A stretch of DNA of 40,683 nucleotides from Candidatus Treponema merdequi (GTDB taxonomy: Bacteria > Spirochaetota > Spirochaetia > Treponematales > Treponemataceae): contig JAGHVB010000010.1 in assembly GCA_018064525.1 (NCBI GenBank), positions 1 to 40,683 of the forward strand, written 5' to 3'. Below, piece after piece: positions 1-40,683 of this stretch. The position numbers were made by a program, and so were the translations under genes. Under the pieces are notes generated by a model. The model worked only from the letters and a program-made list of their open reading frames with translations, was not told the DNA's origin and ran no database searches. Each line of letters opens with the position of its first letter. The first letter of the stretch is position 1.

Positions 1-6
1 CATTTT

Positions 7-37
7 AAATGAGTATATTAAAAGTATAAACTCATTT
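7..37. other. Weak AT-rich inverted repeat at window start
   Basis: Two 8-nt arms (7-14 aaatgagt and 30-37 actcattt) are exact reverse complements around a 15-nt AT-rich loop. It could be the terminator of a gene lying before the window or an operator for the XRE gene that follows. There is no long T-run, so terminator function is doubtful. Confidence 0.25.
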
Positions 38-68
38 TCACTGTATGTCAAATTTAAAAATCCTTGTT

Positions 69-74
69 TAGAAT
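69..74 (+). promoter_or_regulatory. Candidate -10 element for a leaderless XRE transcript
   Basis: TAGAAT ends exactly 6 nt before the ATG at 81, and no Shine-Dalgarno is present. The same geometry precedes dnaE, recG, the 25288 gene and the 34050 gene. No convincing -35 hexamer lies 16-18 nt upstream. Transcription is expected to begin at or next to the A of the ATG. Confidence 0.35.
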
Positions 75-80
75 GTGTAT

Positions 81-407
81 ATGAAAAACTATCATCAGGC
101 ATTCATTGAAAATTTAAAAACCATAAGAAAATCAAGACAAATTTCTCAGGCATTACTTGCAGAAAAATGTAATGTTTCAAATGGAACTATAGGCAACATT
201 GAATGTGGTATTACAAAACCGTCTTTTGATTTGATTTTTCAGATGGCTGAGGCATTGGAAATTCCAGTTTCAGAACTTTTCAAGACAAACGAAAATTCCA
301 CTAAGCAAAACATGACTATTGAGCAAAAAAATAAAATAAAAAAAACAATATCATCTAAGATTGAAAAAACTTTAAAAGAGATTCTTACATCTGTAGATTC
401 GATTTAA
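81..407 (+). CDS. XRE-family helix-turn-helix transcriptional regulator
   Basis: This 108-residue protein has a Cro/C1-type HTH over about residues 8-60, with the recognisable XRE pattern LAEKCNVSNGTIGNIE and then PSFDLIFQMAEALEIPVSELF. Such proteins bind DNA as dimers and usually repress nearby or phage-like genes; the target is unknown. The tail after residue 70 is lysine-rich and probably helical. I chose the ATG at 81 over the in-frame GTG at 75 because a TAGAAT hexamer ends 6 nt before the ATG and the GTG would fall in the gap. Its only neighbour, the CAT-like gene, converges on it with a 17-nt gap, so the two are not an operon. The family call is firm; the role is not known. Confidence 0.85.
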   Translation: MKNYHQAFIENLKTIRKSRQISQALLAEKCNVSNGTIGNIECGITKPSFDLIFQMAEALEIPVSELFKTNENSTKQNMTIEQKNKIKKTISSKIEKTLKEILTSVDSI

Positions 408-424
408 AAACTGATAAATTCCAC

Positions 425-1066
425 TTAAATAACTTTAAGTTTTTCAATTTCTTCATCAAGCATGTCAAAAAACTGATTGATCTGATAAATATCTATCAAT
501 GCATGATGAACCTGAACAGATACCGGCATCATGAGACGGCCTTTAAAATCTTCTTCGTATTTTCCCCATGAAATTCGAGGATTTGAATCTTTTGAATTCA
601 TGAATGGAAGGGTCAAATGTTCATAATGACGGCCAGGAACACCAAAGAGGTAAAAAAAGTTTAAGATATCTGTATTTTCAATTGAGGTCGGATTCTGGCG
701 GGATTTTTCACGTTCTTCTTCTGCGTATGAAAGATAGGAATCCCAGTCCATATTATGTTTGAGATAGCAGTAACAGTAAGTATTATCTTCAAGAATTTCA
801 ATATTTGATGACAGGCAGTTGTCGTATTCAATAATTCCTTCATTATAAATTCTGTGACGAAATTCCGGAATACGGTTAACTACTATTGAGACAAGATGAA
901 TCATAACTGTGTAAAAAGAACAGTTTTTTCTTTTACAAAAATCCGCAACTGTGCCGACATCTATTTTAACTGTTACAGTGAGAAACGGATTTTCCATTCT
1001 CGAAAACAGCTTAAAATACGGAAGTCTTTTGTATGTTGCGAGGTCAATAATCTTGCACTGTAACAT
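425..1066 (-). CDS. Chloramphenicol acetyltransferase (CAT)-fold protein
   Basis: The 213-residue product has the length and layout of classical (type A) CAT enzymes, trimeric acyltransferases that move acetyl from acetyl-CoA to a hydroxyl. Visible family marks are the N-terminal YFKLF segment, the VNRIPEFRHRI segment near residue 65, FYLFGVPGRHYEH, PRISWGKY and the C-terminal VSVQVHHALIDIYQINQF. The catalytic HHxxxD core is intact, but the glycine that normally follows the aspartate (HHxxxDG) is isoleucine. The gene may therefore acetylate another substrate, and resistance should not be assumed. It has its own promoter (1098-1126). The start is the ATG at 1066; only a weak purine run precedes it. 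It converges on the XRE gene. Confidence 0.8.
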   Translation of the reverse strand: MLQCKIIDLATYKRLPYFKLFSRMENPFLTVTVKIDVGTVADFCKRKNCSFYTVMIHLVSIVVNRIPEFRHRIYNEGIIEYDNCLSSNIEILEDNTYCYCYLKHNMDWDSYLSYAEEEREKSRQNPTSIENTDILNFFYLFGVPGRHYEHLTLPFMNSKDSNPRISWGKYEEDFKGRLMMPVSVQVHHALIDIYQINQFFDMLDEEIEKLKVI

Positions 1067-1097
1067 AAATTCTCTCTATACTTATTGTAATAACAGA

Positions 1098-1126
1098 ATT
1101 ATAAAAATTCAACATTTTTATTTCAA
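1098..1126 (-). promoter_or_regulatory. Sigma-70 promoter of the CAT-like gene
   Basis: Read on the minus strand, TTGAAA (1126-1121) is followed after exactly 17 nt by a perfect TATAAT (1103-1098). The predicted start is near 1091, giving a leader of about 25 nt before the ATG at 1066. Confidence 0.65.
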
Positions 1127-1220
1127 CCCATTTCTATTAAAAAAAACGCAATTCAGTACAATTCTATAATAAATTTTCACTTCACCTTATATAAAAATTG
1201 AATATCACAAAAACTGACTC

Positions 1221-1249
1221 TCGACTATAAACTTATTCTTTAGTAAAAT
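1221..1249 (+). promoter_or_regulatory. Promoter of dnaE, predicted leaderless
   Basis: TCGACT (1221-1226), a 17-nt spacer and TAAAAT (1244-1249) are followed by 6 nt and then the dnaE ATG at 1256. There is no Shine-Dalgarno. The octamer CTCGACTA over the -35 (1220-1227) recurs at the lysS promoter (19121-19128), also followed by an ATTCTTT block. Confidence 0.45.
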
Positions 1250-1255
1250 ATAAAT

Positions 1256-4200
1256 ATGGCAGATATACACGTATTTGACCCGGCGCCTGAGGGGACACCG
1301 GTTTCTAATTTTGTCCACCTCCACGTTCATTCTGACTATTCGCTTCTCGACAGCTGTGCAAAACTCGACAACCTGATTGCAAAAGCAAAAAGTCTCAACA
1401 TGCCGGCCCTGGCACTTACCGATCACGGAAACATGTTCGGTGTATTAAACTTTGAACATATCTGCCACGCAAATGGAATCAATCCGATTGTCGGCGAAGA
1501 ATTCTATGTTGCTTACGGAAGTCACCTCGAAAAGAATGATGTTCCATATTCCCATAAAGGTGAAGACGGTGACCGTCATGCACATTACTTTCACCTGATT
1601 CTTCTCTGCGAAAATGAAACTGGTTACAAAAACATAAGCTGGCTTTCTTCAATCGGTTTTACAGAAGGTCTTTATTACGGAAAACCGCGAATTGACTTTG
1701 AGCTTCTTGAAAAATATCACGAAGGCCTTATCTGCTGTTCTGCATGTATTGCAGGGGAACTTCCGCAGCTTTTACTCGCAGGCCGTGATGATGAAGCAAA
1801 AGAACTTGCATTGAAATATAAAAATCTTTTCGGACCTGATCACTATTACATCGAAATTCAGGATCACGGACTCGAAGATCAGAAAATCGTAAACAAAAAA
1901 CTCATTGCACTTGCACACGAACTCGACATTCCGCTTGTCGCAACAAACGATGTTCACTATGTAGAAAAAGAAGATGCCGTTGCACAGGACATTCTGCGAT
2001 GCATCGGATTTAAAAAATTATACAACGAACCTCATCAGACAATGGGCGGAAACGGAAACGACAACTGGTATTTTAAAACAGAAGAAGAAATGCGTGCTCT
2101 CTTCCCAGACTGCCCTGAAGCAATCGACAACACAATCAAGATTGCAAACATGTGCGACCTGACAATTCACCAGTATTCAACTCCAGACTTAAAAGACTGT
2201 CTTCCACGATTTAAACTGCCTGAAGAATTCTGTACTCACGGAGACGACTATAAATCAGATCAGGACGATTACGTACGCTATCTTGTAGAAGAAGGTCTTA
2301 AAAAAAGATATAAGGAAATTACTCCTGAAATTCGAAAGCGTGCTGAATATGAACTTGGAATCATCTTTCACATGGGTTTCTCAGGTTACTTTTTAATTGT
2401 ATGGGAATTCATCAACTGGTCAAAGTCAACATGGGACAATGTAAATAACAGACCAAAGCCTTACATTCCGATTGGTCCGGGACGTGGTTCCGGAGCCGGT
2501 TCCCTTGTTGCGTATGCGATGACAATTACAGATATCGATCCGTTTAAGTACGGACTTATCTTTGAACGATTCTTAAACCCGGAACGTGTATCAATGCCTG
2601 ATTTTGACGTTGATATGGACTTCGACTACCGTCAGGATATCATCCAGCACACGAGAGATCTGTATGGTGATCCACAGGTTGGGCACATCGTTACTTTTGG
2701 TACTTTAAAAGCAAAACAGGTTCTTGCAGATGTCGGACGAGTTTTGAACATTCCGCTTGCAGAAGTCAACATGCTCAAAAAATGCATTCCGGATAACCCG
2801 AAAGCAAAACTCAAAAACGCATTCGAACCGCCTACAGAAAAATTTCCTGACGGCGGACAGCTTATTCCGTACAAGGACGATCCGAGATACACACAGCTTT
2901 TTTCTCTTGCAAAAAAACTTGAAAACGTAAACCGCAACACAGGGCTTCATGCATCAGGAATGGTAATCGGTTTGACTCAGCTTCCAAACTGGGCTCCAGT
3001 CTTTGTTGCAGAAGGAAAAGTCGCAGTACAGTACACAATGGATATCATCGAACCATGCGGACTCGTAAAGTTTGACTATCTCGGATTAAAAACACTTTCT
3101 TTAATCCGTTACGCAGAAGACATCGTAAACAAACATAAAAAGCCTGATGAACCTCAGTTCTTGACTTCTCAAGTTTCAGAAGAAGACGAAAAGACTTTTG
3201 ATCTTTTTGACAGAGGTGACTCTGTTGCAGTTTTCCAGTTTGAAAGTCCGGGAATGCAGAAAATTCTTCGCCAGGCAAAACCACGCCGTCTTGAAGAGCT
3301 CGTTGCGTTGAACGCACTTTACCGCCCGGGTCCAATGGATTACATTCCGAACTACATCGACGGAAAATGGAAACCGGAAACAATTAAATATCCGGATCCT
3401 TGTCTTGAAGATATTCTCAAAGAAACATACGGCGTTATGGTTTATCAGGAACAGGTAATGCAGGTTTCACAGAAAATTGCAGGATTCTCTCTCGGTGGAG
3501 CAGATATGCTTCGCCGTGCAATGGGAAAAAAGAAACCTGAAGTTTTGATGGGAAAGAAAAAGGAATTTATCGAAGGTGCTGTTAAGCAGGGCTTTACAGA
3601 ACAGCATGCAGACGACATTTTTGAAATAATGGTTCCTTTTGCAGGATACGGATTCAACAAGTCACACGCAGCTGCTTATTCAGTTCTGGCATACAGAACA
3701 GGATGGCTTAAAGCAAATAAACCTGCAGAATTTATGGCAGCCAATTTGACAAACGAAATCACTTCAACTGACGGACTTCCTGGTTACATTGCAGAAGCAC
3801 GAAGAATGGGAATCGCAGTTGATGCGCCGGATGTCAATCGTTCTGATATTATTTTTGATGTTGTTGACGGAAGAATTGTTTTTGGACTTAAAGGCATTAA
3901 AGGAATGGGTGAAGGAGCTGCTCTTGCAATCGTTTCTGAACGCGAAGAAAATGGTCCTTACAAATCATTTATTGATTTTGTAGAAAGAGCCGGTGTAAAA
4001 ATTGTTGACGGTAAAAGAGTTGTAAATAATAAAGCTATTGAAGTTTTAATCAAAACAGGAGGCTTTGATAAACTCGGACAGAACAGACCTACACTCCTTC
4101 AAAATCTTGAACGGGCTGTCGACTATGCAGAAGCAAAACATCACGGTTCGGACAACGGACAGATCTCACTTTTTGAAGAAGCCGGCGAAAAAGAATTTGT

Positions 4201-4930
4201 TGATTTTACATTTGAAGAAGTTGAAGATCTTCCGACAATGGAAAAACTGAATCTCGAAAAGGAATGTATTGGAATTTATGTTTCAGGACATCCGCTTGAT
4301 GATTACAGAACAATTATAGAACAGTGTTCAACACTCACAACTCTAAATCTTGAACGGGAAGCAAAATTTGCAAAAGCACAGAAAGCAGCTCTTGAATCAA
4401 GCGGACAAAATTCATGGGCGAACAGAAATTCCGGTAAAGTCTATACAGCAATCGGTCTGCTTCAGGATCTCAGAGTAATCAGAACAAAAAAAGGTGACGA
4501 AATGGCTTTTGCAAAACTTCAGGATTTTAACGGAACTCTGGATCTTACTTTCTTCCCAAAAACCTGGGGAGTATTAAGAACACAGATAGCCGTTGACAAT
4601 GTCTATGCATTTAAAGGAAAACTTGATGCGTCACGAGATGAACCTTCACTTTTAATAGATTCAATTGAAGACTTGAAATCACTTAAAGTCCATTCGATAA
4701 AAGAAATTCACATACAGATGGAAAGCAATTTTACATCAGAACTTGAAATTTCAAAATTAAAAGACTTTTTATTTGGTACTTCGGGCAATTGTTCAGTATA
4801 TTTTCATATAGAGACTCAAAACGGAATGTTTACTGTAAAGGCAAATACACAGATGACAGCTCCTTGTGATGAAGAATTCATCAAATCGCTTTCTGATATT
4901 CCTTTGGTAAAGGAAGTCTGGACTGCGTAA
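1256..4930 (+). CDS. dnaE: DNA polymerase III subunit alpha
   Basis: This is the replicative polymerase, 1224 residues and of normal DnaE1 length. The order is a PHP domain (about 19-290; HLHVHSDYS, TDHGN), a C-family palm with the catalytic aspartate motif PDFDVDMDF near residues 447-455, the fingers (RAMGKKK, GYGFNKSHAAAY), then a tandem HhH and OB-fold C-terminal part (IGLLQDLRVIRTKKGDEMAF). The residues that bind metals in active PHP domains all appear present: HLH, LD, TDHG, the E of VGEEFYV, HLILL, a Cys in ICCSACIAGE, and NDVH. This contrasts with the degenerate PHP of E. coli. The ATG at 1256 has no Shine-Dalgarno but sits 6 nt after a -10-like TAAAAT, so it is probably leaderless. 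A YggT-family gene and recG follow on the same strand. Confidence 0.98.
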   Translation: MADIHVFDPAPEGTPVSNFVHLHVHSDYSLLDSCAKLDNLIAKAKSLNMPALALTDHGNMFGVLNFEHICHANGINPIVGEEFYVAYGSHLEKNDVPYSHKGEDGDRHAHYFHLILLCENETGYKNISWLSSIGFTEGLYYGKPRIDFELLEKYHEGLICCSACIAGELPQLLLAGRDDEAKELALKYKNLFGPDHYYIEIQDHGLEDQKIVNKKLIALAHELDIPLVATNDVHYVEKEDAVAQDILRCIGFKKLYNEPHQTMGGNGNDNWYFKTEEEMRALFPDCPEAIDNTIKIANMCDLTIHQYSTPDLKDCLPRFKLPEEFCTHGDDYKSDQDDYVRYLVEEGLKKRYKEITPEIRKRAEYELGIIFHMGFSGYFLIVWEFINWSKSTWDNVNNRPKPYIPIGPGRGSGAGSLVAYAMTITDIDPFKYGLIFERFLNPERVSMPDFDVDMDFDYRQDIIQHTRDLYGDPQVGHIVTFGTLKAKQVLADVGRVLNIPLAEVNMLKKCIPDNPKAKLKNAFEPPTEKFPDGGQLIPYKDDPRYTQLFSLAKKLENVNRNTGLHASGMVIGLTQLPNWAPVFVAEGKVAVQYTMDIIEPCGLVKFDYLGLKTLSLIRYAEDIVNKHKKPDEPQFLTSQVSEEDEKTFDLFDRGDSVAVFQFESPGMQKILRQAKPRRLEELVALNALYRPGPMDYIPNYIDGKWKPETIKYPDPCLEDILKETYGVMVYQEQVMQVSQKIAGFSLGGADMLRRAMGKKKPEVLMGKKKEFIEGAVKQGFTEQHADDIFEIMVPFAGYGFNKSHAAAYSVLAYRTGWLKANKPAEFMAANLTNEITSTDGLPGYIAEARRMGIAVDAPDVNRSDIIFDVVDGRIVFGLKGIKGMGEGAALAIVSEREENGPYKSFIDFVERAGVKIVDGKRVVNNKAIEVLIKTGGFDKLGQNRPTLLQNLERAVDYAEAKHHGSDNGQISLFEEAGEKEFVDFTFEEVEDLPTMEKLNLEKECIGIYVSGHPLDDYRTIIEQCSTLTTLNLEREAKFAKAQKAALESSGQNSWANRNSGKVYTAIGLLQDLRVIRTKKGDEMAFAKLQDFNGTLDLTFFPKTWGVLRTQIAVDNVYAFKGKLDASRDEPSLLIDSIEDLKSLKVHSIKEIHIQMESNFTSELEISKLKDFLFGTSGNCSVYFHIETQNGMFTVKANTQMTAPCDEEFIKSLSDIPLVKEVWTA

Positions 4931-4968
4931 TTTTAAAATTAATTTTTATTAAAGGTTTGGTTAATATA

Positions 4969-5568
4969 ATGCAGATTATTTTAATGCTTATTCGAATTAT
5001 GGGATTACTCTTCTGGTTATATTCTTTTTTATGTTCAATCAGAATCGTACTCACATGGATTCCTGGACTGGAAAATGGTTTTACAAGATTTTTATCCAAT
5101 CTGTGTGATCCGTATTTAAACTTTTTTTCAAAACGCGGAATTCTCAGAATCGGTGTTCTTGATTTTTCTCCAGTTTTAGCAATCGCTCTTCTGTCACTTG
5201 GAGCTATGCTGTGCAATTCACTTGGATATAATGAAAGCCTTTCATTTGCAGTATTTTTAGGTGCAGTCATTTCGACAGCATGGAGCATCGTCACTTCCAT
5301 TTTGTTTTTTTTAACTCTCGTTTTTGCAATCCGTCTTATCGTACTTATTTTTCAAAATAATTCATATCATGGCTCATCTTTCTTTAAAATGATTGATACA
5401 ATTTTCAGTCAGATTATTTTTGGAATTGCAAATACATTTTCAAGAGGAAAATTAATTCCATTTAAAACTGCTTTAATTATCGATATTATTACTCTCATAG
5501 TTTTGACAGTATTTGGAAATATTTTTATTAACCAGCTCATTAAACTGGTACATTTAATTCCATTCTGA
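4969..5568 (+). CDS. YggT-family integral membrane protein
   Basis: The product is about 199 residues and almost entirely hydrophobic, with about four membrane segments in two halves, as in the duplicated YggT family. The first half shows the family pattern SIRIVLTWIPG, then CDPYLNFFSKRGILRIGVLDFSPVLAIALL. The second half is more degenerate (AIRLIVLIFQNN onward). YggT proteins lie in the inner membrane; proposed roles involve osmotic or cell-division functions and are not settled. I prefer the ATG at 4969, with AAAGG 13 nt upstream, over the in-frame TTG at 4957, which lies one base from the same AAAGG. It sits 38 nt after dnaE and 18 nt before recG. Confidence 0.8.
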   Translation: MQIILMLIRIMGLLFWLYSFLCSIRIVLTWIPGLENGFTRFLSNLCDPYLNFFSKRGILRIGVLDFSPVLAIALLSLGAMLCNSLGYNESLSFAVFLGAVISTAWSIVTSILFFLTLVFAIRLIVLIFQNNSYHGSSFFKMIDTIFSQIIFGIANTFSRGKLIPFKTALIIDIITLIVLTVFGNIFINQLIKLVHLIPF

Positions 5569-5574
5569 TTTAAA

Positions 5575-5580
5575 TAGAAT
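5575..5580 (+). promoter_or_regulatory. Candidate -10 element of a leaderless recG transcript
   Basis: TAGAAT lies just after the yggT-like stop and exactly 6 nt before the recG ATG at 5587. No Shine-Dalgarno is present. The possible -35 (TTTAAT, 16 nt upstream) is weak. recG could thus have its own promoter inside the dnaE gene string. Confidence 0.35.
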
Positions 5581-5586
5581 TTTTAA

Positions 5587-7725
5587 ATGAAACTTTCAGA
5601 AATCAAAACGCCTGTCTCTACTTTACACGGAGCAGGAAATGCAACAGTCAAAGCATTATCCAATCTCAATATTTTTACAATAGGTGATCTTCTGTCCTTT
5701 TATCCAAAAGACTATGAGGACAGAACAAAAAGGATTTCTCTCTCAGAATTTAAATCAGCAAAAAAAGTTCATACTGCAGCAAAAGTAATTTCACACGAAT
5801 ACTTTGGTTACGGTAAAATGAAAACATTGAAAATTGTAATTGAAGACACAACTGCAAAAGCAAGTCTTATAGCTTTTAACCGAAGTTTTCTCGAAAAATC
5901 ACTTCCAGTCGGTTCAATCATAAGTGTAACAGGAAGTTTTGAAATAAAATACAACGAACTGCAAAGCTCTTCATTTGAAGCAAATTTACTTTCACAGGAT
6001 GGAAAACTTGAAGACTTTGAAAATTGTGTACTTCCTGATTCAGGAATAATTCCAATATACCATCTGACTCAGGGCATTACACAAAAAGCAATTAAAAAAT
6101 TAATTTTCCAATCGCTTTCACAGTATTCAATCGGAATTGATGATGAAATTCCACAAAACATAATTTCAAAACGCAATCTCTTACAAAAAAAAGATGCAAT
6201 AAAAAAAATTCATCTTCCACAAAATCTTCAGGAAGCACGCGAAGCAGAAAAAACATTAATCTACGAAGAACTGTACAACTTTCAGATAACAATGCTCACA
6301 AGAGCACAAAACCGCAAAGGAATTCTTCCTGAAAAAGAAATTCAATCAGATCAAAAACCGCTGGACTTTTCTCCTTCACAGACATTACTTCTTAATTCAA
6401 TTTCATTTGCATTAACAAAAGACCAGATAAGTGTCATAAACAGAATGAATTCAGAAATTGACAGAGGCTACAAAGAGAGAACAGAAATTTTAAGGCAGCT
6501 TGAAAATTCAAATTCTGCAGACAATTTAAACCAGCAGAATAACTCACGCGTAATACGACATCCTTTTACAATGCAGCGTCTTTTACAAGGCGATGTCGGA
6601 TGCGGAAAAACGCTTACTGCACTTTTTGCAGCCCTCAGAGTCATTGACTGGGGCGGACAGGTTGCCTTTATGGCACCAACAGAAATATTATCAAGACAGC
6701 ATGCAGAAAATATTTCAAGACTTTTAAAAAAGACAGAAATACAGACTGCTTTTTTAACATCGAATGTAAAATCAGCAGGAAGAAAAACTTTATTAAAAGA
6801 ATTAAAATCTGGAAATATTAATATTCTGATTGGAACACATTCTCTTTTTTCATCAGATGTAATTTACAAAGATCTTCAGCTTGCAATCATTGATGAACAG
6901 CACCGATTCGGAGTTTTACAGAGACAGTCGATTGTTGAAAAAGGAAAACAGCTTTTCGGAAATATTTATGCAAGCCCGCATCTTCTGATGATGAGCGCAA
7001 CCCCAATTCCGCAGACTCTTGCTTTAACAGCTTTTGGAGATCTTGATATTTCAACAATCAAAACACTTCCATCCGGAAGAAAGCCTGTTATGACTTATCT
7101 TGTTTCAGAAGAACATAAGACAAATGCATTTAACGCAGTCCGTCAGGAACTGGACAAAGGTCATCAGGCTTACTTTGTTTATCCTGCAATAGAAGAAGGT
7201 GACAACAATGCAGAGAGTGCTTTTGCTGAACTTTCAAAACAATATTTTTCAAATTATAAATGTGCAGTAATTCATTCACGGGTACCGGAAGAACAGCAGT
7301 CACGTATTCTTGATGATTTCAATTACGGAAAAATTCAACTTCTGTTTGCAACAACTGTTGTCGAAGTCGGAGTCGACTGTCCGAATGCAACATGTATGGT
7401 AATTGCAGAAGCAGACCGATTTGGATTAAGCCAGCTTCATCAGCTTCGTGGTCGTGTCGGAAGAGGAAATGACCAGGGATATTGCTTTTTAATCTTTAGA
7501 AAAAACATTACAGAAAACGGAATTGCGCGTATGAAAATTTTACGCGAAACAACAGACGGATTTATAATTTCTGAACAGGATTTAAAACTACGAGGTCCCG
7601 GCGAAATTACCGGAACCATTCAAAGCGGAGCTCTTCAGCTTGGAATTGCAGATCTCGAACGCGATTTTGAAATTTTACAAAACGCCAGAGATGATGCACT
7701 CGAAACCCTTAAGCAACATAATTAG
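5587..7725 (+). CDS. recG: ATP-dependent DNA helicase RecG
   Basis: RecG regresses and restarts stalled replication forks and acts on branched DNA. The 712-residue protein has the N-terminal helical and OB wedge region (about 1-260), then superfamily 2 helicase motifs: I GDVGCGKT (335-342), II DEQH in IIDEQHRFGVLQR, III MSATPIP, V TTVVEVGVDCPNA and VI QLHQLRGRVGRG. It ends with the RecG C-terminal segment LKLRGPGEITGTIQSG. The length is slightly above the usual 690 residues; the extra residues appear as an Asn-rich insert just before motif I (near residues 308-325). There is no Shine-Dalgarno; see the -10 at 5575. Its last 17 nt overlap the 3' end of the convergent sigma-factor gene. Confidence 0.97.
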   Translation: MKLSEIKTPVSTLHGAGNATVKALSNLNIFTIGDLLSFYPKDYEDRTKRISLSEFKSAKKVHTAAKVISHEYFGYGKMKTLKIVIEDTTAKASLIAFNRSFLEKSLPVGSIISVTGSFEIKYNELQSSSFEANLLSQDGKLEDFENCVLPDSGIIPIYHLTQGITQKAIKKLIFQSLSQYSIGIDDEIPQNIISKRNLLQKKDAIKKIHLPQNLQEAREAEKTLIYEELYNFQITMLTRAQNRKGILPEKEIQSDQKPLDFSPSQTLLLNSISFALTKDQISVINRMNSEIDRGYKERTEILRQLENSNSADNLNQQNNSRVIRHPFTMQRLLQGDVGCGKTLTALFAALRVIDWGGQVAFMAPTEILSRQHAENISRLLKKTEIQTAFLTSNVKSAGRKTLLKELKSGNINILIGTHSLFSSDVIYKDLQLAIIDEQHRFGVLQRQSIVEKGKQLFGNIYASPHLLMMSATPIPQTLALTAFGDLDISTIKTLPSGRKPVMTYLVSEEHKTNAFNAVRQELDKGHQAYFVYPAIEEGDNNAESAFAELSKQYFSNYKCAVIHSRVPEEQQSRILDDFNYGKIQLLFATTVVEVGVDCPNATCMVIAEADRFGLSQLHQLRGRVGRGNDQGYCFLIFRKNITENGIARMKILRETTDGFIISEQDLKLRGPGEITGTIQSGALQLGIADLERDFEILQNARDDALETLKQHN

Positions 7726-8548
7726 AAAGATATTTTGCGCGTGACGGTTCATGCAGTCTCATAATTGCACGTTTTTCAATCTGACGGATTCTTTCTTTTG
7801 TCAGTTTGCAATAGTCACCGATTTCTTTCAATGACTTTGGCTCGTAACCATCAAGGCCATAACGCATTGTAATTACAGTCTTCTCATTTGGTTTCAATGT
7901 ATTAAGTGCATTTGAAATATCACTTTTCATTGAACTGTTCAAAAGTTCTTCATCAGGATTTCCAAATCTGCTCTCTTCGATAAAGTCACCGACAGTTGTA
8001 GTTCCATTTTCGCAGGAAGAAACAGGCGCATCAAGAGAAATAAATTCACTGGAAATTGCAAGCATTTCACGGATGTGCTGAGGTTCAAGTTTAAGCATTT
8101 TTCCAACTTCACAAATTTCCTGTTCTTCAGTTTTATTACGGTTTACTGTTTTAAGAGCAGCTCTGATCTGGTTAACTTCTGCAACTTTATTAAGAGGAAG
8201 TCTTACAGGAGAAACTTTTTCGCTCAGAGCTTTTGAAATTCCCTGTCTGATCCACCACACTGCATAAGAAATAAAATGATATCCTTTTGAAACATCAAAT
8301 TTATCAACAGCCGTCATCAAACCGACATTACCTTCACTGATAAGATCTGTCAGATCAAGTCCACGATTCTGATATTTTTTTGCTACATTTACAACAAAAC
8401 GCAGATTGCTTTTTACAAGCTTATCTTTTGCGGCTTTATTTCCACTCTGAGCTTCTTTTGCAAGTTCAATTTCTTCTTCATGTGAAAGCAGAGGAATTCT
8501 GTTGATTTCCTTAAGGTAAATTGCTAAAACATCTTCATCGTGAGTCAT
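7709..8548 (-). CDS. RNA polymerase sigma-70 factor lacking region 1.1 (RpoS/RpoD-like)
   Basis: A 279-residue alternative or group 2 sigma factor. Region 1.2 begins at once (VLAIYLKEINRIPLLSHEEEIELA). Region 2 is strongly conserved (KLVKSNLRFVVNVAKKYQNR, DLISEGNVGLMTAVDKFD, YAVWWIRQGISKAL). Regions 3 and 4 follow (VITMRYGLDG, then the 4.2 helix LTKERIRQIEKRAIMRL). The large N-terminal part of a housekeeping RpoD is absent. I chose the ATG at 8548 because GGAGAA lies 5 nt upstream. A longer in-frame start at 8629 would overlap the sigma-54-type promoter at 8624-8640. The gene converges on recG with a 17-nt overlap. Regulation by RpoN would give a sigma cascade as in Borrelia RpoN-RpoS; the name rpoS is not proven by sequence alone. 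Confidence 0.93.
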   Translation of the reverse strand: MTHDEDVLAIYLKEINRIPLLSHEEEIELAKEAQSGNKAAKDKLVKSNLRFVVNVAKKYQNRGLDLTDLISEGNVGLMTAVDKFDVSKGYHFISYAVWWIRQGISKALSEKVSPVRLPLNKVAEVNQIRAALKTVNRNKTEEQEICEVGKMLKLEPQHIREMLAISSEFISLDAPVSSCENGTTTVGDFIEESRFGNPDEELLNSSMKSDISNALNTLKPNEKTVITMRYGLDGYEPKSLKEIGDYCKLTKERIRQIEKRAIMRLHEPSRAKYLSNYVA

Positions 8549-8623
8549 TTCGGTTCTCCAATAAAAAGAATTTGTAAGTGGAATCGGGTAAAACCTTTTT
8601 CTTTTTTTCTTACATAAGTAATA

Positions 8624-8640
8624 ATGCAAGTTTTATGCCA
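8624..8640 (-). promoter_or_regulatory. Sigma-54 (-24/-12) promoter upstream of the sigma factor gene
   Basis: On the minus strand the sequence reads TTGGCAT, AAAAC, TTGCAT. It fits the sigma-54 consensus YTGGCAY-N5-TTGCW, with the invariant GG and GC correctly spaced. The predicted start is near 8614, giving a leader of about 65 nt to the ATG at 8548, which has a good Shine-Dalgarno. The match is read directly; use by RpoN is inferred. Confidence 0.65.
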
Positions 8641-8841
8641 AGTTTTAAATTTTATAAGCAGAATTTGCCAGACCGCGAAAATTCAACGTTAAAAGGCATT
8701 TTTTTAAAGAAATTTGACTTTTCTGATAATTTTTTATTGACGAATTTCGATTTTTTGCTTATTTTATATAGAGATTATGTAAACTATGAGTAAAATTGAC
8801 ACAGTGTATTAATTTACCACCTTAACTGTATCATTTTGACT

Positions 8842-8924
8842 CACCGTCATGTAATTATTTCATTCATAAACAGAATGCTGATTCCTGACGAACCTCAGTT
8901 TACGAAAAGGAAAGTCTGACGGTG
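8842..8924. repeat. Long-spaced inverted repeat upstream of the sigma factor gene
   Basis: CACCGTCA (8842-8849) and TGACGGTG (8917-8924) are perfect 8-nt inverted arms 67 nt apart. They lie about 230-310 nt upstream of the predicted sigma-54 start and just past the uvrD stop. They could be activator half-sites, the base of an RNA stem, or chance. Confidence 0.3.
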
Positions 8925-8929
8925 GCAGG

Positions 8930-11302
8930 CTAATCCTTGACGATCATCAGACTCGATTTCTGATATTCCGGCAAAAACCTTTTTGTTCCACCGTTTTCAA
9001 AGAGAACGCTTATTACAAGTTCCCCTTTTTCATTATCAGTTTTTTCAATTTCAGAACGGACTATCTGTCCATAACCGTAATCGTCGTGAAATATTCTTGT
9101 TCCGACTGACCACGGCCCGTTCTTTTTTGAAGATCCTTTTTTTGATTTTTTTCTGTCTGAAGAACCACTTTCAGTTTCATCATAATCACCGACTGCTTCA
9201 CTTTCAAAAAAGTTATCACATTCACCATCCGCGTCAGTTCCACTCATCGAATACTGATACGAAAGAGGTTTTTCTCCGAGAACACGGAAAGTTTTTTCAC
9301 CGGCTTCCAGAAGAAAAATACTCGGCTCCATAAAATCAACATGACCATAAAGACGGCGCTGCGCACAACTTGTGATGTAAAGTTCATCCTTTGCACGCGT
9401 AATGCCGACATAAAAAAGTCTCCGCTCTTCTTCAAGTTCACTTCCTGTCTTTTCCTGACGCGGAAAGATTCCTGTTTCAAGTCCGGTAATTACAACACGG
9501 CTAAACTCAAGACCTTTCGTATTATGAAGCGTAATCAAAGTTACACAGTCAGTTTTTTCATCTTCTTCATTTTCAAGAGTGCGGTCAAGTTCGATGTGAT
9601 CAAGAAATTCCAGAAGTCCCTGCCTTGAAAATTTATAAAGAACAGCACTGTTTACAAGTTCCTGCATATTTGATGCACGCTGCGTTCCTGCAATTTCATC
9701 TTGAGCCTGATGATATTCCAGAAGACCTGACTTATTCATAATCATTTCAACAAACTGTGCAAGAGTAATGTCAGATGAATTTTCTTTTTCAGACACTTCA
9801 TGTTCATCAAGTGAAGAAATAAGTTCATCCATCAGATCAGTAAAATTCAATATTCCTTCTTTTGCCTTTTTTGAAAAATCTTTTGCAAGAATTTTTGAAC
9901 TTTCAATAAGACTGTAAACTCCATTCTGTGAAAGTGCAAAAGACATAATCTTATCCTGAGTTACATTTCCAACACCGCGTGCCGGTTTATTGATAATTCT
10001 TCTGAAAGAAATTTCATCCCGTGGATTTGCAATAAAACTTAAGAACGCAAGCATATCTTTAATTTCTTCGCGCTCATAAAATTTTAACGAACCGACAATC
10101 TGGTACGGAATTTTCTGATGCAAAAACTCTGATTCAAATGTAAGTGACTGCGCATTAGTTCTGTATAAAATTGCCCAGTCATTGAACGGGCAGCCTTTTT
10201 CATGCGCCTGTAAAATCATGCTTGCACAGAACTTAGCTTCTTCATCCTGGTTCGGAAGAAAAACAAGAACAGGTTTCTTTCCTTCTCCGCGTTCTGCAAT
10301 CAAAGTTTTTCCAAGTCTGTCTTCATTTTTACTTACGACTTTATCAGCTGCAAAAAGAATTTTATTTGTCGATCTGTAATTTCTTTCAAGACGAATCAAT
10401 TTTGTATTTTCAAATTCATCCTGAAAAGAAAGAATATTCTGAACTTCTGCACCACGAAATTTATAAATTGACTGATCATCATCACCGACAACACAGACAT
10501 AAGTTTTTTCTCCAGCAAGTGCTTTCAACAACTTAAACTGTGCAACGTTTGAATCCTGATATTCATCAACCATTATGACTTTAAAACGATAATGAAGCTG
10601 ACGTCTTACATTTTCATTTGATTCAAGAACCTGAACAGGTTTCATAATCAGATCACCAAAATCAACATTTCCAGTCTGTCTGAGTCTTTCTTCATAAGCG
10701 CGGTATGCTTCGCGGAATTCAGGATGACTTGAAATTTTATCAAGCTCAATGGAATCAGGTGTGTAGCAGTAATCTTTAGCAAGCGAAATCTGATGTGCAA
10801 CTTTAGAAGCCTGCTGCTTTGTCAAAGAAGGAACTGCCTTTGATAAAAGTGTCACCATGTCATCATCATCATAAACAGTAAAGTTAGAATCAATTCCAGC
10901 TTCTTCGTGAAATTTTCGCAAAAACCATGAACCAAATGAGTGGAATGTTCTTATCATGGAATCTTTTGCAAGGCTCTCCATCTTGACTGCTCTGTCCTGC
11001 ATTTCTTTTGCAGCTTTCTTTGTGAAAGTCACTGCAAGAATTGAATAAGGAGCAAGATGTTCTTTATTAATAAGATAGGCAATTTTTGTAGTGATTACTC
11101 TTGTCTTTCCGGAGCCGGCACCTGCCAGAATCAAAAGAGGAGAACCTGTATGTTTAACAGCTTCAAGCTGTTCTGGATTTAATAAACCGAGATATTTTTC
11201 AAGTTCTTCAGAAGGTTTTCTTTCTTCTGAAAAACTTTCTGGAGAAAATTCTTTTGAAGATTGTAAGCTGCGAATAAAATCCAATGCGAAATCATCACTC
11301 AT
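8930..11302 (-). CDS. UvrD/PcrA-type ATP-dependent DNA helicase
   Basis: Superfamily 1A 3'-5' helicase of 790 residues, acting in excision repair and removal of blocked complexes. After an N-terminal extension of about 40 residues comes LNPEQLEAV with Walker A AGAGSGKT (60-67), then VDEYQDSN (Walker B), GDDDQSIYKFRGA, LERNYRS, a 2B domain, TLHNTKGLEF and EERRLFYVGITRA. After an acidic, serine-rich linker the last 60 residues (VGTRIFHDDYGYGQIV onward) look like the Tudor-like domain by which PcrA/UvrD contacts RNA polymerase. That favours PcrA/UvrD over Rep. Its ATG overlaps the rimO stop as ATGA, so the two are probably translationally coupled. It is the last gene of the ftsH string. Confidence 0.93.
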   Translation of the reverse strand: MSDDFALDFIRSLQSSKEFSPESFSEERKPSEELEKYLGLLNPEQLEAVKHTGSPLLILAGAGSGKTRVITTKIAYLINKEHLAPYSILAVTFTKKAAKEMQDRAVKMESLAKDSMIRTFHSFGSWFLRKFHEEAGIDSNFTVYDDDDMVTLLSKAVPSLTKQQASKVAHQISLAKDYCYTPDSIELDKISSHPEFREAYRAYEERLRQTGNVDFGDLIMKPVQVLESNENVRRQLHYRFKVIMVDEYQDSNVAQFKLLKALAGEKTYVCVVGDDDQSIYKFRGAEVQNILSFQDEFENTKLIRLERNYRSTNKILFAADKVVSKNEDRLGKTLIAERGEGKKPVLVFLPNQDEEAKFCASMILQAHEKGCPFNDWAILYRTNAQSLTFESEFLHQKIPYQIVGSLKFYEREEIKDMLAFLSFIANPRDEISFRRIINKPARGVGNVTQDKIMSFALSQNGVYSLIESSKILAKDFSKKAKEGILNFTDLMDELISSLDEHEVSEKENSSDITLAQFVEMIMNKSGLLEYHQAQDEIAGTQRASNMQELVNSAVLYKFSRQGLLEFLDHIELDRTLENEEDEKTDCVTLITLHNTKGLEFSRVVITGLETGIFPRQEKTGSELEEERRLFYVGITRAKDELYITSCAQRRLYGHVDFMEPSIFLLEAGEKTFRVLGEKPLSYQYSMSGTDADGECDNFFESEAVGDYDETESGSSDRKKSKKGSSKKNGPWSVGTRIFHDDYGYGQIVRSEIEKTDNEKGELVISVLFENGGTKRFLPEYQKSSLMIVKD

Positions 11303-12696
11303 AACAATACACTGTCAATATCAACACCAGACACTTTTACGGCTCTTACCTTTACAACATTTCCAGGAACAACTGACTTAACTGCTTTTTTATCATCTCT
11401 GTCGTAACGGACAACAAACGCGCCGTCAACATCAGGAGCCTGAAACCAGGCGCGCGCAATTGCAAATCCCTGATCATCTTCTGCGTCCAGAACTTCTTCG
11501 ATTAAAACATCATAATCTTTTTTAAGACGCGCTTTTAATTTCTGCTGGGTAATTCCTTCCTGGATTGATTCAAGCTCTTTTGCACGTGCTTCAGAAATCT
11601 TTTTTGAAACTCTGTTTTTAAATTTATAAGCCGGAGTATCTTCTTCACGGCTATATGCAAAACAACCTGACCAGTCAGGTTTTATCGTTTCAAGAAAATC
11701 TTTTGAATTTAAAAAAGCATCATCTGTTTCGCCAGGAAAACCAGTCATTAAAGTTGTTCTTAAAGCCGCATCAGGTAATTCTTTTCTGAGTTTTTTTACA
11801 AGCTTAATATAAGCTTCTTTACTTCCTGTTCTGTTCATCGAATGAATTATCTGTGTATCACCGCTCTGAAAAGGAATATCAAAGTAAGCAAGTATACGGT
11901 TATCCTTTTTAATCCGTTCGACAACATCAAAATTAAAATGATCCGGATGAATATACAGAAGTCTGACCCAGAACTTTCCTTTAATTTTTGAAATTTCATC
12001 TAAAAGAAGCGAAAGATATGAAATGGAATTTTCACCACTGCCATCTTTAAGCTTACCAAAAATCTTTTTATCTTCTTCACCTGTACCAAAAGCCGCAAGA
12101 TCCTGTCCGATTAAATTGATTTCAAAAAATCCTTTTTTAATAAGTGACTTAATTTCATTTACAACATCTTTAATCGGACGGCTTCTAAGCTCTCCCCTTA
12201 TCACAGGAATTGCGCAGAACGAACAATGATTTGAACAACCTTCAGTAATTTTTACATAAGCGGAATTTTTAAAATTAAAAAAAGTATTTCTTTTATAAAC
12301 CGAAACACCAGTCTGCTCTGGAGTCATAACAGGCTTTTTTTTGTTCTTTATTGAATTAAGTAAATCTGAAATAAGAAGAAGATCACCATTTCCGAAAATT
12401 CCATCAGCTTCTTCAAGACTCTGTTTAAATACTTCTGCATAACGCTCTGCAAGGCATCCGGCTAATACAATTTTCTTTTTGGGATAAACAGCACGAATAT
12501 TGTAAAGTGCATCGAGAGATTCTTTTTTTGCACTTTCAATAAAACCGCATGTATTGATGATAATAAAATCGGCTGCATCAAATGAATCCGCCATTTCAAA
12601 ACCATCATCAATTAATTTTGATGCAATGATTTCTCCATCAACCTGATTCTTTGCGCAGCCATGCTGATCAATAAAAAATTTAGTCAATCGGTTCAA
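11299..12696 (-). CDS. rimO: Ribosomal protein S12 methylthiotransferase RimO
   Basis: Radical SAM enzyme that adds a methylthio group to an aspartate of ribosomal protein S12. The N-terminal UPF0004 domain carries three cluster cysteines (about C14 in QHGCAKNQVD, C50 in NTCGF, C81 in LAGCL). The radical-SAM CxxxCxxC is C154-C158-C161 in EGCSNHCSFCAIP. The tail matches a TRAM domain (YDVLIEEVLDAED onward). The QHGCAKNQVD signature and the ADDFIINTCGFI-like block favour RimO over MiaB. The start is a TTG: the one at 12696 has GGTGG abutting it, while another in-frame TTG at 12687 has the same GGTGG 9 nt upstream and may be the true start. It overlaps the rodZ-like 3' end by 17 nt and overlaps uvrD by ATGA. 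Confidence 0.95.
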   Translation of the reverse strand: MNRLTKFFIDQHGCAKNQVDGEIIASKLIDDGFEMADSFDAADFIIINTCGFIESAKKESLDALYNIRAVYPKKKIVLAGCLAERYAEVFKQSLEEADGIFGNGDLLLISDLLNSIKNKKKPVMTPEQTGVSVYKRNTFFNFKNSAYVKITEGCSNHCSFCAIPVIRGELRSRPIKDVVNEIKSLIKKGFFEINLIGQDLAAFGTGEEDKKIFGKLKDGSGENSISYLSLLLDEISKIKGKFWVRLLYIHPDHFNFDVVERIKKDNRILAYFDIPFQSGDTQIIHSMNRTGSKEAYIKLVKKLRKELPDAALRTTLMTGFPGETDDAFLNSKDFLETIKPDWSGCFAYSREEDTPAYKFKNRVSKKISEARAKELESIQEGITQQKLKARLKKDYDVLIEEVLDAEDDQGFAIARAWFQAPDVDGAFVVRYDRDDKKAVKSVVPGNVVKVRAVKVSGVDIDSVLL

Positions 12697-13765
12697 CCAC
12701 CAGACGATAGCGACCGTCGTCAGAACGAATCCATTTAATGTCCTCTACGATACATTCACCGGCTTTACCTATTTCAAGTTCAAATGTCTGACTTGCAGCA
12801 ATTACCTGAAATTTTACGGTATTACCATTTGAAATCCATACGCGAACCTTATTATTGGCAGTCATTGTAACAACGTCACCGTTTGTATAATAATTTTCTA
12901 CAGAATTTTTTCTGTCAACTTCATAACGGAATACACAAGGTTTTCTGAATGAAGCATTTAATGTAAATGGATATGCTCTGTTATCTTCAAGAATTAAAGT
13001 CTGATTTACATTTTCTTTCTGCTGCATTGGAATAATTGTATTATCGCTTATTTCTACAACAGCTTTTTCATCTTTCTTTACAATATAAACTTCTGCACCA
13101 CGCGACTGTTCATTTGAAGAAATTTCCCATACATCAAGAACAAAGTCAATCGACGCATCTCCATCAATATCAAGTTCACGGGTTTCTGATAATTCAAAAT
13201 ACTGCATTCCAATCGGAGTATTAAGTCCAAGTTTTGAATTAGTATCAGATGAAACAGTCAAAGTAACATTTCCATCTTTTGCAGGAACGATAATCTGATC
13301 ACCGACATATACACGGGCGTTAACAGGTTTATCACCTAATTCATATACTTTCTGCTGAACTTTTTCTGAAACCGCATAAGAATTCTGTTTTTCAATCAGC
13401 TTTCTTCTGTAAACTGAAAAATAGACAATTAGAAAAACTGCAATCACAACTGCAACACAGCTTGAAATAATAATCGGTACAAAATAAGTTGATTTAGGTT
13501 TTTCAATCAATCCCTCTGGAACAGGTGATTCCTGAATCATCATATTGCGGTAAAGGCTTATTAATTTTTTTGAATCAAGTTCAAGATATTCTGCATAATT
13601 TCCCAAAAAGCCCACGAGATACGCTTCGCCATGAAATACTTCTGTATTTTCATTTTCAAGACCTTCAAGAAATTCTTTACTGATAGAAGTTTCTCTTTCT
13701 ACTGTTTCAAGAGTTAATTTTTTTTCTTCCCGGCGAGTTCTCAGAAGAGCACCATAACTTTCCAT
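12680..13765 (-). CDS. RodZ-like membrane protein with N-terminal helix-turn-helix
   Basis: The 361-residue protein starts with a RodZ-type HTH_25 domain (about 1-75: YGALLRTRREEKKLTLETVE, ISKEFLEGLEN, YLVGFLGNYAEYLELD). A single membrane helix (about 95-118) and a long periplasmic beta-rich part follow. RodZ links MreB to the cell-wall synthesis machinery, its cytoplasmic HTH binding MreB rather than DNA. The C-terminal region (NKVRVWISNGNTVKFQVIAA) resembles the RodZ C-terminal domain only loosely, so the name is by architecture. The start ATG at 13765 has no strong Shine-Dalgarno. It lies 21 nt after the lolA-like gene and overlaps rimO, consistent with one transcript. T. pallidum and its relatives are unusual in cell-wall architecture, so the partner should not be assumed. 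Confidence 0.75.
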   Translation of the reverse strand: MESYGALLRTRREEKKLTLETVERETSISKEFLEGLENENTEVFHGEAYLVGFLGNYAEYLELDSKKLISLYRNMMIQESPVPEGLIEKPKSTYFVPIIISSCVAVVIAVFLIVYFSVYRRKLIEKQNSYAVSEKVQQKVYELGDKPVNARVYVGDQIIVPAKDGNVTLTVSSDTNSKLGLNTPIGMQYFELSETRELDIDGDASIDFVLDVWEISSNEQSRGAEVYIVKKDEKAVVEISDNTIIPMQQKENVNQTLILEDNRAYPFTLNASFRKPCVFRYEVDRKNSVENYYTNGDVVTMTANNKVRVWISNGNTVKFQVIAASQTFELEIGKAGECIVEDIKWIRSDDGRYRLVVEPID

Positions 13766-13786
13766 AAATCAAAAATCCCGTAAATT

Positions 13787-14467
13787 TTATTCAGAATACA
13801 AGAAATTATCGTATGAGTTTGCAGCAGATGGAATATCATACTGAAATCTTTTTTCAGTAAGTCCCTGATTCAACTCATAATTAGTAAAATCAAACTGATA
13901 GTTTACTCCACCTGGTGTTACTGCAATTATTCTTCTGATTAATTTTGTATTTGGATCAACGAACAGTTTTACATAACGAAAATTTTCAGTTGTTGAACGA
14001 CGCCAGCAGATTAATTTAATGACCATTTCATCAGAACCTTCTTCAAGAGGAACTGCGTCCTGAGCCTGTTCATAAGAGACAGAATAGAATCTTCTTAAAA
14101 GTGAAAGTCCTTCTGCTGTTGCCGGATTTGAACTTGCAGTTTCCTGAGTCAAAACAGCAGCACTGTCCGGAAGATAACAGATAAGTTTTTTTCCGTCATA
14201 TACAATTGTCTGTTCTGCTGGTTCTGAAAAATCCATTCTCATTTTATCAGGAGACATATAAATGACATTTGCTTTCATTTCTTTCTGATCAATCTTAATA
14301 TCAACAGAAGCCTGATAATCTTTGAAAGTTACATATTTTTCAGAAACTTCTTTAAAAAATTCACTTGCAGTTTTAATTCCCTGTGCAGAAATTGAAAAGC
14401 CACAGAAAATGACAGCTGCGGCTGCTGATATATATTTTTTGACAGTATTAGTATTCATAAATTTCAT
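13787..14467 (-). CDS. LolA-like outer-membrane lipoprotein carrier protein
   Basis: A secreted protein of about 226 residues. It has an N-terminal signal peptide ending near SISAQG, then a LolA/LolB-type half-barrel: SEKYVTFKDYQASVDI, KANVIYMSPDKMRMDFSEP, QTIVYDGKKLICYLP, and later KLFVDPNTKLIRRI. LolA carries lipoproteins across the periplasm to the outer membrane. This fits a lipoprotein-rich spirochaete, although LolA-fold proteins also have other cargo. The start is uncertain: ATGs at 14467 and 14458 both give a usable signal peptide, and a longer reading to 14509 would add a poor leader. No clear Shine-Dalgarno is present. Upstream, TTGACG and TATAAA lie around a perfect inverted repeat (14480-14525), so the gene may have its own promoter after ftsH. 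Confidence 0.75.
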   Translation of the reverse strand: MKFMNTNTVKKYISAAAAVIFCGFSISAQGIKTASEFFKEVSEKYVTFKDYQASVDIKIDQKEMKANVIYMSPDKMRMDFSEPAEQTIVYDGKKLICYLPDSAAVLTQETASSNPATAEGLSLLRRFYSVSYEQAQDAVPLEEGSDEMVIKLICWRRSTTENFRYVKLFVDPNTKLIRRIIAVTPGGVNYQFDFTNYELNQGLTEKRFQYDIPSAANSYDNFLYSE

Positions 14468-14479
14468 TTTATAGAAGAT

Positions 14480-14525
14480 AGTGCATATCGTCAAGTCGCG
14501 GAAAGTCATTCAAACGATATGCACT
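14480..14525. repeat. Perfect 11-bp inverted repeat between ftsH and lolA-like gene
   Basis: AGTGCATATCG (14480-14490) and CGATATGCACT (14515-14525) are exact reverse complements around a 24-nt loop. On the minus strand a TTGACG straddles the loop and an arm, and a TATAAA (14473-14468) follows 15 nt later. The element could be an operator or an mRNA hairpin. No T-run follows on the minus strand, so it is not a typical terminator. Confidence 0.5.
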
Positions 14526-14538
14526 TTCATAAAAATGC

Positions 14539-16644
14539 TTATTTTTGGGTGGAATTTACCTCTCCAGCATTCTTTTTAGAGGCCTTAACTTCTTTTTTTG
14601 AAGATTTTTCAGTTTTCTTTTCAGAAACTTTTGATTCTTTTTTATAATTTTCAATTAAGTCATAAAAATCTTTACCCTCAAGAGTCTCAACTTCAAGAAG
14701 TTTATCTGCTACAGTAAGGAGAAGGTCTTTATTCTTTTTAAGAAGCTTAAGGACATGCTCATAACGCTCATCCATTACTCTTGCTATTTCATCATCAATA
14801 TATTTCTGAGTCTCTTCGCTGAATTCCCTTACAAGAGCAGGTTCTCCACCTCTGCGACCAAGAACACCACGACCCAGAGTCATATTCTTAAAACGGGAGC
14901 TCATACCGTAATCTACAATCATTTCCTTTATCAATTCTGTAGCACGGGCAATATCATTTGAAGCACCAGTAGAAATATCACCAAGAATAATTTCTTCTGC
15001 AGCACGACCTCCAAGGAAAGTATCAACTTCATTGATCATATCTTTCTGAGTCAGGAAATTCTTTTCTTCCTGTTCACGGTGCTGAGTAAAACCGCCTACT
15101 CCGTGACTGCGAGGAACAACTGTAATTTTATTTACAGGAGGATAATCTGGAGTAAATGCACTGACAAGCGCATGTCCTGTTTCATGAACAGATACAAGGC
15201 GCATTTCTTTTTTATTGTCTTTGCGGGATTTCTTTTTAAGACCGATGCTTACTTTATCAATTGCCTCATTAAAATCTTCCATCGTAACTTTCTTTCTGCC
15301 GTTTCTTACAGCAAGCAAAGCAGCTTCGTTAACAACATTTGCAAGATCCGCACCGGCAAAGCCCACAGTTCCATGTGCAATCGATTCAAAATCAACATCG
15401 TCTGCAAGTTTTACATTCTTTGCATGAATGCGTAAAATTTCCTCGCGGCCTTTTACATCCGGACATTCAACAGGTACCTGACGGTCAAAGCGACCAGGAC
15501 GAAGCAAAGCAGGATCAAGAATATCTGCGCGGTTTGTTGCAGCAAGAATGATAAGACCTTTTTCGTTTTCAAATCCGTCCATCTCAACAAGAAGCTGGTT
15601 CAATGTCTGTTCGCGTTCATCATTACCGCCGCCGTATCCGTTAACGCGGCTCTTTCCAAGTGCATCAATTTCATCAATGAAAACAATACAAGGAGCTTTT
15701 TCTCTCGCCTGCTTAAACAGATCACGCACACGGCTTGCACCAACACCAACAAACATTTCAACAAAGTCTGATCCCGAAATGCTGAAGAACGGAACACCGG
15801 CTTCACCTGCTACTGCGCGTGCAAGTAATGTTTTACCTGTTCCCGGAGGTCCTACAAGAAGAACTCCTTTTGGAATTTTTCCACCGATGTCTGTATATTT
15901 TTTTGGTGACTTTAAGAAGTCTACAACTTCAACCAATTCTTCTTTTGCTTCATCAACACCAGCTACATCAGAAAAACGTGTTTTAACTTTTCCCTCTTCA
16001 ACAGATTTCGCACGCGATGAGCCTGCACCAAAAATGCTGCCCATTCCGCCGCCCATTCCGCTTCCCATTTTTCGGAAGAAAAAGAAATAGATAAGGAAAA
16101 TAAAAAGCAGAGGAAGTCCAAACTGAATTAAAATCTGAGTAAAGCCATTACTCTGAGTTCTTACATATCTGTATCTGACATTATTTTCTTCAAGAAGCCT
16201 TACAAAAATATCCATTGTAAACGGATGTCCAACTGTTTTATAAACTCTTCTTGAATCATCTACTCTGAAATTAAAAGAAAAAGGAAGAATATCATCCGAT
16301 TCTTTTTCAGGTCGAATGGAATCATAACCGACAAAATAATATTCACCGATTTCAACTTCTTTGATAGTTCCATCAATTACTTTTTCACGAAAATCTGAAA
16401 ACTCTAGAACTGTGTCAGACTTCTGATTTGAAAGTACATTGAATATTCCAAGTGCTAGAATTATGACCAGAAGCAGTCCCCAGAATGGAAAACGAGGTCC
16501 TTTTTTATTCGGACCGCCTTTATCATCTTTTTCGTCGGTTGTTAATTTAAAAAAATCAAAATCATTCTGATTATTATTGTCTTTCTGACCGTCTTTATTT
16601 TCTGTTTTTTTGTCTAAATCTTCATTATATTGGTTGTCGCTCAT
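14539..16644 (-). CDS. ftsH: ATP-dependent zinc metalloprotease FtsH
   Basis: Membrane-anchored AAA+ protease that degrades damaged membrane proteins and regulators, acting as a hexamer. The 701 residues run: a charged Asn/Lys/Asp-rich N-terminus (1-50, longer than in E. coli), TM1 (about 53-71), a periplasmic domain, TM2 (about 171-190), a glycine-methionine linker, then the AAA module with Walker A GPPGTGKT (265-272), Walker [12 protein letters not shown] and the second region of homology ([20 protein letters not shown]). The M41 zinc site is HETGH (487-491). The C-terminus is lysine and serine rich. The ATG at 16644 has AGGAAT upstream. It heads the minus-strand string of lolA-like, rodZ-like, rimO and uvrD, an envelope and stress set. 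Confidence 0.97.
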
Positions 16645-16755
16645 GAATATTCCTGTAAATGCATAAACTGCAGATTTTATAAGATTCTACAATTAAATAT
16701 ACGAAATTTCTTTAAAATAGTCATTATAAATCGCTTTTTTAAATAAAGTTTTTTT

Positions 16756-16783
16756 TTGAACTTCCGAAAATTAAAACGATATT
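16756..16783 (+). promoter_or_regulatory. Weak candidate promoter of fliS
   Basis: TTGAAC (16756-16761), 16 nt, and GATATT (16778-16783) lie 25 nt before the fliS start. A small inverted repeat (AAAACG / CGTTTT, about 16773-16790) covers the -10 region. I do not see a sigma-28 type flagellar promoter. Confidence 0.3.
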
Positions 16784-16808
16784 CCGTTTTATCTTTTCAG
16801 GGGGAACT

Positions 16809-17249
16809 ATGGGCTATAATAATGCATACAATGCATACAAAGAAACTAATGTAAAAACAGCAAGTCAAGGACGCCTTATTGTCCTTTTGTACGAAGAAGC
16901 AGTCAAACAGCTTACGCTTGCCTCTTCTCTTTTTGATACAGCAGCACAGCTTCCAGTCAAAAATATCGAAAAGTTTGGCAAAGCAGTTTTAAAAACCCAG
17001 GAAATTATTACAGAACTTCAAGTTTCTCTTGATATGGAAAAAGGCGGAGAAATTGCAGCTAACCTTATGTCTCTGTACATTTTTTTCAATAAAGAACTTA
17101 CAGATGCAAATATCAAAAAAAATAAAGCAAAAATTGATTCAACGTTAAAAATGATGAAAGAACTTTGCGAAACATGGAGACAGGCTGCAGAAACAAGTGC
17201 AAACGCACAGCCTGTACAAGTTCGTCAGGCATTAAATATTGAGGGGTAA
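16809..17249 (+). CDS. fliS: Flagellar export chaperone FliS
   Basis: Cytoplasmic chaperone that binds the C-terminus of flagellin and keeps it unfolded until export; in spirochaetes the filaments are periplasmic. The 146-residue helical protein shows the FliS hallmarks NAYKETNVKTASQGRLIVLLYEEAVKQL at the N-terminus and ELQVSLDMEKGGEIAANLMSLYIFF in the middle. The start ATG has a strong GGGGG Shine-Dalgarno 4 nt upstream. The next gene starts 4 nt after its stop, forming a two-gene flagellar chaperone unit. Confidence 0.95.
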   Translation: MGYNNAYNAYKETNVKTASQGRLIVLLYEEAVKQLTLASSLFDTAAQLPVKNIEKFGKAVLKTQEIITELQVSLDMEKGGEIAANLMSLYIFFNKELTDANIKKNKAKIDSTLKMMKELCETWRQAAETSANAQPVQVRQALNIEG

Positions 17250-17253
17250 CAAA

Positions 17254-17724
17254 ATGGAACAGATATCACAGGAAGAACTTAACGAAAGAATTGCACTTTT
17301 AAGAAAGTTTAAAATGGTATTAATGCAGCAGAGAGAAAAATTCCAGCAATACCTTGCAGTTCTTGAAAAACAGGAAACTTCAATTGAAACTGAAAATTCA
17401 GAAAACCTTCTCTCTCATACAGAACTTGAACAGCAGGTTGTTGCAAACATCATGAACCTTCAGAAAGTAATTGTTCCGATGAGCAAACTTTACAAAGAAC
17501 GCGGCGTAAATATTGAAGATGCGTCGATTAAAGCTATTCAAAATGATCTTGCAGATTTACAGAAGCAGGTTCTTGCTCAAAACGAGAAAAACAGACAGCT
17601 TTTAAAATCTCACATTGTTCAAATCAGAAAACAGATTGCTACATTAAAAAATCCGTATAAAACATCACGTTCTGTTTATGCAGAAAAAATTACGACAGGC
17701 AATCTGGTATTAGTAGAAGCCTGA
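17254..17724 (+). CDS. FlgN-like flagellar chaperone (putative)
   Basis: A 156-residue, almost wholly helical protein, charged and rich in Gln, Glu and Lys, with a long central coiled coil (about 5-135). Size, composition and position directly after fliS fit the FlgN group, which escorts hook-filament junction proteins to the export gate. Motif-level evidence is weak, so FliT-like or another flagellar coiled-coil protein is possible. I chose the ATG at 17254, with GAGGGG about 8 nt upstream, over an in-frame TTG at 17239 that overlaps fliS. It converges on the cation transporter gene with a 10-nt gap. Confidence 0.6.
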   Translation: MEQISQEELNERIALLRKFKMVLMQQREKFQQYLAVLEKQETSIETENSENLLSHTELEQQVVANIMNLQKVIVPMSKLYKERGVNIEDASIKAIQNDLADLQKQVLAQNEKNRQLLKSHIVQIRKQIATLKNPYKTSRSVYAEKITTGNLVLVEA

Positions 17725-17734
17725 TAATTAATGA

Positions 17735-18907
17735 TTATACAAAAGGTGGTTCAATTTTTATTACGCAATTGTACTTTGAATTGTATTCAAACACCTTTTT
17801 GTTAATCATCTGTGAAAGCTCGGAATCTGAAACCGGGCATTCATGTGGTTTGACGAGATCAAATACAACATTCGTATGTGTAGGTCCCGGAACAATTCTA
17901 AGATCATGTGTAGTCAGATCGCAATAAATTTCTTTTGCAATTTTCTTAACAAGTTCATTCAGTTCTTTTATTTCTTTTGAATCAACATCAATCGGATCCA
18001 TATGAATTGTTGCAGTACAGTTAAACACTTCTGCAAGTTCTTCTTCAATATTATCAATTTCATCATGAATATCAAAAATATTCTTTTTTCCATCAACTTC
18101 TGCATGAAGCGTTATCATCATCCGGCCAGGTCCATAATCATGTACGATTAAATCATGAACGCCTTCTACAACATCATGTTTTCTTACAATTTCTTCAATC
18201 TGATTGACAAATTGTTTTTCAGGAGGCTGCCCTAAAAGCGGATGAATAGTATCTTTTACAGATTCAATTCCATTTTTCAAAATAAAAACAGAAACAATCA
18301 CTCCGGCTATTCCATCCACAGGAAGAGTTGTCAGATTCAGCATATAAATCACTGTTGAAATCAGAACCACAAAAGTTGAAACAGTATCTGAAAGGCTGTC
18401 CTTTGCAGTTGCTTCCATTGATGCAGAATTTATTTTTTTAGAAACAGCATGGTTAAAAAAATACATATATGCTTTTACTAAAATTGAAATTACCAGAATT
18501 GAAACCGAAAGCACACTTCCTGTTACTTTTTCAGGATGCATTATCGAACCAGCTGATGATTTTAAAAGTTCAAATCCCATCAGAAGAATTAAAAACGAAA
18601 CAAAAAGTCCTGTTATATATTCAAAACGTCCATGACCAAACGGATGATCTTTATCTGGTTTTTTACCGGAAAGCTTAAATCCTAAAACAGTAATAATTGA
18701 TGCGCCGGCATCAGAAAGATTGTTCATCGCATCTGCTGTAACGGCAAGAGATTTAGAAATTAAACCGGCAAAAAATTTAATTACAAAAAGAAGTATGTTC
18801 AGAAAAATTCCATAAGCACCAGATAAAGTCCCGTATGCTTCACGGACTTTTGGATCTGACACATCATCTTTATTTTTAATAAAAATTTTTGTAAGCAAAG
18901 TAAACAT
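17735..18907 (-). CDS. Cation diffusion facilitator (CDF) metal exporter, possibly manganese
   Basis: A 390-residue inner-membrane exporter with about six TM helices over residues 28-220, then a cytoplasmic metal-binding dimer domain (about 225-300) and an extra C-terminal stretch of about 80 residues beyond a typical CDF. Family marks are SLAVTADAMNNLSDAGAS, HPFGHGRFEY and ATAKDSLSDT. By alignment to E. coli YiiP, the transport site would be N62 and D66 in TM2 and D170 and D174 in TM5, an N-D-D-D set. Zinc CDFs usually have His and Asp there; N-D-D-D has been described for the manganese exporter MntE, so Mn(II) is the best guess. The ATG at 18907 has GGGAG 8 nt upstream. It is a single gene, divergent from lysS. 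Confidence 0.9.
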   Translation of the reverse strand: MFTLLTKIFIKNKDDVSDPKVREAYGTLSGAYGIFLNILLFVIKFFAGLISKSLAVTADAMNNLSDAGASIITVLGFKLSGKKPDKDHPFGHGRFEYITGLFVSFLILLMGFELLKSSAGSIMHPEKVTGSVLSVSILVISILVKAYMYFFNHAVSKKINSASMEATAKDSLSDTVSTFVVLISTVIYMLNLTTLPVDGIAGVIVSVFILKNGIESVKDTIHPLLGQPPEKQFVNQIEEIVRKHDVVEGVHDLIVHDYGPGRMMITLHAEVDGKKNIFDIHDEIDNIEEELAEVFNCTATIHMDPIDVDSKEIKELNELVKKIAKEIYCDLTTHDLRIVPGPTHTNVVFDLVKPHECPVSDSELSQMINKKVFEYNSKYNCVIKIEPPFV

Positions 18908-19121
18908 AACTCTAACTCCCGGAAAAATATTTTAAACATTAAATTCTCATCAGCTTCTTTTCAGAGATTATAAAACACTTTATCTGTCTTGTCATTATAA
19001 TGCAAATTTATATTATTCAGAAATCAAAAAAACGAATTCTTTATTCACTTTGAATAAAAAATAATCAATAACAATAATTTTCCCTTGATATTCTGATCTC
19101 TTTTTTATAAATTCATTCCAC

Positions 19122-19150
19122 TCGACTAACCCCATTCTTTTTTATATAAT
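19122..19150 (+). promoter_or_regulatory. Promoter of lysS with almost no leader
   Basis: TCGACT (19122-19127), 17 nt, and a perfect TATAAT (19145-19150) end 10 nt before the lysS ATG at 19161, so the leader would be at most about 4 nt. No Shine-Dalgarno is present. The CTCGACTA octamer at the -35 is shared with dnaE. Confidence 0.6.
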
Positions 19151-19160
19151 ATTCCGCATT

Positions 19161-20777
19161 ATGAGTAACAACGAAAAAAGAGACCCTTTACTTTGCCACT
19201 GGGCTGACCAGATGGCCGATAACATTATCCGCGAAAAAGGTGACTTAGATTCTTACACATGTGCTTCTGGAATTACACCTTCAGGAACAGTTCACCTTGG
19301 AAACTTCCGCGAAATTATTACAGTTGACCTTGTAGTTCGTGCTTTACGTTCACGTGGAAAAAATGTCCGCTTTATTTATTCATGGGATGACTATGATGTA
19401 TTCCGAAAAGTTCCGGCAAACATGCCTGACCCGGAAATCCTTGAAAAATATCTCCGCTTCCCGATTACAGAAGTACCAGATACAACAAAAAGAAACGAAA
19501 ACTATGCCCGCCATCACGAAGTTGACATTGAACGCGAACTTCCTCGCGTAGGTATCGCACCGGAATTCCTTTACCAGGCAAGCCGCTATCGTGCAAACCG
19601 CTACGCAGAAGGAATGAAAAAAGCAATGCAGATGCGTGAGACAATCAAGGAATGTCTCAACGAATACCGCGATGACGCACACAAAATGAAACCGGAAGAC
19701 GTATACTGGCCAGTTGCAATTTTCTGTGGAAAGTGTTCAAAAGACACAACAACAATCACAGGTTACGACGGCGAATACGGAATCTCATACAAATGTGAAT
19801 GCGGTCACGAAGAAACTGCAGACATCCGCACATTCAAAGGTGCAAAACTCGGATGGCGCGTTGACTGGCCGATGAGATGGAACGAAGAAAAAGTAGTATT
19901 TGAACCGGGTGGAAAAGATCACATCTCACCAGGTGGTTCTTACGATACAGCAAAACTTGTTTCTAAAAAGATTTACGGATGGGATGCACCTGTAACAATG
20001 CGTTATGACTTTGTAAACCTTAAAGGTGTTCCAGGAAAAATGTCATCGTCAAAAGGAAAAGTAATTGCTCTTCCTGATGCACTCGACATCTATCAGGCAG
20101 AAGTTCTCCGCTATCTTTTTGCAGGAACTCGTCCTAATACAGAATTTGCAATTTCCTTTGACCTTGACGTTCTCAAAGTTTACGAAGACTACGATAAAAC
20201 AGAAAGAATTGTTTTTGGCGTTGACAAAGCAAAAAATGATGAACAGTTCAACAAAGAAAAAAGAATCTATATGCTTTCTCAGATTGACGGAAAGATTCCT
20301 GAAACAATGCCATACCAGATTACATTCCGTATGCTTACAACATTACTTCAGACATACTCTGGCGACATTGATGCAGTAATCAAATCACTCGGCGATGTTA
20401 AACCTGAACAGGAAGAACGTCTCCGCCGCCGTGCACAATGCGCATGGTTCTGGGTACAGCATTCAGCTCCAGACTGTGCACCTGATTTCTGTTTTGCACT
20501 CCGCAATGACGGAAGTAAAGCAGAACTTGACGACACAATGACAAAAGCTGTTGCAAGAGTCCGCGATAAAGTTGTTCCAAAACTCGATACATTTACAGTT
20601 GATAAAGAATGTCAGCAGGCAATGTATGATATTGCAACAGATATGGGAATTGACGCAAAACAGCTCTTTACAGCATTGTATCAGGCACTTGTTGCAAAAG
20701 ATCAGGGACCACGACTTGGAGGATTCTTCAGAATCATCGGTAAAGAAAAATTAAATGAGATCTTAAAAAATTATTAA
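19161..20777 (+). CDS. lysS: Lysyl-tRNA synthetase, class I
   Basis: Charges tRNA-Lys with lysine. This is the class I enzyme found in most archaea, spirochaetes and some other bacteria, not the common class II LysRS. The evidence is the HIGH-type motif HLGN (45-48) within SGITPSGTVHLGNFRE and the KMSKS-type motif KMSSSKG (from about 293), both Rossmann class I marks. A zinc-ribbon-like insert has CGKCSKD and CECGHEE near residues 190-215. The helical C-terminal anticodon-binding part is present; 538 residues is normal. The leaderless-type promoter is at 19122. A bidirectional terminator follows at 20833. Confidence 0.97.
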   Translation: MSNNEKRDPLLCHWADQMADNIIREKGDLDSYTCASGITPSGTVHLGNFREIITVDLVVRALRSRGKNVRFIYSWDDYDVFRKVPANMPDPEILEKYLRFPITEVPDTTKRNENYARHHEVDIERELPRVGIAPEFLYQASRYRANRYAEGMKKAMQMRETIKECLNEYRDDAHKMKPEDVYWPVAIFCGKCSKDTTTITGYDGEYGISYKCECGHEETADIRTFKGAKLGWRVDWPMRWNEEKVVFEPGGKDHISPGGSYDTAKLVSKKIYGWDAPVTMRYDFVNLKGVPGKMSSSKGKVIALPDALDIYQAEVLRYLFAGTRPNTEFAISFDLDVLKVYEDYDKTERIVFGVDKAKNDEQFNKEKRIYMLSQIDGKIPETMPYQITFRMLTTLLQTYSGDIDAVIKSLGDVKPEQEERLRRRAQCAWFWVQHSAPDCAPDFCFALRNDGSKAELDDTMTKAVARVRDKVVPKLDTFTVDKECQQAMYDIATDMGIDAKQLFTALYQALVAKDQGPRLGGFFRIIGKEKLNEILKNY

Positions 20778-20832
20778 TTTTTCTGAATCTTATTTATAAC
20801 GACATCTGTATTAAAAAAATATACAATTTTAT

Positions 20833-20883
20833 AAAAATGCATTTCTGATTTTAAGTTAAATCTAAAAACAGAAATGCATTTTT
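20833..20883. terminator. Bidirectional intrinsic terminator between lysS and the BMP transporter
   Basis: A perfect 15-bp inverted repeat (20833-20847 with 20869-20883, core AAATGCATTTCTG) encloses a 21-nt AT-rich loop. A/T runs flank the stem, giving a U-tract on either strand. It lies between two converging gene ends. Confidence 0.75.
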
Positions 20884-20891
20884 TTATGAAT

Positions 20892-21719
20892 TCATTCTTT
20901 CTTTGGAATAATTATCAGCATCAGAATACAGATTATATATGGAAGTGAAAGCAATATTGCAGAAGGAACATTTTTAAAAATTGAAATATTCTGAATATTA
21001 TTTGCCGCATATTGAATCAATCCAAAAAGTAAAGCCATCAGCATTACACGAAAATCTTTTTTATTTCCCAAAAAAACAACAGCAAGAGCAATCCATCCGA
21101 TTCCTCCAGAAATGAAAGGAACAAATCCGGACAACCTCATCAAAAGAAGAATTCCTGCCGCAGAACTTAAAAAACTTGCAGTAATCCAGGAGATAACACG
21201 ATACAAAGCAGGATTAACACCTGCATTAATTAAAACTTTTTCATCACTTCCGGTAATTCTTAAATATAAACCATGCTTTGATTTTCTTAAAAAAATAACT
21301 GAACTTACACAGATGACAATTCCGGAGATTATTGATGCAATTCTAAATGCAGACTGGCTGAAAACAAAATTTTCAGAAACAAGAACTCCCCGGGTTTTAA
21401 ATACAATTACAGAAAAACACGTAACTGCCGAAAGAAGAAAAATATTTTCTGAAAGTGATGCAAGAAATGAATTCAATCTGAACTTTTCAATAATCATGCA
21501 AATTAAAAAAATAAAAGCTGCAGGAATTAAAAAAGACAATACAATTCCAAATAAAAAACTTGATGTCTTTACAGTAACTGCGTAACAAATAAATGCACTT
21601 AACGTCACAAGTCCATCAATAAAAAAAATCATACGGCCGGCATATTCAGAGTAAAGTGCTGCAACTGAAACTATTACAAGAGGCATACATGATGAAAGCA
21701 TTAAAAAAAGAATATTCAT
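20892..21719 (-). CDS. ABC transporter permease, BMP/nucleoside type (second permease)
   Basis: A 275-residue protein, almost entirely hydrophobic with 8-9 predicted membrane segments, of the BPD_transp_2 permease family. The stretch GLYLRITGSDEKVLINAGVN matches the cytoplasmic loop that contacts the ATPase in this family, and SGFVPFISGGIGWIALAVVFLG matches the conserved region near the end. It pairs with the upstream permease as a heterodimer. Its ATG overlaps the stop of that gene by 4 nt (ATGA). It is the last gene of the BMP operon and is followed by a terminator. Substrate by family: purine or other nucleosides, unproven here. Confidence 0.85.
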   Translation of the reverse strand: MNILFLMLSSCMPLVIVSVAALYSEYAGRMIFFIDGLVTLSAFICYAVTVKTSSFLFGIVLSFLIPAAFIFLICMIIEKFRLNSFLASLSENIFLLSAVTCFSVIVFKTRGVLVSENFVFSQSAFRIASIISGIVICVSSVIFLRKSKHGLYLRITGSDEKVLINAGVNPALYRVISWITASFLSSAAGILLLMRLSGFVPFISGGIGWIALAVVFLGNKKDFRVMLMALLFGLIQYAANNIQNISIFKNVPSAILLSLPYIICILMLIIIPKKE

Positions 21720-22669
21720 TTTTCAGCCTCCTTTTTACAAAATATTTTTTTTATAATTTTTCTGATTCCATCTTCAGCAAATGTCACATTGGCAGCAACC
21801 AGAAATATTACGATTCCCTGAATAATTCCAGCCATATCAAAACCAAAATTATGCACAAGTGAATAACGCGAACTTGATGTATATAACCATGAAAGAAAAA
21901 GACCTGATGGAATTACTAAAAGTGGATTTTTACCAGCAAGCAGTGCACAAGTTAATGCATTCCAACCCATACCCGAACTAAAACCCTGATGACATGTAAA
22001 ATAAGTTCCGGTAACAGCAAAAAATCCTGTCATTCCATGAAGCAGACCATCAAATGCCATCACACTGTAAATATTTTTTCTGTATGAAAATCCGGAATAC
22101 AAAGCAAATTCATTTGAAATTCCCCATACAGCACTGATTTTTCCCCACATAGTTTTTTTCTGTAAAAACCATAAAAGCAGGCAGATAACTGGAACAATAA
22201 AAATTAAAACATTCAATGGTGATGGCGGCAAAATTGATTTCAGTCTCAATGATTCATTGATAAATTCAGTCGCAAGAAGATTTCCTTCTTTTGTTCTGAA
22301 AACATTTCCGACAAGATAGTCAAGAATAAAAATCAAGGCAGAAGAAAATAAATATGTAGTCAGAAGAACATTTATTTTTTTTAAATCATTCAACAGTGCT
22401 GAAAATAATTCAAGAATACATGATGCACAGACAGACAATAAAAAAGAAATAAAAATATTAAAAACACATGGTAAAAAAGAAAATTTAACAAGAGAAACTG
22501 CAGCAACAAATCCACTTAAATAAATCTGTCCTTCTCCGCCCAGATTATAAAAACCTGATTTTAATGTAAAGCAGTTCCCCCCGGCACTGAATGACATCAG
22601 GACAAACATATTCAAAAAAAGGCCTGTATAATATGAAGAGCTTAAAACACCTGTAAAAAAATCTAGCAC
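21716..22669 (-). CDS. ABC transporter permease, BMP/nucleoside type (first permease)
   Basis: A 317-residue integral membrane protein of the same BPD_transp_2 family as its neighbour. It contains the conserved N-terminal block FNLGGEGQI-like sequence (YNLGGEGQIYLSGFVAA), and the later region AFDGLLHGMTGFFAVTGTYF and GFSSGMGWNALTCALLAG. The initiator lies 7 nt inside the end of the ATPase gene and its stop overlaps the next permease, so translation is probably coupled through the set. Confidence 0.87.
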   Translation of the reverse strand: MLDFFTGVLSSSYYTGLFLNMFVLMSFSAGGNCFTLKSGFYNLGGEGQIYLSGFVAAVSLVKFSFLPCVFNIFISFLLSVCASCILELFSALLNDLKKINVLLTTYLFSSALIFILDYLVGNVFRTKEGNLLATEFINESLRLKSILPPSPLNVLIFIVPVICLLLWFLQKKTMWGKISAVWGISNEFALYSGFSYRKNIYSVMAFDGLLHGMTGFFAVTGTYFTCHQGFSSGMGWNALTCALLAGKNPLLVIPSGLFLSWLYTSSSRYSLVHNFGFDMAGIIQGIVIFLVAANVTFAEDGIRKIIKKIFCKKEAEK

Positions 22670-24132
22670 AGAAAACCTCCTTCAAGTTTATATTGTCTGT
22701 CAAAAATATTCTTTTCAAAATCTTCTGTACTCAAAATTAAAACAGCACCCCCTCTTTCTTTTACTTCAATAATTTTCTGAATGATAATTTCCGTTTTCTG
22801 CATATCAAGACCTGCAAGAGGTTCACACAAAATAAGTAAATCAGGATTAAAACTCAATTCCCTTTCAAGAATGAGCCGTTGAAGCATTCCTCCGGAAAGA
22901 CTATTTACCTTTTGATTTTGAGACACATCCAGTTCTGAAGATTTAATGACTTTTAAAATATGTTTATCAAGATTTTTTGAATCAGACAAAATCTGTGAAG
23001 TATATAAAAGCTGTCCGACTGTTAAATCAGGATTTGATGAACGCATAGTTTTATTACTTGAGACAAAGGCAATTTTTAAACCTGTTTTTGCAAAAACTGT
23101 ATTTCTTAAAAAACAAGGAGAAAGTTTTTTGGCTGAAAGTTTTTTATTTTGATGTTCAAAAGTAAAAGTTCCGGAAATTTTATTTTTCTGCATTCCTGTA
23201 AGCGCATCTTCAAGCGTCAGTAAACCTGCTTCTGCAAGTCCTTTTATTAAAACAACAGAACCGGCATTTATTGAAAATGATATATCAGTGATTGCCGGCA
23301 TATCAACGGGTTTTGAACAGAGAGAATTAACTGTAAATGAAAATTTCGTATTTATAATCACAGATGAAGTTAAAGAATCTTGTTTATCAGAAAAGTTCTG
23401 ACAAGTTTCTGATAAAATATTTTTATTAAGAAATCTGCCTTGATAAGTTTCAATACTCTGCTTTATTTCATTTATTACGGCAGATTTTTCTTTATCGTTT
23501 TTTTCAGCGATATCACAAAAAGTTTTTACTATCTTTCCTTTTTTTAATAAAATTATTTCATCTGCATATTTTACAATTTCATTTTTATCATGACTTATTA
23601 CAATAATGATCTTATTCTGCTGTTTCAGCTTCTGTAAATTTGTAAAAAGACATTCACGTTCTATATCGTCAAGATATGCACCTGGTTCATCAAGAATTAA
23701 AACATCAAACGGTTTTAACAAAACCTGCATAAGAGAAGTATAAAACCGCTGGTCTCCTCCGATATCTTTTACATAAGAATTAAGTTCAAGCTTTTCTGCC
23801 CACTTTGAAATATTTTCTTTTAACAGTTTTTTATTTTCTTTTGTTTCTTTGACACCAAGAAAAATATTTTCTTTAACCGTTATTCCATCCGCTATTACAG
23901 GTGTCTGAGATACTATCTGAACATCATATTCAGTCTGTTCTGAATTTTCTTCTGCATAAATTCCTCCATCACAAAAACTTTTTTTTGAAATGATATTTGC
24001 AAGCGTGGATTTTCCAGCACCGTTTTCTCCTGCAAATGCATAAAGGCTGCCTGATGACATCGTTACACTGACATCATCTAAAGCAACCTTTACTCCGAAA
24101 ACTTTTGTAATGTGAGATAAAATTAGCTTCAT
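22663..24132 (-). CDS. ABC transporter ATP-binding protein, two fused nucleotide-binding domains
   Basis: A 489-residue tandem ATPase of the YufO/MglA type that powers the importer. Domain 1 has Walker A GENGAGKST (35-43), Walker B VLILDEP and an H-loop (VISHD), but its signature is degenerate (DIGGDQRF). Domain 2 has a degenerate Walker A lacking the lysine (GLAEAGLLTLED), an intact signature (LSGGMLQR) and a Walker B with Cys for the usual Asp (LLILCEP). The intact elements would build one composite ATP site and the degenerate ones the other. A degenerate second Walker A is common in this family; loss of signature 1 is less so. It lies 29 nt downstream of the lipoprotein gene. Confidence 0.9.
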   Translation of the reverse strand: MKLILSHITKVFGVKVALDDVSVTMSSGSLYAFAGENGAGKSTLANIISKKSFCDGGIYAEENSEQTEYDVQIVSQTPVIADGITVKENIFLGVKETKENKKLLKENISKWAEKLELNSYVKDIGGDQRFYTSLMQVLLKPFDVLILDEPGAYLDDIERECLFTNLQKLKQQNKIIIVISHDKNEIVKYADEIILLKKGKIVKTFCDIAEKNDKEKSAVINEIKQSIETYQGRFLNKNILSETCQNFSDKQDSLTSSVIINTKFSFTVNSLCSKPVDMPAITDISFSINAGSVVLIKGLAEAGLLTLEDALTGMQKNKISGTFTFEHQNKKLSAKKLSPCFLRNTVFAKTGLKIAFVSSNKTMRSSNPDLTVGQLLYTSQILSDSKNLDKHILKVIKSSELDVSQNQKVNSLSGGMLQRLILERELSFNPDLLILCEPLAGLDMQKTEIIIQKIIEVKERGGAVLILSTEDFEKNIFDRQYKLEGGFLC

Positions 24133-24161
24133 TAATATTTAATATCCAGTATTATGTTTTT

Positions 24162-25184
24162 TTATTCTGAAGATTTCATAATATTTTCAATTTCGGCATT
24201 AATTTTCTTTCTGATTTCTTCGGGAACAGTATTTATGTAAAGTTCATCATCATCAACAAGTTTTACATAACCATCTTTCATCCCAAGTTCTGAAAAAGTT
24301 CCCCATTCAATCTGATCATTAAAATATTTTAACGTCATCTCTTCTGCAAGTTTTTCCTGAAGACTTGATACACAGGAAATTACAAGACCCGGAGCAGAAG
24401 AATATGAATTAGAATCAAACCAGCAGAGCATTGTCTGATGTTCTTTTGCACTTGTAATAACACCCTGTGAAGCACCTCCACAAATCGGAAGAATAACATC
24501 TACTCCAGAAGTACTCATCGCATCTGCAAGTTCAGCACCTTTTTTTGCATCATACCAGTTTCCGACAATTCTAAAATCCACCTTTTCATAAACGTCTGCA
24601 GCTCTCAAACCTTTTTCAAAATTCGGAAGAATTATCTCATTCATCACAGGATATTCCTGTGCTGTAATCAAACCAATCTTTTTACTCTTCGACATCAGAC
24701 CTGCTGCATAACCGGAAATAAAAGCTGCTTCATCCTGCTTATATCTGACAGTTACAATATTTGGATTTCCATCCTTCATTGCATCAAGAAGAATGAATTT
24801 CTGAGAAGGGAATTGTTTTGTAAGCGGTTCTGTTAATTCCGGGAGAGACGGATTTGAAGAAATAATACAGTCATATTTTGCTTCTGCACATAAAGCAGTA
24901 AGTTGAGAAGACCACTCTGCCTGATTTGTTCCTGCTTCAAAAATAAAAACTGAAACTTTTTCATTTTCAGTTTTTGTTAAGTTGAATTTTTCAGCAGCGC
25001 TTTTTACGCCATCAACCATTTTCGAATAAATTGGAGAATCTGCTATTATTCCCGGGACAAATACCGCAACTGATTTCTGTACTTTCGCTTTTGAACATCC
25101 CGTTAAAGAAATGCACAAAAAAGAAAATAGAATAAAACTTTTTTTAATACATTTTTTTAAGTTTTTTTTAAATAATCTATTCAT
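24162..25184 (-). CDS. BMP-family (TmpC/PnrA-like) substrate-binding lipoprotein
   Basis: A 340-residue surface or periplasmic lipoprotein. It has a Lys-rich signal peptide with lipobox LTGC (lipid-modified Cys30), then a two-lobe BMP binding fold: VAVFVPGIIADSP, DCIISSNPSLPELTEPL, ISGYAAGLMSKSKKIGLI, DVILPICGGASQGVI and LCWFDSN. The T. pallidum relative TmpC/PnrA binds purine nucleosides. Here the usual D-x-SFN ligand loop near the start reads ADSPIY, so specificity may differ. The ATG at 25184 has AAGGAG 9 nt upstream. It is the first gene of the four-gene importer operon, transcribed from the promoter with palindrome at 25228-25256. Confidence 0.92.
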   Translation of the reverse strand: MNRLFKKNLKKCIKKSFILFSFLCISLTGCSKAKVQKSVAVFVPGIIADSPIYSKMVDGVKSAAEKFNLTKTENEKVSVFIFEAGTNQAEWSSQLTALCAEAKYDCIISSNPSLPELTEPLTKQFPSQKFILLDAMKDGNPNIVTVRYKQDEAAFISGYAAGLMSKSKKIGLITAQEYPVMNEIILPNFEKGLRAADVYEKVDFRIVGNWYDAKKGAELADAMSTSGVDVILPICGGASQGVITSAKEHQTMLCWFDSNSYSSAPGLVISCVSSLQEKLAEEMTLKYFNDQIEWGTFSELGMKDGYVKLVDDDELYINTVPEEIRKKINAEIENIMKSSE

Positions 25185-25227
25185 TTTTTTTAACTCCTTA
25201 TTGACGTCTCAAAAAAATATTTGACTA

Positions 25228-25256
25228 ATAATAGTTTTATATAAAACTATTGTCAA
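25228..25256 (-). promoter_or_regulatory. Consensus promoter of the BMP operon overlapped by a perfect palindrome
   Basis: On the minus strand TTGACA (25256-25251), 17 nt and TATTAT (25233-25228) form a near-consensus promoter; the predicted start is near 25221. The 11-nt arms AATAGTTTTAT (25230-25240) and ATAAAACTATT (25241-25251) make a perfect 22-bp palindrome filling the spacer. An outer TTGAC (25221-25225) and GTCAA (25252-25256) extend the symmetry with a 4-nt offset. This is a typical layout for repression by a dimer that blocks polymerase. Confidence 0.7.
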
Positions 25257-25275
25257 GTACCCGTTTTTTTACACC

Positions 25276-25281
25276 GATAAT
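25276..25281 (+). promoter_or_regulatory. Candidate -10 of a leaderless transcript of the 25288 gene
   Basis: GATAAT ends exactly 6 nt before the ATG at 25288. No Shine-Dalgarno and no good -35 are visible; the divergent BMP promoter and palindrome lie just upstream. Confidence 0.35.
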
Positions 25282-25287
25282 AAAAGT

Positions 25288-25878
25288 ATGAAAAAGAAAT
25301 TATTTTTAATACTCTCACTTGTTTTATTAACTGCATCAGTCTTTGCCAGAGAAACAAAAGAAAGAAAAGTTTTAGGTTTTCAGTTTGCACTAGGCGCAGA
25401 CATTCCTGTTTATGGTGAAAAAAATCAGTGGAATAATCACGACAAAATGACAAAAGATAAATATGCAAGAATAATTCTTGGCGGTGATGTAGGTTTTACA
25501 TTAAAACTTGCAGATCCGCTGTTCTGTGTTTTTGATTTTGAAACTTGTTCTGATTTTGCTTTCAAAGATAACTATAATTGTAACTGTATTGACTACGCTT
25601 TCTGTTTTGGATTTCAGTTTTATCCGGGATGGTCAAATCTTTCATTCATAATTTCATACGCACTTGGATATAGAACAGATTTTATTCATCTTTCAGATAA
25701 TTATGCAGAAATTAAAAAAACAAAATGGGGTCACGGATTTAAAATTGCAGCTGAATATGATTTTATTAAAGGTGGTGGAATTATTCCGGCTGCAGGTCTT
25801 TCGTACAGATTTATGCCCCGCGGCTATGACGAATATGACAACATTTTTTCAGTTTATTTCCGTTTAGCATTCCGTTAA
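25288..25878 (+). CDS. Putative small outer-membrane beta-barrel protein
   Basis: I do not recognise the family. The 196-residue product has a clear signal peptide (Lys-rich start, hydrophobic core, cleavage probably after SVFA at residue 20). Many alternating aromatic beta-strand stretches follow: GFQFALGADIPVYG, ARIILGGDVGFTLKLADPLF, YAFCFGFQFYPGW, FIISYALGYRTDF, GFKIAAEYDF. It ends FSVYFRLAFR, a strand with a penultimate Phe, typical of small barrels such as opacity-like proteins. No Shine-Dalgarno is present. It is divergent from the BMP operon, sharing 103 nt of control region including the 22-bp palindrome, so co-regulation is possible. Confidence 0.6.
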   Translation: MKKKLFLILSLVLLTASVFARETKERKVLGFQFALGADIPVYGEKNQWNNHDKMTKDKYARIILGGDVGFTLKLADPLFCVFDFETCSDFAFKDNYNCNCIDYAFCFGFQFYPGWSNLSFIISYALGYRTDFIHLSDNYAEIKKTKWGHGFKIAAEYDFIKGGGIIPAAGLSYRFMPRGYDEYDNIFSVYFRLAFR

Positions 25879-25903
25879 AAAAAATAAACAATATTATTCT
25901 TCA

Positions 25904-25977
25904 CTGAAAAAAAAGGACTTAAGTACAATGTACCAGAATCAAGTACATTCATAAACTTAAGTCCTTTTCTTTTTCAG
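25904..25977. terminator. Bidirectional intrinsic terminator between the 25288 gene and rny
   Basis: A long stem pairs 25904-25924 with 25955-25977 (core AAAAGGACTTAAGT / ACTTAAGTCCTTTT, one bulged C). A nested 7-bp stem AATGTAC / GTACATT lies inside the loop. A and T runs in the outer stem give a U-tract on both strands. The two flanking genes converge here. Confidence 0.8.
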
Positions 25978-25997
25978 GTCTGTATCAGCCCCGAAAA

Positions 25998-27530
25998 TTA
26001 TCTTGCATATTCTACGATTCGAGTTTCGCGGATCATCGTAAGTTTGATTCTTCCAGGATACTTCAAATCTGTTTCAATCTGTTTTGCAATCTTTCTTGCA
26101 AGTTCTTTAACTTCAAGGTCTGGAATCTTTTCGTTATTAACAAGAATACGAAGTTCACGACCTGCCTGAATAGCATAAGCCTTTTCAACACCGTTAAAGC
26201 TTTCTGCAATACCTTCAAGGTTTTCAAGACGCTTAACATAGTTATCAACTGTTTCGCGTCTTGCACCAGGACGGGCAGCAGAAATAGCATCTGCAATCTG
26301 AACAAGAATTGCTTCTACACTTGTCGGCTCAATGTCGTTATGATGAGCGCCGATTGCGTTGATTACGCGTGCATCTTCACCCATCTTGCGTGCCATCTCA
26401 GCACCAACTTCTGCGTGGTTCTGATCTGAATCGTTTTCAGCACCTTTACCGATATCGTGTAAAATAGCTGCACGCTTAGCGAGTTCTCTGTCTGCACCAA
26501 GTTCTGCTGCAAGCATTCCGGCAATTAAAGCAACTTCTTTTGAGTGAACAAGAACGTTCTGTCCGTAACTTGTTCTGAAATACAAACGACCGAGGGCTCT
26601 TACGCCGTCTGTCGGCATATTGTGAATTCCAAGATCGAAGAGAGCTTTTTCACCTTCTTCATAAATCTTATTCTGTACTTCACGGGTAACTTTCTGTACG
26701 ATTTCTTCAATGCGTGCAGGATGAATACGACCGTCAGAAATAAGACGTTCGAGAGCTTCCTTTGCAATTTCCTTTCGTACAGGATCAAAACATGAAATGA
26801 CAACTGCTTCCGGTGTATCATCAATAATAATATCAACACCAGTAAGAGTTTCAAGAGTACGGATGTTACGGCCTTCACGACCGATGATTCTACCCTTCAT
26901 TTCATCTGATGGAAGTGAAACTGTAGCAACAGTCATGTCACCGGTAGTTTCAGTTGCAATACGCTGAATAGTTGTAACAAGAATATCTCTTGCTTTCTTT
27001 TCAGATGTAAGCTGAGCTTCCTGTTCAATTTTATTCAGAAGAGCCTGTGCATCATGGCGGGCATCATTCTCAAGATTCTTGATGATGAGTTCTTTTGCTT
27101 CCTGTGCAGAAAGGCCAGAAATGCGTTCAAGCTCTTTTCTATAAGTTTCTTCCTGAACTGCAACACTTGCTTCACGTTTTTCAAGAGCTGCTGTTCTTTC
27201 GTTTAATTCTTTGTCCTGCTTGTCGTAAGCCTGTGCCCTCTGATCAAGCAATTCCTCTTTATGATTAACGCGTGCTTCATAGCGCTGTACTTCTGCACGG
27301 CGTTCACGGTTCTCCCGTTCCTGCTGGTTTCGTTCACGAATGAGATCATCTTTTGCATTCAGCAAAATTTCTTTTTTCTGAGCTTCAGCTTCTCTAATTG
27401 CATCCTGTTTTACACGTTCTGCCTTTTGCTCTGACGCAGATAATTGAAATCTGGCATACAGCCAGCGAATAGTCCATCCAAGAACAATTCCTGCTACGGG
27501 AAGAATAATAAACCAAACATACTGTGGCAT
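25998..27530 (-). CDS. rny: Ribonuclease Y
   Basis: Membrane-anchored endoribonuclease that starts mRNA decay in bacteria lacking RNase E-type control. The 510 residues show an N-terminal TM helix (about 5-23), a long charged coiled coil (about 30-200, many Glu/Arg/Lys/Gln), a KH RNA-binding domain with GRIIGREGRNIR (about 215-270), and an HD phosphohydrolase domain with HDIGKG (metal ligands H and D) and later GAHHNDIEP. The C-terminus RIKLTMIRETRIVEYAR is typical. The ATG at 27530 follows a good AAGGAG. It has its own promoter (27572-27600) and a terminator downstream. Confidence 0.97.
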   Translation of the reverse strand: MPQYVWFIILPVAGIVLGWTIRWLYARFQLSASEQKAERVKQDAIREAEAQKKEILLNAKDDLIRERNQQERENRERRAEVQRYEARVNHKEELLDQRAQAYDKQDKELNERTAALEKREASVAVQEETYRKELERISGLSAQEAKELIIKNLENDARHDAQALLNKIEQEAQLTSEKKARDILVTTIQRIATETTGDMTVATVSLPSDEMKGRIIGREGRNIRTLETLTGVDIIIDDTPEAVVISCFDPVRKEIAKEALERLISDGRIHPARIEEIVQKVTREVQNKIYEEGEKALFDLGIHNMPTDGVRALGRLYFRTSYGQNVLVHSKEVALIAGMLAAELGADRELAKRAAILHDIGKGAENDSDQNHAEVGAEMARKMGEDARVINAIGAHHNDIEPTSVEAILVQIADAISAARPGARRETVDNYVKRLENLEGIAESFNGVEKAYAIQAGRELRILVNNEKIPDLEVKELARKIAKQIETDLKYPGRIKLTMIRETRIVEYAR

Positions 27531-27571
27531 AATTATCTCCTTGCATTATAATGGAATAGTTCGTTCTATTT

Positions 27572-27600
27572 ATAGTACTGTAATAAAACTATGATGTCAA
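27572..27600 (-). promoter_or_regulatory. Promoter of rny
   Basis: On the minus strand a perfect TTGACA (27600-27595), 17 nt and TACTAT (27577-27572) give a predicted start near 27565 and a leader of about 35 nt that includes the AAGGAG. Confidence 0.6.
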
Positions 27601-27644
27601 ACGAAAATTTAGCTTTTTTTACTATAATTGAGAAAAATTATGAT

Positions 27645-28658
27645 TTATTTGCAAAGAAACTTTTTTACTGCCTTATAAACCGGTTTTTCTTTTCCATCTG
27701 CATCATACATCAAAGCATTGCCTTTTCCAGGAAATTCACCCGGAATCCAGCTGCCTTTATCAGTCCATCCCCATGTAATTACGCTTTTTACATTAGGATT
27801 TTCTGCTGCAAGCTTATAAAGTGAAAGATAGCGCTCTTTCTGCATTTCTTCGTATGCCGCAGGATTGTCTGTCGGCATTCTGATATCTACTTCTGAGAAA
27901 GAAATATCAATTCCAATTTCAGCATAACGCTTGATATTTCTTCTGATTTTTTCTTCAACATAGCTATAACTTGTATCAAGATGAAGCTGCATTCCTACGC
28001 CGTCAACAGGAATTCCACGTTCCTTCAGATCTTTTACAAAATTGAACATTGCGTCAGCTTTTCTGTTGCCTTTGTCTTCGTTGTTGTATTCGTTAAGGTA
28101 AAGTTTTGCATCAGGATCAGTTTCGTGAGCCTTGATGAGGGCATGTTCGATGTAATCAGGTCCAATTGTGTTGTACCATACATTTTTTCTCATTGTACCG
28201 TCTTCTTCAAACATTTCATTTACAACGTCATATTCTTTGATTTTGCCCTTATAGCGTGTCATGATTGTCGTAATATGCTCATCCATCGCAGCAAGAGCTT
28301 CTTCACGGGTCCAGTTTGACGAAATAAAGTTTGAATTCTGTCTGTGCCAGAAAAGAGTATGCCATTTTACCTGCATTCCATTTTCATCTGCAAATTTAAT
28401 AAGCTGGTCAACATCATTCCAGTTCCAGAAAGTCTTGTTTGGACGAAGATTTGCCCATTTCATACAGTTTTCAGAAACGACGATATAGCTGTTTTCCTTA
28501 ATGATTTTTGCAACATTCGGGTCAAGAAAAGTTCCAGCTCCAAGTGCGATACCGGCATTAAAACCTTTTTCTTTTGCTCCGTCGCGGAATGATTTTCCAC
28601 AAGACGAAAAACTTAATAATGCAATCAATAAAATCGAAATAATTGATATTTTTTTCAT
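27645..28658 (-). CDS. Endo-1,4-beta-xylanase, GH10 family, lipoprotein
   Basis: Cleaves internal xylan bonds with retention. The 337-residue protein is one GH10 barrel after a lipoprotein-type signal peptide ending FSSC (Cys20). GH10 marks are KWHTLFWHRQ (about 98-107), the acid/base Glu148 in EYDVVNEMF, GMQLHLD, the nucleophile Glu256 in ISFSEVDIRMP, and WGWTDKGSW near 296-304. No carbohydrate-binding module is present. The lipobox is loose (Phe at -3) but spirochaete lipoboxes are relaxed. The enzyme is probably anchored on the cell surface or in the periplasm, trimming xylo-oligomers. The ATG at 28658 has GGAG 7 nt upstream. The leader carries the REP-like hairpin (28678-28727). Confidence 0.93.
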   Translation of the reverse strand: MKKISIISILLIALLSFSSCGKSFRDGAKEKGFNAGIALGAGTFLDPNVAKIIKENSYIVVSENCMKWANLRPNKTFWNWNDVDQLIKFADENGMQVKWHTLFWHRQNSNFISSNWTREEALAAMDEHITTIMTRYKGKIKEYDVVNEMFEEDGTMRKNVWYNTIGPDYIEHALIKAHETDPDAKLYLNEYNNEDKGNRKADAMFNFVKDLKERGIPVDGVGMQLHLDTSYSYVEEKIRRNIKRYAEIGIDISFSEVDIRMPTDNPAAYEEMQKERYLSLYKLAAENPNVKSVITWGWTDKGSWIPGEFPGKGNALMYDADGKEKPVYKAVKKFLCK

Positions 28659-28677
28659 TTTTATACTCCAGATTCAA

Positions 28678-28727
28678 CGCGGGGACTGTCCCCGTGCTCA
28701 TTTTAAAGCAGGGGGACAGTCCTCATG
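28678..28727. repeat. REP-like GC-rich inverted pair
   Basis: Two GC-rich near-palindromes, GGGGACTGTCCCC (28681-28693) and GGGGACAGTCCTC (28712-28724), lie in opposite orientation around an AT-rich spacer in otherwise AT-rich DNA. Each can fold alone, and together they pair with one mismatch. This is the layout of a REP doublet (BIME/REPIN). It falls 20-70 nt before the xylanase ATG and inside its predicted leader. Confidence 0.6.
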
Positions 28728-28740
28728 TAATATTTCGGTA

Positions 28741-28746
28741 ATTATA
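28741..28746 (-). promoter_or_regulatory. -10 element of the xylanase promoter
   Basis: A perfect TATAAT lies on the minus strand (28746-28741), preceded by GGG. The region 17 nt upstream (GTGAGA) is a poor -35, so an activator may be needed. The predicted start is near 28735, which puts the REP-like pair in the mRNA leader. Confidence 0.45.
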
Positions 28747-28861
28747 CCCCACTTTTTTCAAATTCTCACTAAGAAATTTTCCCTACTGGCTGCAATTATT
28801 AAAATTAATTTTCAAAGCTGAATTTCGTTCATCCAGCTTCCACTTAATAAACATTCATCTT

Positions 28862-28877
28862 TGTGAAAAACTTCACA
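28862..28877. promoter_or_regulatory. CRP/FNR-type binding site upstream of rnfC
   Basis: TGTGA, AAAACT, TCACA is an exact match to the CRP consensus TGTGA-N6-TCACA. The symmetry extends one base each side (TTGTGAA / TTCACAA). It lies about 85 nt before the rnfC ATG and about 127 nt upstream of the predicted xylanase start. Confidence 0.5.
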
Positions 28878-28962
28878 ATAAAAATTAAATATTACTAAAC
28901 TTTTTTACTTTTTCTTAAAAATCTATTTACCATTTTCAGTTTAAATTGTAAACTTATTTACT

Positions 28963-30312
28963 ATGAAGAAGTTTACTTTTAGAGGTGGAATTCACCCTAA
29001 AGATCGAAAAGAAAGATCACGCGGAATAAAAATCAGTTATCAGTTTCCGGTAACAAATTCTGTTACAATTCCAGTTACAATGGGTGGTGCTCCAAATACA
29101 CCGGTTGTAAATGTCGGAGACTATGTTGTCAAAGGTCAGATAATTTCAAATTCTACAGCACCGCTTTCGTGTCCTGTTCACGCATCTATCACAGGAACCG
29201 TTAAAAAAATTACAACACATTCAGTTGCAGGAAGCGGTGAAGCTCTCTGCATCGTCATCGAAGAAAACAAAGACAGTCCTGACGACAGAAATAAAACAGC
29301 TTACATGGATGTACTCGATCCGTTCAAATGCTCACGCGATGAAGCTGTTGAAAGAATTCATCAGGCAGGAATCACCGGAATGGGAGGCGCAAGTTTTCCT
29401 ACTCACGTAAAATTCAAATATCCTGCAAACACAAAAATCGAACACCTTATCATCAACGCTGCAGAATGTGAACCATATCTCACAATCGATGAATCTCTTC
29501 TTTCAGAAAAAATCGATACAATTTTAGATGGAATTCAAATCGCCATGCATCTTGTAAGTGCACCGGCGACAATCGCACTTGAATCAAACAAATCATTCCT
29601 CGTAAATTCCATCAACGAAAAAATCAATTCAATTTCTTCTTCACTTGAATATCCAATCGAAGTAAAAATATTAAAAACAAAATATCCTCAGGGTGCAGAA
29701 AAAAATCTTATTACAGCACTCACAGGTCAGGAAGTTCCATCAGGAGCACTTCCATTTACAACAGGATGCATCATCTGCAATGTCGGAACAACAATTGCAA
29801 TCAGTGAAGCATTCAGACTCGGAAAACCATTAATCGAAAGACCCCTTACAATTTCAGGAGACGCATGTCTCACACCGATGAACATCATCGTTCCAGTCGG
29901 AACTCTTGTCGGCGACTTAATTCCAGAAATTGTTCAGCTTGATAAAGGCGTATGTAAAATATTGAACGGCGGTCCTATGATGGGAACTTCAATGCCGAGC
30001 GCAGACTTTCCGATTCAGAAAGGATCAAGCGGCGTTCTCTTTTTAAAACGCGAAGAAACTTTTGTAGGTAAAACAATGCCGTGCATCAGCTGCGGTCACT
30101 GCATCGAAGTTTGTCCTATGCAGCTCGAACCGATTCTGATGAGCCGTGCAATCAGTTTTGATGATCTGGAACTTGCAAAGAAAAACGGACTCATGGACTG
30201 CATTGAATGCGGATCATGTGCTTATGTCTGCCCGAGTGATGTTCCTCTTGTTCAGATTTTTAAACTCGGAAAGAAAAAATACAGAGATAACTATAAAGGC
30301 AAAGGAAAATAA
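28963..30312 (+). CDS. rnfC: Rnf complex subunit RnfC
   Basis: Peripheral, NAD-facing subunit of the ion-pumping ferredoxin:NAD oxidoreductase. The 449 residues contain the N-terminal RnfC barrel (FRGGIHPKDRKE, then CPVHASITGTVKKI), the GMGGASFPTHVK nucleotide/FMN-binding segment near 147-158, NAAECEPYLTIDESLL, and two [4Fe-4S] motifs near the end: CISCGHCIEVCP and CIECGSCAYVCP. The short form lacks the long Ala-rich tail of gamma-proteobacterial RnfC. There is no clear Shine-Dalgarno. It is first in the order C-D-G-E-A-B, which is that of clostridial-type Rnf clusters. The stop lies 3 nt before rnfD. Confidence 0.96.
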   Translation: MKKFTFRGGIHPKDRKERSRGIKISYQFPVTNSVTIPVTMGGAPNTPVVNVGDYVVKGQIISNSTAPLSCPVHASITGTVKKITTHSVAGSGEALCIVIEENKDSPDDRNKTAYMDVLDPFKCSRDEAVERIHQAGITGMGGASFPTHVKFKYPANTKIEHLIINAAECEPYLTIDESLLSEKIDTILDGIQIAMHLVSAPATIALESNKSFLVNSINEKINSISSSLEYPIEVKILKTKYPQGAEKNLITALTGQEVPSGALPFTTGCIICNVGTTIAISEAFRLGKPLIERPLTISGDACLTPMNIIVPVGTLVGDLIPEIVQLDKGVCKILNGGPMMGTSMPSADFPIQKGSSGVLFLKREETFVGKTMPCISCGHCIEVCPMQLEPILMSRAISFDDLELAKKNGLMDCIECGSCAYVCPSDVPLVQIFKLGKKKYRDNYKGKGK

Positions 30313-30315
30313 AAT

Positions 30316-31308
30316 ATGGAAGAAACATATTCAAACGAAATTTATCTTTCACCAGGACCTCACTTTTCCAGCAAAAGAAAAACGCAGCAGATTATGATGC
30401 TCGTTGTTGCTTCATTAATTCCAGAATGTGCTGCAGGCGTATATCACTTTGGACTTCCTGCTTTATTTACAATTTTAATTTCTGTTGCATCATGTGTTTT
30501 GTTTGAAGCTCTTTTTCAGCTTGCTTGCAGAAAGCCTGTTCAGATTTATGACTTCAGTGCAGTAATCACCGGTATTTTACTTGCACTTACTTTGCCGCCG
30601 ACTGTTCCTTACTGGATGATTGTTATCGGAAGTTTTTTTGCTATTGTTGTTGCAAAGGGCTTCTTTGGAGGACTCGGCTGTAATGTGTGGAATCCAGCAT
30701 TGACAGGACGAGCTTTTTTAGTAATCGGATTTCCATTTGCATTAGGCGGTTCATGGGTAGCTCCCGGCGCTGATGCAGTTTCTTCTGCAACTCCGCTTGC
30801 AAATCCGCAGGCTCTTCTTTCTTCAGACATAAGTTTTAGACTTGATTATTACTGGAATCTTTTCATCGGAAATCATGCCGGCTGTATCGGAGAAACATGT
30901 ATTGCAGCAATTTTAATTTCTGCTGTTTTCCTTCTGATTACAAATGTAATTGACTGGAGAGCTCCTGTATCAATGCTCGCAACATGTCTTATTCTCAGCG
31001 TACTTGCATCAAATGATGCACTTTACACATTGATGAGCGGCGGACTTTTATTTGGTGCAGTTTTTATGGCAACTGATTACACTACAGCACCTGTAACAAA
31101 ACCAGGAAGAATTATTTTTGGTGCAGGCTGCGGATTAATCACATTCCTCATCAGACAGTTCGGAGGATATCCGGAAGGTGTCATGTTCTCAATTTTAATC
31201 ATGAATTCGCTCGTTCCATTCTTAAACAAAATTTCTCAGAGAAAATACGGATACAATTCCAGAATAAAAACAGCCAGAAAAAATATTCATGAGGAGAAAG
31301 CACAATGA
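30316..31308 (+). CDS. rnfD: Rnf complex subunit RnfD
   Basis: Integral membrane subunit (330 residues, about nine TM segments) that carries covalent FMN and forms part of the ion path. NqrB/RnfD marks are YDFSAVITGILLALTLPP, FFGGLGCNVWNPALTGRAFL and MATDYTTAPVT. The flavin attachment site, consensus Dxx(S/T)gAT, reads D153-A-V-S-S-A-T159-P, with serine where glycine is usual; Thr159 should take the FMN. Its stop overlaps the rnfG start by 4 nt (ATGA). Confidence 0.95.
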   Translation: MEETYSNEIYLSPGPHFSSKRKTQQIMMLVVASLIPECAAGVYHFGLPALFTILISVASCVLFEALFQLACRKPVQIYDFSAVITGILLALTLPPTVPYWMIVIGSFFAIVVAKGFFGGLGCNVWNPALTGRAFLVIGFPFALGGSWVAPGADAVSSATPLANPQALLSSDISFRLDYYWNLFIGNHAGCIGETCIAAILISAVFLLITNVIDWRAPVSMLATCLILSVLASNDALYTLMSGGLLFGAVFMATDYTTAPVTKPGRIIFGAGCGLITFLIRQFGGYPEGVMFSILIMNSLVPFLNKISQRKYGYNSRIKTARKNIHEEKAQ

Positions 31309-31931
31309 AAAGAACACTTCGTCTTGGCGTAACTCTTGGTCTTTACGCCGCAGTATCTTGTCTTTCTCTTGCAGTAGTAAATAATTTTACTGCTCCAGTA
31401 ATCAAAGACCGTGAAATGGCAAAAGAAAAGGAAGGACTTCGCGTTGTATTCCGTGATGCAAAAGATTTTATTCCGATTGATTCAAAAGATATTTCAAATG
31501 CAGTTGCAATCGCAAAAGTAGAATTAGGTTCTGTTTCAATTGACGGAATGTATCAGGTTACAGCTTACGATGATTCAACTCTTGGATTTGCTGCAAAAAT
31601 TTCTGGACCGACTTATGATACATCATCACTTCTTCTCGGAATGGATACTGATTTAAAAATCACAGGAGTTCACATTCTTTCTACAACTGACTCAAAAGGT
31701 TACGGTTCAAAAGCAGCTGATCCAAATTATAAAACAACATCAGGAAAAACTTTTGGCGGTCAGTTCAGCGGTTTAAAACCTCTTGAAAGCTTTGAACGAA
31801 ATAAAGACTACGAAGCAATCAGCGGTGCAACAATGACTACAAACGGAATTACAAATATGATCATGCTTGGTTCAAAAGTCATCAAATCATATTTTGATCT
31901 GCACGAAGCTAATTTAATTATTAAGGAATAA
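31305..31931 (+). CDS. rnfG: Rnf complex subunit RnfG
   Basis: A 208-residue subunit with one N-terminal membrane anchor (about 8-28) and an extracytoplasmic FMN-binding domain. The flavin site is SGATMTT with Thr176 as the predicted FMN-linked residue, attached by ApbE. The segment HILSTTDSKGYGSKAADPNY is typical of the family (GxGxK). GAGGAGAAA lies just before the ATG. It overlaps rnfD by 4 nt, and rnfE begins 7 nt after its stop. Confidence 0.95.
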   Translation: MKRTLRLGVTLGLYAAVSCLSLAVVNNFTAPVIKDREMAKEKEGLRVVFRDAKDFIPIDSKDISNAVAIAKVELGSVSIDGMYQVTAYDDSTLGFAAKISGPTYDTSSLLLGMDTDLKITGVHILSTTDSKGYGSKAADPNYKTTSGKTFGGQFSGLKPLESFERNKDYEAISGATMTTNGITNMIMLGSKVIKSYFDLHEANLIIKE

Positions 31932-31938
31932 TGACAGA

Positions 31939-32550
31939 ATGAAAAATTATTTTAAGATTTTATCAAACGGTGTTATAAAAGAAAATCCGCTTTTAGTTCT
32001 TTCAATTGGTCTTTGTTCTTCACTTGCTGTAACAACAGAAATTGTCAACGGACTTGGAATGGGTGTTGCAATGACTTTCGTTTTATTAATGAGCGAAATC
32101 ATCATCAGCATTTTCAGAAAGCATATTCCAGATGCAATCCGTCTTCCGATTTTCATTATTGTAATCGCTGCGTTTACGACAATCGTCCAGCTTTTATTAA
32201 ATGCATATATCCCGTCACTGGCAAAATCACTTGGAGACTTTTTACCGCTCATTGTTGTTAACTGCATCATCATGGGAAGAGTCGAAGCCTTCGCTTCAAA
32301 AAACAATCCGTTTGCAGCCAGTCTTGATGCAATTGGAATGGGACTCGGATATACATGGGTTTTATGTGTTATTTCGTTTATAAGGGAACTTCTTGGCGCC
32401 GGTACAATTTTCGGAACAAGAGTTTTTGATGAGAGTCTTTCATGCGGTTTCTTTGCCGGAGCACCGGGAGGATTTTTCGTATTCGGTTTATTGATCGCAG
32501 TTTCTGAATGCATTCAGAATGCAGCAAAAGAAAAAGGAAGTTCAAAATGA
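31939..32550 (+). CDS. rnfE: Rnf complex subunit RnfE
   Basis: Six-TM membrane subunit (203 residues), homologous to NqrD and to RnfA. Family segments include GVIKENPLLVLSIGLCSSLAVT, SFIRELLGAGTIFG and FFAGAPGGFFVFGLLIA, plus the paired-Cys positions that hold the shared intramembrane iron-sulfur site between RnfA and RnfE (LCSSLAVT and VNCIIMGR). A Shine-Dalgarno is weak. Its stop overlaps the rnfA ATG (ATGA). Confidence 0.95.
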   Translation: MKNYFKILSNGVIKENPLLVLSIGLCSSLAVTTEIVNGLGMGVAMTFVLLMSEIIISIFRKHIPDAIRLPIFIIVIAAFTTIVQLLLNAYIPSLAKSLGDFLPLIVVNCIIMGRVEAFASKNNPFAASLDAIGMGLGYTWVLCVISFIRELLGAGTIFGTRVFDESLSCGFFAGAPGGFFVFGLLIAVSECIQNAAKEKGSSK

Positions 32551-33125
32551 GTGAATTACTTAAGATTTTTATTAAGGCAGTTTTAGTAGACAATGTCATT
32601 CTCGTTCAGTATCTTGCGCTCTGTCCTTTCATGGGAATGACTTCAAGTACAGAAAAATCTTTCGGCATGGGAATTGCAACAAGTTTCGTAATCGTACTTG
32701 CAACAATGGTAACTTACCCGATTTACTACTGCATTCTCGTTCCATACAATTTAAAATTCTTACAGACATTGATTTTTATTCTTGTAATTGCAGCGCTCGT
32801 TCAGCTTGTTGAATTCTATTTAAAAAAATCAGCACCGTCGCTTTACAGTTCAATGGGAGTTTATCTCGCACTTATCACGACAAACTGTGCAGTTCTTGCA
32901 GTATCAATCAAAAGCATCGCAAGAAATTACAATTACCTCGAAGCAATCTTTTACGCCCTTGGAACTTCCGGCGGCTTTATTCTCTCGATGGTTATCATGG
33001 CTGGAGTTCGTGAAAGAATGAGAAGTTCAAATGTTCCTTCATTCTTAAAAGGAAAAGCAATTCTTTTTATAACAGCAAGCCTTCTTTCACTTTCATTCAT
33101 GGGCTTCAAAGGTTTAATAAAATAA
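32547..33125 (+). CDS. rnfA: Rnf complex subunit RnfA
   Basis: Six-TM membrane subunit (192 residues), homologous to NqrE and the partner of RnfE in inverted topology. Marks are VDNVILVQYLALCPFMGMT, TTNCAVLAVS (cluster cysteines in the two conserved loops) and MAGVRERM. I chose the ATG at 32547 because AAGGAAG precedes it by 7 nt and it forms the ATGA overlap with rnfE; a longer reading from 32508 would run deep into rnfE. rnfB follows after 44 nt. Confidence 0.96.
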   Translation: MSELLKIFIKAVLVDNVILVQYLALCPFMGMTSSTEKSFGMGIATSFVIVLATMVTYPIYYCILVPYNLKFLQTLIFILVIAALVQLVEFYLKKSAPSLYSSMGVYLALITTNCAVLAVSIKSIARNYNYLEAIFYALGTSGGFILSMVIMAGVRERMRSSNVPSFLKGKAILFITASLLSLSFMGFKGLIK

Positions 33126-33169
33126 CCGGCATCAGCAATCCGGTTTTGTAAATATAAGGTGGAATTTTT

Positions 33170-33979
33170 ATGAATATCATCATTACAACAGTTATCGTAT
33201 CTTTTATCATCGCTGCAATTCTTGGAATCTGTCTTGGAATTTTCTCAAGACTTTTTTATGTTCCTGTTGATCCAAAAGTTCAGGTTATCAGAAGTGTTTT
33301 AAGCGGCGGAAACTGTGGTGGATGCGGTTTCGCAGGCTGTGATGATTTTGCAAAAGCTGTTGCAGAAGGCCGCGCTCCTGCAAACGGATGTGCGGCAGGC
33401 GGAAAGGCAACTGCCGAAGCCATCGGAAAGATTTTAGGTATCGAAGTCAACGCAGAAACAAAAGTAAGCGTAATTGCCTGCCGTGGTACTAAAGAATGTG
33501 CAAAAAGCAAGGGAATTTATAAAGGCTATAAATCCTGCACTGCTGCCCGCATTTCAATCGGCGGAACAAAGATGTGTAACTTTGGCTGCATCGGTTTTGG
33601 AGACTGTGTCAATGTCTGTACATTCGGAGCAATCAAAATCGGTGATGACGGACTTCCTCATATCGATTATTCAAAATGCACAGGCTGTTCAAAATGTGTA
33701 AATGCATGCCCGAATTCACTTTTAAAACTTGTTGTCAAAGAAACAAAAGGTGCAATAGCTCTCTGTTCAAACAGAACAAAAGAGAAAACAAGCATCATCA
33801 AAAAATGTAAAAACGGATGCATCAAATGCGGCAAATGTGAAAAAAACTGTCCGGAACATGCAATCCAGCTTTCTGACGGACTTCCTGTTGTTGATTATTT
33901 TAAATGCAATTCATGTGGAACTTGTGTAGACGGATGTCCTACAAAAGTATTAAAACTTGTTCAGGAAATAACAAAATAA
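33170..33979 (+). CDS. rnfB: Rnf complex subunit RnfB
   Basis: Electron-entry subunit that takes electrons from ferredoxin. The 269 residues begin with one TM helix (about 4-26). Then comes the N-terminal cluster domain (GGNCGGCGFAGCDDF with a fourth Cys in ANGC), followed by two ferredoxin pairs: CNFGCIGFGDCVNVC with CTGCSKCVNACP, and CKNGCIKCGKCEKNCP with CNSCGTCVDGCP. That allows about five [4Fe-4S] clusters, more than in the short proteobacterial RnfB and like clostridial forms. AAGGTGG precedes the ATG. It is the last gene of the rnf operon. Confidence 0.95.
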   Translation: MNIIITTVIVSFIIAAILGICLGIFSRLFYVPVDPKVQVIRSVLSGGNCGGCGFAGCDDFAKAVAEGRAPANGCAAGGKATAEAIGKILGIEVNAETKVSVIACRGTKECAKSKGIYKGYKSCTAARISIGGTKMCNFGCIGFGDCVNVCTFGAIKIGDDGLPHIDYSKCTGCSKCVNACPNSLLKLVVKETKGAIALCSNRTKEKTSIIKKCKNGCIKCGKCEKNCPEHAIQLSDGLPVVDYFKCNSCGTCVDGCPTKVLKLVQEITK

Positions 33980-34014
33980 TTTTTACTCTGCTTCAAAAAC
34001 AAAGTAAAATGCTC

Positions 34015-34043
34015 TTGACACTTACTGAAATATGCTTGAAAAT
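34015..34043 (+). promoter_or_regulatory. Promoter of the 34050 gene, predicted leaderless
   Basis: A perfect TTGACA (34015-34020), 17 nt and GAAAAT (34038-34043) end 6 nt before the ATG at 34050. No Shine-Dalgarno is present. A weak inverted repeat TTTTACT / AGTAAAA (about 33981-34009) after rnfB may slow or stop rnf transcription. Confidence 0.5.
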
Positions 34044-34049
34044 TAAAGA

Positions 34050-35579
34050 ATGGCTGATACTCAGGAAACTTTTTTTACTAAATTATTCTCATCACTCTTT
34101 TCATCTAACGATCCCGAAGCTAAAAAGAAAAAAAAGTTAAAGGCAATTGCAAAAGAATTGTCTAAATCGCGGTATCATTTTTATAAAAACGATGAAGTTC
34201 TTCCTTCACTTCCAAAACTTTTTTATGAAATTTACAAAGCTGTTGCAAGTGCACAGACAATGTTCAATTCAATTGAAAATCCAAATGCATTTAAGTATAT
34301 GGTTGTCAATTTTGCACTGACAGAACAGCAGCATCAGCTTGCAGACAATCTTACAAAAGAAGCTATTCTTGCAAAAGCACAGACAGATTCTGTTGATAAA
34401 GTATCTGCTGAAATTTCTGAACAGTTAAATCAGTTTTTAAGTGCCTTTGATGCAGAAAAAATAAATGCAATAGAATCTACTTATAAAAAAATTCAGATTT
34501 TTAAAAGTTTCTGCACATTTGATTTTTATTTCTTCCTTAAAAAATTCGATTCAACTTTACGAGAAAAAGAATTTAATTCAATTCCAAAATTTGAAAAAAT
34601 CAATGCAGAATACATTGTAGAAGATTTAAAAGATTTCATTTGTATAGCAGGTCCGGTTACAGAAATTTCTGACTGGTCTGATATGATGAAAATGTTCAAA
34701 GAGGCAAAAGGTCAGGAACCGATCAATCCGAATGTATGGAATAAAATTACAGCAAAACTCCGCTCAATTTTACAATCCAAGACATTTGACCTTATGCTTA
34801 AACTTATGACAAAAAAACCTGATTACTTTTCTGAATATTCAGTCAAAGAAGAGCAAATCATCGATTCTTATCTTGAAAAAATCAAAACTGAAACAGAATC
34901 TACTCTTTCACAGCTTATCGCAGCTCAGAAAAATTCAAAAATCGGCGGACTTTTAAATCAGATTTTCGGTACTACAGATGTTGTAAGACTCCGCTATTAT
35001 ACAGAAGCCGCAAGCGCACCATACGAAAAAAGAAATCTTGGAAAATTCCTCTACGCAGCGCCTTTAAATTATTACAAAGCTTTCCTTCTTGATTATATTA
35101 AAAAAGATTTAAGGGAATTTTCAGACCTCGTACTTATTCGCGGAACATGGACTTCAAATTCACTTTCAGCTCCAATGTCCAATGCATACAATGCACTCCT
35201 TGAATCTTCAGAAAAATTAATAGCATTTGACGATAAGCTTGCAGAAGAAGGAGAAGTCGGAATTAAGCTTAAAACTCATCTTCCTCGTGCAGAACGTGAC
35301 AGAGATGCAAAAGGAATCATCAATACTCTTATTAAAGATGCAAATGAAACAGCAAAAGATTTCTGTGTTGAAGCAACAAAAAATCTTGTTACAATTGCAA
35401 AAACCATCAAGACAATAATGGAAGATTACGCTAAACCAAAAGGCGAAATTATTCTCAACTGGAAAGAACTTGATAAATTTGCAGAACATCCTATCAAACA
35501 GCTTGGAACAGATGTCTATAAACATATTTATCTTTTTGTAACTTTAATGCAGAACTGTTTTTCGAACGGAAATAATTAA
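34050..35579 (+). CDS. Conserved hypothetical protein, 509 residues, soluble and helical
   Basis: I do not recognise a catalytic family; it may belong to a spirochaete-restricted family of unknown function (possibly DUF5312, low confidence). There is no signal peptide or membrane helix. After a short Ser/Phe-rich N-terminus comes a lysine cluster (EAKKKKKLKAIAKELSK, about 23-39). A long, mostly alpha-helical body follows, rich in Lys, Glu, Phe and Tyr, for example FYFFLKKFDSTLREKEF and YYKAFLLDYIKKDLREFSDLVLIRGTW. A cytoplasmic scaffold or adaptor is plausible but not shown. It follows rnfB by 70 nt with its own predicted leaderless promoter, and converges on the 820-residue protein gene with a 7-nt gap. 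Confidence 0.7.
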   Translation: MADTQETFFTKLFSSLFSSNDPEAKKKKKLKAIAKELSKSRYHFYKNDEVLPSLPKLFYEIYKAVASAQTMFNSIENPNAFKYMVVNFALTEQQHQLADNLTKEAILAKAQTDSVDKVSAEISEQLNQFLSAFDAEKINAIESTYKKIQIFKSFCTFDFYFFLKKFDSTLREKEFNSIPKFEKINAEYIVEDLKDFICIAGPVTEISDWSDMMKMFKEAKGQEPINPNVWNKITAKLRSILQSKTFDLMLKLMTKKPDYFSEYSVKEEQIIDSYLEKIKTETESTLSQLIAAQKNSKIGGLLNQIFGTTDVVRLRYYTEAASAPYEKRNLGKFLYAAPLNYYKAFLLDYIKKDLREFSDLVLIRGTWTSNSLSAPMSNAYNALLESSEKLIAFDDKLAEEGEVGIKLKTHLPRAERDRDAKGIINTLIKDANETAKDFCVEATKNLVTIAKTIKTIMEDYAKPKGEIILNWKELDKFAEHPIKQLGTDVYKHIYLFVTLMQNCFSNGNN

Positions 35580-35586
35580 CTGACGG

Positions 35587-38049
35587 TTATCTGAGAACAG
35601 AATCAACAAGTTCTTTGAAATTCATATCAGCAGGGGCAATTTCCTGTCCTTCTGAATGAATTGCAAAAACTCCGTCATCATCTTCTTTTATAACTTCAAC
35701 ATAAGGACTGATTGTCTCAGGTTTTAATACTGTAGAACCAAACTGTGTAAGTGTAAACGGAACATTTAAATCACAATCAGTCAGCTCAACGACATCATCT
35801 TCTGCAGACATAGACTGAGACGAAACTTCATCCTGAATATTTTTTATACTGAAAGAACTTTCTCCAAGAATATCCTTACCAAAAGATTTATTTCCGAAAT
35901 TTACAGAAACTTTTTCATCAACAGACGCAAAACTTGGAACTTCAGGTTCAATATCAAATTTCAAAGAATTATCAGACTGTTCATTACTTACATTCTGTGG
36001 TGCACCAAATCCGATTTCTTCTTCAAACTGTTTTACATCTTCAAACGAAACATCAAAATCATCAAGAGCAACTTCTTCCGAATCAGAAGCATCTTCCTTT
36101 ATAACCGGTGTCAAATCAACATCATCAAGAGTTCCATATTCGACCTGATCAAGAGATGAAAAATCAGGAGCATCAACTGTAAAGTTGTCAATTATCTGAT
36201 CATCATCACTGTCATAAGTTTTTTCAGTTTTTGAAGCAGCACGGTTTATTGTCTCTACATCTGCATTTGTTTCCAGTTCTGAATCAGGAGAATGTTTTTC
36301 ATGCTGTGGAATGTCATCAAGTGTAACCTCTTCAGAAACAGATTCAGCTTCATCAAGTTCTTCGGCCGTTTCTGCATCACTTACTTCTTCTGCATCTGTC
36401 AGTTCTTCAGCTTCATCAAGTTCTTCTACTGTTTCTGCCTCACTTACTTCTTCTGCATCCGTCAGTTCTTCAACTTCATCAAGTTCTTCTACATCATCTA
36501 ATTCCTCAACTTCTTCTGAATCAGACAAGTCTTTTACCTGAACAGGAACCGGTTTTGATTTACCGGAAGAAGCAGGAATATTTTCAGCAGACGGCGTTAC
36601 AGGAGAAACATTCTGAGCACTTCCGCCAACGGCCTGTACTTTTATAGAACCAGATGAAAGAAGTTCCTCAAGCATTTTCTTAATTTCTGCGCTGTTTGAA
36701 AAACCTTCTTCATTTTCTTTTCTGATCTGAACACTCATCGCAGCAAGAAGTTCATCCCAGCTTTTATTTACAAGTTCATTTACTTCTTTATCATATTTTT
36801 TGCCCTTACGGCCAAGACTTCTGATTATTTCAAGAGTTACATCCTGACGTCGTTCTGCAATTTTTCCAGAAACAACTTTCCAGTCTACATTTTCTTTTTT
36901 CTTTAAATATTCACTTACAATTCCAAGCTGGAGTCTTCTGATTCTTTCACGAATGACAATCATATCATCCTGTTTTAAATTAATGCAGAGGAAAACAACA
37001 AGGAATAAAGTCACAAAAATACATATAAGCAGAAGTATTTTAATACTTTCACTCATTGCAAATACTTCATCAGGATAAACGCCACCGATATGACCAAAAG
37101 GAGTTTTTGTACTGGAAACTAAAACCCAGTAATGATTTCTCTCTTTTTTATCTTTTGCAGAAGCATCATATTCTTTTACATCAAAAGTATTTTCAATACT
37201 TGAATAAACAATCTTTTCAGGATTTGTAAGACCTTTTTCCCATCTGGAAAGAATTTCTTTTTCAAAAATCTCTCTTCCGACAACTGGAATCCCAAATACA
37301 AATCCACTTTTATAATCAGATTCTTTTTTTTCGTCTTCAGGATTTAATCCGGAAACAAGACTTCCTGTATCACCAAAAGTAATAAGTTTTTTAGACAAAA
37401 GAACACGGTTAAAATCATTTGCATTTACATAAAATACAAAACTGCCGCGATAGGCTGAATAGCTGTCATAGAATGGAAATGAAACAATAATTCTGTTATC
37501 TCTTCCATCAAAAATTGTATTGCATACAGTTCCACTTGTAGAATACGAATCAGGAGAATTTATTTTTTCAAAAGGAATCTCTTTTTCACCGGAAAGTGTA
37601 ATTGACTCTGAATAATTTTTATATGAAACAATTTCAGAAGTTCTGCTTAAAACATCCGTGCTGAAAGTACTGTAATGAATGCTTGTTCCATTTTTATCAA
37701 TGAGACGCATTCCTAAAAGTCCTGGGGTCTGACTGAAAAGATCACCAGACATTTTTGAACGGTTTCTTACATCATCATCTGAAGGTTTTCCGTCAATATA
37801 GCTTTTAACACTTTTCTGTTTCAAGAAAGAATTTTCACTTTTTCCAAAACGGTTTTCAAGTGTTTCAATATATTCATTATAATTTTCACTTACAGTATCA
37901 AGATGCTTTTGAATTTGAGAAAGTTTTCCCGGTTCATAAAAACGCGCATCAATTACAGAAAATAAGCCTGTAAATGCAACTAATGCAAATGCTGCAAAGA
38001 GAACTGTAGATACTAAGAGGCTGACTGCCGTTTTCTGACCTGAAGTCAC
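35587..38049 (-). CDS. Two-TM protein with sensor-like ectodomain and acidic-repeat cytoplasmic tail
   Basis: The function is not recognised. The 820 residues run: TM1 (about 9-31), an extracytoplasmic region of about 300 residues shaped like a Cache/PAS sensor (LLGMRLIDKNGTSIHYST, IIVSFPFYDSYSAYRGSFVFYV), then TM2 (about 337-357). A basic helical stretch (about 360-460) follows, then a low-complexity tail dominated by Glu, Asp, Ser and Val. In the tail a 21-residue unit ending in EELTDAEEVSEAET repeats (about residues 513-567; DNA 36349-36510). The C-terminal 70 residues (VPFTLTQFGSTVL, FKELVDSVLR) look folded. No kinase, cyclase or methyl-accepting domain is visible. The start is GTG at 38049 with AAAGGA 8 nt upstream. 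It is divergent from hflX. Confidence 0.75.
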   Translation of the reverse strand: MTSGQKTAVSLLVSTVLFAAFALVAFTGLFSVIDARFYEPGKLSQIQKHLDTVSENYNEYIETLENRFGKSENSFLKQKSVKSYIDGKPSDDDVRNRSKMSGDLFSQTPGLLGMRLIDKNGTSIHYSTFSTDVLSRTSEIVSYKNYSESITLSGEKEIPFEKINSPDSYSTSGTVCNTIFDGRDNRIIVSFPFYDSYSAYRGSFVFYVNANDFNRVLLSKKLITFGDTGSLVSGLNPEDEKKESDYKSGFVFGIPVVGREIFEKEILSRWEKGLTNPEKIVYSSIENTFDVKEYDASAKDKKERNHYWVLVSSTKTPFGHIGGVYPDEVFAMSESIKILLLICIFVTLFLVVFLCINLKQDDMIVIRERIRRLQLGIVSEYLKKKENVDWKVVSGKIAERRQDVTLEIIRSLGRKGKKYDKEVNELVNKSWDELLAAMSVQIRKENEEGFSNSAEIKKMLEELLSSGSIKVQAVGGSAQNVSPVTPSAENIPASSGKSKPVPVQVKDLSDSEEVEELDDVEELDEVEELTDAEEVSEAETVEELDEAEELTDAEEVSDAETAEELDEAESVSEEVTLDDIPQHEKHSPDSELETNADVETINRAASKTEKTYDSDDDQIIDNFTVDAPDFSSLDQVEYGTLDDVDLTPVIKEDASDSEEVALDDFDVSFEDVKQFEEEIGFGAPQNVSNEQSDNSLKFDIEPEVPSFASVDEKVSVNFGNKSFGKDILGESSFSIKNIQDEVSSQSMSAEDDVVELTDCDLNVPFTLTQFGSTVLKPETISPYVEVIKEDDDGVFAIHSEGQEIAPADMNFKELVDSVLR
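36349..36510. repeat. In-frame 63-bp tandem repeat, about 2.5 copies
   Basis: Copies start at 36349, 36412 and 36475 (partial), each beginning TTCATCAAGTTCTTC on the plus strand. They are nearly identical and keep the frame of the minus-strand 820-residue protein, encoding a 21-residue acidic unit. Copy number could vary by slippage or recombination without frameshift. Confidence 0.85.
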
Positions 38050-38137
38050 GCTATTTTTCCTTTAAAGATAGTTATACTATATCAATATATATTATCGGAA
38101 AAATAGTATAGCAAATTAAGCATTTTTTTGATATTTT

Positions 38138-39295
38138 ATGCACAATATGGAAGAAATACTCGCAGAACAGCTCAAAAAGCCAAGGTGTCTCCTTGTTGCA
38201 AATCCCGGTGATAATCTGATGGAACTTAAAGGCCTTGTTTTCACTCTGGGAATGGAAATTTCAGATACTTTTACTCTTTCCAAAATTGATATTCAGCCGG
38301 CATACGGAATGGGTTCTGGCAAAGCAGAAGAAATCTGTGCCCATGCAAAAGCTGTTGATTCTGACTGCATTATCATGGATTTTGAACTTGATCCGACAAA
38401 GCAGCGCAACTGGGAAAAACTCTGTCATCTTCCGGTTTTTGACAGACAGGAAGTAATTCTCCGTATTTTCGCACAGAGAGCGCTTACAAAAGAAGCTGTT
38501 TTGCAGGTGGAACTTGCCCGCCTCGAATATTCTTTACCACGCCTGAGTCATATGTATGGCGACCTTGCCCGTCAGAGAGGCGGCTCATATGGTTCAAAAG
38601 GATCTGGTGAAACACAGCTTGAACTCGACAGACGAGGTGTCAGAGAAAGAATCCATATTCTCAGAAAAGAACTCGACAAAGTAATCCAAAACCGTGAAAC
38701 ACAAAGAAAACGAAGGGAAAAAACAAACATCAGAAAAGCTGCACTCTGCGGATATACAAACGCAGGAAAATCTTCACTTCTAAACGCACTAACCTCTTCC
38801 GAAGCATTTGTCGAAAACAAACTGTTTGCAACACTAGACCCTCTTACAAGAAAACTTTTCCTCGCAAATCCATCTTATGAAACTGCAGAAGACTTTTCAC
38901 AAGGACCAGTTGCAAAAGGACACGAAATACTTTTGACTGATACAGTTGGCTTTATCTCAAACCTTCCGCATTCACTTGTAAACGCATTCCGATCAACACT
39001 CGAAGAAGCATCTTATGCAGATTTACTTTTAATTGTACTCGACAGTTCAGACCCGAATGTCTTTTTACATTACGAAACAATAAAAGAAGTATTACAGGAA
39101 ATCAATGCAGATGAACATGAAACACTGATTGTATTAAATAAAATTGATGTAAACACAGATGAATTTACTGTTGCAAGACTGGAAAACCAGTTTCCGTCTC
39201 ACATAAAAGTTTCGACAAAAACCGGTTTTGGAATTGAAGAATTAAAACAAAAACTTTATCAGAAACTTTTTACTTCAAAATCTTTTTTGTCTTAA
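38138..39295 (+). CDS. hflX: GTPase HflX
   Basis: Ribosome-associated GTPase that can split stalled or stress-inactivated 70S ribosomes. The 385 residues include the N-terminal HflX domain (QPAYGMGSGKAEEI, DRQEVILRIFAQRALTKEA, then the signature SKGSGETQLELDRRGVRERI), a helical linker, and a G domain with G1 GYTNAGKSSLLNAL, G2 and G3 in LFATLDPLTR and TDTVGFISNLPHSLV, and G4 NKID. Start: ATG 38138 or the in-frame ATG 38147; neither has a Shine-Dalgarno. The 3' end overlaps the convergent anti-sigma gene by 26 nt. Confidence 0.95.
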   Translation: MHNMEEILAEQLKKPRCLLVANPGDNLMELKGLVFTLGMEISDTFTLSKIDIQPAYGMGSGKAEEICAHAKAVDSDCIIMDFELDPTKQRNWEKLCHLPVFDRQEVILRIFAQRALTKEAVLQVELARLEYSLPRLSHMYGDLARQRGGSYGSKGSGETQLELDRRGVRERIHILRKELDKVIQNRETQRKRREKTNIRKAALCGYTNAGKSSLLNALTSSEAFVENKLFATLDPLTRKLFLANPSYETAEDFSQGPVAKGHEILLTDTVGFISNLPHSLVNAFRSTLEEASYADLLLIVLDSSDPNVFLHYETIKEVLQEINADEHETLIVLNKIDVNTDEFTVARLENQFPSHIKVSTKTGFGIEELKQKLYQKLFTSKSFLS

Positions 39296-39731
39296 TCATC
39301 TTTACAAAAAAATCCATATTGGTTCCTATAAAGAGCGCACAATAAGAAGTAATTGCCAATGCAAAAATGATATAAAATACAATAAGAAAACCTTTATCTG
39401 CTTCGTGAAAACTGCTGAGTCCGAAAGTCAGCATAAATAAAATCATCGCAATTCCACCGATAATCCATTTTGCAATCGAAATAGGATTTTGATTTGAACT
39501 GTATGAAGGATCTATTTTTTTCATTACAGTGATAATCTGTTCATCATCAATTGGAACAGGAATTTCAAGCGGAGTTCTTGTAAGGGATTCTGCCTTTTTT
39601 AACAATCGTACCTGTTTTCTGCATTTTGAACATGTAAGCAGATGTAATGTCACTTCAAACGGAACTCTTTCGCCTTTATCAAGTCCAAGGTAAATATCCA
39701 TAATTCTGTTACATTCATTTTCGTTTTTCAT
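39270..39731 (-). CDS. Zinc-finger anti-sigma factor, two-TM
   Basis: A 153-residue protein with an N-terminal putative zinc-finger (ZAS/zf-HC2) module, H30-x3-C34-x2-C37 in HLLTCSKCRKQV. Two membrane helices follow (about 86-106 and 113-135). Such proteins hold an ECF sigma factor at the membrane and release it on a signal. The start overlaps the stop of the sigma gene by 4 nt (ATGA), the usual coupling of a sigma factor with its anti-sigma. The C-terminus is short and cytoplasmic, with no periplasmic sensor domain, so the signal may come through the membrane or a partner such as the third gene of the set. Confidence 0.85.
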   Translation of the reverse strand: MKNENECNRIMDIYLGLDKGERVPFEVTLHLLTCSKCRKQVRLLKKAESLTRTPLEIPVPIDDEQIITVMKKIDPSYSSNQNPISIAKWIIGGIAMILFMLTFGLSSFHEADKGFLIVFYIIFALAITSYCALFIGTNMDFFVKMIKTKKILK

Positions 39732-40312
39732 ACAAGACCTCTTTGAATAAGTTTATCCCTTAAAATTTTTTTCGCACGAAAGATGTGTGATTTTATCGTA
39801 TTAACAGGCAACCCTGTAATATTACTGATTTCTGCATGTGAAATGTCATAAAAAAAATACATATCAAGACAAACCGCATATTGTTTTGGAAGTTCATTTA
39901 CAGCTTCTCTTATAGCCTCACAGGTAAGCTTTCTTATCTGAGCTTCTTCCGGTGTATCTGAATGATCTTCAAGTATTGTCTCATCAGTTAGCGGAACATA
40001 TTCATCACGGCGCTTAATTGAATTTACTGCAATATTATATGCGATTCTGGTAAGCCATGTTGAAAAAAGAGACTCACCTCGAAAGGTAGAAAGTTTTGTA
40101 TAGGCCTTAAGAAAAACTTCCTGAATAAAATCTTCCGTATCAGTCACATTCTTAAAAAAACTCATTCCCATTGCTTCAACTCTTTTTTTATAAAGAGTCA
40201 TAAGCCGGGCAAAAGACTTACTGTCACCATCAAGTGCAGTCTTTACAAGTTCTGAGTCTCTTTTATAAGCTGCCGTATATTTTAAATCTGAACGGAGATT
40301 ATTTAGCATCAT
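39728..40312 (-). CDS. ECF-type RNA polymerase sigma factor
   Basis: A 194-residue sigma factor with only regions 2 and 4. Region 2 has FARLMTLYKKRVEAMGMSFF, DTEDFIQEVFLKAYTKLSTF and STWLTRIAYNIAVNSIKRR. Region 4 has LPKQYAVCLDMYFFYDISHAEISNITGLPVNTIKSHIFRAK, with the helix-turn-helix near the end. It belongs to the RpoE/SigW type, typically controlling envelope stress or membrane genes. It overlaps the upstream membrane-protein gene by 14 nt and the anti-sigma gene by 4 nt, so the three form one translationally coupled unit. Upstream promoter sequence is cut off by the window end. Confidence 0.95.
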   Translation of the reverse strand: MMLNNLRSDLKYTAAYKRDSELVKTALDGDSKSFARLMTLYKKRVEAMGMSFFKNVTDTEDFIQEVFLKAYTKLSTFRGESLFSTWLTRIAYNIAVNSIKRRDEYVPLTDETILEDHSDTPEEAQIRKLTCEAIREAVNELPKQYAVCLDMYFFYDISHAEISNITGLPVNTIKSHIFRAKKILRDKLIQRGLV

Positions 40313-40652
40313 TCTCTTTGAAAGATGGATTTATTTTATAAAAAATCAGAAGGCTTACACCAATTGCAAGAGGAATCAATCCGCCAAGAAGAACATATGA
40401 AAATCCTTCGATGCAGATAAAAAGAATAGAAAGCATAATTCCAATTGCAGTAAGAAGAAGCCCGGTCAATAACGAAAAAGTTTTCAAATCGAAATTACGG
40501 TTCTGATAAGTTCCAGTTTTAATTCTAAGCTTAACTTCATGGTGATGCCATAAAATATAAAAAAATACAACAATTCCGCCGATTGCAATTCCAACGATAG
40601 GAATAATCGAAATAATTATCTGTGCTGTTGTTGAAGTAAAAGTTTCGCTCAT
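40299..40652 (-). CDS. Small membrane protein, DUF6249-like, in sigma-factor operon
   Basis: A 117-residue protein with three predicted membrane helices (about 10-33, 57-80 and 85-106). Between the first and second is the charged stretch WHHHEVKLRIKTGTYQNRNFD. This matches the layout of small proteins (DUF6249) found beside ECF sigma factors in other phyla. The function is unknown; a role as sensor or partner of the anti-sigma factor is inferred from the operon only. The ATG at 40652 has GGAGG 6-7 nt upstream, the strongest ribosome-binding site of the set, so it is the first gene unless more lie beyond the window. Confidence 0.75.
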   Translation of the reverse strand: MSETFTSTTAQIIISIIPIVGIAIGGIVVFFYILWHHHEVKLRIKTGTYQNRNFDLKTFSLLTGLLLTAIGIMLSILFICIEGFSYVLLGGLIPLAIGVSLLIFYKINPSFKENDAK

Positions 40653-40683
40653 GAAAAACCTCCGCTATATCCGTTATTAATTA

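Follow-up and report, generated by a model that had tools for sequence, protein, structure and literature searches.

A sigma-54-type promoter motif that stands in front of a gene for a sigma-70-family sigma factor raises the question of whether RpoN drives the production of a second sigma factor and, through it, a further set of genes. No regulatory pathway of the Lyme disease spirochaete has been studied more closely than its RpoN-to-sigma relay, which is generally seen as a Borrelia matter. The gene considered here, called sigma1 (7709..8548, minus strand), is present within the window, that is, the whole 40,683-nt stretch of DNA that was analysed. By domain content and by its place in a tree, its product is a sigma factor with regions 1.2, 2, 3, and 4 and no region 1.1, and an earlier note on this DNA had already described it as a 279-residue sigma factor lacking region 1.1; since the genome also encodes a separate, longer RpoD, sigma1 can be classified as a group 2 sigma-70 factor. 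Comparison of sequences makes it highly likely that the motif is a working sigma-54 promoter and that it feeds a relay from RpoN to this group-2-type factor, most likely by way of an orthologue of the Borrelia regulator Rrp2.

The promoter element (8625..8641, minus strand) is the 17-mer TTGGCATAAAACTTGCA, read from 8641 to 8625 as TTGGCAT-AAAAC-TTGCA; the earlier note had recognized the sequence and its strand, and its coordinates of 8624-8640 were one base off. The -24 element occupies 8641-8635 and the -12 element 8629-8625, and the GG (8639-8638) and the GC (8627-8626) are separated by 12 nt, the spacing of the consensus YTGGCAYN5TTGCW that had been claimed for them. This copy is slightly off the commonest form, with T as its seventh base and A as the last base of the -12 element. 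From the standard sigma-54 geometry, in which transcription begins ~12 nt after the GC, a start is predicted at 8614 on the minus strand, giving a predicted 5' leader of 66 nt (8549..8614). A GGAG Shine-Dalgarno sequence (8559-8556) is positioned 7 nt before the ATG at 8548, and the motif lies 76 nt from this ATG, both in line with what had been noted before. A longer version of the open reading frame would start with a TTG at 8629. Because this TTG falls within the -12 element and because orthologues of sigma1 align from the ATG at 8548, the shorter start stands, and the earlier argument against the longer one holds. At the other end of the gene, sigma1 runs convergent with recG and shares its last 17 bp with it (7709-7725), and no intrinsic terminator was found between them.

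Within the window, TTGGCATAAAACTTGCA marks the sole match to YTGGCAYN5TTGCW with zero mismatches; when 2 mismatches are allowed, there are 31 matches versus 24 expected by chance. Since these 31 are hardly above chance, such weak matches carry no meaning and one genome alone is only suggestive; it is conservation that decides. Pattern searches of the whole 2.70-Mb genome give 3 occurrences of TTGGCAYN5TTGCW and 0 of a reversed control pattern. Orthologues of sigma1 are present in 56 of the 59 genomes of the order, the other 3 having weak, paralogue-level matches only, and a -24/-12 element lies upstream of every one of the 56. Throughout the class Spirochaetia, 139 of 146 sigma1 upstream regions score at least 19.5 of 21; shared ancestry means that these regions are not independent draws, but their spacers and leaders have changed freely while the core has stayed the same. 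Among 1460 dinucleotide shuffles of these regions, only one reaches 20 of 21. Across the 138 sites in the alignment, T, GG, T, and GC never vary and CA hardly does, and most spacer positions are unconstrained (<0.6 bit), the exception being the first, which is G or A. Conservation of the GG and GC in relatives, which the earlier note had put forward as a check, is thus seen at the level of both order and class, with N5 varying.

The extent of divergence can be judged from the nearest relative of the window genome (G007), whose sigma1 is 83% identical, with 63% identity at third codon positions. The 59 genomes together contain 132 perfect TTGGCACN5TTGCT sites, of which 25 stand before sigma1, and the motif was confirmed in the named Breznakiella homolactica as well as in several Treponema and Spirochaetaceae assemblies. 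The controls are clean: RpoD-like genes of other phyla (~60) score 18.5 of 21 at best and have no -24/-12 element, and 18.5 is also the best score among spirochaete rpoD genes. The genes adjoining sigma1 vary among families (recG, pyruvate phosphate dikinase, a TPR protein, and others). Thus, the motif travels with the sigma1 gene; as a clue to the regulon these neighbours are not informative. Several of the genomes compared can presumably be named: we take G045 to be T. caldarium, G048 to be T. primitia, G103 to be a relative of T. denticola, the genomes of family f24 to be Borrelia, and G135 to belong to the T. pallidum lineage, its sigma gene lying at the place of TP1012. In one of the 56 genomes of the order (G018) the promoter is found 347 nt upstream of sigma1, displaced by ~260 nt of hairpin-rich repeats within the leader, an array on contig 25 (L078) with copies of TTTATGGGAG.

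The 7 exceptions within the class cluster in 3 lineages. In two T. denticola-like genomes the GG has become AG (TTAGCAT), in one genus of family f30 the GC has become GT (TTGTA or TTGTC), and in family f33 there is no site. Among the genomes of these lineages in which rpoN was sought, all but one contain it. Thus, in some lineages rpoN has been kept while the site has degraded, indicating that the link between RpoN and sigma1 can be lost. Outside the class, the full motif precedes 14 of 40 related sigma genes, which are candidate orthologues, and 5 more of the 40 have a TGGTAY variant; the motif was not found before the Leptospira-like and Brachyspira-like genes in this set. The cascade that the earlier note suggested for this organism is therefore supported, and it is not peculiar to it, since it spans the class Spirochaetia and reaches other classes of the phylum.

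Further upstream lies a non-coding block of ~165 nt (8731..8895, strand not assigned), which is 97-100% identical to that of G007 as compared with 83% for the neighbouring sigma1. It contains a 19-nt imperfect inverted repeat (TGAGTCAAAATGATACAGT / ACTGTGTCAATTTTACTCA), and its fold z-score is about -2 at best. No match to the block was obtained in Rfam or in phages, plasmids, or viral contigs, and it was not found upstream of sigma1 in relatives other than G007. It is possible that the block is an activator-binding region or a small RNA. Elsewhere in the genome, the second exact -24/-12 site precedes a 332-residue protein without a Pfam match, and the third is upstream of a divergent polysaccharide deacetylase (PF04748); the two loci are on contigs 49 and 85 (L031 1501-2525, L033 42-1517). 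Another good site, TGGCACGAAAGTTGCT, is found on contig 51 directly before a 60-residue peptide (L111 1537-1719, after 23463). This peptide has a leader of the double-glycine type (ELNNVVGG) and may be a secreted product under RpoN control.

The proteins needed for sigma-54-dependent initiation, whose presence the earlier note had asked to be checked, are encoded in the genome. RpoN is complete: the activator, core, and DNA-binding domains are all present, as is the RpoN box ARRTVAKYR, although the match to the DNA-binding domain is split in two, which is also seen in some close relatives. There are three enhancer-binding proteins (PF00158), among them the orthologue of Borrelia Rrp2. This protein is a response regulator of REC-AAA+-Fis architecture that carries GAFTGA, and its gene, on contig 15, immediately follows one for a histidine kinase; over its full length the protein is 55-57% identical to the sole activator (Rrp2) of four Borrelia-type genomes. 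The other two are a GAF-AAA+ protein on contig 80 and a third, shorter one on contig 78. If the promoter were real and one of these two were its activator, the signal would differ from that of Rrp2. In favour of such an arrangement are the presence of three candidates and the lack, upstream of the promoter, of a conserved palindromic site that would assign one of them, as only two palindromes with 6-bp arms, neither convincing, were found there. However, the Rrp2 orthologue is the only strong enhancer-binding match in 8 congeneric species with a retained promoter, some of these single-activator genomes being incomplete drafts, and in the GAF protein the loop contacting sigma-54 reads GAFTDA instead of GAFTGA. 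A different activator seems unlikely, if still worth considering. In Borrelia, activation of rpoS by Rrp2 needs no enhancer (Blevins et al. 2009, as cited in PMC11109971), and the same mode of action would be consistent with there being no clear activator site in the present case. Given the full-length match to the Borrelia protein and its standing as sole strong hit in the 8 species, the Rrp2 orthologue is the likeliest activator of the sigma1 promoter.

Two other explanations question the promoter itself or the identity of the gene that it serves. The motif might be a chance match or a relic, with sigma1 expressed through a sigma-70 promoter or through transcription running on from uvrD. One weak sigma-70-like match on the same strand (GTGTCA-17-CATAAT, 8802-8774) could be cited in its favour, but sigma-70-like matches near sigma1 are no more numerous than expected by chance, and the near-universal conservation in the class around a free spacer, together with the shuffles and the clean controls, makes a fortuitous or relic site extremely improbable. 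Alternatively, sigma1 might be the treponemal orthologue of Borrelia RpoS, the Borrelia cascade having been inherited unchanged. The wiring is indeed the same: RpoN and Rrp2 occur in both, and the two sigma-70-family genes, which are alike in length, each follow a -24/-12 promoter. In a tree of 50 sigma sequences, however, sigma1 is a single clade (support 100/99), and Borrelia RpoS falls with another treponemal family, sigma2 (support 100/99); the AU test rejects a topology that unites sigma1 with Borrelia RpoS (p = 0.013), a separation that is good but not final because the Borrelia branches are long. Orthology of sigma1 with RpoS is thus rejected by both the tree and the AU test, and unchanged inheritance of the Borrelia cascade is very unlikely. 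The parallel with Borrelia drawn in the earlier note is accordingly correct for the wiring and incorrect if extended to the sigma gene, which is not orthologous to rpoS.

The reading that remains preferred is a relay from RpoN to sigma1. Considering the conservation of the motif before sigma1, the clean controls, the complete rpoN, and the Rrp2 orthologue, the cascade is very probably real and class-wide rather than peculiar to this organism. In the mechanism that we infer, RNA polymerase containing RpoN would wait at the promoter in a closed complex until an AAA+ enhancer-binding protein, once phosphorylated, opened it, so that phosphorylation would serve as the signal. The protein in question would most probably be the Rrp2 orthologue, acting together with its partner kinase, a histidine kinase. 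The resulting transcript would yield the group-2-type sigma-70 factor, which would then redirect RNA polymerase to a gene set of its own.

The second family, sigma2, is 33-39% identical to sigma1, and a -24/-12 promoter precedes 17 of the 18 sigma2 members checked as well as 4 of 5 Borrelia rpoS genes. The sigma2-like gene of the window's own genome (L344; contig 18, 105557-106186) is short and divergent, encoding 233 residues with the middle part unmatched, and is without a -24/-12 site. The Borrelia-type genomes checked contain no sigma1, only RpoD and RpoS. One of them (G205) has no rpoN match, yet its rpoS promoter and Rrp2 are intact; rpoN is likewise missing in B. hermsii and B. turicatae (PMC3162934). 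Another (G165) has rpoN and a degraded rpoS promoter (TTGACAT..TTGTA). Two distinct lineages of sigma-70-family factors thus seem to be fed from RpoN in spirochaetes, of which Borrelia keeps one. This could represent either the ancestral state or two origins. The chances are about even that ancestral spirochaetes ran two parallel RpoN-fed factors from one Rrp2-type two-component system, and that Borrelia, including the Lyme agent, retained the RpoS branch alone, whereas treponemes, the syphilis lineage among them, retained the second branch, which is uncharacterised.

A literature search, with partial coverage that did not extend to subscription papers, turned up the Borrelia cascade and found no description of an RpoN-sigma1 circuit in treponemes. 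A short note on sigma-N in small genomes, by Studholme and Buck in 2000, reportedly may touch on T. pallidum. Should the circuit be as old as the phylum and have a further output that is still unstudied, most treponemes would possess a master switch that seems to have been overlooked, and the signal protein of this treponeme switch, Rrp2, would already be known by orthology.

It thus appears that a two-step RpoN relay is common among spirochaetes and that its second step involves a different protein here. The closest known system is the Rrp2-RpoN-RpoS (sigma-54/sigma-S) cascade of Borrelia burgdorferi (PMC11109971, PMC3037356, PMC2940757), which shares with the present one RpoN, an activator of REC-AAA+-Fis type that is orthologous, and the placing of a -24/-12 promoter immediately upstream of a sigma-70-family gene of comparable length. 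The two differ in the second step, where the sigma factor belongs to the RpoS lineage in Borrelia and to the sigma1 lineage here. The sigma2 factors of Treponematales, which are the relatives of Borrelia RpoS, also have -24/-12 promoters but form a clade separate from sigma1. Conversely, the nearest relatives of sigma1 in the tree, the RpoD of Bacteroidota/Gemmatimonadota and the RpoD-like factors of Leptospira-like spirochaetes, are without the -24/-12 promoter that marks sigma1.
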